From a bacterium (GTDB taxonomy: Bacteria > SZUA-79 > Acidulodesulfobacterales > Acidulodesulfobacteraceae): a DNA stretch of 64,000 nt. The stretch lies in contig QIJE01000029.1 of assembly GCA_003232385.1 (NCBI GenBank), positions 1-64,000 of the forward strand, written 5' to 3'. Positions 1 through 64,000 of this stretch are shown one piece after another. Both the position numbers and the translations under genes were made by a program. Position 1 is the stretch's first letter; the number at the start of each line of letters is the position of its first letter. The notes beneath the pieces were generated by a model that saw nothing but the letters and a program-made list of their open reading frames with translations, made no database searches and was not told where the DNA came from.

Positions 1-215
1 CGTCTCAAATATGCTCAAATTGTGGTGTGAATACAGGTAAAAAGTTTAAGACAAATTGATAATATAAATACGGCAGGGACTGTCTAAATTAAAGCTTGTG
101 GAGTATCCTCTTTCGGAGGTGTATCCGATATATCTCTTTATGATACCGTGAAGTAAGAAACCCAATCGTCTTTAGTTTTACTAAAGCAGTCGGGTAGTTC
201 GCAAATATAACTTAT
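1..215 (+). pseudogene. Decayed C-terminal remnant of an IS200/IS605-family TnpB plus right end
   Basis: Frame from nt 3 reads SQICSNCGVNTGKKFKTN* (first CxxC of the TnpB zinc ribbon). A different frame from nt 61 reads NINTAGTV*IKACGVSSFGGVSDISLYDTVK*ETQSSLVLLKQSGSSQI*, a TnpB-like C-terminal tail with two in-frame stops. The second half of the zinc ribbon is missing. The 3' end carries an imperfect hairpin ACCCAATCGTCTTTAG/CTAAAGCAGTCGGGT (about nt 160-197). Confidence 0.7.
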
Positions 216-239
216 ATAAATTTTTAAGGAGGAATAAAA

Positions 240-809
240 ATGGACGTATCAACAGCTATTGAGTCAAGGCGTGCTTACAGGTCTTTGGAAAAAATGGAAA
301 TAACCGAAGACCTTATTAGAATACTTGCTCTATCTGCATCTTTGTCGCCGTCTTGTTTTAATAATCAGCCGTGGAAATTTGTATTTGTTTATAAGAATGC
401 TGTTCTCGATGAATTAAAAACCGCCCTTCCAAAGGGTAATGATTGGGCGCGTAACGCATCCATGATAATAGCCGTTTTATCCAAGCAAAGTGATGATTGT
501 ATCTTAGATAATAGAAAATACTATCTTTTAGATACGGGAATGGCAGTCGCTTTCCTTATCCTTAAGGTAGCCGAGCTCGGATACATTGCCCATCCCATAG
601 CCGGCTATAATCCCGAAACAGTTAAGAAGGCCATAGAGTCTCCCGATGATATGGAAATAATAACTCTTATAATATTCGGCAAGCATAAAAAAGAAATAGA
701 TCCTACTTTGAGCGAAAAACAAAGACATGATGAAATCGAGCGTCCGGGGCGTAAATCATTTGACGAATATGCCTATTTCAATAAATTTAGCAATGGGACC
801 GGATATTAG
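240..809 (+). CDS. Nitroreductase family protein
   Basis: N-terminal IESRRAYRSLEKMEI and SLSPSCFNNQPWKFVFV typical of the nitroreductase fold; RBS aaggagg upstream. Confidence 0.85.
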   Translation: MDVSTAIESRRAYRSLEKMEITEDLIRILALSASLSPSCFNNQPWKFVFVYKNAVLDELKTALPKGNDWARNASMIIAVLSKQSDDCILDNRKYYLLDTGMAVAFLILKVAELGYIAHPIAGYNPETVKKAIESPDDMEIITLIIFGKHKKEIDPTLSEKQRHDEIERPGRKSFDEYAYFNKFSNGTGY

Positions 810-827
810 AGACAATCTGAGTCGGTA

Positions 828-1715
828 TTATAAATCTAAATTATCTTTTATCCATTTTTGCGTCAGTTCAACGAAAGCCGAGGTAACAGGGGCTATATCT
901 GTAAACGGTATTATTGATGCAAGACCTATTCTACGTTTAAATACCGGCTTAAGCGGTAAAATTTTTATATTCGGTATATCCCGTGACAATGCCAATTTAG
1001 GTATGACAGCTATCCCTAATCCTTCTTTGATCATGGCCAAAAGCGTTCCAATATTGCTTACTTTATATTTCCACTGAGGGGTTTTTCCCGTCGACGATTT
1101 AAATACCTCTTCCACTAAAATCTGACAACTGCTGTTCCATGTTACTAACATAGGATATTTGGCTAATTCCTCAATGCCGATTGATTTTTGAGCCGCCAAA
1201 TCATGGGCTTTAGGTAAAACCACCATCATATCGTCGGAGATTACAGGAATGGTTTCAAGTGAATTGCATGGGAATGTGATAAATCCTATGTCTATAGTAC
1301 GGGATAAAATCCAGTCTCTTATCTCACCTTCAGTTCCCTCAAATACTTTTAAATCAATTTTGGGATATCGTAGTTTAAATAAATACATTATTCCCGGAAG
1401 AAAATTAGTCGAAACGCTTCCAAAACTTCCAATCTTTAATTTTCCCGTTTTAAGCCCCAATGAAGCGGCAACTTCCTGCCTTATCTGCTCTATGCTTGTC
1501 GTAACCGTGCGGGCATATTTCAGTACTTTAATACCTGTTTCAGTAGGGTAGATTCCGTCTTTTCCTCGAAAAATCAGTTTTATGCCCAATTCGGATTCTA
1601 AATTCGATATTGAATGACTTACACCCGGCTGCGTGATATAAAGTTCTTCCGCCGCCTTAGAAAAGCTTTTAAATTCAACAACCTCTATAAAAACCGCCAA
1701 TTGATTTAACGTCAT
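828..1715 (-). CDS. LysR family transcriptional regulator
   Basis: N-terminal wHTH MTLNQLAVFIEVVEFKSFSKAAEELYITQPGVSHSISNLESELG plus a LysR substrate-binding domain. Confidence 0.95.
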   Translation of the reverse strand: MTLNQLAVFIEVVEFKSFSKAAEELYITQPGVSHSISNLESELGIKLIFRGKDGIYPTETGIKVLKYARTVTTSIEQIRQEVAASLGLKTGKLKIGSFGSVSTNFLPGIMYLFKLRYPKIDLKVFEGTEGEIRDWILSRTIDIGFITFPCNSLETIPVISDDMMVVLPKAHDLAAQKSIGIEELAKYPMLVTWNSSCQILVEEVFKSSTGKTPQWKYKVSNIGTLLAMIKEGLGIAVIPKLALSRDIPNIKILPLKPVFKRRIGLASIIPFTDIAPVTSAFVELTQKWIKDNLDL

Positions 1716-1882
1716 TAGTTTTTACTCATATTATATATAAATATTATTCATTTTACTTATGATGACACTAAATTTATAATAGCAAAATATTTAATTAAAT
1801 TAAAGAAAATAAGACTGCGGTAAAGTAATTAAAAGATAAAACAGCATAGTATCGCCTTGCACTTTAATCAAGAGGAGAAATA

Positions 1883-2812
1883 ATGAAGCATATCGATAAA
1901 TTATATATAGGCGTTTTTTTGTGTTTATTGTCGGCTATAGTGTGGGGAGGAATGTTTCCGGTAATGGAAGTTGCTTTAAAAGTCATAGATCCTTTTTATC
2001 TCACTTTATTTAGATACGCCCCGGCATCCGTTATTTTTCTTTCCATGCTTTACTTCATTGAAGGTAAAAGCTCCTTTAAATTGGAAGACAGATGGTTTTC
2101 GGTGTGGGTTTACGGATCCGTGGGTTTTGCCGGATTCGGTTTTTTCGTGTGGTGGGGTCAGCAAATTATAGGAGGATTTCACGGAGCCGTAGTGGCAGCG
2201 GCAATTATGGCAACTATGCCGTTCATGGGTGCAGTTTTAAATAAATTTTTAAACAAAACAAAACTTGCCGTTTTTACGGGTTTTGCTATTTTAGCCGGAT
2301 TATTCGGTGTTTTGCTCATTATTACTAAAGGAAACATAGTCCTGCTTATGTCGTTAAAGTTGAGTCTTGGAGGAGATATTCTGATTATGGCAGGGGCTTT
2401 CTGTTGGGTTTTTTATACTATGGGCATTACTAAATTTCCAAAGTGGTCGCCTCTTAGATATACGGCTTTAACTTCTACTTTCGGCTTTTTTACGATTCTA
2501 ATATTGATAATAATAATGACCTCTGTCGGGCTTTTAAGGGTTCCGGGCGTTGCTGCCATATCGTCTATCTGGTGGGAAATTTTGTATATGATACTCATAT
2601 CCGGCGTTTTAGGCGTTTTTGCGTGGAATACGGGCAATAGAATAATCCATCCTATTAACGGAGTTCTTTTTTTAAATTTTGTTCCGGTAACTACGTTTAT
2701 AATAGGAATATTAGACGATCGGTCGCTTTCCTATATAGAATATATAGGGGTATTTATAGTAATAAGTGCATTAATATTCAATAATTTATATATAAGAAAA
2801 AAAACAATATAG
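1883..2812 (+). CDS. DMT superfamily (EamA) transporter
   Basis: About 10 hydrophobic segments, SAIVWGGMFPVMEVAL start, duplicated EamA architecture; RBS aagaggag. Confidence 0.85.
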   Translation: MKHIDKLYIGVFLCLLSAIVWGGMFPVMEVALKVIDPFYLTLFRYAPASVIFLSMLYFIEGKSSFKLEDRWFSVWVYGSVGFAGFGFFVWWGQQIIGGFHGAVVAAAIMATMPFMGAVLNKFLNKTKLAVFTGFAILAGLFGVLLIITKGNIVLLMSLKLSLGGDILIMAGAFCWVFYTMGITKFPKWSPLRYTALTSTFGFFTILILIIIMTSVGLLRVPGVAAISSIWWEILYMILISGVLGVFAWNTGNRIIHPINGVLFLNFVPVTTFIIGILDDRSLSYIEYIGVFIVISALIFNNLYIRKKTI

Positions 2813-2907
2813 GAATTTGACAAATTTTGACTATTTTATTAAAATTAACTAATAATTAAGTATTTAATCAAATATCTGAAGAAGCTAAATAAAGGGAGGT
2901 ATTTTAT

Positions 2908-3642
2908 ATGGATAGGATAAAATTATTTATACTTATAACGATAACGGCTATATTTAGCATTTTGTTCTTTAATCCTGTTTTTGGAAAAACGGCTTTTGCC
3001 GGTACCGGCAGCGGAATTTGCAGGGGCGTTTACGCCTCCGACCCGATTATTTACGGGCTATATCTAAAAGCCGAAGGCCTTCCTATAGGCAAAAATGATA
3101 TTACGACTTATATAAAGATTGTCAATCCGGCGTTATATGCTCACGACAGATACAATCCTTTTTTATGGAAGAAACTTTATTTGAAAGACAAGATGAGGCT
3201 GGGAAAATTAATGAATTTCATAAAATCCGTACGATATTTTAAAGAACATATAAGGGCGAATATCAGCGCTTATAATTTTAAAAAACATGGATTTTATTTA
3301 ACTTATTATAGGTCTAATAATATTATAAAGAATGGAATGAGAACGCGCAGAAATATCAATTTTATCAAAATAAAAAAGGGTAATATTTATTACTTGTTTC
3401 ATAATTTAACAATCGTCCATGAAAACGCCGGGGAATTAAATTTTTTGAAAATGTCGGGAAAAAAGGCGGAAAATTTCATAAACGGAAGAACGGGTACTTT
3501 CGGGTATATAAAAAGGACGGTTTTTTTAGAATATTATTTCACGCCTTTAGAGGCAAAAAACAATATCCTAACGGTAAAAATAGCATGCATAAAGGTTTAT
3601 AATAATAAACACAAGAATTTATTGATTGGAGTTATTAAATAA
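2908..3642 (+). CDS. Hypothetical secreted protein
   Basis: N-terminal signal peptide (LFILITITAIFSILFFNPVFGKTAFA); RBS gggaggt; no recognised domain. Confidence 0.6.
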   Translation: MDRIKLFILITITAIFSILFFNPVFGKTAFAGTGSGICRGVYASDPIIYGLYLKAEGLPIGKNDITTYIKIVNPALYAHDRYNPFLWKKLYLKDKMRLGKLMNFIKSVRYFKEHIRANISAYNFKKHGFYLTYYRSNNIIKNGMRTRRNINFIKIKKGNIYYLFHNLTIVHENAGELNFLKMSGKKAENFINGRTGTFGYIKRTVFLEYYFTPLEAKNNILTVKIACIKVYNNKHKNLLIGVIK

Positions 3643-3656
3643 GGTATAATGATCAT

Positions 3657-3766
3657 AATCAGGGGTGCCGCTATTAGTTTGGCTGAGAGTCGAGTCGTGA
3701 ATTGTTTCCGGCTTGCAACCCTTTGAACCTGATACGGGTAATGCCGGCGTAGGGAGGTAAGAAATT
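3657..3766 (+). promoter_or_regulatory. TPP (THI element) riboswitch
   Basis: aggggtgccg...ggctgaga...aacCCTTTGAACCTGATacgggtaatgccggcgtagggagg: all conserved TPP riboswitch blocks (GGGGUGCC, GGCUGAGA, ACCCUUUGAACCUGAU, GUAAUGCCGGCGUAGGGA). Confidence 0.95.
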
Positions 3767-3930
3767 GTTAAGAACCGACAGGGCATGTTTTTATCGTGCA
3801 TAAACCGTTGTTAGAATTAGGTTCGTGGGTCTTCTTTCCTTTTTAGTTTGCCGCAAAACCTCTGTAAGAGTATCTTGATTATTTTTTAAAAAACATAACG
3901 CTGCCGTTATAATTATAACGGCATAATAAT

Positions 3931-5007
3931 ATGATGTTGAATTCCATACTTGAAAAGGCTTTATCATTTAAAAGATTAAACGACGATGAGCTTCTCTGTC
4001 TGCTTGAAGAAAGGGAGAATATAAAAGATATTGCCCGTGCTGCGGATACTTTAAATTTGAAAATAAATTCCAATAAGGTATCGTATGTCGTAAATAGGAA
4101 TATTAATTTTACGAATATATGCGATTTAAATTGCAGGTTTTGCGGATACAAAAGAACCAAGAAATCTAAAGATGCGTTTTTATTGAATTACGGTGAAATC
4201 ATAGAAAAAATTTCCGAAGGTAAAAACGCTATAGGTATAGATGAAATATGCGTGACCGGCGGCATAAATCCGGAATTGAAGCCGGATTATTATTTTAATT
4301 TGGTTAAAGCAGTAAGAGATGCCTTTCCGGATATTCACATTCACGCGTTTTCTCCCCAAGAAATATTGCAGCTTTCAATCTCTCTCGGAAAGCCTTATGC
4401 AGAGATCATATTAAAATTAGTTAAATTGGGATTAAACTCAATGCCCGGAACGGCGGCGGAGATTTTGGCGGAAGAAACGAGGCATAAGATTTGTCCTGAA
4501 AAATTAAGTAAAGCACAATGGGTTGAGATTATTAAAACGGCACATAGTTTGGGCGTCAAAACCTCTGCAACCATTCTTTTCGGGCATATTGAAACAAATA
4601 TCGATATCGTGGAACACTTAAGTTTAATAAGAAGGATGCAGGACGAAACAAGCGGATTTACGGAATTTATTGCTTTGCCGTTTATTTCTTTAAAGACTTC
4701 CTTGAGAGAAAAGGTTAACTCGGCGCCGATTCCGGATAGAATATTTAAGTTTTATGCAATTTTAAGGCTTTATTTGGATAATTTTAAAAATATTCAAACA
4801 AGTTGGCCGAAAATAGGTGTTTCCGCGGCGTTAAAATCGCTTGAATGTGGGACTAACGACTTTGGAGGGACACTTATGGAGGAAAATATCACAAAAAGTG
4901 CAGGAGGGACGTTTGGCGAGTACCTGTCCGAAAGTGAAATAATTAACCTCATTAAAAGCGCCGGGAGAATTCCTGTGAGAAGAGACACTTTATATAATAT
5001 ATATTAA
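3931..5007 (+). CDS. CofH/MqnC-family radical SAM protein in a thiamin (thiazole) operon; candidate ThiH substitute
   Basis: NICDLNCRFCGY (CxxxCxxC), NSMPGTAAEILAEETRHKICPEKLSKAQW..AHSLGVKTSATILFGHIE and C-terminal GTNDFGGTLMEENITKSAGG..IPVRRDTLY are CofH/MqnC-family blocks; lies downstream of a TPP riboswitch and upstream of thiS-thiG. Confidence 0.85.
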   Translation: MMLNSILEKALSFKRLNDDELLCLLEERENIKDIARAADTLNLKINSNKVSYVVNRNINFTNICDLNCRFCGYKRTKKSKDAFLLNYGEIIEKISEGKNAIGIDEICVTGGINPELKPDYYFNLVKAVRDAFPDIHIHAFSPQEILQLSISLGKPYAEIILKLVKLGLNSMPGTAAEILAEETRHKICPEKLSKAQWVEIIKTAHSLGVKTSATILFGHIETNIDIVEHLSLIRRMQDETSGFTEFIALPFISLKTSLREKVNSAPIPDRIFKFYAILRLYLDNFKNIQTSWPKIGVSAALKSLECGTNDFGGTLMEENITKSAGGTFGEYLSESEIINLIKSAGRIPVRRDTLYNIY

Positions 5008-5022
5008 TATATTTAAAGGCTT

Positions 5023-5223
5023 ATGAAAATAAATATAAACGGTGAAATTTTAGAAGTGAAAAACGACATTACCGTTACGGGTTTAATAGCTTTTTTTAAA
5101 TTAAACGTTAAAAGTACCGCTGTAGCCGTCAATAAAGAAATAGTTCCGAGAAGCGGTTACGCTAAGTTTACGCTGAAAGAAAGCGATAAGGTAGATTTGG
5201 TGACTATTGCGCCGGGTGGCTAA
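5023..5223 (+). CDS. thiS: Sulfur carrier protein ThiS
   Basis: 66 aa, beta-grasp start MKININGEILEV, C-terminal APGG. Confidence 0.93.
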   Translation: MKININGEILEVKNDITVTGLIAFFKLNVKSTAVAVNKEIVPRSGYAKFTLKESDKVDLVTIAPGG

Positions 5224-5278
5224 ATAATTAAAATAATCTAAATCTTTAAGATTATAAAAACGAAGGGAGACTAAAGAA

Positions 5279-6067
5279 ATGAATAAAAATACGGACGGCG
5301 ATATGCTGAAAATAGGCAAGTATACGTTTAAATCGCGTCTAATAATCGGAACCGGGAAATATCCCAATTTTGCCACTATGAAAGAATCGGCGGAGGTTTC
5401 GGGGACAGAAATAATAACGGTTGCGGTTAGACGCATAGATTTTAATGCAAAAGAAAATTTACTTTCATACATAAATCCGGACAAATTTACGCTTTTGCCT
5501 AATACGGCAGGGTGTTATACCGCGGAAGATGCGGTTAATACCTTAAGGCTTACGAGGGAGATTGACGTTTTTAAGACTGACCTCGTAAAACTCGAAGTAA
5601 TAGGCGACTCGAAAACTCTTTACCCCGACAACGAGGAATTAATAAAAGCGGCAAAGATATTAGTTAAAGAAGGTTTCACTGTTATGCCTTACATGATGGA
5701 CGACCCTGTTCTTGCCAAGAAGCTTGAAGATATCGGGTGCCCCGTCGTTATGCCGCTTGCTTCGCCTATCGGTTCCGGTTTGGGCATTAGAAATCCTTAT
5801 AATATAAAAATAATCAAGGAAACTGTATCCGTGCCGGTTATCGTAGATGCAGGGGTAGGAACGGCGTCGGATGCCTGCAAGGCAATGGAGCTTGGCGCAG
5901 ACGGTATACTTATAAATACGGCGATAGCAGGCGCCGGTAACCCCGTCGGTATGGCGGTTGCTATGAAAAATGCAGTAGAAGCGGGCAGACTTGCATATCT
6001 ATCCGGACGGATTCCTATGAAACTTTACGCTCAGGCTTCTACACAAATGGAGGGAATAGTATTTTGA
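5279..6067 (+). CDS. thiG: Thiazole synthase ThiG
   Basis: [96 protein letters not shown]. Confidence 0.97.
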
Positions 6068-6789
6068 CATTAAGGTTAAATAAATTTTTGGCGATGAATA
6101 CCGGTACTTCAAGGAGAAACGCCGACGAAATAATAAAAAGCGGCAAGGTAGTTATAAACGGTGAAAAAATTAATAATCTTGCCGTGTTTGTAAATCCCGG
6201 GGACGAAGTGGTCGTAAACGGCAAGAAAATCAATTCCAAAGAAGATCAAAAAATATATATCATGCTGAACAAGCCGCAGGGTTATATTACTGCCGTGAAA
6301 TCAGACGATGGATTCAGGACGGTTATGGAATTAATAAGAAGAGAGGCTTTAAAATATAAGCATATTTTCCCGGTAGGAAGATTAGATTTTATGAGCGAGG
6401 GTTTACTTTTGTTTACTAACGACGGGGATTTTGCTTACAAATTGACCCACCCGAAATTTAACGTTACAAAGACTTACATAGTGGAAGCAAAGGGTGAATT
6501 GACCGAAGACCTTTTTAACAGAATTAAAAAGGGGATTAAATTCGGAGAAGCCGGTCTTTTAAAACCTAAAAATATTAAAATTATAAGAAAGACTCCTACA
6601 AGATTTATGCTTTCCGTCGATTTAACTAATGGTAAAAATCGTGAAATTAGAAGACTCATGGAGTTCTTCAATCTCAAAATCACTATACTAAAAAGGGTCA
6701 GTATAGGTAAGCTTTATCTTGAAGATTTACCCTCCGGACAATATCGCATATTAAATGCAGGGATAGCAGAGCTATCCCTCGGCGGTTAA
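6064..6789 (+). CDS. Pseudouridine synthase (RsuA/RluB family)
   Basis: S4 domain followed by [52 protein letters not shown] start overlapping the thiG stop. Confidence 0.93.
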
Positions 6790-6799
6790 TGTCATGATG

Positions 6800-8509
6800 T
6801 TATGCGCAGCAACTAAGTTTGCCGACATCCTTAGTAAAACTCTGAGCGGCTAGTTTAAGCCCCTCCGCCATGGTGGGGTAAACGCCTATCTCCTCTCCGA
6901 TTTGCTGAATCGTATAACCGTTTTGCAGATATACGCTTGCCTGCTGAATCGTTTCCGAGGAGTTATGCGCCAATATATGCACCCCTATGACCTTGCCTGT
7001 TTTTTTATCAGCTATCATTTTTATCAAACCTTCGGTTTTAAAAATAGCCTGAGCCTTAGGGATATATTTTACCGGAAAAACGACGTCGATTACGTCATAG
7101 CCCTTTTTTATCGCCGTTTCTTTCGTCAAGCCCACGGAAGATACCTCCGGATCGGTAAACGTCGTATGTGCAACACAGGAATAGTCTGCCTTTTTATGCT
7201 TGCCGTGAAGCATGTTGTCAGAGGCTATTTTTCCGTCATATGCAGCCGTAGTAACCAACCTCATTAAACCGATAACGTCGCCGCATGCGTAAATATTGGG
7301 GTTGGTGGTCTTAAGCTCGTCATCGACTTTAATAAAACCCTGTGCATATGTTTCTATGCCGGCCGCTTTTAAATCTAAGTTCTTGGTATTTCCTACAATG
7401 CCGGTTGCCATTAAAAATTCATTGAACCCAACCGTTTTTATACCCCCTCCCGTTTCAATCTCGGCATATTTTTTTCCGTTTTCTTCATCCCTATAAAGGC
7501 GTTTTATGGAAGAGTTCAGGAAAAATTCGATTCCTTCACTTTTTAAGGTTTCTAAAAGCGCCTCTGAAATTTCAGGTTCTTCGTTAAGTAAAATCCTATC
7601 GGAACGTCCTACTATTATTACTTTAGAACCAAACCTTTTAAACATCTGGGCGAATTCCATAGATACTGCCCTTGTGCCTAATATTAAAAGCGTTTCGGGC
7701 AAATAATCTAAATTCAATATTTCTTCGTTCGTAAGATAGCCGATTTCTCCTAATCCGTCAATATTTATTATCTTGTTTGTCGAACCGACGGCAACGATAA
7801 ATTGATTGGAGGTAACCTTGTAAGGGCTCATATTTTTATCGTTTGGAATAATCTCGACGGAATTTTTTGATGCAAACCTTCCTTCCGCTTTGATAAACGC
7901 AATATTATTATAACCCTTTAACACGTTGTAATATTTCATTTCTCTCAGGCTGTTTAAGAGTTCGGTTTTCCTTTTTATAAGCTCTCTTACGTCTATCATA
8001 GATTGTTTTGTTTCTATACCCTTAAATCTGTTACTTAAAGGCTCGTAATATATCCTTGCGGCTTCCAATAGATGTTTTGAAGGGACACAACCCCTATTCA
8101 GGCAGGTTCCGCCGATAATCCAATTTTCGACGACGCAAACCCTTTTACCCTCGTCGGCGAATTTAATAGCCGCCGAAAAAGCAGCCGAGCCTCCACCCAC
8201 GATTACTAAGTCATAGTCATAATTATGTTCGCTACCCGATCGAAGTCCGTCTTCTGCCTCCGGTATCCCCCCGACTTCCGTTTCTGAAATATCTGTAGTT
8301 TCATAAGCTAAAGGCGTATAGCCGGCATTTTTTATACTTTTTCTTATATCTTCTATATTTATATCGTCAACCGCTAAAATAATGCTTTCGTCCTTAGACG
8401 ACGAGGTATCTACCTCTACTACCCCTTTTATCCCGTTAATTGCCTTATTGACGGAAACAGAGCAGTGTTCGCAGGTCATCCCGGCGACATTCATCTTTAT
8501 TTTTTTCAT
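6800..8509 (-). CDS. merA: Mercuric reductase with N-terminal heavy-metal-associated domain
   Basis: HMA motif GMTCEHC; FAD/pyridine nucleotide-disulfide oxidoreductase with GGTCLNRGCVPSK; C-terminal vicinal cysteines KLSCCA characteristic of MerA. Confidence 0.9.
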   Translation of the reverse strand: MKKIKMNVAGMTCEHCSVSVNKAINGIKGVVEVDTSSSKDESIILAVDDINIEDIRKSIKNAGYTPLAYETTDISETEVGGIPEAEDGLRSGSEHNYDYDLVIVGGGSAAFSAAIKFADEGKRVCVVENWIIGGTCLNRGCVPSKHLLEAARIYYEPLSNRFKGIETKQSMIDVRELIKRKTELLNSLREMKYYNVLKGYNNIAFIKAEGRFASKNSVEIIPNDKNMSPYKVTSNQFIVAVGSTNKIINIDGLGEIGYLTNEEILNLDYLPETLLILGTRAVSMEFAQMFKRFGSKVIIVGRSDRILLNEEPEISEALLETLKSEGIEFFLNSSIKRLYRDEENGKKYAEIETGGGIKTVGFNEFLMATGIVGNTKNLDLKAAGIETYAQGFIKVDDELKTTNPNIYACGDVIGLMRLVTTAAYDGKIASDNMLHGKHKKADYSCVAHTTFTDPEVSSVGLTKETAIKKGYDVIDVVFPVKYIPKAQAIFKTEGLIKMIADKKTGKVIGVHILAHNSSETIQQASVYLQNGYTIQQIGEEIGVYPTMAEGLKLAAQSFTKDVGKLSCCA

Positions 8510-8582
8510 GTTAACCCCCTCAAATAATATTATATTATCATTCGACCTTAATGATGGTTTTTTGATGTTATCGATAATATAA

Positions 8583-8614
8583 ATTATAAACCTTATACTA
8601 TACTATAAGGTCAA
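8583..8614 (-). promoter_or_regulatory. MerR-type promoter/operator of merA
   Basis: Minus strand TTGACC-(20 bp)-TATAAT; the over-long spacer contains the dyad ACCTTATA-N6-TATAAGGT (8590-8611). Confidence 0.75.
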
Positions 8615-8645
8615 GTAAAATTTTATGGATTTTAAAGTCGAAGGG

Positions 8646-9464
8646 TCAGCTCATATTCGCAATTTTTGAGTCATATGTCTCAAGACTGCCCGTTACCGGC
8701 GTAATCAATATTTCTCCGAATAATTGAAATTGCTCAAGGTTCGCCAAAATTAGTCTCGACATCTCGAGAAGCGCCATGAAATATGTAAATAATTCGTCTT
8801 TATCGACGCAGTTTTTAACCAACCCGCTAAATGTCAGATTTTTAAATTCCTTAAACATTTCCATTATTTCTATTATCTTTTCCTTAATGGAGAAATTATC
8901 TTTCGTTACTTCGTATACGCTTATTCTATTTTGGGCTTCCGTTATTTTGTTATAGAAATATTGCGAAAGAATAAAAATATTTGCATTGAAGGCGGCATTG
9001 CCTTTACCGGGTCTTTTCTCTATTGGCGACTTGCTATTTTTAAGTACGCTTATTTCAAATACGTCCCTGCCTAAAATAGGTCTATTATTTAAAAAGAGGG
9101 CAACTTCTCTAACCTTTCGATATTCCAGAAGCATATCGGTAAGTTCGGTTCTTGGGTCTGCTGTCGCATCGCCTTCGTTTCCTTCCGCTTTTTCGGCATC
9201 GTATCTCGGCAACAGCATAACGGATTTAATATAAATGAGTTGAGCCGCCATTACGATAAAATTGCCGCCCGAATCAATATCCAAATTATCGGTAGCCACA
9301 GCGTTTTCATCAAGCCCTATTGCCGCCAAATATTGATTTGTAATTTCCGTTATAGGAATATCGTATATATTTATTTTATTCTTTTTTATAAGGCTCAAGA
9401 GGAGGTCTAATGGACCGTCGTAAACTTGGAGAGTGATATTTGGAGAAAAAGGTATAGGCCGCAT
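8646..9464 (-). CDS. scpA: Segregation and condensation protein A
   Basis: VYDGPLDLLLSLIKKNKINIYDIPITEITNQYL typical ScpA N-terminus. Confidence 0.95.
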   Translation of the reverse strand: MRPIPFSPNITLQVYDGPLDLLLSLIKKNKINIYDIPITEITNQYLAAIGLDENAVATDNLDIDSGGNFIVMAAQLIYIKSVMLLPRYDAEKAEGNEGDATADPRTELTDMLLEYRKVREVALFLNNRPILGRDVFEISVLKNSKSPIEKRPGKGNAAFNANIFILSQYFYNKITEAQNRISVYEVTKDNFSIKEKIIEIMEMFKEFKNLTFSGLVKNCVDKDELFTYFMALLEMSRLILANLEQFQLFGEILITPVTGSLETYDSKIANMS

Positions 9465-9493
9465 GCTTATAATATATAATTCCAGTTTTTATT

Positions 9494-10228
9494 TCATAGG
9501 CTTAAATTTCTTAAAACTACGTTATTTACAATATAATTAAATGAAACCGTTAAAAAGTTGCCCGGATCTATGAGCAGTAGTATAAGTAACAGGATTATCC
9601 CGAATGGTTCCAACTTGACTAAGTATCCCGAAAAAGGCTCGGGTAAAAGGCTTACGGCAATCCTTCCTCCGTCTAAAGGGGGTATGGGTATTAGATTAAA
9701 CACGCCGAGTATAAGATTTATCATTACGCCTATGAACAACATAAAGGTTACGGGATAAATAAAAAATTTAAGAAACAAACTACCCGAGACCGTCTGAAAC
9801 ATGAGATGACTTATAAAATAAGCAAGGTAAAGATTCATAACCGGAAAATTTACGAGTATTATTTTTAATAACATAAAACATATGAAGGCGAGGATAAAAT
9901 TAGTAATCGGACCCGCCGCAGCGACGAACCCCGTATCTCTTTTAGGGTTTCTAAGCCTGTTAAAATTGACCGGGACGGGCTTTGCGTAACCGAAGGCAAA
10001 ACCTGCAAGAAAAATTAAAATTATAGGCAGCAGAATAGTCCCGAAAGGATCTATGTGTTTTAACGGATTAAGCGTAAGTCTTCCGGCTTTCTTTGCGGTA
10101 TCGTCGCCGAATACATGGGCGATGTAACCATGAGATACTTCATGAAGTATTATTGCGAATAAAACCGGAATTATCGCAATTGCTATGAGCTGAAAAGTGT
10201 TATTAATATTATCCATAATGAATAACAT
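9494..10228 (-). CDS. Site-2 protease family (M50) membrane metallopeptidase
   Basis: HEVSHGYIAHVFGDDTAKKAGRLTLNPLKHIDPFGT and NLIPIPPLDGGRI. Confidence 0.92.
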   Translation of the reverse strand: MLFIMDNINNTFQLIAIAIIPVLFAIILHEVSHGYIAHVFGDDTAKKAGRLTLNPLKHIDPFGTILLPIILIFLAGFAFGYAKPVPVNFNRLRNPKRDTGFVAAAGPITNFILAFICFMLLKIILVNFPVMNLYLAYFISHLMFQTVSGSLFLKFFIYPVTFMLFIGVMINLILGVFNLIPIPPLDGGRIAVSLLPEPFSGYLVKLEPFGIILLLILLLIDPGNFLTVSFNYIVNNVVLRNLSL

Positions 10229-10370
10229 AATACAATTATTTTATCAAATAAATCAAATTAAAAATCTTAAACCCCCGATTCTCTTTTGTTATCCGGTTTT
10301 TTTCTGTTAAAATGTTAATTACATAATGTTTCGTATAATACGATGTGACATTACAGCATTAATTTACTAA

Positions 10371-12689
10371 GTGATAAATAATGAGCCTATGAAAAGAAAT
10401 TATGAGTTATATAAAAATCTGAACGATTCAGTCTTCCCGTTTGTTCAAAAACCGATCAGATATATCGGTTTGGAAATGGGGACTGTCGTTAAAGATATCG
10501 AAAACATACCGCTAAAATTTGCGCTTGCCTTTCCGGATTTTTATGAACTCGGAATGAGCCACATAGGGATGGGGATAATATACGATATATTAAATTCCAA
10601 GGATTATATAGCGTGTGAAAGGGTTTATCTGCCGTATCCGGATATGAACCTAAAGCTTAAAGAAAATAATATCCCTCTTTTTTCCTTAGAATCGTTTAAG
10701 GAAATAAAAAAATTTGATGTAATAGGTTTTTCTCTTCAGTATGAACTTTCTTACACCAATATATTACTCATGCTTGAATTGTCGAATATTTCCGTCTTTT
10801 CTAAAGACAGGGGTTTAGATGACCCGTTTGTGGGGGCGGGCGGTCCGTGTGCTTTTAATCCCCTTCCCTTAAAAGATTTCATGGATTTTTTCATAATAGG
10901 AGACGGAGAGATTACTTCGGTAGTCATATGTGATACTGTTTTAAAGGCTAAAAACGACCTCAGTGCCGGTATTATTTCGGAAGAAAACTTTAGGGCTCAC
11001 GTAAAGAAAGAACTTGCTAAAATTAGAGGCGTTTACGTACCGGGGTATTCTAAAAATATAAAAAAATCAATACTATATGATATAGATTTGAACGGTTACA
11101 TTAGCAAACACATCATTCCGCTTGTAGAGACAATTCATAACAGGCTTTCCATTGAGATAGCGAGAGGTTGTTCTTCCGGATGCCGGTTTTGTCAGGCGGG
11201 GTATATTTATAGACCCGTCAGGGAAAGAAAAAAGGAGGAAGTTATAAATGCCGTAAAGAATGGTCTGCAAGATACAGGATTGGCGGAAATATCACTTTCT
11301 TCCCTTTCTACCGGCGATTACTCCGACATCGGAGAGATACTTTCCAAACTATCCGATATTATGTCGGAAGAAAGGGTTTCCATGTCTTTTCCTTCAATGA
11401 GAATAGGTTCTTTGAGCAAAGATATTCTCGAAAAAACCGCCGAAGTTAAAAAAGCCAACTTTACCCTTGCCCCGGAAACCGGAACGCAAAGGCTCAGAAA
11501 TATAATCAATAAAGATATTTCCGAAGATGACCTGCTCAAAGAGGCGGCCGACCTGTTCCGGATGGGATTTAAAAGCCTTAAGCTATATTTCATGATAGGC
11601 CTGCCTTTTGAAAGAATTGCCGATTTAGACGGTATTTACAGTTTAGTCTTAAAGATAAAAAAAAATGCAAGGGGATTAAAAATTACGGTTAACGTCAATA
11701 ATTTTGTCCCGAAGCCCCATACTCCTTTTCAATGGTATCCGATGGAAAGGGAGTCGGAGCTTACTTTTAAAATTAATTATCTAAGAAAATTATTGAGGCC
11801 ATTAAATGTAAATTTCAGATATCAAGACCCCAAGGTCAGTTTCATAGAGGGACTTATCTCCAGGGGGGACGATTTTACCTCTAAAATCATTTATGAGGCA
11901 TATAAATTAGGAGCGGTTTACGACAGCGAATCTAAGTTATTAAACTATAATGCGTGGATAAAGGCTTTAGAATCGGGGGGCGGTAAATCCGGACGGTCTA
12001 ATTTTAACGACTTGACTAATAGGTATCTGTATAGCGAAAAAGACCTTGACAGCCCGTTACCGTGGGATTTCATAGATATACTCGTAAATAAAGAATATTT
12101 TAAAAATGAATTTAAAAAGTCTTATGAAGAAAATTCAAAATCTATTTATCATATGAATGCTGATAACCCTGAAGATAATGACACATCAAAACTTTTAACG
12201 AAAAATTGTAGAAAGGTCTGTTATTTATGTGGCGTCTGTGATTTCAAAACGATAAGCCCGATTTATTCTTCCAAAATAAACAACTGCGGCAGTCAGGCAT
12301 CGAACGAAACGGTCGACCGTATGGGAGGGGATATGGTATGCAAAGATAGCAGCAATATCGGAGGTGCCTTAGAACCTTTTTATGAGTTGAATATGAGATA
12401 CTCCAAGAAGGGCGACATGAAATATTTGGGACATTTGGAAACCGGAAAAATATTATTAAAGGCATTTAGAATAGTTAAACTCCCAATTGTATACGGAAAA
12501 TCCAAATTTAGTTCCAAGCCTAAAATAAGTTTTTCCAATCCTATTCCGTTTATGAGCGAAAGTGAAAACCTATATGTGAAGGTAAAAGTGAAAAGGGATG
12601 CTGTTATAGGCGGTTTAGGCGAATTAATGGAAAACATGAACCGTTTCTTGCCGGACGGCATAACGATTTTAGAGATATCAAAAAATTGA
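10371..12689 (+). CDS. B12-binding radical SAM protein (TIGR03960 type) with C-terminal DUF2344-like domain
   Basis: EIARGCSSGCRFCQAGYIYRPVRER, SLSSLSTGDYSDI, FTLAPETGTQRLRNIINK; C-terminal LNMRYSKKGDMKYLGHLE. Confidence 0.88.
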   Translation: MINNEPMKRNYELYKNLNDSVFPFVQKPIRYIGLEMGTVVKDIENIPLKFALAFPDFYELGMSHIGMGIIYDILNSKDYIACERVYLPYPDMNLKLKENNIPLFSLESFKEIKKFDVIGFSLQYELSYTNILLMLELSNISVFSKDRGLDDPFVGAGGPCAFNPLPLKDFMDFFIIGDGEITSVVICDTVLKAKNDLSAGIISEENFRAHVKKELAKIRGVYVPGYSKNIKKSILYDIDLNGYISKHIIPLVETIHNRLSIEIARGCSSGCRFCQAGYIYRPVRERKKEEVINAVKNGLQDTGLAEISLSSLSTGDYSDIGEILSKLSDIMSEERVSMSFPSMRIGSLSKDILEKTAEVKKANFTLAPETGTQRLRNIINKDISEDDLLKEAADLFRMGFKSLKLYFMIGLPFERIADLDGIYSLVLKIKKNARGLKITVNVNNFVPKPHTPFQWYPMERESELTFKINYLRKLLRPLNVNFRYQDPKVSFIEGLISRGDDFTSKIIYEAYKLGAVYDSESKLLNYNAWIKALESGGGKSGRSNFNDLTNRYLYSEKDLDSPLPWDFIDILVNKEYFKNEFKKSYEENSKSIYHMNADNPEDNDTSKLLTKNCRKVCYLCGVCDFKTISPIYSSKINNCGSQASNETVDRMGGDMVCKDSSNIGGALEPFYELNMRYSKKGDMKYLGHLETGKILLKAFRIVKLPIVYGKSKFSSKPKISFSNPIPFMSESENLYVKVKVKRDAVIGGLGELMENMNRFLPDGITILEISKN

Positions 12690-12832
12690 CCGTAGTTGAG
12701 TTTGAATCTCAGTTGCCTTGTCAAGTCGATGTTCAGTGTTTATTTCTCGGTATGTTTTTTGACTTGACAAAAATTTTAAATAAATATTATCATGTATCTA
12801 TATTTTATATTTAATTTTTTATTTTTAATTCT

Positions 12833-13318
12833 ATGGAGGATGAGAAATTGAAGGTATTTAAAACTAAAAAAAGATTAGCTGTGTTACTCACTGTATTATC
12901 TTTAGTCGTTATCAGCTTTGCTCTTTACGGATGTACTAAAAAATCTACACCGTCCGCATCCGTCAAAAAAAAGACCGTTGCTCCGGCTAAAGCCGTCGTT
13001 AAAGCTAAAAAAACATCGAGTAAAGTCGTTGTTGCAAAATCTACCCCCGAATCTGCTCTGAAAACAAAAAATTTAGAACCTGCGGCAATGAAGATTATTA
13101 AAGATCAAAGTTGCATGAGTTGCCACGTTATAAACGGCAAAGGCGGTTCTATAGGTCCTAATCTTTCCAAAGAGGGGACTAAGGGTCATTCTATTCATTG
13201 GTTGGAAGTTCAGATTAATACACCGAAGGTTCATTCTCCGAATACGATGATGCCTAATCACAATCTTAATCCGGTACAGTTAGAAACCGTTGCGGAATAT
13301 CTTGACTCTTTGAAGTAA
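12833..13318 (+). CDS. Lipoprotein c-type cytochrome (monoheme)
   Basis: Lipobox-like SFALYGC, Ala/Lys/Pro-rich linker, single haem motif CMSCH, distal MMPNHNL. Confidence 0.85.
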   Translation: MEDEKLKVFKTKKRLAVLLTVLSLVVISFALYGCTKKSTPSASVKKKTVAPAKAVVKAKKTSSKVVVAKSTPESALKTKNLEPAAMKIIKDQSCMSCHVINGKGGSIGPNLSKEGTKGHSIHWLEVQINTPKVHSPNTMMPNHNLNPVQLETVAEYLDSLK

Positions 13319-13368
13319 AGAAAAAGTAAAACGGCGATCCGCTCGATAGTATAAATCTCAATAGGCAT

Positions 13369-13416
13369 TTAATCGGACATACTCTTTGAATTAATTCAAA
13401 GAGTATGTCCGATTAA
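13369..13416. repeat. 48-bp perfect palindrome (intergenic)
   Basis: ttaatcggacatactctttgaattaattcaaagagtatgtccgattaa equals its own reverse complement. Confidence 0.95.
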
Positions 13417-13442
13417 CATCAACTTATATTAAGTAGCAATTT

Positions 13443-14492
13443 ATGCATGCTAATAAGAACAATATTGTATTAATAGCGGTATCTTTTGTCGTAATTTTCG
13501 TAGCCGGTATATTCCTTTATACGTATATTGTTTCCGTTCCTAAAATTCGTAAAAACATCACCGTTACGAGATATCGAAGGTTTAAAAAATTTTGGCACGG
13601 TATGTACAATAACCTCAATGAAGAAAGGATTGTATATACCTTACAGCCGCTTTACGACGACAAAACGGATAAAATAGAGACCTATAATTTGACCTTAAAT
13701 TCTTACGACGGTTTAAAACTTAGGGGTTACTTCGCAATTCCTTACGGCGTTGTAGGAAAAAAGTATCCGGGGGTGCTTTTATTGCATGGTTACAGTTCAT
13801 ATGGAACTCCCGGATGGGCGCATTTTTTTGCGATGAGGGGTTATGGCGCTCTTTCCATCGATTTAAGAGGGCACGGAAGAAGCAGAGCGGTTTATAATCC
13901 CGGTTTTCCTGGGCTTATGACCGACGGCATTTTACATATAAGAACTTTTTCTATGGTTAAGATTATAATGGATTCGCTTACATCGTTAAAATTTTTAGAG
14001 CATTTTAAAAAAATAAACCATAAATTTATATTTGTTACGGGTGGAAGTATGGGTGGCGGGTTGTCCCTGATAGATGCCGCTATGGATCGTCACGTCGTCG
14101 CCTCAGCCGCTGACGTTCCGTTTTTAAGCGATATTCCCGTGCAAATGCCGCTCGCCAAAATGGGTCCGTATATGGAGGTCAAAGCATTTCTAAAAAAGCA
14201 TAAGGGCGATAAAGCCGCTGTTATGAGGTCGCTTTATTATGTTGATACGAAGCATTTTGTAAACCGTATTAAATCTCCCGTTTTAATGGGAGTAGGGCTT
14301 AAGGACGAAGACTGTCCCCCTGAAGGCAGTCTTGCCGTATATAAACTTATTAAATCTAAAAAGCAGCTGTTCATCGCAAAAAATAGCGGACATGTCGTCC
14401 TACCCGGATGGAATGAAGAGGTATTCAAATTTTTTGCCCCGTATATGCCTAAATCTATAAGTAAAACTAAAATAAAAAGGAAGATTTTATGA
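13443..14492 (+). CDS. Alpha/beta hydrolase with N-terminal membrane anchor
   Basis: LLLHGYSSYGTPGW, LSIDLRGHGRS, GGSMGGG nucleophile elbow, C-terminal SGH. Confidence 0.88.
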   Translation: MHANKNNIVLIAVSFVVIFVAGIFLYTYIVSVPKIRKNITVTRYRRFKKFWHGMYNNLNEERIVYTLQPLYDDKTDKIETYNLTLNSYDGLKLRGYFAIPYGVVGKKYPGVLLLHGYSSYGTPGWAHFFAMRGYGALSIDLRGHGRSRAVYNPGFPGLMTDGILHIRTFSMVKIIMDSLTSLKFLEHFKKINHKFIFVTGGSMGGGLSLIDAAMDRHVVASAADVPFLSDIPVQMPLAKMGPYMEVKAFLKKHKGDKAAVMRSLYYVDTKHFVNRIKSPVLMGVGLKDEDCPPEGSLAVYKLIKSKKQLFIAKNSGHVVLPGWNEEVFKFFAPYMPKSISKTKIKRKIL

Positions 14493-15778
14493 AAAACACA
14501 AACAGTCTAAATATATTAAGACAAGCCGAAATCTTAATGCCAGGCGGCGTAAACAGCCCTGTTAGGGCTTTCAAATCAGTCGGATTATCGCCTCTGATAA
14601 TAAAAAAAGCACACGAGAGCAAAATTTACGACGTTGACGAAAACGAATATATCGATTATGTCATGTCTTACGGTCCCATGTTGCTTGGACACGGTGATGC
14701 TCGAGTAATAAAGGCTATTTCGGATACGGCGAAAAATGGATTCGGTTTTGGAGCAACGACGGAAACGGAGGTCGAACTTGCCGGCTTAGTCAATAAATAT
14801 TTTCCCTCAATGGAGATGATAAGACTCGTAAATTCCGGAACCGAAGCCGTAATGAGCGCGATCAGGCTTGCAAGGGGTTTTACGAAAAGGGATAAAATTA
14901 TAAAATTTGAAGGATGTTATCACGGTCATTCCGATTCTATGCTTGTAAAGGCCGGTTCGGGAGCGTTAACGACATCCATACCTTCAAGCGCCGGTATTCC
15001 GATAAATTCCTCTTTAGATACCCTCGTTGCTGTTTATAACGATTTAGAAACCGTCAAAGATTTATTTCTGAATCACAAGAGAGAGGTGTCCGCAGTCATA
15101 ATAGAGCCGGTAGCCGCAAATATGGGGGTAGTTTTGCCTAAGGATGGTTTTTTAGAGGGCTTAATGGACCTGTGCCGCGAAAACGATTCGCTTATAATTT
15201 TCGATGAGGTCATAACGGGTTTTAGGGTGTCCCATGGCGGGGCGCAGGGATTGTTCGGTCTAAAACCGGACATAACATGCCTCGGCAAAATAATAGGCGG
15301 TGGGCTTCCAATAGGCGCTTTCGGTGGAAGGAGAGATATAATGGAATATCTTTCTCCGATCGGTCCGGTTTATCAGGCAGGAACGCTTTCCGGTAACCCT
15401 ATATGCGTAGCAGCCGGTATAGCTACCATAAAAGCGATAGAGGAAGATGATGCGGTATCTAAAGCTAATGAAGCCTCGCAATATCTGATTAAAAATTTAA
15501 AAGACGAGCTTAAGGATTTTGGCGATAAAATTACGATGAACGGAATATCGTCTCTGCTTACTATATTTTTTAAGGGAAGAGATGTTAACAATTTTAGGGA
15601 CGTGATGAAGTCGAATGCTATTTTATTTAAGAAATTTTTCGGCATAATGCTAAATGAGGGAATATTTATCGCTCCTTCTCAATATGAAGCTATGTTTTTA
15701 AGTTCCAAACATAGCAAACCCGATATAGATAAAACCGTTCTCGCTGTAAAAAAAGCAATAAAAGAAGTTTTATGTTGA
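14489..15778 (+). CDS. hemL: Glutamate-1-semialdehyde 2,1-aminomutase
   Basis: LMPGGVNSPVRAFKSVG, YHGHSDSMLVKAGSGALT, IFDEVITGFRVSHGGAQ, LGKIIGGGLPIGAFGG; ATGA overlap with the upstream ORF. Confidence 0.97.
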   Translation: MKNTNSLNILRQAEILMPGGVNSPVRAFKSVGLSPLIIKKAHESKIYDVDENEYIDYVMSYGPMLLGHGDARVIKAISDTAKNGFGFGATTETEVELAGLVNKYFPSMEMIRLVNSGTEAVMSAIRLARGFTKRDKIIKFEGCYHGHSDSMLVKAGSGALTTSIPSSAGIPINSSLDTLVAVYNDLETVKDLFLNHKREVSAVIIEPVAANMGVVLPKDGFLEGLMDLCRENDSLIIFDEVITGFRVSHGGAQGLFGLKPDITCLGKIIGGGLPIGAFGGRRDIMEYLSPIGPVYQAGTLSGNPICVAAGIATIKAIEEDDAVSKANEASQYLIKNLKDELKDFGDKITMNGISSLLTIFFKGRDVNNFRDVMKSNAILFKKFFGIMLNEGIFIAPSQYEAMFLSSKHSKPDIDKTVLAVKKAIKEVLC

Positions 15779-15916
15779 ATAATTTTCTGCCCTTGCCAAC
15801 GACTTTTATGTCGGCAATGGATTGGATACAACAAAGAATAAAACGAGGCTATCTGCTATTATGCATTTAAAAAGCTTATTTGTTCCGCGGAACGGCTTAT
15901 TTTCTACTGCTTTAAA

Positions 15917-15992
15917 TGGTGGAGGGTATGGGATTCGAACCCACGACCTACGCCATGCGAAGACGCCACTCTACCAACTGAGCTAACCCCCC
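15917..15992 (-). tRNA. tRNA-Ala (anticodon CGC), CCA encoded
   Basis: Reverse complement GGGGGGTTAGCTCAGTTGGTAGAGTGGCGTCTTCGCATGGCGTAGGTCGTGGGTTCGAATCCCATACCCTCCACCA folds as a cloverleaf; loop TTCGCAT. Confidence 0.93.
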
Positions 15993-16061
15993 GTTTTTCA
16001 AAACCGTCTAAATAATTTATATAAGCCCGATATTATTATCGCAAATAATTTATAAAAAAGC

Positions 16062-16105
16062 AAATATAATAACCGGTCATTTTAAAATGACCGGTTATTA
16101 TATTT
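16062..16105. repeat. 44-bp perfect palindrome, terminator-like (T-run follows)
   Basis: aaatataataaccggtcattttaaaatgaccggttattatattt is its own reverse complement; followed by further T residues. Confidence 0.9.
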
Positions 16106-16368
16106 TTACTACTCTGCCTCGGCATAGTGCTACGTTTCTTGACTTTTTTCATTATAGTGATAAACTACAAAAAGCTATTATTTCATAATTTAAGTTAATA
16201 TAGTAACGAGGATTTATATTTTGGCATTTATACGTTATTTAAAAAGGAGGTGCTGTTGAAGAATATTGAAATGACGGTGCGGACATTGAAGGTGTAAAAT
16301 GACACTCTATCGACCGCATCCGGAAGTTCTGAAAAATAATTTTGTATTAATAAGGAGGCCTACAAATT

Positions 16369-17826
16369 ATGGAATTATCGGTTATGAGAGAAAGGGTTAA
16401 AAGCGCTGTCGTAAAACGCACTCTTTATCTGGCGGGCAATTATATAGTACCTAAGTTAAACGATGAGATGATAGTTAAAATTTCTGATAAATTAAATCAT
16501 TTCAAGGCACCTGCCGGAAAGATTTTTTTCGATCATATTTTTGTCAATTTAAAAAGAAAACTTCCGTATCTTTCCAAAAACGTCAGGAAAGGGATATTCG
16601 ATAATTTTATCTCTAATTTTTTACTGCTTAGCGGGGAGAGGAGGAGAAAATTTATTGATAAAAACGGTTTTTATCCACCCCTTTTTTATGTTATTAGCCC
16701 GTCAATGCGTTGCAATCTAAAATGTTACGGGTGTTATTCCGCTAACTATGCAAGAAAAGATAAGCTTTCATATGAAAAAATCAATCAAATAATTGACGAA
16801 GGTAAAAGCTTCGGAATATTTTTTTATACTATTTCCGGTGGGGAGCCTTTTGCAAGAAAAGACCTTATAAGTATATTCGAAAGAAATAAAGACTGTTTTT
16901 TTCAGATTTACACGAACAGTTCTTTAATAGACGGCAAAATGGCGGAAAAGCTTTCTAAATTGGGTAATGTTTTCCCATGCATAAGCGTCGAGGGCTTTGA
17001 AGACGAAACCGATGAAAGAAGAGGAAAGGGTCATTTTAAAAAGGTCGTTTCGGCCATGAATTACCTTAAAGACAACGGCGTGCTTTTTGGTTTTTCCGCT
17101 ACGGCAACGAGGTTTAATAACGAGGTAATTGTTAGCGACGAGTTCATAGATTTCTACATTAAACAGGGGTGTTTTCTCGGTTGGTATTTTAATTATATAC
17201 CTATCGGACGAGAGCCGGATATCGGTCTTATGCCCACGCCGGAACAGCGAAATTTCAGAAGAAAGAGGGTGGCGGAGATAAGAGAGACCAAACCGATAGT
17301 AGTCGGGGACTTCTGGAACGACGGGATTCTCTCTCACGGCTGTCTTGCGGGCGGACGTGTTTATGTTCACGTAAATGCAGAAGGTGGGGTAGAGCCGTGC
17401 GTATTTGCCCAATTTGCAGCGGATAATATATTTGATAAATCTATGGAGGAAATCCTCAATTCGATGTATTTTAAGTCTATAAGGAAAGAACAGATGAATA
17501 ATAGAAACAGGCTCCGTCCCTGTATGATAATAGATTACCCTGAAATTCTAAGAAAGGTCGTAGCGGAAGGCGGTGCTAAGGCTACGCAGGAGGGAGGGGA
17601 GTCTATAATAACCGAACTCAAAGATAAAATGGACGAGTATTCCCAAAATTACGGAAAAATTGCCGACGAAACTTGGAAAGAAGAATTCGGTAACGGTAAG
17701 TTTTTTTATACATATGACGGTAAAAAGGTTGAATTAAACGAGGACGATTATTATAGAAGATCCTTTTATCCATTAAAAGGCGGGCATGAAAAAAAAACCG
17801 AGAACAAAATACATAAGGGAATTTAA
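16369..17826 (+). CDS. Radical SAM protein, SPASM-like C-terminus
   Basis: SPSMRCNLKCYGCYS, TISGGEPFARKDL, later GCLAGGRVYVHVNAEGGVEPCVFAQ; RBS aaggagg. Confidence 0.85.
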   Translation: MELSVMRERVKSAVVKRTLYLAGNYIVPKLNDEMIVKISDKLNHFKAPAGKIFFDHIFVNLKRKLPYLSKNVRKGIFDNFISNFLLLSGERRRKFIDKNGFYPPLFYVISPSMRCNLKCYGCYSANYARKDKLSYEKINQIIDEGKSFGIFFYTISGGEPFARKDLISIFERNKDCFFQIYTNSSLIDGKMAEKLSKLGNVFPCISVEGFEDETDERRGKGHFKKVVSAMNYLKDNGVLFGFSATATRFNNEVIVSDEFIDFYIKQGCFLGWYFNYIPIGREPDIGLMPTPEQRNFRRKRVAEIRETKPIVVGDFWNDGILSHGCLAGGRVYVHVNAEGGVEPCVFAQFAADNIFDKSMEEILNSMYFKSIRKEQMNNRNRLRPCMIIDYPEILRKVVAEGGAKATQEGGESIITELKDKMDEYSQNYGKIADETWKEEFGNGKFFYTYDGKKVELNEDDYYRRSFYPLKGGHEKKTENKIHKGI

Positions 17827-17840
17827 ATAATATGTTAGGT

Positions 17841-17880
17841 TTTAAAAAGGAGCGGAAAATGAAATCCGCTCCTTTTTAAA
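17841..17880 (+). terminator. Rho-independent terminator
   Basis: tttaaaaaggagcgga-aaatgaaa-tccgctcctttttaaa: 16-bp perfect stem with T-rich 3' arm just after the radical SAM CDS. Confidence 0.88.
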
Positions 17881-17970
17881 TTAGCCTTTAATATCCACAT
17901 TCGATGCGGTTTTTTCCGTATATTATTTTATATTATAATATTGCGGTTAAAAATATTATAATATAAAGTT

Positions 17971-20091
17971 ATGATAGCCGATATAGTTATTCCCAAAAGC
18001 GGAACGGATATTAAATTTATTTATTTGATACCGGAAGAATTTGAAGCTGCGGCAGAAGTAGGTAAGGCAGTTATTGTCCCCCTAAAAAATAGACAGGTTT
18101 ACGGTTTTATATTCGATATCAGACAAGATGAACCCTGTAGCTTTAAAAATAAAAAAATATCGTTAAAAAAAATACGTCGCATTTCAAAGGCTGTTTTCTT
18201 TAAAGAAGCCCACAAGGATATATACAATTTTCTTATATCCTATTATCATAAGAATATCTCCGGGGTTTTTGAAACCGTTTTGCCGTCTATAGACGTGAAT
18301 CATTTTGATCTGTTAGATAAATATTACGATGAAGCATCGGCTCAAAAGGCAGACGATACACATACCCCCGATTCCGCATTTCTTTCCGAAGCGCCTTATG
18401 ACTTGACAGCCGACCAAATAGATTCGGTAAATATAATAAAAGAGTCGATAAAAAACTGTTTTTATAAAACTTTTTTGATTCACGGCGTTACGGCAAGCGG
18501 TAAAACGGAGATTTATTTTAACTTGCTTGATTTTGCTTTAAGTTTAAATAAACAAATTATTATAATCGTTCCGGAAATATTCATTACAGATCAGTTTATT
18601 TATTTGATAAAAAAAAGATTTAAGGGATTGGCGGAGCAAAACGGTTTCGCGATATTTCACAGTAAGATTTCAAAAAAAGAAAAGTTCGTAAACTGGATAA
18701 AGATACTTAACGGCGACATTAAATTGATATTAGGTGCAAGATCCGCTATTTTTGCTCCGATTAAAAATTCCGGGCTTATAATAGTGGACGAAGAGCATGA
18801 CGGTTCTTATAAGCAACAGTCGGGGCTTCTTTATAATGCAAGGGATGTTGCCGTTATGCTGTCTAAGAAAACATCCGGGGTTTGCGTGTTGGGTTCGGCA
18901 ACTCCTTCTCTCGAATCTTATTATAATGCGACGGAGCTTAAAAAATACGAATATATTTACATAAAAAGCAGGGTAAAAGGTAAATCTTTGCCGGAAACGG
19001 ATATAATAGATTTAAAAACTGAATTTAAGAATTCAGGTAAAAGGAGATTTTCCGACAAAATCTTATCAAATGAAACCACCCGGCTAATTGAGGAAAATAT
19101 TGGCGGCAATAGGCAGGTATTGCTATTTTTAAACAGGCGGGGATTCTCTACCTTCTTAGTATGTTCGTCTTGCGGTCATCTATTTTTATGCAATAATTGC
19201 GCTATATCGTTAGTTTACCATAAAAATAAAAATGCATATTCAGGAGGCTTCTTAAGATGTCATTATTGCGGTCATAGGGAAGATGTCCCTAAACTCTGCC
19301 CGGAATGCGGCATGGATACTATCGAACCTTACGGAATAGGTGTCCAAAAGCTGGAAGACGTCGTTAAAACATTATTTGCCGTTCGCGAAGACGTTAAAAT
19401 AGAAAGAATAGATTCGGATATTGCGAAAAGCAGGAAAAACGGCGCGGATATATTTAGGAAAATGCAAAAAAAGGAAATAGATATATTGATAGGCACCCAG
19501 ATTATAACTAAGGGACACGACTTTCCGGATGTAGGTCTCGTCGTCGTCATTTTGGCCGACAGCTTATTAAACATACCGGATTTCAGGAGTTCCGAAAAGG
19601 CGTTTCAAGTACTCACTCAGGTTTCCGGAAGGGCGGGAAGGGGAGAGGGGCGCGGCAGAATTGCGATACAAACCTTTATAGGGAACAACTATTTATTGCG
19701 ATACGTCGCGACTCATGATACAAAAGGTTTTTACGAAAAAGAACTTGAAATAAGAAAAGAATACGGCTATCCGCCTTATACGAAAATAGTAGCATTGAAA
19801 TTAACGGATAAAAATGTCGACAGGCTAAAAGTAATTGCATCCGATTTAAAGGAGGTAGTGGATATTAATATAAAATCACGCGATTTTACCAACATATCGA
19901 TCTTAGGTCCTTCGCCGTGTCCGATAGAAAAAATAAAGAATGATTTTAGATATCAGTTAATATTAAAGGGATATCCGCAGGCATCTAATCTGCATAAACT
20001 AATAAATATATTACGAGGGAACGAACGCTTATCCGGATATTTTTCTTCTCAAAAGATAGTTATAGATGTTGACCCCGATATCCTTATGTGA
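17971..20091 (+). CDS. priA: Primosomal protein N' (PriA helicase)
   Basis: LIHGVTASGKTEIYF, GARSAIFAPIKNSGLIIVDEEHDGSYKQ, zinc-binding Cys cluster CSSCGHLFLCNNCA..CHYCGH..CPECG, GTQIITKGHDFPDVGLV. Confidence 0.97.
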   Translation: MIADIVIPKSGTDIKFIYLIPEEFEAAAEVGKAVIVPLKNRQVYGFIFDIRQDEPCSFKNKKISLKKIRRISKAVFFKEAHKDIYNFLISYYHKNISGVFETVLPSIDVNHFDLLDKYYDEASAQKADDTHTPDSAFLSEAPYDLTADQIDSVNIIKESIKNCFYKTFLIHGVTASGKTEIYFNLLDFALSLNKQIIIIVPEIFITDQFIYLIKKRFKGLAEQNGFAIFHSKISKKEKFVNWIKILNGDIKLILGARSAIFAPIKNSGLIIVDEEHDGSYKQQSGLLYNARDVAVMLSKKTSGVCVLGSATPSLESYYNATELKKYEYIYIKSRVKGKSLPETDIIDLKTEFKNSGKRRFSDKILSNETTRLIEENIGGNRQVLLFLNRRGFSTFLVCSSCGHLFLCNNCAISLVYHKNKNAYSGGFLRCHYCGHREDVPKLCPECGMDTIEPYGIGVQKLEDVVKTLFAVREDVKIERIDSDIAKSRKNGADIFRKMQKKEIDILIGTQIITKGHDFPDVGLVVVILADSLLNIPDFRSSEKAFQVLTQVSGRAGRGEGRGRIAIQTFIGNNYLLRYVATHDTKGFYEKELEIRKEYGYPPYTKIVALKLTDKNVDRLKVIASDLKEVVDINIKSRDFTNISILGPSPCPIEKIKNDFRYQLILKGYPQASNLHKLINILRGNERLSGYFSSQKIVIDVDPDILM

Positions 20092-20138
20092 TAAACTTTA
20101 ACATCAATATAAACCCGATAAAATTAAGAGGAGTCTCA

Positions 20139-20420
20139 ATGAATAGGGCACAATTTATCGAAAAATTTGCAAACAAAAATGATATTCCCATAAAAATGGC
20201 GGATAAAATAGTAAGTACCATATTAAATGAAATAAAAAACGCTTTGATTCAAGAAAAGAGAGTAGAAATAAGAGGATTTGGAAGTTTTTCCGTTAAAGAA
20301 TATAAGCCGTATTCCGGAAGAAATCCAAAAACGGGCGAAAAAATAGAAATCAAAAAAAAGTCGGCTCCGGTTTTTAAAGTCAGTAAGATTTATAAAAATG
20401 ACCTTATTAAGGGAAAATAA
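20139..20420 (+). CDS. HU/IHF family DNA-binding protein (start revised from ORF start 20088)
   Basis: MNRAQFIEKFANKNDIPIKMADKIVSTILNEIKNALIQEKRVEIRGFGSFSVKEYKPYSGRNPKTGEKIEIKKKSAPVFKV; RBS aagagga before 20139. Confidence 0.93.
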   Translation: MNRAQFIEKFANKNDIPIKMADKIVSTILNEIKNALIQEKRVEIRGFGSFSVKEYKPYSGRNPKTGEKIEIKKKSAPVFKVSKIYKNDLIKGK

Positions 20421-21522
20421 TCGTAACAGTAAAGGGTTTTTCATCAAGACTTACGGCTGCCAGATGAATCTTCACGATTCCAACTCAATAGAGAGCAGTC
20501 TTTTGAAAAAAGGGTTTTATAAAGCCGATTCTATAAAAAACGCAGATATAATTATTTTTAATACTTGCAGCGTACGAGACAATGCCGACCACAAAATCGT
20601 TTCCGAATTAGGCAGATTTAAAAAAAATCACGATAACGATAAAAAGATTGTTCTCGCCGGATGTTTTGCGAAGCAGATTAAATTGAAAAATAAGAAAGAA
20701 TCCGGCTTATCCTTTGATTACTGTTTCGGTCCCGATGAAATAACGTCTATTTCGGATATTCTTGCCGGGGAAATGGACGAAGGATTGGATAAGATGGACG
20801 AATCGGCAGATTTTATTACGGGCGCAATGTCTGAAAACGGGTTGGTAACCGTTAAAATTATAGAGGGGTGCAGTAATTATTGCTCATACTGTATAGTTCC
20901 GTATGTCAGGGGAGAGGAAAAATCGGTACCGTTAAATATTATTCATGATGCGGTTAAAAAGCATGTTTTAAACGGCGATAGAGAGATCTTGTTTTTGGGT
21001 CAGAACGTAAATTCATATATATCCCCGGATGACGATAAAAAACGATTTTGCTATCTGCTAAAATTAATTTCCAAAATTGAAGGTTTAGATAAAATTAGAT
21101 TCTTAACCTCTCATCCTAAAGATTTTAATGACGAACTTATTGAGCTGATTTGTAGCAGCGATAAAATTTCCAAAGACATTCACTTGCCGGTTCAGTCCGG
21201 TTCCGATAAAATTTTATCGGCTATGAATAGGGGCTACACAAGGCGGGATTATTTAAAACTTGTAGAGAAGTTAAAGAGCGGGCATACCGACATATCTATT
21301 TCTTCCGATATAATAGTCGGTTTTCCCGGCGAAACGGATGAAGACTTCAAAATGACGCTTTCTTTAATGGATGAAGTAAAATTTGATTTTATTTTCGGTT
21401 TTAAATATTCTCCGAGGCCTTTTACTAAAGCTTTCGAAATTGAGGATGACGTTTTAATAAGCGTGAAGAAAGAACGACTTGAAAGAGTATTTGAAAAACA
21501 AAAAAAAATAAAGAACGGATAG
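20398..21522 (+). CDS. miaB: tRNA-2-methylthio-N6-dimethylallyladenosine synthase MiaB
   Basis: FIKTYGCQMNLHDS, IIEGCSNYCSYCIVPYVRGEEKS, HLPVQSGSDKILSAMNRGYTRRDYL. Confidence 0.95.
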   Translation: MTLLRENNRNSKGFFIKTYGCQMNLHDSNSIESSLLKKGFYKADSIKNADIIIFNTCSVRDNADHKIVSELGRFKKNHDNDKKIVLAGCFAKQIKLKNKKESGLSFDYCFGPDEITSISDILAGEMDEGLDKMDESADFITGAMSENGLVTVKIIEGCSNYCSYCIVPYVRGEEKSVPLNIIHDAVKKHVLNGDREILFLGQNVNSYISPDDDKKRFCYLLKLISKIEGLDKIRFLTSHPKDFNDELIELICSSDKISKDIHLPVQSGSDKILSAMNRGYTRRDYLKLVEKLKSGHTDISISSDIIVGFPGETDEDFKMTLSLMDEVKFDFIFGFKYSPRPFTKAFEIEDDVLISVKKERLERVFEKQKKIKNG

Positions 21523-21525
21523 GGG

Positions 21526-22188
21526 ATGATGATAGATTTTCATATGCACACGATATTTTCGGATGGAGAACTTGTTCCGGCGGAGCTGATTAGAAGGGCA
21601 ATATATTCCGGAATGGAGGCGATAGCAATAACCGATCACGCCGATTTTTCCAACATAGAACATAATTTGTCTAATATTAAAAAAATTTGTAAGAAAACAA
21701 ATTCATTTTACGGCAACGGCAATAAATTTACGGTACTGCCCGGCGTGGAAGTAACCCATGTCCCGCCCGTCCTTATAAAAGACGCCGTTGAACTTGCGCG
21801 AAAATGCGGTGCGTTGATAGTTATCGTTCATGGTGAAACCTTGAGCGAACCGGTAGAGAAAGGGACGAATTTAGCTGCATTAAAAGAAAATATCGATATA
21901 TTGGCACACCCCGGTTTGATTTCCGAAGAAGAGGCCCTGATCGCAAAAAAGAACGGCGTATGTTTAGAGCTTTCTTACAGGAAAGGACACTGCCTCGCGA
22001 ACGGACACACAGCTAAAATTGCCATAAAAACAGGAGCAAAACTTATTATATCAAGCGATACCCATTCGCCTTGCGATATCATGGATGAGGCGATTTACGA
22101 CAGCGTCGGATTCGGTGCCGGGCTGACGCAGGCAGAATTAAAAAGCGTAAAAAATAACGCCTCAATATTATTAAAAAAATATGCTTGA
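21526..22188 (+). CDS. PHP domain protein (histidinol-phosphatase-like)
   Basis: MIDFHMHTIFSDGELVP, AITDHADFSNI, ISSDTHSPCDI. Confidence 0.88.
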   Translation: MMIDFHMHTIFSDGELVPAELIRRAIYSGMEAIAITDHADFSNIEHNLSNIKKICKKTNSFYGNGNKFTVLPGVEVTHVPPVLIKDAVELARKCGALIVIVHGETLSEPVEKGTNLAALKENIDILAHPGLISEEEALIAKKNGVCLELSYRKGHCLANGHTAKIAIKTGAKLIISSDTHSPCDIMDEAIYDSVGFGAGLTQAELKSVKNNASILLKKYA

Positions 22189-22245
22189 TTTTTATATAGA
22201 TATTTTATAACATTAGCTAATCATAACGTTCCGGAGAAAATACAT

Positions 22246-22881
22246 ATGGATAAGATAGATGTAGACGGTTTTTTAATAAAAAATAAATTTCTGCTTATTG
22301 GAATTATAGTATTAATTATTTTAATAATCGGCTCTGTTTTCGGTGTTAGGTATTATTACGGCAACGTAAATAAAAATGCCGATAGATTATTATGGAAGGG
22401 TATAAGGCTTTACGTATCCTTTAATGGTAAAAATAAGAAGGTTATATATAAGTCCGTTTCTTATCTTAAAAAGCTTCGACATGAATATAGCGGAACGAGT
22501 GCCTATAAAATTTCTAACTTTTATACGGGATTGGATTACATGAAGATTGGCAATTTTAAAAAAGCCGAATCTTATTTGACTAAGTATATAGCCGCTTATC
22601 CGAAACCGGGGCCCGATAATTTAACATATTTAGCTTACGGTAATCTTGCAACCGTTTCTATTTTTAAGAAGGATTATAAGAGCGCTATTTTAGATTTTGC
22701 GAAAATGTCTAAAATCGATGGCGTCAAGCTTCAGGAATACGCAATGCTGAAAGAAGCCGCGCTATACACGCAAATAAAAGAACCGAAAAAAGCAGTGTCT
22801 ATTTATAAAACGATGCTTACTGACGATGCAATGACTAAAGATAGAGGATATATAGAAAATCTGATACAATTAAACTCTTAA
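22246..22881 (+). CDS. Membrane-anchored TPR-like protein
   Basis: N-terminal TM helix and TPR-like alpha repeats (YMKIGNFKKAESYLTKYI, YGNLATVSIFKKDYKSAILDF). Confidence 0.6.
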   Translation: MDKIDVDGFLIKNKFLLIGIIVLIILIIGSVFGVRYYYGNVNKNADRLLWKGIRLYVSFNGKNKKVIYKSVSYLKKLRHEYSGTSAYKISNFYTGLDYMKIGNFKKAESYLTKYIAAYPKPGPDNLTYLAYGNLATVSIFKKDYKSAILDFAKMSKIDGVKLQEYAMLKEAALYTQIKEPKKAVSIYKTMLTDDAMTKDRGYIENLIQLNS

Positions 22882-22914
22882 TGTGCCCCTTATACAACTA
22901 ATTTCAATATCAAA

Positions 22915-25287
22915 GTGAATTCTATAAACGTAATATTCTTGTGGCATTTTCACCAGCCTTATTATAAGGATGATCTTACCGGTGAAATATTAATGCCGTG
23001 GGCTAGGTTGCATGCCACTAAGGACTATCGTTTTATGGGGGAGATTTTAAAGAATTATCCCAAAGTTCATGCCGTTTTTAACTATTCTCCTTCTTTACTG
23101 GCACAATTAGACGATTATGTTAATAATTACGATAATACGCTTAAAAACGAAAAATTTTTAAGCATTTCCGCCAAGAAGATAATTGAGCTAACTGCTGACG
23201 ACAAGCTGTTTATTCTCAATAAATTATTCCCGGCCTGTTCTTCGGGTAAACATTTTTTAGAAAAAAGCGAAAGGTTTAAACAACTTTATTATAGGTTAAG
23301 GGATGCCGGTACTTCGATAGGGCTTGGAGAGAAAATAAGTTTATTTACAAATCAGGATTATTTAGACATAATAGTCCTGTTTAATATTATGTGGATAGAC
23401 CCGATCTCAATAAATTCGGATGAATTTTTGACAGCGTTAAAGAATAAGGATAAAAAATTTACTGTAGCAGAAAAAAATATATTAATCGAAGAAAAAATTC
23501 CGCAGATTTTAAATAAAATATTTCCGCTAATAACCGAACTTGCAAGCAACGGTCAGATTGAGCTTTCGGCAAGCCCTTATTATCACCCTATATTACCCTT
23601 ATTATGCGATACCGATATAGCCCATTTTCACGACGGCATAGTACTCCCTAAACCCTTTAGGCACCCTGAAGACGCCGATTATCAAATTAAAAGTGCCATA
23701 AATTATTTCGACGAAAAATTAAATTATAAAATAAACGGAATGTGGCCGTCCGAAGGGAGCGTAAGCGAAAGAACACTAAAACTTTTCATAGATAATAATA
23801 TAAATTGGATAGCGACGGATGAAGAAATATTATTCAATTCGATAGGCGTTAATTTTTCGGATATTGATAATAGGAAACTGCTCTATAGGCCGTATGTAGT
23901 CAAGAGAGGCAAGGGGTATTCGTATATATTCTTTAGAGATAAAATGCTTTCCGATTTAATAGGGTTTAAATATTCAAATTATGAACCCAAAGCGGCCGCC
24001 GAAGATTTAATAAATAACTTGAAAAACATAGCTATAAGTTTGCATGATTACAATAAAAATGACTTACCGGTAGTCTCTATAATATTAGACGGAGAAAATG
24101 CGTGGGAATATTATAAAAACAACGGATACGATTTTTTTAATTACCTTTACGAAGGATTATCCAATAATACGGAGATTATAAATACCGTAACTGCCGGCGA
24201 ATACATAAAAAAAGTAGAAAATACCCTAAAAATAACCGACGACGTCGATAAGACGTCTAATTCGATAGAAAAGGGCAAAACAGGCGTCAAAATTAAACGA
24301 TTTTTAGATATTAGACGGGATCAGGGGCGTAATATCGATTTTTCCGAGATTTATAATATTCCGACTATATATCCGGGCTCATGGATTAATCATAACTTTA
24401 GAATCTGGATAGGAGACAGCGAGGACAATAAGGCATGGGATTTACTTTCAAAAACAAGAAGCTATCTCGTAAATAAAACTAATGATAGCATACGGGAAGA
24501 AGGAGGGCTGCGCGGCGAATATTTAAAAGCCGCATGGAAACAGCTTTATATTGCCGAGGGAAGCGACTACAACTGGTGGTACGGAGAGGATAGAACATCA
24601 GGGATAGATGAAGAATACGATCTGTTATACAGAACCCATATTATAAATGTTTATAAGTTTTTGAATGATAATCCGCCTGATGATTGTTTTATTCCGGTAT
24701 TAGAAGAAAAAAGAGCGGTGAAACCGCATTTAGATATAGTATCGTTTATAAATCCAAAAATAGACGGTGTTGCCGGTAGTTATTTCGAGTGGCTCGGAAG
24801 TGCCGTCTATTTCCCGAGTGTTATATCCGGAAAAGCGATGGCGCATACGGATAGGTTTATAAAGAGATTATATTACGGATTTAACGAAAGCACGTTTTTT
24901 GTGAGATTTGACTTTTTCAAGAAAGAAAACCAAGACTTGTCGGATAAAATATTGAATATAAAATTCATAAATCCTGCAAACATCGAAATAAACATTGAAT
25001 TTCATATCACAGATAATAATATATTGAATTTATCAATTGAATCATCTTTAATGAATAAGAACTCGGTCAGTCGAAAATCAGATTTGAAAGTTGTTTTTAA
25101 AGATATCCTCGAAGCGGCAGTTCCACTTTCCATTTTCAATATAGATTCTCTCGGCAATATATATTTTTATGCAATTCTTACCTATAAAGACAATCCTTTG
25201 GTTGAGATAGAACGTTTTCCGGTTAACGGATATTTTGAAACGACTGTTCCAAATAAAAACTTCGAAATAGTTAACTGGCTTGTATAA
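22915..25287 (+). CDS. Glycoside hydrolase family 57 protein
   Basis: NVIFLWHFHQPYYKD N-terminus, MWPSEGSVSERTLKL, ILDGENAWEYY; GTG start. Confidence 0.9.
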   Translation: MNSINVIFLWHFHQPYYKDDLTGEILMPWARLHATKDYRFMGEILKNYPKVHAVFNYSPSLLAQLDDYVNNYDNTLKNEKFLSISAKKIIELTADDKLFILNKLFPACSSGKHFLEKSERFKQLYYRLRDAGTSIGLGEKISLFTNQDYLDIIVLFNIMWIDPISINSDEFLTALKNKDKKFTVAEKNILIEEKIPQILNKIFPLITELASNGQIELSASPYYHPILPLLCDTDIAHFHDGIVLPKPFRHPEDADYQIKSAINYFDEKLNYKINGMWPSEGSVSERTLKLFIDNNINWIATDEEILFNSIGVNFSDIDNRKLLYRPYVVKRGKGYSYIFFRDKMLSDLIGFKYSNYEPKAAAEDLINNLKNIAISLHDYNKNDLPVVSIILDGENAWEYYKNNGYDFFNYLYEGLSNNTEIINTVTAGEYIKKVENTLKITDDVDKTSNSIEKGKTGVKIKRFLDIRRDQGRNIDFSEIYNIPTIYPGSWINHNFRIWIGDSEDNKAWDLLSKTRSYLVNKTNDSIREEGGLRGEYLKAAWKQLYIAEGSDYNWWYGEDRTSGIDEEYDLLYRTHIINVYKFLNDNPPDDCFIPVLEEKRAVKPHLDIVSFINPKIDGVAGSYFEWLGSAVYFPSVISGKAMAHTDRFIKRLYYGFNESTFFVRFDFFKKENQDLSDKILNIKFINPANIEINIEFHITDNNILNLSIESSLMNKNSVSRKSDLKVVFKDILEAAVPLSIFNIDSLGNIYFYAILTYKDNPLVEIERFPVNGYFETTVPNKNFEIVNWLV

Positions 25288-25311
25288 ATTAATAAATAAA
25301 TAATTTTAGAT

Positions 25312-25333
25312 GTAATGTCCCATAAGGGACATT
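25312..25333 (+). terminator. Hairpin after the GH57 gene
   Basis: taatgtccc-ataa-gggacatta. Confidence 0.5.
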
Positions 25334-25354
25334 ATGTAAACTACTTAATATTTT

Positions 25355-26365
25355 TTGATGATTATTCTTCCCGCAGCTTTTTTGCTTGAATTTTATATCG
25401 GCTCTATCCGATACAAATTACATCCATTGAACATAATGGGAAAAATTGCATTTTTTTTAGAAAAAGTATTTTACAGCATTTCCGACGGTTTTTTTTCCGG
25501 ACTACTATTCAATCTTGCTACAATTTTTTCAATAATAGTCGTTTTTGCGGTAATTGATATTATAACGCTTAGGATCTCCATATTCTTATTCTACTCTTTT
25601 TCTGTCTATATCCTGCTTTCTTTTCTCTCTACCGGTGGTCTGAAATATGAAGGAATTAAAATATATAGGTTTCTAAAGGCAAACGATATTGAAAGCGCAA
25701 GAAAAGACCTCATATCTCTTGCCGGCAGAGACAGTCGCAACCTCAACCTATCTGAAATTTCACGAGCCGTTATCGAATCTGTTGCGGAAAATACCGGAGA
25801 CGGTACGGGTTCGGTATTTTTTTATTTTACAATAGGATTGATCTTCGGATTATCCGAACCCTTTCAAATGCCCTTTGCAGTTGCTTTAGGCACCGCCTTT
25901 GCGGTTATCTATAAAAGCGTAAATCTTATGGATTCGTTAGTAGGATATAGGAATAAAAAATATGAGAAATTCGGTAGTTTTTCTGCGCGTTTAGACGATG
26001 CCTTGAACTATATTCCCTTTAGGATAACCGCCTTTTTTATGCTTTTATCGACACTCATTTGCAGTAGTTGCAATATTCGATACAATATTAAAGAAGCCCT
26101 TAAGTCATGGTTCAAATTCAGAAAGAATCACCCGAGTCCGAATGGAGGACAGCTTGAATCCGTAATAGCGGGAGCGCTGCAAATAAAATTAGGCGGGATT
26201 AACCATTATGGCGGTGTTGAAAGTAAAAGACCGGTTATGGGGTTCGAAAATTACGGCGCTGCGAGCAAAGACAATATTATAGATACTATACATATTATGG
26301 AATTAACATCCGTTCTTCTCGTCATTTTTTATACTTTATTGCCTGCGGTTGCGATTTTCATTTAA
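25355..26365 (+). CDS. cbiB: Adenosylcobinamide-phosphate synthase CobD/CbiB
   Basis: LDSLVGYRNKKYEKFGSFSARLDDALNYIP, SPNGGQLESVIAGALQIKLGG, AVIESVAENTGDG. Confidence 0.93.
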   Translation: MMIILPAAFLLEFYIGSIRYKLHPLNIMGKIAFFLEKVFYSISDGFFSGLLFNLATIFSIIVVFAVIDIITLRISIFLFYSFSVYILLSFLSTGGLKYEGIKIYRFLKANDIESARKDLISLAGRDSRNLNLSEISRAVIESVAENTGDGTGSVFFYFTIGLIFGLSEPFQMPFAVALGTAFAVIYKSVNLMDSLVGYRNKKYEKFGSFSARLDDALNYIPFRITAFFMLLSTLICSSCNIRYNIKEALKSWFKFRKNHPSPNGGQLESVIAGALQIKLGGINHYGGVESKRPVMGFENYGAASKDNIIDTIHIMELTSVLLVIFYTLLPAVAIFI

Positions 26366-26496
26366 TTATTTTATAAATATCGTGACAATCATAAGGTACT
26401 GTATTCATCTACAACTAAATTATATTAGATTCAAAGTAAATACCCTTGAAATAATTAAATTTAAAGTCATGTGTACTGTTCCGCATAATGATATCT

Positions 26497-26910
26497 TTAT
26501 GGGGCGATTTGCACGATTGCCCAAGATGATGAACCGTTAGGTCGTACGCTTACATGTTCACCCGGATACAGGCATGGAAATTTGCTCATTTTATGCGTGT
26601 TTTGAACGGTAATTATCTTTCCGGACAACAGCTCAATCTCGTTATAACAGTGGCTGAGACCTTGGCTGTCGGGCCTGCAGTTGGAATCCGTCCTTACAAT
26701 ACCCGAAGCCGGACTTAAGATTTTACCTTGAACGATAGGTACAAAATATCGTCCTGCTTTGCCATTCACGTACCAGGAAACGGGACCCTGAACTCCACTG
26801 GGGAGCTTGGGCTCCCAAGCCAGAGCAAAAGAGGAAAACCCTGTAATAAAAAAGCCGATTATTATTACGGCCGACAAAAATTTTTTCCAACTCATGTAAT
26901 GCAAATTCAT
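26497..26910 (-). CDS. Small secreted protein, unknown function
   Basis: Signal peptide (VIIIGFFITGFSSFALA); four cysteines in the mature part (including CRPDSQGLSHC and FPCLYPGE); starts 13 nt after the stop of the upstream SAVED-like gene. Confidence 0.65.
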   Translation of the reverse strand: MNLHYMSWKKFLSAVIIIGFFITGFSSFALAWEPKLPSGVQGPVSWYVNGKAGRYFVPIVQGKILSPASGIVRTDSNCRPDSQGLSHCYNEIELLSGKIITVQNTHKMSKFPCLYPGEHVSVRPNGSSSWAIVQIAP

Positions 26911-26923
26911 AATTCCTCCTTAG

Positions 26924-27964
26924 TCAAAAATAATATTTTATATCATTTGTGCGCAGCAGATCCTTATATGACCCATCTGCATACTGAGTAAGCATGATTT
27001 TCCAATAATTTTGAATTGCCACACCCAGCATTAAACCGATTGAAACAGGCATGCTGTAAATAAGTTTTACTTCCTCATATTTTCCTTGCAGTTCGTTGAG
27101 TTCTTTGAATATTTCTTTGACGTACAGTCCCCAGTCCTCGTCCTTGCTTAGCGTTCCATTGTTATTTCTTGCTTTTAAGTAAAAAATATCACCGTCATCG
27201 TGCAATTGATTTAAATCTATTTTATGACTTGATATATCTATTGCAAGGACGGCGTTTTTACTATCATTTTTATTTGTATTAATCCTTTTTAAATCTAATT
27301 TTTCGAAAGATTTAACGTTTTCCTTTATGGACCTATCCCTAATCTCGTGAACTTTGTTATATCCGTTGACCGACTTATCATATTGCAATATCATAACTGC
27401 ACTGGTCGCGAATATCGCTCCTACGAGAACTGCTACGCTGACGGGTCCGATATAAATGAGATAAAACTCGTCTTTGGCGGGAATCTTGCTTTCAAGTTTT
27501 CCTATGTCGTGCCTCACTATTTTTAAAAAATCTATTAAATTTTCTTTATTTTCAATACTTCCCTTAAATTCAAATATAAGGTCGTCTTCCTTTATATGAA
27601 ATATTTTTTCTAAATTTTCTTTATGACGGTATCGATATTGATTCTTATCATCATTCTCTATCAGCGAAAAAACACTATTAAGTGCATTTTTCGAATCGGC
27701 GGGATTGGATATATTGATAACTACGGGAACGGGAACAAAATCACGACGGTATATTTTAAGTATGTGATATTCTTGGATTACCGCATAGAATAAACCGGCA
27801 ATAAATAAACCCAAACCTGTCCAGAATATCCATACATAACCTAATACTACCCCGAGCGGGGATATAACAGCAAAAACAGTTGTAGCAAGTTGAATCCACC
27901 TATTTTCTACGAGTACCTCTATGAATCCCTTCAATTGAAATCCTTCAGGCTTTTTTGCGTACAA
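26924..27964 (-). CDS. Two-TM membrane protein with probable C-terminal SAVED domain
   Basis: N-terminal hydrophobic hairpin (IQLATTVFAVISPLGVVLGYVWIFWTGLGLFIAGLFYAVI), PVPVVINISNPADSKNAL, then two CARF/SAVED-like units: FYLIYIGPVSVAVLVGAIFATSAVMILQYDK and AVLAIDISSHKIDLN...WGLYVKEIFKELNELQGKYEEVKLIYSMPVSIGLMLGVAIQNYWKIMLTQYADGSY. Confidence 0.7.
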   Translation of the reverse strand: MYAKKPEGFQLKGFIEVLVENRWIQLATTVFAVISPLGVVLGYVWIFWTGLGLFIAGLFYAVIQEYHILKIYRRDFVPVPVVINISNPADSKNALNSVFSLIENDDKNQYRYRHKENLEKIFHIKEDDLIFEFKGSIENKENLIDFLKIVRHDIGKLESKIPAKDEFYLIYIGPVSVAVLVGAIFATSAVMILQYDKSVNGYNKVHEIRDRSIKENVKSFEKLDLKRINTNKNDSKNAVLAIDISSHKIDLNQLHDDGDIFYLKARNNNGTLSKDEDWGLYVKEIFKELNELQGKYEEVKLIYSMPVSIGLMLGVAIQNYWKIMLTQYADGSYKDLLRTNDIKYYF

Positions 27965-28201
27965 ACTACGTTTATCCCCCCCCTATTCTACCGAAACATT
28001 CAGAGAATATATTGAAACTCATTTCTATTTTATTAGAACATACTACCGTTTGTTTTTAAAGTAGAAATTTTAGTTTTCCGTTATATCGGGTTTTTATACT
28101 GATACAACGGATGAAATTCGGATTTTGGATATCTATTGATTTTGTCTGATTTTTGTTCTACAATATTGTGAATAAAATAAAAGAATAGGAGAAAGAAATA
28201 G

Positions 28202-28903
28202 ATGGATTACGATTATAATATTGCTACAGGCGCACGGAGCCATACAACAGAGGGCTTATCCGATTTTTTCAGGGGCATTTTTACCTGGATGACTTTAGGG
28301 CTTGTGATAACAGGCGTGGTTTCTTACCTTATAGCCATGGATAAGCCGGTCGTTCAGTATCTTCACACTCATATTATATTATTCTATGTGCTAATAGGGC
28401 TTCAACTCGCTGCCGTTTTACTGTTGTCGTTCGGGATAAACAAATTCCCCGCTTATATTAGCGAGATAATATTTTTATCATACTCCGCGCTAACGGGAAT
28501 TACGTTTTCTTTTATTTTTTTAGTTTATACTAGTCAATCGATAGGCGAAGTATTCTTTATCACGGCTGCGTCTTTCGGTCTATTAGCGTTCTTAGGCTAT
28601 ACTACTAAAAGGGATTTGACCAAAATAGGAAACTTTATGACGGTAGGATTGTTTGCTATAATGATAGCTATGGTCGTAAATTTCTTTCTTCACAGCTCTG
28701 CCTTAATGTACGTCATATCAGTTCTCGGAGTCGTTATATTCCTAGGTTTAACCGCATATGATATGCAAAAACTTAAACAAATATATTTAAGCGGTTCTTT
28801 CGACGAAAGAAAAGAAACGGTTATGGGAGCCTTAACATTATATCTGGACTTCATAAACCTGTTTTTAATGCTTTTGATGCTGTTCGGTCAGAGAAGGGAT
28901 TGA
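28202..28903 (+). CDS. Bax inhibitor-1/YccA family membrane protein
   Basis: Seven TM segments, [34 protein letters not shown]. Confidence 0.95.
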
Positions 28904-29386
28904 TTTTATCGCCTTTATAATTCTACTCGTGGATTTTCCGTTTACAAAGTCTATTAATGTTGTCAGTCCGCCGGATGATTCTACAATATCGCATCCCACT
29001 ATGTCTTTTCCGTCGTAATCACCTCCTTTAACTAAAAAATCGGGTTTTATTTCTTTTATTAAATTATAAGGCGTATCTTCATCGAATATCACGACGTAAT
29101 CGACAGGTTTCAGGTTTACTAAGACATATGCCCTGTCTCTTTCGTTTATTATCGGCCTACCCTTTCCCTTAAGCCGCTCGACTGATTTATCGCTGTTTAA
29201 TCCGACTATAAGTATGTCGCCGAGGGCTTTTGCTTTATTAAGATAGCTCACGTGTCCGACGTGTATAATGTCGAAACATCCGTTGGTAAATACTATTTTC
29301 ATGGAGGATTTCTTGAGTCCCGATATCTCTTTTTTTATTTCATTTAACTCTATGATTTTATCGGATTGACAAGCGACGTTTTTCAT
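28865..29386 (-). CDS. rfaE2: D-glycero-beta-D-manno-heptose 1-phosphate adenylyltransferase
   Basis: [51 protein letters not shown] nucleotidyltransferase signature. Confidence 0.92.
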
Positions 29387-29428
29387 ACTTGGAGAGAATT
29401 ATCTGATATATATTAACTAATCAAGAAA

Positions 29429-29459
29429 CCTCCCAATATATTTAACATATATTGGGAGG
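29429..29459 (-). terminator. Strong intergenic hairpin
   Basis: cctcccaatatat-ttaac-atatattgggagg, 13-bp perfect stem; lies upstream of the rfaE2 start, so function uncertain. Confidence 0.5.
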
Positions 29460-29584
29460 AAAAATGGAGAAAAGAATTACTGTTATTTAGTTTATCAAAA
29501 TATATTTTTTTGTCAACAAGAAAATAAGGGGTATTGAATATATTTTTAAATAATGATAAGCTATGCTATATATGTAGGATATGC

Positions 29585-29674
29585 GGAGAGGTGTCCGAGA
29601 GGCCGAAGGAGCATGACTGGAAATCATGTATAGATGCAAGTCTATCGAGGGTTCGAATCCCTCCCTCTCCGCCA
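29585..29674 (+). tRNA. tRNA-Ser (anticodon GGA)
   Basis: GGAGAGGTGTCCGAGAGGCCGAAGGAGCATGACTGGAAATCATGTATAGATGCAAGTCTATCGAGGGTTCGAATCCCTCCCTCTCCGCCA; class II with long variable arm. Confidence 0.96.
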
Positions 29675-29727
29675 GTTAAAAGATAATAGTTTGATTTTAA
29701 GAAATTAATCGCAATAGGGGGAATAAA

Positions 29728-30009
29728 ATGTTCGGTTTTAGTTATTACGGCATAATAATTATTTTTGTAATCATTTTTCTGATATTTGGAGCCGGCAAAC
29801 TTCCGGAGATAGGCAGCGGTATAGGAAAGGCTCTTAAAAATTTCAAAAATAGCGTTTCAGGAAATGACGAAATAGATGTTACACCTAAAGAAGAAGAAAA
29901 ACCTAAAATAAAAAAGAAACAGATATCAAGAACAAGTTCTACTTCGTCACCTCAAAAAAGAAAAAGACAAACCCGCTCCGGAACTGCTAAAACTACTAAG
30001 AAAGCCTGA
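29728..30009 (+). CDS. tatA: Twin-arginine translocase TatA/TatE family subunit
   Basis: FSYYGIIIIFVIIFLIFGAGKLPEIGSGIGKALKNFKNSV. Confidence 0.93.
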   Translation: MFGFSYYGIIIIFVIIFLIFGAGKLPEIGSGIGKALKNFKNSVSGNDEIDVTPKEEEKPKIKKKQISRTSSTSSPQKRKRQTRSGTAKTTKKA

Positions 30010-30046
30010 TTATAACTTATATTGTGCGACTATTAAAAATATAATA

Positions 30047-30712
30047 TTATTTCTTAATTCGATAGAAATGGCTAATCGTAATCGAATAATTTTTTGAGTT
30101 TGGGCTTATATTCAAAAAAACCAACATAAATTTTATGGGATGGTTGGGTAATATTTCTACATTAGACATGTTTACGCCTTCTTTGTTACCTAACGTCATA
30201 TTGACGGCAATATTAGACATGTTTTTAAGTTTTTTAAATTTTATAAAATTGCCGGCATAAACATGTTTCGTCAAGAGAACTATATTCTTAGTACTATATA
30301 ATTTTCCGTTAAGTTTGACATAGCTTATAGAAAATTTGTTTTTATTGACTATATAACCGGTAATTAAAAGGTCGTTCTCCGGAAGCGTTGCGGGTCTGTA
30401 AACCTTAGTTTTTAACCCAAATATTTCTACGTTGGTATTATTGCCTGGGAATAATACTATGAGCAAGTAATATGCCGATAGAAATGCTGCAATTCCGAGC
30501 ATGACGTAAAATATTTTTTTTAAATCATTTTTATTTGCTTTACTGCCCTTTCTTCTTTTGGAACCCCTGTCGTTTTTATTTGCTTTACTATTGTTTAAGT
30601 CAGTATTTGCATCGGACGCATTGTTGTCCCCGTTTTTCTCTCCAATAGAAAAACCGTTTTTATCGTAGCCTTCTTTAAAGAACTCGTCTTCCCCTATCTT
30701 CCACTTATCCAT
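30047..30712 (-). CDS. Hypothetical single-TM protein
   Basis: Low-complexity Asn/Lys N-terminus, one TM (IFYVMLGIAAFLSAYYLLIVLF), then a beta-rich domain. Confidence 0.5.
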   Translation of the reverse strand: MDKWKIGEDEFFKEGYDKNGFSIGEKNGDNNASDANTDLNNSKANKNDRGSKRRKGSKANKNDLKKIFYVMLGIAAFLSAYYLLIVLFPGNNTNVEIFGLKTKVYRPATLPENDLLITGYIVNKNKFSISYVKLNGKLYSTKNIVLLTKHVYAGNFIKFKKLKNMSNIAVNMTLGNKEGVNMSNVEILPNHPIKFMLVFLNISPNSKNYSITISHFYRIKK

Positions 30713-30892
30713 TTTAACTGTTTGTTCTACCCCTTTATTTTTTATTTTATCATTGTAAATTATAACTCAATAATGCTATAAATGCTATATTTTATCATAT
30801 AAATATAATATGCGCCGTATTAGCGTGGTGTTCGGAGGGCTTGAATAATAGGCATTTGTATGATAACATTTTAATCGTGATGGAAAACAGAA

Positions 30893-30987
30893 GGAAGCGG
30901 ATAGACGGCTGGTGCCTCTCTTTGACTTCAAATCAACAGTCGCTCCTACAAAGGGTGAGGTGGGTTCGATTCCCATACGCTTCCGCC
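30893..30987 (+). tRNA. selC: tRNA-Sec candidate (anticodon UCA)
   Basis: GGAAGCGGATAGACGGCTGGTGCCTCTCTTTGACTTCAAATCAACAGTCGCTCCTACAAAGGGTGAGGTGGGTTCGATTCCCATACGCTTCCGCC: selC-type anticodon arm GACTTCAAATC, long D arm and variable arm, GGAAG/CTTCC acceptor, G discriminator; CCA not fully encoded (GCCG). Confidence 0.8.
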
Positions 30988-31069
30988 GTTTAGTTTACTT
31001 TTTTTGGTATGGGATATAATATCGGTATTATAACAAAACTAATGATTTAAATAAAAAAGGGGGACTAAA

Positions 31070-31996
31070 ATGTCTTTGATATCCACGAAAATCATACTCG
31101 ATAACGCCGATAAAAACGGTTACGCGGTAGGAGCTTTTAACATCAACGACATGGAGTTCTTGCAAGCGATATTCTCCGCCGCTTTAGCCGAAAAGTCGCC
31201 TATAATCATTGCGGCAAGTGAAGGCGCCATGAAATATGCCGGTGCAGGCATGATATATTCCATGGTTAAAACTATTTCGGATGCACACCCTGATATTCCG
31301 GTCGCTCTTCATCTTGACCACGGTTCAAATCTAAGCGCGGTTATGACCGCAATAAGAGCCGGTTTTACGTCCGTCATGATAGATGCATCTCATTTTCCAT
31401 TCGAAGAAAATCTTAAAATAACAAAACAGGTAGTCAATATTTGCCGCCCTCTCGGAATATCGGTCGAGGCCGAACTTGGAAGGCTTAAGGGCATTGAAGA
31501 CAATGTTTCCGTTGCGGAAAGGGATGCCGTTCTCGTAAATCCGGAAGAAGCTATAGATTTTGTTTCCGCATCCGGCATTGATTTTCTTGCCCCGGCAATA
31601 GGTACTTCTCATGGAGCATTCAAATTTAAGGGCGAAGCGAAACTGGATTTTGAACGCCTAAAAAAAGTGAAGGAATTAACCGGTATCCCGCTTGTTCTTC
31701 ACGGCGCCTCATCCGTTCCCGAGGCCGCATCCAAAAAATTTGAAGAATTCGGCGGGGATTTAAAAGGAGCGAAAGGCGTCCCGTTCGATGTTCTAAAAGA
31801 AGCGATAAAATATGGAATAAACAAGGTCAATACGGATACCGATTTACGCATTTCCTTTTTAGCAAGGGTTAGAGAAAGCATTGCTACAGATAAAACACAG
31901 ATAGACCCGAGAAAAATTTTCGGTCCCGCAAGAGATTACGTTACGGAGATTATAAGAGAAAGAATGAAGATTCTTGGCTCATCCGGAAGGCTGTAA
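31070..31996 (+). CDS. fba: Class II fructose-bisphosphate aldolase
   Basis: YAVGAFNINDMEFLQAI, ALHLDHGS, SVMIDASHFPFEEN, VEAELGRLKGIED, LVLHGASSVP. Confidence 0.95.
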   Translation: MSLISTKIILDNADKNGYAVGAFNINDMEFLQAIFSAALAEKSPIIIAASEGAMKYAGAGMIYSMVKTISDAHPDIPVALHLDHGSNLSAVMTAIRAGFTSVMIDASHFPFEENLKITKQVVNICRPLGISVEAELGRLKGIEDNVSVAERDAVLVNPEEAIDFVSASGIDFLAPAIGTSHGAFKFKGEAKLDFERLKKVKELTGIPLVLHGASSVPEAASKKFEEFGGDLKGAKGVPFDVLKEAIKYGINKVNTDTDLRISFLARVRESIATDKTQIDPRKIFGPARDYVTEIIRERMKILGSSGRL

Positions 31997-32011
31997 GTTA
32001 ATCCTTTACGG

Positions 32012-32668
32012 CTACCTTGTCAAAATAATCTTTATTAAAAAGGTTATAAATATCATTGAAATAAGAATAAACGGAAGTAACAGTGTCATTATAGACCTCT
32101 GAGTGGAAAGTTTGCCGGTTTCCTTAACGCCTATTATTAATAATACTGCAAACCATGCCGCCGATATGTTATACCCAAAAATAGGAAGTATTGAGAAAAC
32201 ACCTACTCCGGAAGCATAGCCTATTATTCTAAAAGTGTTTTTTATTCCCCTATTTCCTCCCATAAGCATCACGAATCCATGTATTATGATAGTCAGAATT
32301 GCCAGAAAAATAGTATATAAAATTCCAAACAAAAGCAATAAAAAGATGATCCCCGCTATTAAGTATAAAACCATAGAGCTTTTATCCGATAGAAAAAGCG
32401 GAATTTCCGGCAATATAGCGTAAGTACTATATAAACTTATTTTGAAAAAAAATACCTCCCAAAATAAGGAAAATACTAAGCCTATATACGTAAATATCAA
32501 AGCATAGAAATAAGGATGTAAAATTCCTAATTCGCTGTCGCTCACCATAGCATCGGCGTCATAATTCAATTCTTTATAGAAAACCTCGGGGCTGAAAAGA
32601 GATTTTTTCCACGTTAAAAATAGTGCCTTAAAAAATCCTATTTCTTTTATGTTATCAAAATCTGCCAT
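32012..32668 (-). CDS. YIP1 family membrane protein
   Basis: Multiple TM helices with YIP1-like N-terminal region (KSLFSPEVFYKEL). Confidence 0.75.
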   Translation of the reverse strand: MADFDNIKEIGFFKALFLTWKKSLFSPEVFYKELNYDADAMVSDSELGILHPYFYALIFTYIGLVFSLFWEVFFFKISLYSTYAILPEIPLFLSDKSSMVLYLIAGIIFLLLLFGILYTIFLAILTIIIHGFVMLMGGNRGIKNTFRIIGYASGVGVFSILPIFGYNISAAWFAVLLIIGVKETGKLSTQRSIMTLLLPFILISMIFITFLIKIILTR

Positions 32669-34311
32669 TATTTATTACCTGCCTTAACCATTTCTTTATC
32701 TAATTTATATATTATTCCGTCTACAAGAGCCATATAGGATGCCTCTATTATGTTTTCAGATACCCCGAGAGTCGTCCATTTGTCTTCTTTGTCTGACGAC
32801 TCTATTAACACCCTGACATAAGAAGCCGTACCTGATTTTGCCTTACTGCTCCTTATTACCCTCACTTTAAAATCGGTAAGCTTCATCTCGTTAAGCACAG
32901 GATAAAATTTTACCAATGCTTTCCTTAAGGCATTGTCTAAGGCGTTTACCGGACCGTCTCCTACTGCGACCACGTGTTCGGCTTTGGACTTAACCTCTAT
33001 CATAACGACGGCTTCGCTGAATATATTATTGCCGGTCGTCTTTTCGACATTTACCCTAAATGCAAGTAATTTGAAGTATTCTTTAAAGCACTCTCCGCCG
33101 GTATTCTTGTTGTCGTTTGCCAAAGAATATCTGTTTAAGAAAATTTTAAAAGAGCCGTCCGCGCTTTCAAAATTAAACCCCCTACCTTCAAGCTCTTTAA
33201 TCTTATTTAAGAGCTCCGTTTCTTGAGAGGCCGTGAGTTTACTCAAATCAAACCCTATCTCTTTCGCTTTGGCCTCTATATTGCTTTTACCCGATAAATC
33301 GGAAATTAAAAATCGTCTATGATTACCGACTAATGTCGGTTCGATATGTTCGTATGACGACGGATTCTTTAAAACGGCATGGGCATGCATTCCTGCTTTA
33401 TGGGCAAAAGCGCTTTCTCCGACGTAAGGCATATTCTTAACAGGAATATTATTGGCTATTTCGTCTATCAAACGGCTTATTTTGACAAGATCTTTAAGTT
33501 TATCCTCTCCTATAGCCTTAAGCCTCATTTTTAATTCAAGATTAGGGATAACAATCGAGAGATTGGCATTACCCGTTCTTTCTCCGTATCCGTTTATCGT
33601 TCCCTGAATATGATTTATGCCGCCTAAGGCGGCGGTAATAGTATTTGCGGTTGCGCAGTCGATGTCATTATGGCAGTGTATGCCGAGTTTGTTTAAGTCT
33701 ATACCATAATGTAGATTAAGTCTTTTTATCATTTTAGATATTTCATGCGGGAGTGAACCCCCGTTCGTATCGCACAAGATAACCTTATTCGCTCCGGCTT
33801 CTAAGGCAATGTTTATGGATTTAACGGCGTAACCTTCATTATTTTTAAAACCATCGAAAAAATGTTCCGCATCGAAGAATACCGTCTTACCCTCGTGTTT
33901 TAAAAAATCAATTGAATCCGCAATCATATCTAAATTTTCATTTAAGGATATCTTTAAAATGCTTTTTACATGCAAATCCCAAGATTTTCCGAAAATAGCC
34001 AAATACTTGATGCCGGTCTCGTTCAATGCCCTTAGCCCCGCGTCATCTTTTGCCGAACCATTTTTTCTTCTGGTGCTTCCGAATGCAACCAATCTTGAAT
34101 TTTTAAACTTCTTTTTCGATGCCAATTCAAAAAAATTTCTGTCTTTTGAATTGGAGGCGGGGAATCCCCCCTCTATAAAATGAATGCCGAGTTCGTCGAG
34201 AATTTCTGCTATCATTAACTTATCGTCGATAGATAACGAAAACCCCTCGCCCTGCGTTCCGTCCCTCAAGGTCGTATCGTATATCTCTATATAATCGTTA
34301 TTTACATTCAT
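32668..34311 (-). CDS. cimA: (R)-citramalate synthase (start revised from ORF start 34377)
   Basis: IEIYDTTLRDGTQGEGFSLSIDDKL, LGIHFIEGGFPASNSKD, GIHCHNDIDCATANTITAALGG; MNVNNDYIEIYDTTLRDG is the likely true start. Confidence 0.93.
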   Translation of the reverse strand: MNVNNDYIEIYDTTLRDGTQGEGFSLSIDDKLMIAEILDELGIHFIEGGFPASNSKDRNFFELASKKKFKNSRLVAFGSTRRKNGSAKDDAGLRALNETGIKYLAIFGKSWDLHVKSILKISLNENLDMIADSIDFLKHEGKTVFFDAEHFFDGFKNNEGYAVKSINIALEAGANKVILCDTNGGSLPHEISKMIKRLNLHYGIDLNKLGIHCHNDIDCATANTITAALGGINHIQGTINGYGERTGNANLSIVIPNLELKMRLKAIGEDKLKDLVKISRLIDEIANNIPVKNMPYVGESAFAHKAGMHAHAVLKNPSSYEHIEPTLVGNHRRFLISDLSGKSNIEAKAKEIGFDLSKLTASQETELLNKIKELEGRGFNFESADGSFKIFLNRYSLANDNKNTGGECFKEYFKLLAFRVNVEKTTGNNIFSEAVVMIEVKSKAEHVVAVGDGPVNALDNALRKALVKFYPVLNEMKLTDFKVRVIRSSKAKSGTASYVRVLIESSDKEDKWTTLGVSENIIEASYMALVDGIIYKLDKEMVKAGNK

Positions 34312-35545
34312 CTTTTTTATTGTCGGTTTCTCCCAAGTTAAACACGTCATGCAGTACCCTCGTGGCAAGTTCCGCATATTTAGCTTCTATGACACACGAT
34401 ATTTTAATTTCAGAAGTAGAAATCATCATTATATTAATACTTTCTTTGGCCAGTGATTCAAACATCGTTGAAGCGGTTCCGTGATGATTGCGCATTCCGA
34501 CTCCTATTACGGAAATCTTTGCAATTTTATCGTCGCTTATAACGTCTTTTGCGTTAAGGTCTCTTGCAATACCGCTTGCTATCTCTATCGCTTTGTGCAA
34601 ATCTTTTTTAGAAACCGTAAAGGTTAAATCGGTATGGCCCTCTACGGATATATTTTGTATAATCATATCTACTACAATATTCGTATCCGAAATTTTTGAA
34701 AAAATCTTTGCGGCGATACCGGGCTTATCGGGAATACCCTTTATGGAAATTTTTGCCTCGTCTTTGTCGCATGCAACGCTTGATACCTGCAGCTCTTCCA
34801 TGTCGTCCTCATCTCCTAAAAATTTTATTTGCGTTCCTTTACTTTCTAAAAAAGTGGATTTCACAAATAAATTTACTTTATATTTCATAGCAAATTCGAC
34901 CGACCTTATCTGCAGTACTTTTGCTCCGAGGCTAGACATCTCTATCATTTCATCGAAATATACGACATCTAAGCGCTTGGCGTCCGATACTATCGACGGG
35001 TCTGCCGTATAAACTCCATCTACATCCGTATATATATCGCATCTGTCCGCATTAATTGCTGCCGCTGCCGCAACCGCCGTCGTGTCGGATCCGCCTCTCC
35101 CCAGCGTAGTAATAAACCCGCCGGAATTTATCCCTTGAAATCCGGCTATAATAACTATCTTGCCCTGCTTGATCATTTTATATATATTTTTGACGTCTAT
35201 AGACGATATCCTTGCTCTTCCGTAAAATTCATCCGTCGTTATTTTTACCTGATGACCCAATAACGGAATAGCGTCATAGCCTTCACTCTTTAACGCTAAA
35301 GAAAGAAGCCCTGAGCTTACTTGTTCCCCGCTGGAAATAATCAAGTCGGTTTCCATATCGTCCCGACAGCCTCCCATTTTAGAAGCAAGATCTAAAAGCT
35401 TACCGGTTTCTCCGCCCATAGCGCTTACGACTACGACTACATCGTTGCGGTTGAGTTTTTCTTTGATTACTTTAGCGGCGACTCGCCTTATTTTTTCTAT
35501 GCTGCCCATAGAGGTGCCGCCGAATTTTTGAACAATAAGAGCCAT
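34298..35545 (-). CDS. lysC: Aspartate kinase
   Basis: MALIVQKFGGTSMGSIEKIRRVA, TTLGRGGSDTTAVAAAAAINADRCDIYTDVDGVYTADP, two ACT domains. Confidence 0.97.
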   Translation of the reverse strand: MALIVQKFGGTSMGSIEKIRRVAAKVIKEKLNRNDVVVVVSAMGGETGKLLDLASKMGGCRDDMETDLIISSGEQVSSGLLSLALKSEGYDAIPLLGHQVKITTDEFYGRARISSIDVKNIYKMIKQGKIVIIAGFQGINSGGFITTLGRGGSDTTAVAAAAAINADRCDIYTDVDGVYTADPSIVSDAKRLDVVYFDEMIEMSSLGAKVLQIRSVEFAMKYKVNLFVKSTFLESKGTQIKFLGDEDDMEELQVSSVACDKDEAKISIKGIPDKPGIAAKIFSKISDTNIVVDMIIQNISVEGHTDLTFTVSKKDLHKAIEIASGIARDLNAKDVISDDKIAKISVIGVGMRNHHGTASTMFESLAKESINIMMISTSEIKISCVIEAKYAELATRVLHDVFNLGETDNKKDECK

Positions 35546-35575
35546 AAATTAATGCAATATCCTTATTATAGATTA

Positions 35576-37021
35576 TCAATGCTTTTTTGCCGCTCGGGAA
35601 TTAAACTTATGAATCGCCTCTCCTATTGAATCCAATGCCGATTCGGGGACTATTTCCGAAAGAGTGGGGTGTGAATGAATCGTAGATTCTATGTCGAAAA
35701 TAGTTCCGCCGTAATGCATGTGAGAGGCAATTTCGGCGATTAATTCGGGAACATCCGCCCCTACTCCGGTTGCTCCGATAATTTTTTTAGAATTTTCTTC
35801 CACCAAAACCTTTAAAAATCCCTCTTTTTCTTCCATAGCCAAAGCCATTCCGTTTGCGGCATACGAAAAACGCCCCGTATTATAATCTGAGGAAAGCCCG
35901 TCATCACCCTCTTTTAGTCCGACGGTCCCTATAGGCGGATTCGTATATATGGACCTGGGTAATACGTCATAATTTTTTTCTCTATTTATTCCGGCGATGT
36001 TATCCGCCGCTATTATTCCGTCGAACGACGCCTTGTGGGCAAGCATCGGTCCGTCTATTATGTCTCCGCAGGCATAAGCCCCCTTAATGTTAGTCTCATT
36101 ACGGCTGTCAATACTTATCCTGCCTCTTTCGTTCGTCTTTATGCCTATGTCTTCAAGTCCCAGTCCTGAGGTATTTAGTCTTCTTCCGATAGAAACAATT
36201 ACCTTGTCGGCTTCAAATATTTCACCGCTTTTTAATGTAACTGCAGCCTTACCCTTACCGTTTGCAGGTGCCGGCACAATGCTGCCTACCTCCGCGCCGT
36301 TCAACATATCTATATTACGTGATTTAAAAGCCTTACGAATAAATCTAGAAATCTCCACATCTTCGGTAGAAAGTATAGAAGGCAAGAGTTCTATTATTTT
36401 CACGTTAGACCCGAATTCCGAAAAGATATTGGCAAACTCACATCCGATAACCCCTCCCCCTATAATAATTAAAGACTCCGGTATCTCTCTTAAGGAAAGA
36501 GCCTCGTCTGACGTTATTACGCTTTTATGGTCTATATTAAAAGAGGATATCATAAGAGGGGACGAGCCGGTTGCGATTATTATATTTTTTGCGGAAATTT
36601 GCGTTTCCTCTATATTTTTATCGGCAGAATATTCATTTAACGTTATACCGAGTCTAAAATCGTTATCATTCGAACCGACGACCCTGCCGGAGCCGTAAAA
36701 AATCTTAACCTTCCTCGCTTTTAAGAGTTTTTCGACCCCCCCAGTGAGTGTTAAGACGACCTCATCCTTGTAGTCTATTATCTCTCCGTAGTTAAAACTA
36801 AATTCACCCACGATAAAACCGCGCTCCGGCGCTTTAAGCCTGCTTAGGTATTTTGCCTTTGAATATAATATTTTAGTCGGTATGCACCCTCTGTTAAGGC
36901 ATGTTCCTCCAAATCTGTCTTTTTCTATTATCGCAACTGATAAACCGTTGATAGCGGATTTCAATGCACCCACATACCCTGCCGGACCGCCACCCAAGAC
37001 GCAAACATCGAAATTTTCCAA
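35576..37021 (-). CDS. lpdA: Dihydrolipoyl dehydrogenase
   Basis: CVLGGGPAGYVGALKSA, GTCLNRGCIPTKILYSKAK, YACGDIIDGPMLAHKASFDG, HSHPTLSEIVPESALD. Confidence 0.94.
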   Translation of the reverse strand: MENFDVCVLGGGPAGYVGALKSAINGLSVAIIEKDRFGGTCLNRGCIPTKILYSKAKYLSRLKAPERGFIVGEFSFNYGEIIDYKDEVVLTLTGGVEKLLKARKVKIFYGSGRVVGSNDNDFRLGITLNEYSADKNIEETQISAKNIIIATGSSPLMISSFNIDHKSVITSDEALSLREIPESLIIIGGGVIGCEFANIFSEFGSNVKIIELLPSILSTEDVEISRFIRKAFKSRNIDMLNGAEVGSIVPAPANGKGKAAVTLKSGEIFEADKVIVSIGRRLNTSGLGLEDIGIKTNERGRISIDSRNETNIKGAYACGDIIDGPMLAHKASFDGIIAADNIAGINREKNYDVLPRSIYTNPPIGTVGLKEGDDGLSSDYNTGRFSYAANGMALAMEEKEGFLKVLVEENSKKIIGATGVGADVPELIAEIASHMHYGGTIFDIESTIHSHPTLSEIVPESALDSIGEAIHKFNSRAAKKH

Positions 37022-37042
37022 CTCTTTCTCCTTATATTGTTT

Positions 37043-37498
37043 TTATAATATCTTTTTTATTTCTATGTATCTTTTCTCTTTCTTTCCGTCGTCGTCTTTT
37101 TGCATATCTACGACGTAATAGTTGCCGATAATATATTTTTTATAATCTATCCCGATTATATCCGTCCACTCGGCAATGGTAATATTTTTACCGTCCAACG
37201 AATCAAAGAATCCGCAATTTTCCAAATCGTAAATAGTTTTTAATCTGTAGAAATCGAAATGGTTTATCTTTATTCCGCAGTCATAAGCGTTCATTATCGT
37301 ATAAGTCGGACTTAATGCGAAAATATTACCATTTTTACCACTATGACAAAGAAAACTTATGATCCCCGATGAAAACCTTGTTTTCCCGGCCCCCAAGCCA
37401 CCTTTTATCGAAACAAAATCATCTATCTTTAATCTTTTCGCAAATTCTTTCGCTATAGATTCGGTTTTTTGAGGCGAATCGGATTCGAATTTTCGCAA
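37043..37498 (-). CDS. tsaE: tRNA threonylcarbamoyladenosine biosynthesis ATPase TsaE
   Basis: VSIKGGLGAGKTRFSSGI, SPTYTIMNAYDCG, NHFDFYRL, ITIAEWTD. Confidence 0.92.
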   Translation of the reverse strand: MRKFESDSPQKTESIAKEFAKRLKIDDFVSIKGGLGAGKTRFSSGIISFLCHSGKNGNIFALSPTYTIMNAYDCGIKINHFDFYRLKTIYDLENCGFFDSLDGKNITIAEWTDIIGIDYKKYIIGNYYVVDMQKDDDGKKEKRYIEIKKIL

Positions 37499-37500
37499 AT

Positions 37501-37989
37501 TTATTTCCCCTGTTTCTCTTTTTTTTTCTTTTTTGAAGACATGGCCTTGATTATGTCGTATCTGGAGACAATGCCGATAATTTCCTTGTCGTCGTTTACA
37601 ATAGGAATAGAGTAAAATTTCTTATCTGTCATAACGGTTGCAAGGTTATATATGTCTTCGTTCTCTTTCGCGCAAAAAACGTCTTTATTCATTAAGTCTT
37701 TAATCTTAGTTGCCGTTATCCTATCCACGTCTTTCTTAAAATGCTTAGATGTTCCCAGATAGAATATACTGTCGAAAATAGTGAAAACGGTCGGTATATG
37801 AAGATTGGATTCTTGATACACAAGATCGGTTTCCGATACTATACCCGTAAGTTTTTTATTTTTGTCGACTACCGGAATCGCATTTATTTTATATTTTAAA
37901 AATATATCCGCCGCTTTTTTTATCTCATCTTCTTCCTTTACAACTATTACGTTTCCGGTCATTACGTCTTTTGCCTCTATCATATACAC
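37501..37989 (-). CDS. CBS domain protein
   Basis: Two CBS repeats: AKDVMTGNVIVVKEEDEIKKAADIFLKYKINAIPVVD and IKDLMNKDVFCAKENEDIYNLATVMTDKKFYSIPIVND. Confidence 0.92.
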   Translation of the reverse strand: MYMIEAKDVMTGNVIVVKEEDEIKKAADIFLKYKINAIPVVDKNKKLTGIVSETDLVYQESNLHIPTVFTIFDSIFYLGTSKHFKKDVDRITATKIKDLMNKDVFCAKENEDIYNLATVMTDKKFYSIPIVNDDKEIIGIVSRYDIIKAMSSKKKKKEKQGK

Positions 37990-38023
37990 TCTCTCCCCTT
38001 AATTCACCCGGCATTACCTATTA

Positions 38024-39646
38024 TCATAGTGTGGAATTCGGATGATTTTTGTTATATCTTACCTTCATTAAATTTACGGCCTTCGGAATATTTTCGGCTA
38101 TCCTTACGGCTCCCGCCCCAAAATCACCGTATTCTTCTTTAAGATTATCGGCAGAATAAACCATTAAAAAAGATGCCGCCTTCAATGCTTTATATATATT
38201 CATACCCTGACAAATAAAAGAACCTATAATGCCGCTTAACACGTCGCCGCTTCCGCCGCTTGCAAGTAGCGAACAGTGCGCGCACTGCACGGAAACGTTT
38301 TTACCGTTTTTATCAAATATAAACATGCTTGACCCTTTAAGAACTAAATATACCCCGAATTCTTCGGCAAAATTCCTCCCGATATTTAACGGGTCTTTTT
38401 CTATTGTTCTTCTGTTAATACCCGTTAAACGCTCCATTTCTTTAAAATGCGGCGTTAAAACAATATCGTTTTTATCAGAAATTTCCTTTAATATTTTCAT
38501 GTTTTCCGATAAAATATTTAAAGCGTCGGCGTCTAAAATAATAGGAACCCTTATATCACGAATAAGCCTGCTTAAAAATAGCTTCGTCCTTTCATTTAGT
38601 CCCATTCCGGGTCCGATAACGACTGCTGTCTTACCTTGAAGCATATTCTCTGAAATATCTGCAGCACTTTCTTCCACAAAAAACCCTTTATTATCGTCAA
38701 AAACAGGGTATGTCATTATTTCTGTCGTTTTTGCTTCCATAATATTGTTCATAGCCGGAACCGCTATGGAAACGAGACCTGCCCCACTCTTAAATCCGGC
38801 GTAGGAAGACATATATGCCGCGCCGGTTCTGCCGTAGCTCCCGGCTATCGAAAGTAAATGCCCGTAATCAAATTTTGTTCCGGTTTCCTTTCTTCCGGTA
38901 AAATACCCTATGGTCTCTTCCTCATCAATTACTTCTATCCCCGAACAATAATTATCTAACAACTTTTTAGGTTGATTTATATCGATTAGTGTTAATTTTT
39001 TACTCAATAAAAGCCTCTCCGACTCGTTAATGTAAAAACCGGCCTTTAACCCTCCTAATGTAAAAATTCTCTTTATATTACTTTTTATTCCGGAACCCAT
39101 AAAGCCTCCGGTATCGGCATTTAACCCGCTTGGAACGTCTATGCATAATATTTCAAACCCGATTTCTCTACTCTTTGCCTCGACTATTTCTATTACAGTT
39201 TTTAAAAAACCGGTTATTTCTCTGTTTATTCCTACTCCGAATATCGCATCGGATAAAATATCCGTTCCGTCTAAAATTTCAGATAAAACAGGCAGTTGTT
39301 TTTTTTTGGAAATTTCTATAACGTTAGAGTTTAAATTAAGCAAAATATTTAAGTTTTCTCCTGCAGCCCCTTTGTATAAATTTTTGTCCGCAAGGATTAT
39401 CGTCTTTACGCTAAACCCGGCATTAAAAAGATAGCGCGATAAAACAAAACCGTCACCGCCGTTATTTCCTTTTCCGCATATTACGGTAATATCGGATTTT
39501 AAGAGATAATCTTTGCCGTATAACTTTAAAATCTCCCTATAACATCCGCCTCCGGCATTTTCCATCAGTATGCTTTCGGAATATCCGAAAACAGAATAAC
39601 TCTCTTCGTCTATTTTTTTTAAATTTTCGGAAAAATATAATTTCAT
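38024..39646 (-). CDS. nnrDE: Bifunctional NAD(P)H-hydrate epimerase/dehydratase
   Basis: ITVICGKGNNGGDGFVLSRYL (epimerase); VVIGPGMGLNERTK, ILDADALNIL, LASGGSGDVLSGIIGSF (dehydratase). Confidence 0.95.
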   Translation of the reverse strand: MKLYFSENLKKIDEESYSVFGYSESILMENAGGGCYREILKLYGKDYLLKSDITVICGKGNNGGDGFVLSRYLFNAGFSVKTIILADKNLYKGAAGENLNILLNLNSNVIEISKKKQLPVLSEILDGTDILSDAIFGVGINREITGFLKTVIEIVEAKSREIGFEILCIDVPSGLNADTGGFMGSGIKSNIKRIFTLGGLKAGFYINESERLLLSKKLTLIDINQPKKLLDNYCSGIEVIDEEETIGYFTGRKETGTKFDYGHLLSIAGSYGRTGAAYMSSYAGFKSGAGLVSIAVPAMNNIMEAKTTEIMTYPVFDDNKGFFVEESAADISENMLQGKTAVVIGPGMGLNERTKLFLSRLIRDIRVPIILDADALNILSENMKILKEISDKNDIVLTPHFKEMERLTGINRRTIEKDPLNIGRNFAEEFGVYLVLKGSSMFIFDKNGKNVSVQCAHCSLLASGGSGDVLSGIIGSFICQGMNIYKALKAASFLMVYSADNLKEEYGDFGAGAVRIAENIPKAVNLMKVRYNKNHPNSTL

Positions 39647-40053
39647 TTTTTATTAAGGCTTTGAATTACAACAATAGCACAGGCAAAATCATTTTCATGG
39701 GTTATGCTAACTTTTATAGAAAACAGGGCTTTTTTAAATTTTTGGTTTATCACATATGCCGTATCTTCATCTATATTTATCAAAGGTTGTCCGCTTTCTT
39801 CATTCGATGTGGCTATCTTATTTAACGGCAGAGAAAAGATACCCGCCCCTATGGACTTTAGAAACGCTTCCTTAACCGCAAAATAACCCGCCGCTTTCTG
39901 CATGGCTTTTAGTTCGTTTCTGCATTTAATCTTTTCTATAACATTTCGTTCTTTTTCCGAGAAAACCCTGCTATAAAATCTTTCTCCGTGCGAATGCAGC
40001 GCCTTTTTTATTTTTCTTATAGAAACTAAATCTATGCCTATACCCTCTATCAT
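39643..40053 (-). CDS. acpS: Holo-[acyl-carrier-protein] synthase
   Basis: MIEGIGIDLVSIRKIKKAL, YFAVKEAFLKSIGAG, SITHENDFACAIVV. Confidence 0.95.
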   Translation of the reverse strand: MIEGIGIDLVSIRKIKKALHSHGERFYSRVFSEKERNVIEKIKCRNELKAMQKAAGYFAVKEAFLKSIGAGIFSLPLNKIATSNEESGQPLINIDEDTAYVINQKFKKALFSIKVSITHENDFACAIVVIQSLNKK

Positions 40054-40066
40054 TTTATACTTTTAA

Positions 40067-40795
40067 TTAGGCCTTTGCTAACTCTGCAGCCTTTATGATG
40101 CCGAGCATTTCTTTTACCGCAGATTCCAATCCGGTGAATATAGAACGGGATATTATGGAAAAACCTATATTAAATTCATAAAAACCGTCTATCATGACGA
40201 CGTCGTAAACATTTTCATAATTTAATCCATGTCCGGCATTAATTTTGAGTCCTATTTTTACGGCATGTCTTGCCGCCTCTTTTATCCTTTTTAATTCTAT
40301 TGCTTTATCTTTAATCCCGGTTTTACCGGCATAACTGCCCGTGTGTATCTCTATAAAGTCGAATTCGGCTTCGGCGGCGGCTTCTATCTGTTTTAAATCA
40401 GGCTCTATGAAAGCCGATGTTGTACAGTCGATAGATTTAAATTCCGAATTTATATCCTTAAATCGGCTTACGTTTGATATTGCATCCAATCCACCCTCCG
40501 TTGTGAGCTCCTTCCTTCTTTCCGGTACTATAGTTACGCTTCGAGGCATAATATCCATGGCAATTTTTACTATTCCCTCGTCGGCGGACATTTCAAGATT
40601 TAGTTTTTTCGTTAGATCGGATATAATCCTAACATCCTCGTCCTTTATGTGTCTTCTATCCTCTCTTAAATGGCAGGTTACATTAGACGCCCCGGCCTCT
40701 AAAACGACGAAAGCCGCATGAACCGGAGACGGAAATATTTCACCTCTCGCATTCCTCAAGGTTGCAACATGATCTATATTTACGCCTAATTCCAT
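40067..40795 (-). CDS. pdxJ: Pyridoxine 5'-phosphate synthase
   Basis: ELGVNIDHVATLRNARGEIFPSPVHAA, CHLREDRRHIKDEDV, IEIHTGSYA, INAGHGLNYENV. Confidence 0.97.
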   Translation of the reverse strand: MELGVNIDHVATLRNARGEIFPSPVHAAFVVLEAGASNVTCHLREDRRHIKDEDVRIISDLTKKLNLEMSADEGIVKIAMDIMPRSVTIVPERRKELTTEGGLDAISNVSRFKDINSEFKSIDCTTSAFIEPDLKQIEAAAEAEFDFIEIHTGSYAGKTGIKDKAIELKRIKEAARHAVKIGLKINAGHGLNYENVYDVVMIDGFYEFNIGFSIISRSIFTGLESAVKEMLGIIKAAELAKA

Positions 40796-40827
40796 AAACC
40801 GTTTCTCCGAATTCCTTAATATTATTA

Positions 40828-42189
40828 TTATATACCGTTATTATCAAAGTATTTTTCTATCTCTTCTTTAATTTCGTTACCTATTTCGTTAATTTCCCCA
40901 TCGTTTTTTCCCTCCACAAGAACCCTTAGATAATTCTGCGTTCCCGAATATCTTACAAAAATCCTACCCCTATTCTTTAACACTTCGTTAAAATGATCTA
41001 TTTTTTTTGAAACTTTTCCCATTTCGTCGATGTTTTTCCTGTAAGGCACCTCTACATTGAAAAGAGCTTGGGGATACGGTTCGATAATCTTTCTAAGTTC
41101 CGAAAGCGGCTTATCCGTTTTTACCATAATCGTAAGAAGTTTTAATGCCGATATTATACCGTCTCCGGTATTAGTATTGTCTAAAAATATAATATGCCCG
41201 GATTGCTCACCGCCGAGGTTATAATCATCTTTAATCATTTCTTCCATAATGTACCTATCGCCGACCTCGGTATAAATCGTTTTTATGTCATACTTTTTAA
41301 ATAAGAGTTCAAGGGCGATGTTTGACATAGGAGTGGTAACCACGCCGTTATTTTTTAGCTCTCCGGTTGATTTCATGTTTATAGCGCATATAGCGAGAAA
41401 CTCATCTCCTTGAAGTATCTTTCCGTTTTCATCGCTAAAAATTACTCGGTCTCCGTCGCCGTCAAAGGCCAAACCGACGTCTGCCCCGTTTTTCTTTACC
41501 GATGAGCTCAAATTGTCGGGATGCGTAGAACCGCAGTTATCGTTAATATTTATTCCGTCAGGGCTTGCGTTCTCTAAGATGACATCCGCGCCAAGTTCCG
41601 AAAAAACCTCCGGAGCTACTTTATAGTCGGCGCCGTTAGCACAGTCTACTACAATTTTTAAACCATTCAGGGTTAAATTTTTAGGAAAAGACAGCTTAGT
41701 GAAAATTACATATCTGCCTGACGCATCGTCTATTCTGTGAGCCTTGCCTATGTTACTCCCCGTTGGACCCGCATTGTCAAATTTATAATTAACAAATAAA
41801 TCCTCTATTTTTTTACATACTTCATCGTATAATTTAAATCCGTCACCGCTAAAAAACTTTATTCCGTTATCGTAAAAAGGATTATGTGAAGCAGATATTA
41901 CGACGCCGGCATCGGCTCTCATACTGGATGTTATAAAGGCAACCCCGGGTGTCGGCATCGGTCCGACTAAATAAACATCAGAACCCATAGCACATATCCC
42001 GGATGAAAGTGCCGTTTCAAGCATATAACCGGAAATTCTCGTATCCTTGCCTATTACTATTTTTAGTCTTTTTCCTCTCGATTTTAAAACTTGTACCAAG
42101 GCCATGCCCATCTTTAAGGCCACTTCAGAAGTCAAAGGATATCTATTTGCCTGCCCCCTTATACCGTCCGTTCCGAATAATTTTCTCAT
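40828..42189 (-). CDS. glmM: Phosphoglucosamine mutase (start revised from 42213)
   Basis: MRKLFGTDGIRGQAN, ISASHNPFYDNGIKFF, AFDGDGDRVIFSDE, VRYSGTQNYLRVLVEG. Confidence 0.96.
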   Translation of the reverse strand: MRKLFGTDGIRGQANRYPLTSEVALKMGMALVQVLKSRGKRLKIVIGKDTRISGYMLETALSSGICAMGSDVYLVGPMPTPGVAFITSSMRADAGVVISASHNPFYDNGIKFFSGDGFKLYDEVCKKIEDLFVNYKFDNAGPTGSNIGKAHRIDDASGRYVIFTKLSFPKNLTLNGLKIVVDCANGADYKVAPEVFSELGADVILENASPDGININDNCGSTHPDNLSSSVKKNGADVGLAFDGDGDRVIFSDENGKILQGDEFLAICAINMKSTGELKNNGVVTTPMSNIALELLFKKYDIKTIYTEVGDRYIMEEMIKDDYNLGGEQSGHIIFLDNTNTGDGIISALKLLTIMVKTDKPLSELRKIIEPYPQALFNVEVPYRKNIDEMGKVSKKIDHFNEVLKNRGRIFVRYSGTQNYLRVLVEGKNDGEINEIGNEIKEEIEKYFDNNGI

Positions 42190-42225
42190 ATCTATCCTGT
42201 CTCCTTTTTTCAAAGCGTATCTATT

Positions 42226-42876
42226 TTACTTTGAAATGGTAATATTCACACTGACCTTTTTATTATACATAATTTTTACTAATTTTGTAGGTTTTCTTAG
42301 GGAAACCGCCAATGATTTATTTTTATAGACGTTTCTTAAATCTATGTTTACAGTCTTAACGGTCGACATATGCCCGACAATATCTTTCGGTCCCCTAACC
42401 GGAATATATTGCGGAAAAACGTTTATATTTTTTAAATAATATCCTGCCGGCAGTCTCCCGACGGTTACCGGCAGGATTTTTATATACTTTGTTATAACCT
42501 TGCTAATTATTACCGGAATAATACTAGGACGGATGCTTATAATCTTTATGTCGGCGGGAAGGTTCAAATAAGACCTGTTTAAGATTATCGTGTTTTTTCT
42601 GGTAAGAAGATAATTTTCGTTTATCGTAAAAAAGATTTTTTTATTGAGCCTCATTAGCGCTATTCTTGAACCGCGCAGTTTTACATGGATTTCCCCGGGA
42701 AGATTATTACTTACGGCGTAACCGTTCGGAAGAGATTTAATTATGAGTCCCGCCGTATAAACAATATCCTGCTTAGTTCCGCCTACGACATATCCCCATA
42801 CGATAATCGCAAAAATTAGAGAAAATAGTTTTAGCCAGAAATTCTTTTTTATTAAATTTTCTATATTTCTATTCAT
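42226..42876 (-). CDS. cdaR: YbbR/CdaR domain protein
   Basis: NFWLKLFSLIFAIIVWGYV TM anchor plus YbbR repeats; lies between cdaA and glmM. Confidence 0.85.
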   Translation of the reverse strand: MNRNIENLIKKNFWLKLFSLIFAIIVWGYVVGGTKQDIVYTAGLIIKSLPNGYAVSNNLPGEIHVKLRGSRIALMRLNKKIFFTINENYLLTRKNTIILNRSYLNLPADIKIISIRPSIIPVIISKVITKYIKILPVTVGRLPAGYYLKNINVFPQYIPVRGPKDIVGHMSTVKTVNIDLRNVYKNKSLAVSLRKPTKLVKIMYNKKVSVNITISK

Positions 42877-42918
42877 ATACCGTACCGTTAATATTTTTAA
42901 TTTATATTTTCGTTGATT

Positions 42919-43755
42919 TTAATCCTGTTTCTTTTGGGATTCTTCGGATTTTCCAAATAAAAGCTCGTAAATCGTTTTTATTAAAGGCTGTTCTTGTTCG
43001 TAATGGTAACTTAAATTTTTCAAAAGCTGATTTCTTAAGTCTTCCAAGCTTTCTATTTTTAGTATTTTTTTAGGGCGTATTATTTTAACCATGCCTGTTT
43101 CTTCGGAAACAACAATGGAAAACGCATCGGTAAGTTCGGAAAGTCCGATCGCCGCCCTGTGCCTTGTACCTAATCTTTTACTTATATTATCTTCCGTAGA
43201 AAGAGGCAGATAACAGGAAGCCGCGGCTATTCTGCCCTTCCGAATGATAACAGCGCCGTCGTGAAGCGGAGACGGCTGAGTAAATATACTTACGAGAAGT
43301 TCTTTGGAGATAATAGAATCAAGCTTTATACCTATTTTTAAATAGTCGCCTAAAAACATATCTCTTTCGAAAACTATAATTGCACCTATTTTCTTTGATA
43401 CTAATTCGAAAACCGCCTTTGACGTTTCTTCGACCAAACTTACCCTCTCCAATTTATTCTGAGCAACCGAGAAAGGATTTCTTCCGACACCTATAAGCGC
43501 CTTTCTTATTTCATTTCTGAAGAGTACAATTATTACTATTATTATAGAACTCAGAAAATTGCCAAAAATATACTCTGTTGCATAAAGCTTAAAAATAACG
43601 GAAAATAAAAATATGGCAAAAACTATTATAAGCCCGACAAGAACCTGAAACGATCCGGTTCCTTTTATGAGCGTTATTGTCCTGTAGATTATAAATGCTA
43701 CGATTATTATATCTAAAACATCTTGCCATCCGAAGTTTTGTAAGAGAGAAAGCAT
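42919..43755 (-). CDS. cdaA: Diadenylate cyclase (CdaA/DisA_N)
   Basis: PLHDGAVIIRKGRIAAASCYLPLS and LGTRHRAAIGLSELTDAFSIVVSEETG: DGA and RHR catalytic motifs. Confidence 0.95.
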   Translation of the reverse strand: MLSLLQNFGWQDVLDIIIVAFIIYRTITLIKGTGSFQVLVGLIIVFAIFLFSVIFKLYATEYIFGNFLSSIIIVIIVLFRNEIRKALIGVGRNPFSVAQNKLERVSLVEETSKAVFELVSKKIGAIIVFERDMFLGDYLKIGIKLDSIISKELLVSIFTQPSPLHDGAVIIRKGRIAAASCYLPLSTEDNISKRLGTRHRAAIGLSELTDAFSIVVSEETGMVKIIRPKKILKIESLEDLRNQLLKNLSYHYEQEQPLIKTIYELLFGKSEESQKKQD

Positions 43756-43776
43756 CTTGCTTTATACCATACTTTG

Positions 43777-44994
43777 TTACATTATTTTATCTAACAAGGC
43801 AAACGCCGATGCGGCTTGTCTCACGTCGTGAACCCTGATTATATCGATGCCTTTTAGTTTTAAGTATGAAAAAATCGCGATATTGCCGCTTAAAATGTTG
43901 TCTCGGTTTTTTCCGGTAATACGGTTGATAAAAGATTTCCTTGAAACGCCCGCCATAACGGGTAATCCTAAAGATTTAAAGGAGGTAATACCGGATAGCA
44001 AGTCATAATTGTCGTCTATGGATTTGGCAAAGCCGAAACCGGGATCGATTATGACATTATTATCCGTATCATAACCGCCGACCTTAAGATAATCTATCTT
44101 ATTTTTAAAATATAAAAGTATTTCATAAAATATATCATTGTAAGGCGCTAAATCCTCTTGCATATTTTCAGGAGATTTTTTCCTTGAATGCATCATAATG
44201 TATGGCACGTTAGCGGATATTACAATTTTTGCCATAGCTTCGGCATTGTAAGAAAGCCCGGATACGTCGTTTATTATATGCGCTCCGGCCTTTATAGCCT
44301 CTTTTGCCACCTCTGGTTTTCTCGTATCTATGGAAATAGGGATATTGAGCGTTTTAGATAAGTTTTCAATTACGGGGCATACTCTGTCTATCTCTATCTG
44401 CTCATCTATTTCTGATGCCGAGGGCCTTGTAGATTCTCCACCTATGTCTATGATGTCGGCGCCGTCCTTTTCTATTTCCATGCCTCTTTTTACCGCGGAA
44501 TCATAACTTAAATATTTGCCTCCATCGGAAAAAGAATCCGGCGTTATATTGAGAACGCCCATAATATAAGTTTTACCGTTAAAAGATATATCGCCCCTGG
44601 CGGTTCTCAATGTTTTAGTATTCACTTTTTCGTGAGACCCGTCGCATACTTTTAATATATTTTCAAGCTCGGCCGATAATTCTTTCAAGCCGAATCCCTG
44701 AGACTTTATCTTTTTTATGACAATTCTTAGTTGAACCGGTGTTCCGAATAAAATAGAGTCGGAACCGTCAATTTTTCCAGTAATGACATCTCTATGATTG
44801 GCAAGCTCCGCGCCTATGCTCAAGGCTTCCTGCTTAAGTATGTTGAGAGTAGTCGGGCTTATGTTTTTTAATTTAATAACGGCATACTTAAGCTTTTCTC
44901 CCATGATAATTTTTCCGATATTAGACACACCTACGTCATATAACGCTTTCAATGCAGCGCGGCTGTCGAAAATATCTACGAGATATGCTTGCAT
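43777..44994 (-). CDS. folP: Dihydropteroate synthase
   Basis: YIMGVLNITPDSFSDGGKY, DIIDIGGESTRPSA, IDPGFGFAKSIDDNYDLL. Confidence 0.95.
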   Translation of the reverse strand: MQAYLVDIFDSRAALKALYDVGVSNIGKIIMGEKLKYAVIKLKNISPTTLNILKQEALSIGAELANHRDVITGKIDGSDSILFGTPVQLRIVIKKIKSQGFGLKELSAELENILKVCDGSHEKVNTKTLRTARGDISFNGKTYIMGVLNITPDSFSDGGKYLSYDSAVKRGMEIEKDGADIIDIGGESTRPSASEIDEQIEIDRVCPVIENLSKTLNIPISIDTRKPEVAKEAIKAGAHIINDVSGLSYNAEAMAKIVISANVPYIMMHSRKKSPENMQEDLAPYNDIFYEILLYFKNKIDYLKVGGYDTDNNVIIDPGFGFAKSIDDNYDLLSGITSFKSLGLPVMAGVSRKSFINRITGKNRDNILSGNIAIFSYLKLKGIDIIRVHDVRQAASAFALLDKIM

Positions 44995-44996
44995 AG

Positions 44997-46847
44997 TTAA
45001 TCTTTAATGTTCGATCCTTCGTCCTCTTGCACGCCTTCGTTTAATTTATAATCCGGTTTGTGAGCAATAATAATTGCGTCTATTTCTTGTCCGTTCAAGG
45101 ATTCTTTTTCTATAAGTTTTAATGATAGGTCATTTAATATATCTATATTTTCCGTTAAAATCTTCCTTGCCGTTTCGTGGCTTTTAGACATAATTTCTCT
45201 CACCTCTTCGTCTATAGAGGCTGCAGTATATTCGGAATAGTCTTTATGTTGAGCAAATTCTCTGCCGAGAAAAATTTGCTCCTCTTTTTTTCCAAAAGTG
45301 ATGGGACCCAGCTTTTTACTCATGCCCCATTCGCATATCATTTTTCTGGCAATATCCGTAGCCCTTTCTATATCGTTGGATGCCCCGGTAGTCATCCGAT
45401 GAAACGTAATTTCCTCCGCAGTCCTGCCGCCGAGTAAAATTATTATTTCATTAAGCAAATACTCCTCATCATAATTATGCTTTTCATCTATCGGAAGTTG
45501 CTGCGTAAGCCCCATAGCCATTCCTCTTGGAATTATGGTAACCTTATGTATAGGATCGGAGTCGGGAATCATTTTGGCTACAAGCGTATGCCCTGACTCA
45601 TGATAGGCGGTTATTTTCTTCTCCTTGTCGCTTATCACCATGCTTCTCCTTTCCGTCCCCATCATAATCTTATCTTTTGCCTCTTCAAGGTCATTCATCA
45701 TAACGACGGATTTGTTTTTTCTTGCCGCTAAAAGAGCCGCTTCGTTCACCATATTTGCAAGATCGGCTCCGGAAAATCCCGGCGTTCCTCTAGCAATAAC
45801 TTTTAAATCAACGTTTTCATCCTTCGGAACGTTTTTAATGTGAACCTTTAATATTTCTTCTCTCCCCTTAATATCCGGTTTAGGAACGATAACCTGCCTA
45901 TCGAACCTGCCGGGCCTCAAAAGGGCAGGATCCAAAACATCGGGTCTGTTTGTCGCCGCAATTAAAATTACGCCTTCATTAGGCTCAAAACCGTCCATTT
46001 CTACAAGAAGCTGGTTTAACGTCTGCTCTCTTTCATCGTGTCCGCCTCCCAGACCGGCACCCCTGTGTCTTCCTACGGCATCTATTTCGTCTATGAATAT
46101 TATACACGGAGCACTCTTTTTTCCCTGAGCAAAAAGGTCTCTAACCCTCGAAGCACCAACGCCGACAAACATCTCTACAAAATCGGATCCGCTTATGCTG
46201 AAAAAAGGAACCCCTGCCTCCCCCGCTATGGCTCTTGCAAGGAGCGTTTTACCGGTTCCGGGAGCTCCGATTAGCAGAACGCCGTGAGGTATTCTGCCGC
46301 CTAACTTCGTAAATTTCTTAGGGTCCTTCAAAAAATCTACTATTTCTTCAAGTTCTTGTTTGGATTCTTCTATCCCGGCCACGTCCTTGAAGGTTATTTT
46401 ATTTGTTCCGTTGCTCAAAAGCTTGGCCTTAGATTTTCCGAAAGACATGGCTTTGCCGGCACCTCCCTGCATTTGTCTCCAGAAAAAATACCAGAATGCA
46501 AAAAGTATGACTATCATCGGGAGCCAATCGATCAAGAAACTAAAATACCATGGAGAACCCGGTTTAGGTTTTGCGTCTATCGCTACGTCATGTTTTTCAA
46601 GAAGTGGAATAAGTCCGGAATAAGTCGGCGCATAAGTTCTAAATTTTTTTCCGTTCTTAAGAACACCCTTTATGTTATGCGATTCTATGGTAATACTTTT
46701 AATGTTGCCGGCTTTTATCTTTTTTAAAAGAGAAGAAAAAATGATCTTTTGAGTTTTCGGCGGATGGTGGTTTAGCATCGTAAAGACAAAAATCATCAAA
46801 AAGATTATAAAAATCCATAGCAGCATGTTTTTAAGTCTTGCGTTCAA
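44997..46847 (-). CDS. ftsH: ATP-dependent zinc metalloprotease FtsH
   Basis: [62 protein letters not shown]. Confidence 0.98.
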
Positions 46848-46951
46848 ATTAAATTGACCCCCTTATATTTTCGATATTGATTAATAAATTTTAGATATTA
46901 TTAAATATGGCATATTTATATATTTTTTTCAATAATTATTTACAAATTCCG

Positions 46952-48481
46952 TTATTTTATACCCATTACTCCGACGACATCGGTGGATTTCGTTATCTTT
47001 ATGCTATTGCTTAATGCATTAAGGCTTACCCATGCTATTTCGTCCCCGAAAATTACGATGGGAATAATCTTTCTTATTTTTAAAGGCACTTTTTTGTCGA
47101 TAAAATACTCTTTAACCTTTTTATGCCCCGCTATTATGCCTAAAGGAGCAAACCTATCCCCCTCCCTGAAGGGTCTTACGGTAACCGGAAAGATTATTTT
47201 GTCGTAATCGAAATATACGGCGTCCGACGACACAAAATCAAACCTTTTTTCTAAAATATTTAATTTCACCTTTTTTCCGGTTTTACCGTCTAATTTTTTT
47301 ATATAAAAGGTTTTTCCGATTTCGTCTATTTTTATCGTTCCGGGCGTTTCGTCCATTAAATAATTATAATTACAACTTGCTTTAGAGGCATCTTCATTTA
47401 ATTTCAATTCGAAATTAAATGATTTAAATGTTAAATTTCTACAGGATAAGGGCATATATTCTATGGCGATTCTATTATATTCTTTTCTAACGCATATAAA
47501 GGAATTGATAAAGAAATAGGTATTCGGTTTTTTACTCTTTATAAGTTTAAGAAAAACTTTAAAATTTGCATAGGAAACTATTATTTTCTTTGAGAAAATA
47601 TATAAATTGTTCTCGCAATATTTTTCATCTGTATTTAAAACAGCCGTCCTTAAAAACCTATACAAAACAGGCTCGTCCACCCCGGTGAGGGCATTTGTGT
47701 CAAAAGTAATCCTTTTTTGAAAGGTATCCGGCACTGCAATCTCTTTGAATAACTTAAATGCCGCCTTTCCGATAAAATCGTCGTCTTTTCTTAATATCTC
47801 GGAAGTATTACGGATAGTTTTTAAAAAAGAAACGTTACGTTCCTTTAATAAAGGGATAATTTCGAGCCTAACAAAATTTCTCAAAATTCTTTTATCGTAA
47901 TTTGTGCAATCCTCTCTGAATTTTATTGAATTCTTTTCGGCAAAGTCTAATATTTCCTGCTTTGTATGGTTTATAAAGGGTCTTATTATAATACCGGATA
48001 TTGCCGCAATGCCGGCCATCGCCCCGCTTCCGCTTCCGGTAATCAACCTTATAATAAAATTTTCGGCAAAATCGTCAAGATGATGCGCTACAGCAAGCTT
48101 TTTCGCCCCAAAATCAACCGCCGATTCCATTAAAAACCGATATCTTAAAATTCTTGCCGCCTCTTCTATATTTAATCTGTTGTTCTTTGCGTAAGACTTT
48201 ACATTTTCGCTTCCGCTATAGAACGGTATGGATAATTGCTTGCACAACCCTGCGACGAATGCTATATCTTTATCGGACGATGTCCTAATTTTATGGTCAA
48301 ATGAAGCACACGCAATATTTATGCCTAAGTAATGTCTTAATTCGTAAAGAGAGAATAATAAAACTGTGGAATCTACGCCGCCGCTAACCGCAGTCATAAC
48401 CCTGTCACCCCAAACCAAAAGGTTGGAATCCCTCACGGTCTTAACTAATTTTTTAAGAAAAAACGAGTTTAATGTATCCAC
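46952..48481 (-). CDS. tilS: tRNA(Ile)-lysidine synthase
   Basis: VMTAVSGGVDSTVLLFSL PP-loop, AHHLDDFAENFIIRL; C-terminal TilS domain. Confidence 0.93.
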   Translation of the reverse strand: MDTLNSFFLKKLVKTVRDSNLLVWGDRVMTAVSGGVDSTVLLFSLYELRHYLGINIACASFDHKIRTSSDKDIAFVAGLCKQLSIPFYSGSENVKSYAKNNRLNIEEAARILRYRFLMESAVDFGAKKLAVAHHLDDFAENFIIRLITGSGSGAMAGIAAISGIIIRPFINHTKQEILDFAEKNSIKFREDCTNYDKRILRNFVRLEIIPLLKERNVSFLKTIRNTSEILRKDDDFIGKAAFKLFKEIAVPDTFQKRITFDTNALTGVDEPVLYRFLRTAVLNTDEKYCENNLYIFSKKIIVSYANFKVFLKLIKSKKPNTYFFINSFICVRKEYNRIAIEYMPLSCRNLTFKSFNFELKLNEDASKASCNYNYLMDETPGTIKIDEIGKTFYIKKLDGKTGKKVKLNILEKRFDFVSSDAVYFDYDKIIFPVTVRPFREGDRFAPLGIIAGHKKVKEYFIDKKVPLKIRKIIPIVIFGDEIAWVSLNALSNSIKITKSTDVVGVMGIK

Positions 48482-49105
48482 CTATTTTTTAGAAATTAAA
48501 GTAAAAAATGAGGGATATAAGGGTAAAATATTTATATCGTTAAAACCTGATTCTTGTAATATACTTACGGCTTCTTCGGTAGACACCCTTTCCTGCAAGG
48601 GAGGCCCCATTATTGGATGCGCATCCTCTCTTTTCCAGTCTAAAAGAAAAAACGTCCCTTCGTTCTTCAGCACCCTTTTTATTTCCTGAAGATAAAGGTG
48701 TTTGTCTTCAATCTCGTGAAAAACGGCTGTCATTAAAAGAATATTGACTGAATTATCCCCTAAAGAGAGAAAAAGTTCCTCGCATTTAATGCATTTCACA
48801 TTAGAAATATCTTCATCTCTAATCTCTTTTTTAAGCTTTTTATTAAACATGCCTATCATTTTATCGCTTATATCTAAAGCAAAAAAAAGTACGTTTTTAT
48901 CGTCTATTTTTTTCAACCTCTTTATCAGCGGAATAGAAAAAAAACCGCTTCCACATCCCACATCGGCAACGGTAACGGTATCTTTTGTTTTTAAATAATC
49001 TGTTGCCGTTTCTTCTATTGCTTCAACAAGAAACTCCGGGGGAGTAAGTTTGCGTCTCTCTTCCGAATCTAATTTTTTATGATCTGCAGGATTGAATCTA
49101 TGCAT
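48482..49105 (-). CDS. Class I SAM-dependent methyltransferase
   Basis: VADVGCGSGFFSIPL motif I; EIKRVLKNEGTFFLLDW. Confidence 0.88.
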   Translation of the reverse strand: MHRFNPADHKKLDSEERRKLTPPEFLVEAIEETATDYLKTKDTVTVADVGCGSGFFSIPLIKRLKKIDDKNVLFFALDISDKMIGMFNKKLKKEIRDEDISNVKCIKCEELFLSLGDNSVNILLMTAVFHEIEDKHLYLQEIKRVLKNEGTFFLLDWKREDAHPIMGPPLQERVSTEEAVSILQESGFNDINILPLYPSFFTLISKK

Positions 49106-49170
49106 ATGCTTATATTACCCCCGTCGTATTTATGAATAAATTGCCTATTAATTTTTTATTTTCCTATATC

Positions 49171-50241
49171 TTAATCATAATCTAACAGCTCCTTTCTTAT
49201 CCTTGCCACGTCGTTCGCATTTAACGCAAACGGAAAACTCCTTATATTCTTGGGCGAAGAATCGCCGAACGGTCTGTTACATGCCGAAATTTCGGTTTTT
49301 CCGGGACAGCCGGTAGTCTGAAAAGCGACGCCCTTTTCTATCATTTCGGCAACGGTTTTAAAAGGCATGCCGAAATCTATAATCCTCTCTTCATCGTCGA
49401 AAATCATATCCTCGACCCTGCCCATATCATAATCTATTATATGTCTTGCCGTCTGAACGCGTCTATATTTACCCGCCGGACATTGAGGATGATTTTCCAA
49501 TCTCGACCCCTTTTCCCGATAAAAAGAAAAGAGATGCGACCTTGCCCCGATATCTCTAACCGCCTGTATTCTGCGTACCATCTCCATTTCCGTTTCTCCT
49601 AAGCCGACGACTAAATGGCAACCAACCCTATTTTTTCCGAAAACCGAAACGGAATATTCTAATATATCGTTATATTTTTCCCATCTATGGGGTCCGTTAA
49701 CACCCTTCCCTCTATATTTGTCGAACAATTCCGGCGTTGCGACATCTAAGGCTACCGTTACCATATTCGCGCCACATTCTTTAAAGCTATCTATATCTTG
49801 ATGTTTTAAAACGGTAGGGGCCATTAATATAGAAACCGGACAGTGTAGTTCGCCGACGAACCTTTTTAAAATCGTAAAGGTATCTTTCTTTGCTTTTTCA
49901 TGAGTTATCATGGATATACAAATTCTATCCGCTATATCTTTTTTTTTGAGCGTCGATTCTATTACATCGTCCGTTTTGAATACGGGCCAGTCTACTCTTA
50001 TAAAACTTTTATCGTTGTAATCCCCTTCTCTCGTTTTTTGAAGACCGCAATAAGCACAATTTGCCTTACATCCCTCGTCGTATGTAAGAAGCACGTTTAT
50101 ACAATGAAGACAGGCATTACGATAAAAAATACCGGGGACGAGGTCCATTGTCATTGCAGCAGCTAGGCTTACCTTAAGGTAATCTGGAGAACTCTCCTCG
50201 CATACGTCGTTTTCTATCTCTGCCGCTATATTTTTATTCAT
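49171..50241 (-). CDS. lipS1: LipS1-like radical SAM lipoate synthase subunit
   Basis: YDEGCKANCAYCGLQKTRE radical SAM motif; MTHEKAKKDTFTILKRF; clustered with lipoate ligase, LipS2-like and LbpA-like genes. Confidence 0.78.
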   Translation of the reverse strand: MNKNIAAEIENDVCEESSPDYLKVSLAAAMTMDLVPGIFYRNACLHCINVLLTYDEGCKANCAYCGLQKTREGDYNDKSFIRVDWPVFKTDDVIESTLKKKDIADRICISMITHEKAKKDTFTILKRFVGELHCPVSILMAPTVLKHQDIDSFKECGANMVTVALDVATPELFDKYRGKGVNGPHRWEKYNDILEYSVSVFGKNRVGCHLVVGLGETEMEMVRRIQAVRDIGARSHLFSFYREKGSRLENHPQCPAGKYRRVQTARHIIDYDMGRVEDMIFDDEERIIDFGMPFKTVAEMIEKGVAFQTTGCPGKTEISACNRPFGDSSPKNIRSFPFALNANDVARIRKELLDYD

Positions 50242-50270
50242 AATTTTTTAATTCCTCCGGTAAATTATCC

Positions 50271-51839
50271 TTACGAATCGACTGTGTGACAATCAGGTAC
50301 TTGGCTAAACATCTTAAATAACACTCCTGTCCCAAGAGAGGTCTCTCCGTTAAAAACACCTTCGTAAGCACCTTTCTCTTTATGTAATAAATAGCATAAC
50401 GGAGACGATATATCGATTAAGAGTGCTTTTATGCCGCTTTTTCTAAATGCATCATTCCTTTTTACGTAAAACTCTTTGCAGCAAAACCCTATATATGATT
50501 TAATTTTTTCGGCTTTAAGCCTATTCAATGTTTCTACAAGATTTTCATAATTTATTATTGTTTTCGGTTTGATGTTATACCGTTCGGCAAATTTATATGC
50601 CGTACCGGTCTCGCAATCACCGCACGATATACATTTATCTTCGTTTCTATATTCACATTTTGCTTTTTTAGCACAATACGGTAAGAGAAGAAATTCAGCG
50701 GATGAAATGTCTTCGGGTCTCATTCCGTTTATAAAGATAAATCTTGATAGGTCTTCCTCGGTAATACCGGTATTTTTGGAAAAATTAACCTTGTTTATTA
50801 TCTGAACGGCTATATTAAAGAAATCGTTTTTGCCGATATTTTGAAACTCAGGGTTAAATTTTTTGAAGTAATCGTCTATTTTGAAAATCAATTCATCTAA
50901 CGTCGTATCCTTCAGATAGCTTTCCAAATCTGCAATCGTCCTGGTTGGAGAAACAAAATAATCACCGGTAAAATAAATTTGCTTTAAAAGGTTTCTCTTT
51001 TGGTCGACTCTCGTATAAGTCTTAAATAATCCGCCATCGCATTTATATATTTCAGAAATCATTTTCGTTTCCGCAGGATCGAATTCATTTAAATAAACCC
51101 AATCTTCAGCCGCAAAATCGGCTCTATTTTCTTTTAAAAAATCTTCTTCTTTCGTCGACAGTCCGGATTTATAAAAATCAATGCCGAAATATTCCTCGAA
51201 TCCGGAAAGAATGCTTGACTTTATATATTCCAACTCGGGTATGCAGCCGATAACGTTCTTAACGGAAGTTACCCTTGAAAGAATAGAATCGAAATTTTTG
51301 GACGTCAATTTTTCAACCGGAATTCTTAACGATTTAACCATATATTCGGGATTAAAATCTAAGAGCAACGTTCCTTGAAAAAAATAAATCGAAGACTCAT
51401 AAGTGCCTCCGGTGCCGGAAATTTTGCGCCCATCGACCTCTATGTCGTTTCTCGGCCTAAATTTAGCATTAATACCAAGTTTATTAATTCCCTTTACAAA
51501 AGCGCCGCAAATATTCTCGGTAAGTTTTTCAAGGCTGTTTATATTTAGTCCGATGCCTTTGGAAGAAAATACAATCTCCCATCCAAGCTGCATCTCGTCG
51601 CAATAAAGCGCCCCGCCCCCGGTTATTCTCCTCCCTATTCCTATGCCGTTATCCTTGCAGTAATCCTGTCTTATCTCGCTGAATACAGATTGATGATACC
51701 CCACTAAGGCACACGGTTTAAATCTTAAAAAACGAAAAGTATCCCCTATTAATCCCTCCTTTCTAAGATCGACAAGGGATCTATCCATGCATATATTAAA
51801 TGAAAAATCTTGTAAACCCGTGTCTATTACCCTAAACAT
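50271..51839 (-). CDS. Lipoate-protein ligase (LplA-like) fused to a Cys-rich DUF116-like domain
   Basis: N-terminal GRRITGGGALYCDEMQLGWEIVF, RPRNDIEVDGRKISGTGGTYESSIYFFQGTLLLDFN (LplA signature); C-terminal LLLPYCAKKAKCEYRNEDKCISCGDCETGTAYKFAE...GFCCKEF (DUF116-like). Confidence 0.85.
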   Translation of the reverse strand: MFRVIDTGLQDFSFNICMDRSLVDLRKEGLIGDTFRFLRFKPCALVGYHQSVFSEIRQDYCKDNGIGIGRRITGGGALYCDEMQLGWEIVFSSKGIGLNINSLEKLTENICGAFVKGINKLGINAKFRPRNDIEVDGRKISGTGGTYESSIYFFQGTLLLDFNPEYMVKSLRIPVEKLTSKNFDSILSRVTSVKNVIGCIPELEYIKSSILSGFEEYFGIDFYKSGLSTKEEDFLKENRADFAAEDWVYLNEFDPAETKMISEIYKCDGGLFKTYTRVDQKRNLLKQIYFTGDYFVSPTRTIADLESYLKDTTLDELIFKIDDYFKKFNPEFQNIGKNDFFNIAVQIINKVNFSKNTGITEEDLSRFIFINGMRPEDISSAEFLLLPYCAKKAKCEYRNEDKCISCGDCETGTAYKFAERYNIKPKTIINYENLVETLNRLKAEKIKSYIGFCCKEFYVKRNDAFRKSGIKALLIDISSPLCYLLHKEKGAYEGVFNGETSLGTGVLFKMFSQVPDCHTVDS

Positions 51840-51860
51840 CTTCTATTATCCATAATCCGA

Positions 51861-52862
51861 TTAACCTCCAAGCGTTATGGCAGGCAATACAGTCTCTGAA
51901 AAAATTAAGGAACAGCAAACTTCGGAAAATTTTGGCTTTAACCCCAATTCGATACTGAAGGGTATAATCCCTTCCGAAGGGTACGCTATGCCGTTTAATC
52001 CGGACTTTACCGCCAATTCTTCTATCTTAAATTTGTCTAATCCGTAAGGTCTTTCGCAACCTAAGAGAACCGGGGTATCCGTAAATTTTTTTCTAGCATA
52101 TAAAAACACATCGCCTATTTCCGAGGGGGTAGGTGGAGCAATATTTTCCATTTTGGTATTATGCATCGGCATAAAGCCTACCAGCACTAAAGAGGAAATA
52201 TTATATCCGGAAATAATATCTATGGCGTTATATTCTCCGACTATATGCCCGTGTTTTAACCCTATTACAACATGAGGAGAACACGGTATTCCCCTTTCCG
52301 ATAAAAACTTCAGGGAATTCTCGTAATCCTTAACCGTAGCATTGAGATGATATATTTTTCGAATGGTGTCTTCGTCGCCTATAATGTCAAGCATTGCCGA
52401 ATCTACACCGGAGTCGTAAAGGCCGTCTGCTATTGCCTCTGTAATAAGCCCGCAATGAACTATAACCTTAAGGCCAAAATCGGCTTTTATTTTTCTTATT
52501 ACGCCTATATAGGGAAGAATATCTACTATACCCGCACTGTCCGAGCCGCCGCTTAACAAAAATCCCGTACCGCCGGATTCATGTATCGTTTTGGCCTTAT
52601 CGTAAAGTTCGTCCTGCGTGAGCACGGAAACCATAGATTTAAGTATTTCCGCGTTGCAGTGTTCGCATTTTAAAGAGCACGAACTACCCGTTATGGAAAA
52701 AGGAGGAAAAGAATCGGCCTTACTGTTTTTAAAATCCTCCGTTTCATAAGATTTTATGCTTGGGGCATAAAAATGTATTTCGGAATCAAAGCATTCTTTT
52801 CTTATATTGAATCCTTCTAAATACTCCTTGCTTATATCCTCGTTGTATTCATAAAAACTCAT
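51861..52862 (-). CDS. lipS2: LipS2-like radical SAM lipoate synthase subunit
   Basis: FPPFSITGSSCSLKCEHCNAEILKSM, GTGFLLSGGSDSAG, VGFMPMHNTKM. Confidence 0.78.
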   Translation of the reverse strand: MSFYEYNEDISKEYLEGFNIRKECFDSEIHFYAPSIKSYETEDFKNSKADSFPPFSITGSSCSLKCEHCNAEILKSMVSVLTQDELYDKAKTIHESGGTGFLLSGGSDSAGIVDILPYIGVIRKIKADFGLKVIVHCGLITEAIADGLYDSGVDSAMLDIIGDEDTIRKIYHLNATVKDYENSLKFLSERGIPCSPHVVIGLKHGHIVGEYNAIDIISGYNISSLVLVGFMPMHNTKMENIAPPTPSEIGDVFLYARKKFTDTPVLLGCERPYGLDKFKIEELAVKSGLNGIAYPSEGIIPFSIELGLKPKFSEVCCSLIFSETVLPAITLGG

Positions 52863-52864
52863 AG

Positions 52865-53311
52865 TTATCTCTTTTTACAAATTATATCTTCTTCCTCAAG
52901 TTTTTTTGTATATGCGCTAACAGCCTCTTTGCCGGTTATGAGAGAATTTATATCCGAGATAGATTCCTGAAGAGGTCTTAATTTTACTATCCATCCCTTG
53001 CCGTATGGGTCTAAATTAATAATATGCGAATCTTTTTCCAATTCCTCGTTTACCTCTATTATCTCACCTGCAAAAGGCACGAGAAACGGACCTACGTATT
53101 TGCCGCTTTCTATAGTAGCGGCACTTTTACCCTTTTTAATAACTCTGCCTACGGCTTTAACCTCTGCATAAATAATTTTTCCGGCTAAAGATTGAGCGGG
53201 GTCGGTCATACCTACGGTAACGGTTCCGTCGTCGTTTTTTCTACCCCAAACATGATTTTCTATATCGTAATACAAAACTTCCGGAATATCGCATTTATTA
53301 AAAATAGCCAT
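52865..53311 (-). CDS. lbpA: LbpA-type lipoate-binding protein (GcvH-like), paralog 1
   Basis: DGTVTVGMTDPAQSLAGKIIY, AATIESGKYVGPFLVPFAGEIIEVN, NLDPYGKGWIVKL. Confidence 0.82.
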   Translation of the reverse strand: MAIFNKCDIPEVLYYDIENHVWGRKNDDGTVTVGMTDPAQSLAGKIIYAEVKAVGRVIKKGKSAATIESGKYVGPFLVPFAGEIIEVNEELEKDSHIINLDPYGKGWIVKLRPLQESISDINSLITGKEAVSAYTKKLEEEDIICKKR

Positions 53312-53346
53312 TATATGCCTCCCGATCCAATCTCATATTTAAAGAA

Positions 53347-53811
53347 TTATTCACATTTAATTCCATCGGCTTCTATCTTTTTTTTATAGGCTTCTACCGC
53401 TTCTTTTCCGATGAGAAGGTTTTTCTTATCCTCTTCGATATTATCGGCCTTAATTTTACAAACCCAGCCTTTTCCGTAAGGATCTGAATTTATAATGGAA
53501 ACATTTTTAACGACTTCATCGTTCACTGCGACTATTTCTCCGGAAAATAGAGCCGGCACGGGACCTACGTATTTGCCGCTTTCTACCGTCGCTACGGACT
53601 TTAACTGTGCGATTTTACGTCCAACCTTTTTCGGAGTAATATATAAAAGCTTACCGGCTAAACTCTGAGCAACGCTAGTCATACCTACGGTAACGGTTCC
53701 GTCGTCTTCAAGTTTTCCCCACACATGTTTTTCTACGCTGTAATAGAGATCTTCCGGAATATCGCATCCATTAACTTTAGACATAATAAATTCCCCCCCT
53801 TGCTTAATCAT
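53347..53811 (-). CDS. lbpA: LbpA-type lipoate-binding protein (GcvH-like), paralog 2
   Basis: DGTVTVGMTSVAQSLAGKLLYI, ATVESGKYVGPVPALFSGEIVAVN, NSDPYGKGWVCKI. Confidence 0.83.
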   Translation of the reverse strand: MIKQGGEFIMSKVNGCDIPEDLYYSVEKHVWGKLEDDGTVTVGMTSVAQSLAGKLLYITPKKVGRKIAQLKSVATVESGKYVGPVPALFSGEIVAVNDEVVKNVSIINSDPYGKGWVCKIKADNIEEDKKNLLIGKEAVEAYKKKIEADGIKCE

Positions 53812-53941
53812 TTAATTAACTTTTGTTCCAATAATATTTATAACTTCCCGCTATCCTCAGGTATGTCAAACTCGGACACGATTTGCCTGCATCAGCACAA
53901 AAATGTCTTCTTTGCACAAGCATCATCGTTTTAGGCATTCT

Positions 53942-54340
53942 CTACTTGCAATTTTGCGACAATACTAAATCGACATTATTATTAGATTTGCAAAAGCCGT
54001 CGTCGAATAATTTCAAGTCGTTGAACTCTCCGGCATCTTTTATTTCCTTAATGTCCTTAATAAGATGCCTCATTTTAGGATTTGCCAGATAGTATAGAAG
54101 TTTATTGCCGACTCTCTTGCAGTCTACCATTCGAGTGTTTCTTAAAACGGCTAAATGCTGGGAAATATTGGATTGAGTTTTATTGAGGGCGGAAGATATA
54201 TCGTTTACGCTAACCTCTTCGTCTTCAACTATACATAGAATTCCAAGCCTTATAGGATTAGATAAAAGCTTAAAAATATAAGCCAATTCTTTACATTTTC
54301 TGTTCAGACTATCGTCGCCGATACACAATTTCTTTCCCAT
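53942..54340 (-). CDS. ArsR/SmtB family transcriptional regulator, possible sulfane-sulfur sensor
   Basis: LLSNPIRLGILCIVEDEEVSVNDISSALNKTQSNISQHLAVLRNTRMVDCKRVGNKLLYYLANPKM; Cys36 in the ILC context, further Cys at 74, 117 and 131. Confidence 0.88.
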   Translation of the reverse strand: MGKKLCIGDDSLNRKCKELAYIFKLLSNPIRLGILCIVEDEEVSVNDISSALNKTQSNISQHLAVLRNTRMVDCKRVGNKLLYYLANPKMRHLIKDIKEIKDAGEFNDLKLFDDGFCKSNNNVDLVLSQNCK

Positions 54341-54380
54341 TTTTTTTATTTTTTCTCAATGTAATACATAACGATTATGT

Positions 54381-54425
54381 GTATATTCTGAGTGTAGAAT
54401 ATACCAATTCTGATACGATTGTCAA
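54381..54425 (-). promoter_or_regulatory. Promoter plus operator of arsR / lipoate module
   Basis: Minus strand TTGACA (54420-54425), 16-bp spacer, TATATT (54398-54403); the -10 lies inside the 9-bp-arm dyad gtatattct-gagtgt-agaatatac (54381-54404), which contains ATTC-N8-GAAT. Confidence 0.75.
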
Positions 54426-54493
54426 GTAAAAACCGGGGGCTAAAAATGTCTGTTTTTCGTCGATATAAAAATAAATCTAATCCAATAGTGTAA

Positions 54494-55255
54494 TTACAGG
54501 ATACGATCGTTAAAATTGTTCACGGATATCTTCCAGTCTTTTCCGTTGGCTAAAAGTTCGGAAAAAGCCTCGCCCACCGAAAATTGATTATTTTTAATAT
54601 AATTATTCCATAAATCGACAAAAAACTTTTTTTTAAGCCTCAAAGAATCTACGGATAATTCCTTAAAGGTATTTAAGAAATCTACGGTTCCTTTATCTAT
54701 CCCGTTTTTTCCGAATAAATCGGTTAAATAGTTAAATCTATACATATCCTCGGCAGAGTAATTTTTAGAACTTAATATCATCTCCTGTGCCTTTTGGACG
54801 CCGATTAAAAATGCCAACCTTAAGGCGGTATAGGAAGAAGATAATATTCCGTATTTAGATGATATATCGGCAAAAACGGCCGTTTTTGCGGCAAGTCTAA
54901 AATCGCACGAAGAAACGATATCTAAACCTATACCGCTTACAAACCCGTTAACAACACATACGACCGGCACAGGGGATTCGACGATATGCCTCGCCATCGT
55001 ATTTAATATTGTTATGTAATATCTCGCGCCATCTTTATCTAAACCGGCAATATCTTTTATTCTCGGCCCCGTTGCAAAAAAACCCTTGTTTGAGCTTTTT
55101 ATTAATATTGCTTTTAAATCTAATTCCTCTTCGAGATGCCTCTTGAATATTTTGATCAGTTCGTTAATCTCTGCTATATTAAACGTATTTCTTTCGCCTA
55201 GATCTATTTCTATCTGTCCTATACAACTGTTTTTACAATCAAATCTTATCGGCAT
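54494..55255 (-). CDS. Enoyl-CoA hydratase/isomerase family protein
   Basis: IGQIEIDLGERNTFNIAEINELI, PVPVVCVVNGFVSGIGLDIVSSCDFRLAAKTAVFADISSKYGI crotonase fold. Confidence 0.88.
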   Translation of the reverse strand: MPIRFDCKNSCIGQIEIDLGERNTFNIAEINELIKIFKRHLEEELDLKAILIKSSNKGFFATGPRIKDIAGLDKDGARYYITILNTMARHIVESPVPVVCVVNGFVSGIGLDIVSSCDFRLAAKTAVFADISSKYGILSSSYTALRLAFLIGVQKAQEMILSSKNYSAEDMYRFNYLTDLFGKNGIDKGTVDFLNTFKELSVDSLRLKKKFFVDLWNNYIKNNQFSVGEAFSELLANGKDWKISVNNFNDRIL

Positions 55256-55285
55256 AGGGTGCTCCTCTATAGTATCATTATGTTA

Positions 55286-58200
55286 TTATAAACTATCGTG
55301 GACGTCTTCCTTGCGCCATCTCCTGCCCTCTATCATATAATAAAGTATCGGAATAACCACCAATGTCAATATCGTAGAGGCAAACATCCCGAAAATAAGC
55401 GCCCATGCAAGACCGTTCCATACGGGATCGGTTACAAGTATCATAGAGCCGAATATAACCGCAAGCGCCGTTATTATAATCGGTCTTGCCCGCATGGTTC
55501 CGGCCTCTACAAGAGCATCGACGATATTGTATCCTTCTTTTTTCCTTTCGTTGATGAATTCCAACAGCAGTAACGAATTTCTTATAACTATCCCTGAAAG
55601 GGCTATTACGCCTATCATAGACGTAGCGGTAAAGTATGTCCCAGTTATGGAGAACCCCGGCATTATGCCTATCATTTCAAGCGGTATTGCGCCCATAAGC
55701 ACCACCGGGACCATAAATGAACCGGTATAGCCGACTAAGAGTATATATATAAGCAGTATGGCGATACCCATAGCCGCGCCGAGCTGAGAGAAAACCTTAA
55801 GAGTAATATGCCATTCTCCGCCCCATTCTATGTGATAACCCTTTGGAAGCGGATGTTTAAAAAAATGCAAAATAAGGTCTAAATTAGCATACATCGGACT
55901 TCTGTTTATAACATTGCCGTAAACGTAAACAACGGGTTTTAAGTCTCTTTCATAAATCATATTACGCAAATAGCCGTTTTTTATTTTGACTAAGGAGCTT
56001 AACGGCACCAATTTTTTTGCATAAGGCGCATATATCCATATGCTTGACAACATGCCGGCATTTATCCTGAACGAGGGGGGCATCCTCAGGAATATACCCT
56101 CCTGGTGCAAACGGTCATTCTTATGAATGGTCCCTATATTCATGCCGTTATTCAAAAGATAAAGCGTCTGAGCTATCATTTCGGATGTAATGCCGAGCAT
56201 AGAGGCTTTATCTCTGCGTATTATAATCATAACCTTTTTAATTCTTTTTTTATAAGAAGAGTTTACGTCTGTTACCCCCCTGGTTTTTTTCATCTTTGCC
56301 TCGACGATTCGAGCGAGTTTTTCCTGCTCTCCGTAATTTCTTCCGTAAATTCTTGCGACTATCGTAGCCTTTACGGGAGGTCCGGGGGGGCTCTCCAAGA
56401 CCTTAACTACGGCATGATACTCTTTGCCTATTTTATGGACTACCGGCAGCACTTTCAAGACAAGTTCATGCGACGATACGCTTCTTTTATCCTTATTGAT
56501 TAAATTTACTCGTATTTCGGAATACCAGCTCGCATTTCTAAAATTGGAACCCCTTAAAAGTCCCGAAAAATCAACAACAGAATGCGTTCCTACCGTAATA
56601 ATGTAGTTTTTTACCTGTTTAATCCGCTTTAAATAATTTACGATTCGCATGGTTGCTATATTTGTTTTTTGAAATGTAGAACCGGGCTGCATATTGACCG
56701 TTACCAAAAAGGTGTTGGTATTTGATACGGGAAGCATTTTGAACTTAACTATTTTAAAAGCAGGCAATGCCATAGAAGAAATAAATAAAAATATGATTAC
56801 AGATATAAAAATATATCTTTTCTTTTTACTCAAAAGAAGAGGGGTTAATATTTTGGCGTATAAACCCTTTTTATTACCTCTTTTTTGTTTTATAGATTCT
56901 TTTTTTCGAAGAAGCGCCATCCCCCTTTTATTGGACATAAGTTTAAGATAAAACCAGGGTACTATAGTAAGCGCGACAAACAGAGAGACTATCATGGCTA
57001 TAGGCACATTAAGCGGAATAGGCCTCATATACGGACCCATCATTCCCGTAACGAACAACATGGGGATAAATGAAACTATAACGGCTAAAGTTGCAAAAAA
57101 ATTAGGGTTTCCTATTTCGTTTACGCCAAGAACGGCATAGCCCGGCAGTATATTTCTTTTTCGCGAAAAGACCCTTTCTATATTATCTATAACAACGACA
57201 ACATTATCTACTAAAAGACCCAGTGAAAGAATCAGTGCGAATAAGGTAATTCTATTCAGCGTTTGATGAAATAGGAAGACGATACCCAATGTAAGCAGTA
57301 ACATTATGGGAATAGTAAAAGCAACGATAAATGCTTCTCTCCAGCCCAATATTAACAGCAGAAGCACTATGATAATAATAATGCTCACTCCTAAATGAAA
57401 AAGCAACGTATTTACCGCATCGTTTGCCTTTTTTCCGTGGTTTCTCGTTACCGTATAATAAACGCCGGCCGGCAGACTCGTTTTTACTATTTTATGAAAC
57501 CTTGCGAGTACGTTATCTACGACCGTAACCGCGTTTTTCCCCTGTCTTTTTGCGATGGCTATGGTCACTGCCGGATAAACGCCTTTAGCTCCGGTTATTA
57601 TCTTATCGCCGCTTTCAAACTCTCTATAATACTTGCCTAAACCGAACTCGGACAAAAAGTTGGAGGGCTCATATGCATATTTTACGGTTGCTACGTCTCT
57701 CAAATAAACCGGTTTTCCGCTATGAACGGATATAATAAAATTTTTAACGGAGCCTATATGATAAAAATACCCCCCTGCCGTTAAAAATGCCTTTTTATTG
57801 TTGTTTTTAAGGAAACCGGCGAACAGTTCTACGTTTGTTTTTTTGAGCTCTTGCGCTATCATCAGCGGAGAAACATTATAGGCTGCCATCTTTATCGGGT
57901 TAAGATAGACATTTAACCGCTTATATTTTGCACCGTTTAAAAAAGTAACACCGGTTCCGTGAACGGAGTCTAATTTGCTTAAAATCCTATTTGCCACGGT
58001 AGTAAGAAAACCTGCGCCATATTTTTTACTCCATAACGTAATATCCAATATGGGAACATGGTTTACGTCGATCGGCTTAATTATGGGCCTCATTACCCCT
58101 TTGGGAATTTCATCAAGATTAGAGAAAACCTTATTGTATAAATCGACGAGGCTTTTATCCCTGTTTGCGTTTACATGAAACTGCACGGTAACAATGGATT

Positions 58201-58477
58201 CCGAATTCATAGATATAGAGTAAACATGCTTGACTCCGGGTATCTGCCACATCTTTCTCTCTAACGGCTTCGTTACTAAATTTTGAACCTCTTTTGCATT
58301 CGCCCCCGGAAATCTGACTATAACGTTTGCCGCCGGAACTATAATTTGAGGATTATACTGCCTCGGTGTAAGTAGTATAGCTACCGCGCCGAAACATACA
58401 ATAAATATAATCAGCAAAAGCGTTATCTTATTTTCTATGAAATATTCTGTAATCTTACCGTTAAAATTTTTATCCAT
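55286..58477 (-). CDS. RND efflux transporter permease subunit
   Basis: 1063 aa; AIVLLTPRQYNPQI, LSLGLLVDNVVVVIDNIERV, MIGVIALSGIVIRNSLLLLEFINE, repeated TM blocks. Confidence 0.95.
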   Translation of the reverse strand: MDKNFNGKITEYFIENKITLLLIIFIVCFGAVAILLTPRQYNPQIIVPAANVIVRFPGANAKEVQNLVTKPLERKMWQIPGVKHVYSISMNSESIVTVQFHVNANRDKSLVDLYNKVFSNLDEIPKGVMRPIIKPIDVNHVPILDITLWSKKYGAGFLTTVANRILSKLDSVHGTGVTFLNGAKYKRLNVYLNPIKMAAYNVSPLMIAQELKKTNVELFAGFLKNNNKKAFLTAGGYFYHIGSVKNFIISVHSGKPVYLRDVATVKYAYEPSNFLSEFGLGKYYREFESGDKIITGAKGVYPAVTIAIAKRQGKNAVTVVDNVLARFHKIVKTSLPAGVYYTVTRNHGKKANDAVNTLLFHLGVSIIIIIVLLLLILGWREAFIVAFTIPIMLLLTLGIVFLFHQTLNRITLFALILSLGLLVDNVVVVIDNIERVFSRKRNILPGYAVLGVNEIGNPNFFATLAVIVSFIPMLFVTGMMGPYMRPIPLNVPIAMIVSLFVALTIVPWFYLKLMSNKRGMALLRKKESIKQKRGNKKGLYAKILTPLLLSKKKRYIFISVIIFLFISSMALPAFKIVKFKMLPVSNTNTFLVTVNMQPGSTFQKTNIATMRIVNYLKRIKQVKNYIITVGTHSVVDFSGLLRGSNFRNASWYSEIRVNLINKDKRSVSSHELVLKVLPVVHKIGKEYHAVVKVLESPPGPPVKATIVARIYGRNYGEQEKLARIVEAKMKKTRGVTDVNSSYKKRIKKVMIIIRRDKASMLGITSEMIAQTLYLLNNGMNIGTIHKNDRLHQEGIFLRMPPSFRINAGMLSSIWIYAPYAKKLVPLSSLVKIKNGYLRNMIYERDLKPVVYVYGNVINRSPMYANLDLILHFFKHPLPKGYHIEWGGEWHITLKVFSQLGAAMGIAILLIYILLVGYTGSFMVPVVLMGAIPLEMIGIMPGFSITGTYFTATSMIGVIALSGIVIRNSLLLLEFINERKKEGYNIVDALVEAGTMRARPIIITALAVIFGSMILVTDPVWNGLAWALIFGMFASTILTLVVIPILYYMIEGRRWRKEDVHDSL

Positions 58478-58524
58478 CTATCCGAAAAACTCCTATTTTA
58501 CATAGTCGAGTAACATTTAATATA

Positions 58525-59595
58525 TTAATTCAATTTCGGCGTTACGCGGCTACCGGCGGTGATTTCATTTAAATTGCTCGTTATTACAGTCATTCCGGGA
58601 ACTAATCCGTTTAAAACTATAACAAAATCTTTATTATAAATACTACCCTTGCTTACCGGCTGGAAAATAACCTCTCCCGAGCCGGTCGCAATGTAAACGC
58701 CCCATATGCCGAGTCGCTTTAATACGGCATTTTTCGGTATTAAAATAACCTTTTTGCTGCCTATTTTAAAACTTGCAATACCGTACATCCCCGGCATTAA
58801 TCCTAAATTTTTGGCCCCCGTTACCCCTATCCTTACTAAAATAGAGTGAGAATAACGGCCGGCAGATCTTACGACGGATATAATTCTCCCTATGACCGAA
58901 CCCTTAACTGCCGTAAAATTTAATTCAACCGACTCATTTTGTCTTAACTTACTATAATATTTGACATTTACGTATGTTTTAAATTCTAATTCTTTAATGC
59001 TGCGAACTGTCAAGAGCGTCTCGCCGGGGCTTACAAGGTCGCCGATATAAACTCTTTTTTGAGTTATAACCCCGTTTATGGGGGAATATATATTTATATA
59101 ATTCAAATAACTATGCGCTTCGTTTAGATCGGCTTTTGCGACATTATACCGCATAAATGTATTATCATAGGTCTGCTTTGAGACATAATTTTCTCCATAC
59201 AGTTTTTTAATCCTATCGTATGTTTTTTTTGCATTTAAGAACCCGGCTTTTGCGGCATGATATTTCGATATTATTTCGGGAGCGCTCAATCTTAGAAGCA
59301 ACTGCCCCTTAAGAGCCGTCTGTCCGTTATGTACGTTTTCAAATACTACATAGCCCATAATATGCGCTGATATTGCGGTGTTATTTAGCGAGTTCACGTT
59401 TCCGGGAGATTTAAGGTAATTAGATACGAGTTTATACCTTGTCCTAACAGCTTTTACTTTCAATCCCGTCTTTGCCGTGCCGGTTACATAAGATTTTTTA
59501 GCACATCCGCTTAACGACAACGATATTAATGCAAATGCCGCAATGGTTAAAAAAGCATAAAAAATACCCCCTGATTTTTTTTTCGACGAATTCAT
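58525..59595 (-). CDS. RND efflux periplasmic adaptor (membrane fusion protein)
   Basis: Lipoprotein-like start (LSLSGCAKK), GYVVFENVHNGQTALKGQLLLRL, IYSPINGVITQKRVYIGDLVSPGETLLTV. Confidence 0.92.
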   Translation of the reverse strand: MNSSKKKSGGIFYAFLTIAAFALISLSLSGCAKKSYVTGTAKTGLKVKAVRTRYKLVSNYLKSPGNVNSLNNTAISAHIMGYVVFENVHNGQTALKGQLLLRLSAPEIISKYHAAKAGFLNAKKTYDRIKKLYGENYVSKQTYDNTFMRYNVAKADLNEAHSYLNYINIYSPINGVITQKRVYIGDLVSPGETLLTVRSIKELEFKTYVNVKYYSKLRQNESVELNFTAVKGSVIGRIISVVRSAGRYSHSILVRIGVTGAKNLGLMPGMYGIASFKIGSKKVILIPKNAVLKRLGIWGVYIATGSGEVIFQPVSKGSIYNKDFVIVLNGLVPGMTVITSNLNEITAGSRVTPKLN

Positions 59596-59742
59596 TTTTC
59601 ACTCCCTAATTGATGTAAAAAATATCAAATTGCATATATCTATATATCTATATATATGGATTATTAATATATTACGTATGGTATCATTTTTATAGATTTT
59701 AAGTCAACATTTTTTACGACAAAAATCCTTAATCCGGGTGAA

Positions 59743-60984
59743 TCAACCCTGTTTTGCAAAATTTATTACATCTATTATCGGAAGGTAAATCGCCAATGCG
59801 AGAAACAGTACCATTCCGAAAATTATCGTTAAAAGAACAGGTTCTATGCTCGCTTGAAGGATACTTAGTTGATGGTCCAAGTCTTCGTCAAAGTAGTCGG
59901 CTACCTTGGCAAGCATTTCGTCGATATGCCCCGTTTCTTCCCCTATGCTTACCATCTGAATCACTATACCGGAAAATATTTTTGAATTTTTAAAACTGGC
60001 CGCAATAGACTCTCCCCTTATAACATCGGATTGTATTTCGTCGATCTTGTTCGTGAAAAATTTATTATTTACGGCATCCCTAATAAGTTCAAACGACCTG
60101 TTTACCGGAAGCCCGCTTTGGAATAAAAGCCCGAAAATTCTGGTAAACCGACTCATCATGGACTTATAAAAAATGCTGCCGAAAATAGGTATTTTCAGCT
60201 TATGCTCGTCCCACCACAACCTGCCTCCGGATGAACCCATATATAATTTAACCCCGACAATAAGCGCAAACGCGGCGACCAAAATTACATACCAGTAATT
60301 TACGAAAAAGCCGGATATAGCAACAAGGATTCTCGTCTCTAAGGGAAGGGGTACGTTAAAACTCCTATAAAGCATAGCAAATTTAGGTATTACGAACCCC
60401 ACTAAAATCACTACCGCAATTATAATCGCCGATAAAACTATCTTGGGATAAAAGGTGGCGGTTTGTACCTTCGCTTTCACCGCCATATCTTTTTCCATCA
60501 GGAGGGCGAGCCTTACGAGTACGTCATACAAAAAACCGCTATTTTCACCTACTTCAACCATATTTACGTAAATTTCGGTAAAAACATTCGGATGCTTAGA
60601 GAGACTTTTATAAAGCGTTTGACCGCTTTCCACGTCCCGTTTTACTTCCGACAGAACATTTTTGAATTTTCTGTTTTCGGTAAATTCTATGAGCGAATCA
60701 AGGCTTCTTGTCAGGGGCACTCCGGATTGATATAGCGTAGCTAATTGTCTGGAAAATATAATTACGTCCTTTTTAGAAATCCTTTGAAAAACGGGAAAAA
60801 CATCTCCACATGAAAAACTCGTCGCTTCTTCCACCGAAATAGGGATAAGCCTCAAGTCTTCTATCTGTTTTTCTGCCGAGATAGAAGAAACCGACTCTAT
60901 TTTTCCGACTACAAGCTTACCCTGCCTATCCCTTGCTCTGTAATTATATATAGCCATATAAAAACATAACCTTATTTTAAACAA
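59743..60984 (-). CDS. Type II secretion / type IV pilus inner membrane protein (GspF/PilC family)
   Basis: IFSRQLATLYQSGVPLTRSLDSLIE, MVEVGENSGFLYDVLVRLA, MVSIGEETGHIDEMLAKVADYFDEDLD. Confidence 0.94.
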   Translation of the reverse strand: MFKIRLCFYMAIYNYRARDRQGKLVVGKIESVSSISAEKQIEDLRLIPISVEEATSFSCGDVFPVFQRISKKDVIIFSRQLATLYQSGVPLTRSLDSLIEFTENRKFKNVLSEVKRDVESGQTLYKSLSKHPNVFTEIYVNMVEVGENSGFLYDVLVRLALLMEKDMAVKAKVQTATFYPKIVLSAIIIAVVILVGFVIPKFAMLYRSFNVPLPLETRILVAISGFFVNYWYVILVAAFALIVGVKLYMGSSGGRLWWDEHKLKIPIFGSIFYKSMMSRFTRIFGLLFQSGLPVNRSFELIRDAVNNKFFTNKIDEIQSDVIRGESIAASFKNSKIFSGIVIQMVSIGEETGHIDEMLAKVADYFDEDLDHQLSILQASIEPVLLTIIFGMVLFLALAIYLPIIDVINFAKQG

Positions 60985-61019
60985 TAATAAATATTATAAT
61001 ACAAATAGCTCGTCCAAGT

Positions 61020-62777
61020 CTAAATATTTTGCGTAGCCTGAAAAACCTCTTCGAGAGTCGTAACACCATCTATAACCTTTTTAATACCCGCCATTCGCAA
61101 TGGAACAAACCCGTTATTCATAGCAGCGCCGCGTATTTGCGCGATATCCGCCTTTTCAATTATTAATTTTTGAACACTTCTGTCCGGTATTAAAATTTCT
61201 CGTATGCTTAATCTTCCGTAAAAGCCCGTTCCTCTACACCGGCTGCATCCGACCTCTTTGTAAAATTTAAAATTGCCGGCGGCGGGAAGGCCTATGTCTT
61301 TGATTAGTTTTTGATCCGGCAAGTAAGGCTGTTTACAGTTATCGCAAAGCTTTTTGACTAACCTCTGCCCGATTACCCCTTCAATAGAAGAAGAGATTAA
61401 AAAAGGTTCTATTCCCATATCGACCAATCTTGAGATGGCGTTTAAAGAATCCTGTGTATGAAGCGTAGAAATAACAAAATGACCGGTCAATGCAGCTTGA
61501 ATAGCAATCCTTGCCGTCTCTTCATCCCTTATTTCACCGACAAAAATAATATCCGGATCCTGTCTTAAGACCGACCTTAAGGCATTAGTAAATCCAAGGC
61601 CTCCCTTTTTATTTACTTCTATCTGGTTGACGTATTTTATTTTATACTCTACGGGGTCTTCAACGGTAACAATATTTTTGCTTATAGTATTGAGCTCGGC
61701 AATTATAGAATACGCCGTCGTTGTTTTACCGGAACCGGTCGGACCGGTAATCAAAAATAGTCCGTATTTTTTACGGATTATTTGTAAAATATTTTCTCTT
61801 TCATTTTTATCTATGGGCAGTTTAGAAATCTTAACAACATTGGAAGATTTATTTAACAACCTTAGAACTGCCTTCTCTCCGTTTATGGTCGGAACGACGG
61901 AAACCCTGACGTCTATAGTTTTTTCCCCTATATTTATGTCAAACCTTGAATCTTGGGGATTTCTTTTTTCGGCAATATCCATATTTGCCATTATCTTTAT
62001 TCTTGCGATAACCGGACCGAAAAAATGCAACGATATTTTTTTTGCTTCGAAAAGATCCCCATCAACCCTTTCCCTTACTATAACTTCATCTTCAAGAGGT
62101 TCTACGTGTATATCCGAAGCCCTATTTTTAGAAGCAGATATTATTATGTCGTTTACAAGCTTAATAATATTAATGTCTTCGGATTCAAGAATTTCTTTAA
62201 CCGCAGCGGCAGACGGTTGAGGGAGTGACGATACGGAACTCGCGCCCGCGCCGATATTATTTGTAGTAAAATCGCGACTATCTCCATGAATAGCACTTTG
62301 GCCGTTTCCCGTTTTAGACACGTCCTTAGCTATCCACATAAAATTAATCGCTTCAACGATATCGGCGTCTTTCGCTAAAACTATTTCTATATCGTGACTT
62401 ATATTTCTTTTTAATGCATCTGTTGCAAATACGTTTAAAGGGTCGGATAATGCAACGGTAAGAATGTCGTCCGACAGGCTTATCCCTATCATTTTAAACT
62501 GCCTTGAAAGAGCTTCGGGTATAAGTTTGCCGATTGCGGGGTCTATTATTATTTTAGACAGGTCTATTTTTTTTAATCCAAGTTGCGATGAAAGAGCATC
62601 TAATATATTGTCTTCCGAAAGTATTCCGAGAGATATCAATGCGCGGCCTAATCTTAAGTGCCGTCCCCTTCCTTCCGCAAGTGCGGTTTCGAGTTGCGTG
62701 GGATTCAACAATCCCTCTTCTACGAGTATCTCCCCCAACTTTTTAGTCTTGGAGAAGTTGTTGATTATTATGCCCAT
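61020..62777 (-). CDS. GspE/PilB family ATPase
   Basis: N-terminal MshEN domain, GLFLITGPTGSGKTTTAYSIIAELN Walker A, VTVEDPVEYKI, RSVLRQDPDIIFVGEIRDEETA, CxxC zinc motifs. Confidence 0.96.
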   Translation of the reverse strand: MGIIINNFSKTKKLGEILVEEGLLNPTQLETALAEGRGRHLRLGRALISLGILSEDNILDALSSQLGLKKIDLSKIIIDPAIGKLIPEALSRQFKMIGISLSDDILTVALSDPLNVFATDALKRNISHDIEIVLAKDADIVEAINFMWIAKDVSKTGNGQSAIHGDSRDFTTNNIGAGASSVSSLPQPSAAAVKEILESEDINIIKLVNDIIISASKNRASDIHVEPLEDEVIVRERVDGDLFEAKKISLHFFGPVIARIKIMANMDIAEKRNPQDSRFDINIGEKTIDVRVSVVPTINGEKAVLRLLNKSSNVVKISKLPIDKNERENILQIIRKKYGLFLITGPTGSGKTTTAYSIIAELNTISKNIVTVEDPVEYKIKYVNQIEVNKKGGLGFTNALRSVLRQDPDIIFVGEIRDEETARIAIQAALTGHFVISTLHTQDSLNAISRLVDMGIEPFLISSSIEGVIGQRLVKKLCDNCKQPYLPDQKLIKDIGLPAAGNFKFYKEVGCSRCRGTGFYGRLSIREILIPDRSVQKLIIEKADIAQIRGAAMNNGFVPLRMAGIKKVIDGVTTLEEVFQATQNI

Positions 62778-62834
62778 TTTTATTACGCTCCTTTTGCATC
62801 CGGCTATCCGAAATATGGCTTAGCCTCTCCTACA

Positions 62835-63632
62835 TTAAGAACTTAATGCATGCGCGCATTTCATTATATTGCCAAAATCTTCCGCTTCAGTTTGACCGGG
62901 GGCCGTGGCCCCGTAAGGCGAAGAGCAATATGCGAGATATGAACCATAAATTAAGGAAAGGGCCCTTGTAATTTTGCCCTTTTCACCCATACCAAAAACG
63001 ATAAATTCAGGAAAAGAATCCGTATCGGTCATTTTTATCGAATGAAGCGTCCTGTTTTTTTCTAAAACACAGGGAACATCGCTTTCCGAAATAACCGTAT
63101 CCGCAAGTTTAAAATAATCTGCGCCCAAATAAAGCGAATCTATATAGAACCTTATTGCAGTCGGCAAATCCACCTGCCCGCCAAAGTCGTGCACGGAAAG
63201 AATAACCTTTGAATTTTTTGAATGGGCAAAATCCACGAAATCTTTTGTGATATGTCTTTCCGATATGTCTAATTCCGCATCACAAATGTCTATACCCGAT
63301 TCGACAACCGATTTTAAAAACCCTATCCTTCTAAGGTCAATGCTTATCCCGTTTTTTTGCTGCCTCTTGAATACAGATGTTACACGGTTGACGTTAAAGC
63401 CGGCGCTTCTGTTCGTTCCTATGGTTTTAACGCCCATATCCTTTGCGTAAGAAATTAGCTTGCCGACCTTCCCTAAAACAATCGGATCGTCAAATTTATC
63501 TGCATCAGCCGTTTCTTTAATCGTATCAAACCTAAACTCTACGAATTTTATCTCCTTACTTTTTGCATAATCTATAATGGCATATATGTCGTTAAGTCCG
63601 ACATTCCCGACAGAAATACAGATCCTCGGCAT
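62835..63632 (-). CDS. aroD: Type I 3-dehydroquinate dehydratase
   Basis: KFVEFRFDTIKE, CDAELDI, VILSVHDFGG, FKLADTV, SPYGATAPGQ. Confidence 0.88.
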   Translation of the reverse strand: MPRICISVGNVGLNDIYAIIDYAKSKEIKFVEFRFDTIKETADADKFDDPIVLGKVGKLISYAKDMGVKTIGTNRSAGFNVNRVTSVFKRQQKNGISIDLRRIGFLKSVVESGIDICDAELDISERHITKDFVDFAHSKNSKVILSVHDFGGQVDLPTAIRFYIDSLYLGADYFKLADTVISESDVPCVLEKNRTLHSIKMTDTDSFPEFIVFGMGEKGKITRALSLIYGSYLAYCSSPYGATAPGQTEAEDFGNIMKCAHALSS

Positions 63633-63859
63633 TATTCGCCCCCGTTTTTTTTATTTTTTTTAATCTTTTCGTATGCCGTTTCCTCGCCAAATCCCCATTC
63701 GTCGGGAGAAAACTCTTCAACTACCGTCCAGACGTTTTCCTCGTTTATGCCGAGGCTTTCCGACACACTCTTGGCAACCGATTTAATAAGATTTTTCTTC
63801 TGTTCCTTCGTTCTTCCTTCAAGCATTTTAATGGACACAAACGGCATATTTCCTCCCAA
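63632..63859 (-). CDS. 4-oxalocrotonate tautomerase family protein
   Basis: MPFVSIKMLEGRTKEQKKNLIKSVAKSVSESLGINEENVWTVVEEFSPDEWGFG; Pro at position 2 after re-choosing the internal MPFV start. Confidence 0.92.
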   Translation of the reverse strand: MGGNMPFVSIKMLEGRTKEQKKNLIKSVAKSVSESLGINEENVWTVVEEFSPDEWGFGEETAYEKIKKNKKNGGE

Positions 63860-64000
63860 AACATCTTTAAGTTAAGTTCTCAAAAATTATAACAAATATA
63901 ATATTTTTAGACAATTTTAATTTTATTCATTGATTTTAACCAATCGGTCGATTATAATTTAAATAAATCTTTCTATAAAAATTATTTGAAACAAATACGG

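Follow-up and report, generated by a model that had tools for sequence, protein, structure and literature searches.

The sLpl(AB)-LipS1/S2 pathway of lipoate assembly has been described in Thioalkalivibrio, Thiorhodospira and Hyphomicrobium (Cao et al., 2018, PMC6067878; Tanabe et al., 2023, PMC10332631). By homology, the ligase acylates LbpA first, and LipS2 and then LipS1 add sulfur to the acylated carrier (Tanabe et al., 2023, PMC10332631). The most conspicuous feature of LbpA is a pair of cysteines, one near each end of the protein, which is absent from GcvH (Cao et al., 2018, PMC6067878). A flavoprotein, LipT, was proposed as the electron donor, and is present in only about half of the bacteria with LipS1/S2 (Tanabe et al., 2023, PMC10332631). 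The locus described here has LipS1- and LipS2-family proteins, a ligase with LplA and LplB domains, two-cysteine LbpA carriers and sHdr genes in the genome in common with these systems, but differs in that the ligase bears an additional DUF116 arm, the cluster is without lipT, two adjacent lbpA genes are accompanied by a third elsewhere, and sHdr is unlinked while dsrAB is also present. The pathway itself is known; we found no report of it in this lineage.

The block very likely represents an sLpl(AB)-LipS1/S2 lipoate assembly system for LbpA with sHdr as the client, an assessment that does not extend to the role of the DUF116 arm. By analogy with characterized homologues, the ligase domain would activate octanoate or lipoate with ATP and attach the acyl group to the lysine within ESGKYVGP of the two LbpA proteins, upon which LipS2 and LipS1 would insert two sulfur atoms. 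The holo-LbpA would then act with the sulfur-oxidizing sHdr complex, which is encoded elsewhere in the genome.

Gene order, the radical SAM proteins and the regulator

The window, a stretch of 64,000 nucleotides, corresponds to contig C10 of a 1.54 Mb genome in 40 contigs that is rated 95% complete; genome content was read by targeted searches and in selected stretches of sequence. The source organism, which lives in acid mines, belongs to the phylum Acidulodesulfobacteriota, and the relatives of this genome include Candidatus Acididesulfobacter, placed in Candidatus Acidulodesulfobacteriota. On the minus strand the genes follow each other as arsR, lbpA, lbpA, lipS1, ligase and lipS2 (Table 1). 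Pfam and NCBIfam models recognize two radical SAM proteins, one LplA-B_cat protein with DUF116, two GCV_H proteins and one ArsR/SmtB regulator, so that each member of the six-gene module of the initial annotation was recovered where it had been placed. The gaps among the five lip genes, all on the minus strand, measure only 2 to 35 bp, and the block is far beyond chance, because its gene order recurs throughout the phylum. For the first lbpA, whose reading frame is open from 53811, the better start is the ATG at 53784, 7 nt past the ribosome-binding site GGGGGGGAA.

Table 1. Coordinates of the lip genes, the neighboring regulator gene and their features.
Feature	Position	Strand	Basis
LipS2-family radical SAM lipoyl synthase subunit, 356 aa	49171..50241	-	NF053743; CKANCAYC (C-x3-C-x2-C) in translation
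sLpl(AB) lipoate:protein ligase with C-terminal DUF116, 522 aa	50271..51839	-	PF21948, PF01976, LplB model; fusion conserved in phylum
DUF116 core of ligase	50415..50696	-	PF01976 match; invariant columns; comparison with stand-alone DUF116
LipS1-family radical SAM lipoyl synthase subunit, 333 aa, CSLKCEHC motif	51861..52862	-	NF053742; LipS1 across phylum
LbpA, second carrier, 148 aa, lysine in ESGKYVGP, Cys7 and Cys145	52865..53311	-	PF01597 (124 bits); cysteine signature; tree
LbpA, first carrier, 145 aa, cysteines near both ends	53347..53784	-	PF01597 (126 bits); signature; tree; ribosome-binding site
ArsR/SmtB-family regulator, 132 aa	53942..54340	-	PF01022 and NF033788 above cut-off
arsR promoter with overlapping 9-bp inverted repeat, candidate ArsR operator	54381..54425	-	Promoter match; repeat; likeness to L076

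The two radical SAM proteins had initially been given each other's names. The protein encoded directly downstream of the carriers matches the LipS1 model NF053742 with 222.5 bits over residues 50-317 (curated equivalog cut-off 230), while the last gene of the block matches the LipS2 model NF053743 with 208.8 bits over residues 23-332 (equivalog cut-off 270). Both scores thus stay below the equivalog cut-offs, but the next-best families reach no more than 26 and 60 bits. LipS1 is present in 27 of the 30 genomes of the phylum, and its orthologues straddle the NF053742 cut-off, most of them lying slightly below it. No LipS1 relative was found in the plasmid collection, and no sequence-similar solved structure was found for LipS1.

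Arrangements of this kind also occur in other phyla: in the loci L175 and L177 a GcvH-like carrier, Lpl, LipS2 (46-48% identical) and LipS1 stand side by side, as they do here. Unlike here, however, the ligase of these loci has 352 aa and is without DUF116, and the carrier, which groups nearer to GcvH, does not have the two cysteines of LbpA.

The initial annotation had counted arsR and the lip genes as one module, which holds for the five tightly packed lip genes, with arsR as the loosest member. The gap between arsR and lbpA is 130-157 bp, and arsR adjoins the lip genes in a single one (L076) of 20 relative loci. The best promoter of the region lies upstream of arsR (TTGACA, 16 nt, TATATT with TG; 11/12 match) and is overlapped by a perfect 9-bp inverted repeat at 54381-54404, GTATATTCT/AGAATATAC. 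The arsR orthologue at L076 shares this upstream arrangement, TTGACA...GGTATATTCTacatttGGAATAT, which suggests that the repeat is a candidate autoregulatory ArsR operator. Control of the lip genes by ArsR is uncertain, since at L076 a terminator-like hairpin, seen by inspection, separates arsR from lbpA. Sensing of sulfane sulfur by sHdrR involves a conserved pair of cysteines, Cys50 and Cys116 in H. denitrificans (PMC12423496). The ArsR protein encoded here contains the first sHdrR/SoxR cysteine (ILC) and none at the expected second place, and its L076 orthologue has no cysteine beyond the DNA-binding part; the idea of ArsR as a proven sulfane-sulfur sensor was given up.

The LbpA carriers and a parallel route to GcvH

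Both diagnostic cysteines occur in all LbpA sequences compared, while the two GcvH proteins of this genome contain none. In the tree a branch with support of 100/98 splits all LbpAs from the GcvH sequences, with few outgroups and two long branches. Within LbpA the sequences fall into three sets, one for each of the linked carriers and one for a third type. The carriers are thus LbpA and not classical GcvH by signature and by tree, as had been proposed at the outset. The gene for the third LbpA (contig C19) adjoins a thioredoxin-like gene, with hemerythrin-like and DUF2249/TusA-like genes nearby, and this type is present in 25 of the 30 genomes of the phylum.

It is most improbable that both carriers are mere duplicates of GcvH, with the module acting as a general backup for lipoylation. 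Both do pass the GcvH subfamily model PRK01202, and the genome has gcvT and gcvP, but both score below the cut-off of the gcvH model TIGR00527, which the GcvH encoded on contig C16 exceeds; together with the two cysteines that GcvH is without and the separation in the tree, this led to the GcvH identity being dropped. A backup would moreover meet a genome that already holds LipA and another acyltransferase. The initial annotation had named gcvP/gcvT in a genome without shdr genes, and carriers nesting in GcvH, as evidence against the LbpA assignment; sHdr is present here and the carriers fall outside GcvH.

The searches for lipA and gcvTP proposed there did find LipA, gcvT and gcvP, so that the lip system is an additional one. 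LipA is encoded separately from the lip module, gcvT-gcvH-gcvP was located on contig C13 by sequence inspection, and the GcvH gene on C16 is adjoined by the gene of a second LplA-B_cat protein. Because LipA, the gcv genes and this second acyltransferase exist separately, the lip module looks dedicated and not the sole lipoylation route. LipA and the separate single-domain acyltransferase would supply GcvH in parallel.

The sHdr clusters and the Dsr genes

The initial annotation had tied the lipoate pathway to sHdr, with the module physically apart from its presumed partner, and suggested looking for shdr, tusA and dsrE in the genome. A DUF2249/TusA-like gene lies near the third LbpA, dsrEFH is on contig C1, and a single sHdr cluster with the order C1-B1-A-hyp-C2-B2 and a short HdrA is found on contig C23 (L020:1601-7201). 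The best solved match of this HdrA (347 aa) is 6tjr_A, which aligns over the full length with 274 bits, compared with 192 bits for methanogen HdrA. We take 6tjr to be the sHdrA of Hyphomicrobium. Clusters of the C23 type are full-length in 26 of the 30 phylum genomes.

Relatives carry a second sHdr-like cluster, C1-B1-A-C2-B2 without the hyp gene, located directly upstream of lbpA-lbpA-lipS1; the locus order is sHdr followed by lbpA-lbpA-lipS1-slpl-lipS2. In 10 genomes B1 of this linked cluster lies 4.8-5.6 kb from lipS1 on the same contig. It is about 46-48% identical to the C23-type B1, and the linked HdrA is nearly equidistant from methanogen HdrA (257 bits) and 6tjr (249 bits). In the present genome arsR, a crotonase gene and an RND pump occupy the place of the linked cluster. 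The separation of sHdr from the module therefore looks lineage-specific, judging by the relatives that have sHdr upstream of the lip genes. Twelve genomes, this one and 11 others, keep LipS1 without a linked sHdr, and the C23-type cluster is retained in all 12. Two apparent further exceptions have partial sHdr data: the contig of G010 (L069) carries the end of a linked sHdr cluster, and G018 has fragments of both sHdr types at contig edges.

The dsrAB-L-EFH-type genes on C1, recognized by inspection, agree with Tan et al. (2019, PMC6776010), by whom these bacteria were treated as sulfate reducers. The genome belongs to a Dsr organism that has dsrL and dsrEFH, the lipoate module persists in the 12 genomes lacking a lip-linked sHdr, and a third LbpA is encoded near a DUF2249/TusA-like gene. 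This could be taken to mean that the co-occurrence with sHdr is incidental and that LbpA serves another client, for instance in thiol trafficking or in the reductive Dsr pathway. We regard this as unlikely, however, since the C23-type cluster is retained in each of these 12 genomes and sHdr and lbpA are directly adjacent in relatives. The partnership of LbpA with sHdr, presumed in this strain from characterized homologues, would connect carriers and a complex encoded on different contigs.

The DUF116 arm of the ligase and its meaning for the phylum

The ligase matches PF21948 over residues 13-214 (138 bits), the LplB small-subunit model over residues 264-336, although below that model's own cut-off, and PF01976 (DUF116) over residues 381-470. 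Solved LplA and then LplB subunits match it in that order, with both domains in one chain, and the motifs RRITGGG, RxND and KISGTGG are invariant. Eight cysteines of the DUF116 region are invariant in the phylum, C389, C395, C403, C406, C409, C453, C454 and C482, the last just downstream of the core. The arm was searched for in 386 genomes, 30 of them from the phylum and all others from different parts of the domain. It is carried by the ligase in 26 of the 30 phylum genomes (one a fragment); elsewhere a strong match was found only in G060, which belongs to another phylum and is the sole genome of that phylum in the set. The G060 fusion has all eight cysteines, and the gene order on its contig is tusB/dsrH-like, tusA-like, ligase-DUF116 and a flavoprotein of the geranylgeranyl-reductase type. 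The plasmid collection contains ordinary ligases and no DUF116 fusion. The ligase-DUF116 architecture is conserved and apparently undescribed.

Stand-alone DUF116 (COG1852, PF01976), of which this genome has its own copy on contig C14 near a methionyl-tRNA formyltransferase-like gene, shares with the arm six of the eight cysteines and the α/β core. By contrast, it has predicted membrane segments, no ligase, and neither C453 nor C482, which are confined to the ligase fusions among the sequences compared. Makarova et al. (2015, PMC5898192) predicted that DUF116 is flavodoxin-like, binds metal and functions in electron transfer; no publication connecting it with lipoate was found. The model of the arm shows an alternating α/β fold at middling confidence, for which a fold search gave nothing significant, with weak Rossmann-like matches (best E 0.019). 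The full-length ligase model is also middling (pTM 0.54) and too uncertain to show where the arm sits with respect to the active site.

Tentatively, we regard the arm as most likely a metal or Fe-S module serving LipS1/S2. It would hold LipS1/S2 at the acylated carrier, or pass electrons to them. In a more specific form of this proposal, the arm could be a redox or Fe-S module new to lipoate assembly, tethered to the ligase, from which LipS1/S2 acting on newly octanoylated LbpA receive cluster sulfur or, in place of those from LipT, electrons. We put this form forward tentatively and with some doubt, from the cysteines of the arm, its placement and the published prediction. No gene for a LipT-like flavoprotein was found near the module in 20 phylum loci with a candidate LipT as the probe, namely the geranylgeranyl-reductase-family protein adjoining the G060 fusion. 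The best match to this probe in the genome itself is a flavoprotein of the same family encoded among unrelated biosynthetic genes, and this may be an unlinked LipT.

Alternatively, the arm could have a purely structural role as a domain for zinc binding or docking, by which LbpA is recognized and the substrate range of the ligase narrowed, without any redox function. The sLpl ligases of sulfur oxidizers are LbpA-specific (PMC6067878), the arm is always found on the ligase and never on LipS1/S2, and a cluster has been shown in no solved relative, all of which would suit such a domain. Characterized sLpl(AB) enzymes work on LbpA, however, with no such arm described (PMC6067878, PMC10332631), and CxxCxxC plus further invariant cysteines exceed the needs of one zinc site, so that we consider a structural arm quite plausible but short of an even chance. 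If the arm is a redox module, ligase and lipoyl synthase would form one assembly unit, and this would apparently be the first function for any DUF116 member.

Acidulodesulfobacteriota have been discussed as Dsr-type sulfate reducers or sulfide oxidizers, and Tan et al. (2019, PMC6776010) described them as sulfate reducers. The top transcripts in that study include hdrB2, hdrC2, gcvH and sirA, the first three of which were filed under methane and glyoxylate metabolism; it is plausible to reread these transcripts as sHdr, LbpA and TusA. According to the present analysis, almost all of the phylum has a complete system of LbpA maturation and sHdr, and the ligase-DUF116 fusion offers a testable lead on the reduction or re-supply of LipS1/S2 and on the function of DUF116.

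Second sHdr-like cluster in relatives

In six loci of relatives within the Acidulodesulfobacteriota (L062, L064, L067, L074, L075 and L078), lbpA-lbpA-lipS1 has a second sHdr-like cluster directly upstream. The HdrA of this cluster is about as similar to methanogen HdrA as to the solved protein 6tjr. Its distribution across the phylum is patchy, and it is absent from the genome of the window.

Carriers and ligases outside the module

A third LbpA type with three cysteines is present in 25 of 30 genomes; in L019, from the genome of the window, its gene adjoins a thioredoxin-like gene, with a DUF2249/TusA-like gene close by. In L018 of the same genome, the LplA-B_cat protein encoded 3' of the GcvH gene could be either LipM or a ligase. 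The GcvH-like carrier of L175 and L177, from other phyla, has IQTRKWIG around the lysine and one internal cysteine, and is typical of neither LbpA nor GcvH. The ligase-DUF116 fusion of L154, from another phylum, is flanked by tusB/dsrH- and tusA-like genes on one side and on the other by a geranylgeranyl-reductase-type flavoprotein, possibly LipT; LipS1 was not found in this fragmented genome.

RNA elements

The window carries a TPP riboswitch and a selenocysteine tRNA; this genome should encode selenoproteins whose reading frames contain TGA.

Coordinates of the features
Feature	Location	Remarks
Second sHdr-like cluster	L062:170-4842; equivalent places in L064, L067, L074, L075, L078	without hyp gene
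Third LbpA type	L019:9859-10308	C7, C143, C146
Ligase-DUF116 fusion locus	L154:1-3089	another phylum
Carrier-Lpl-LipS2-LipS1 clusters	L175:4230-8182; L177:3743-7127	
GcvH gene, then LplA-B_cat protein	L018:10578-11816	268 aa, single-domain (LplA-B_cat)
Selenocysteine tRNA	window 30893-30984	Rfam
TPP riboswitch	window 3651-3772	Rfam
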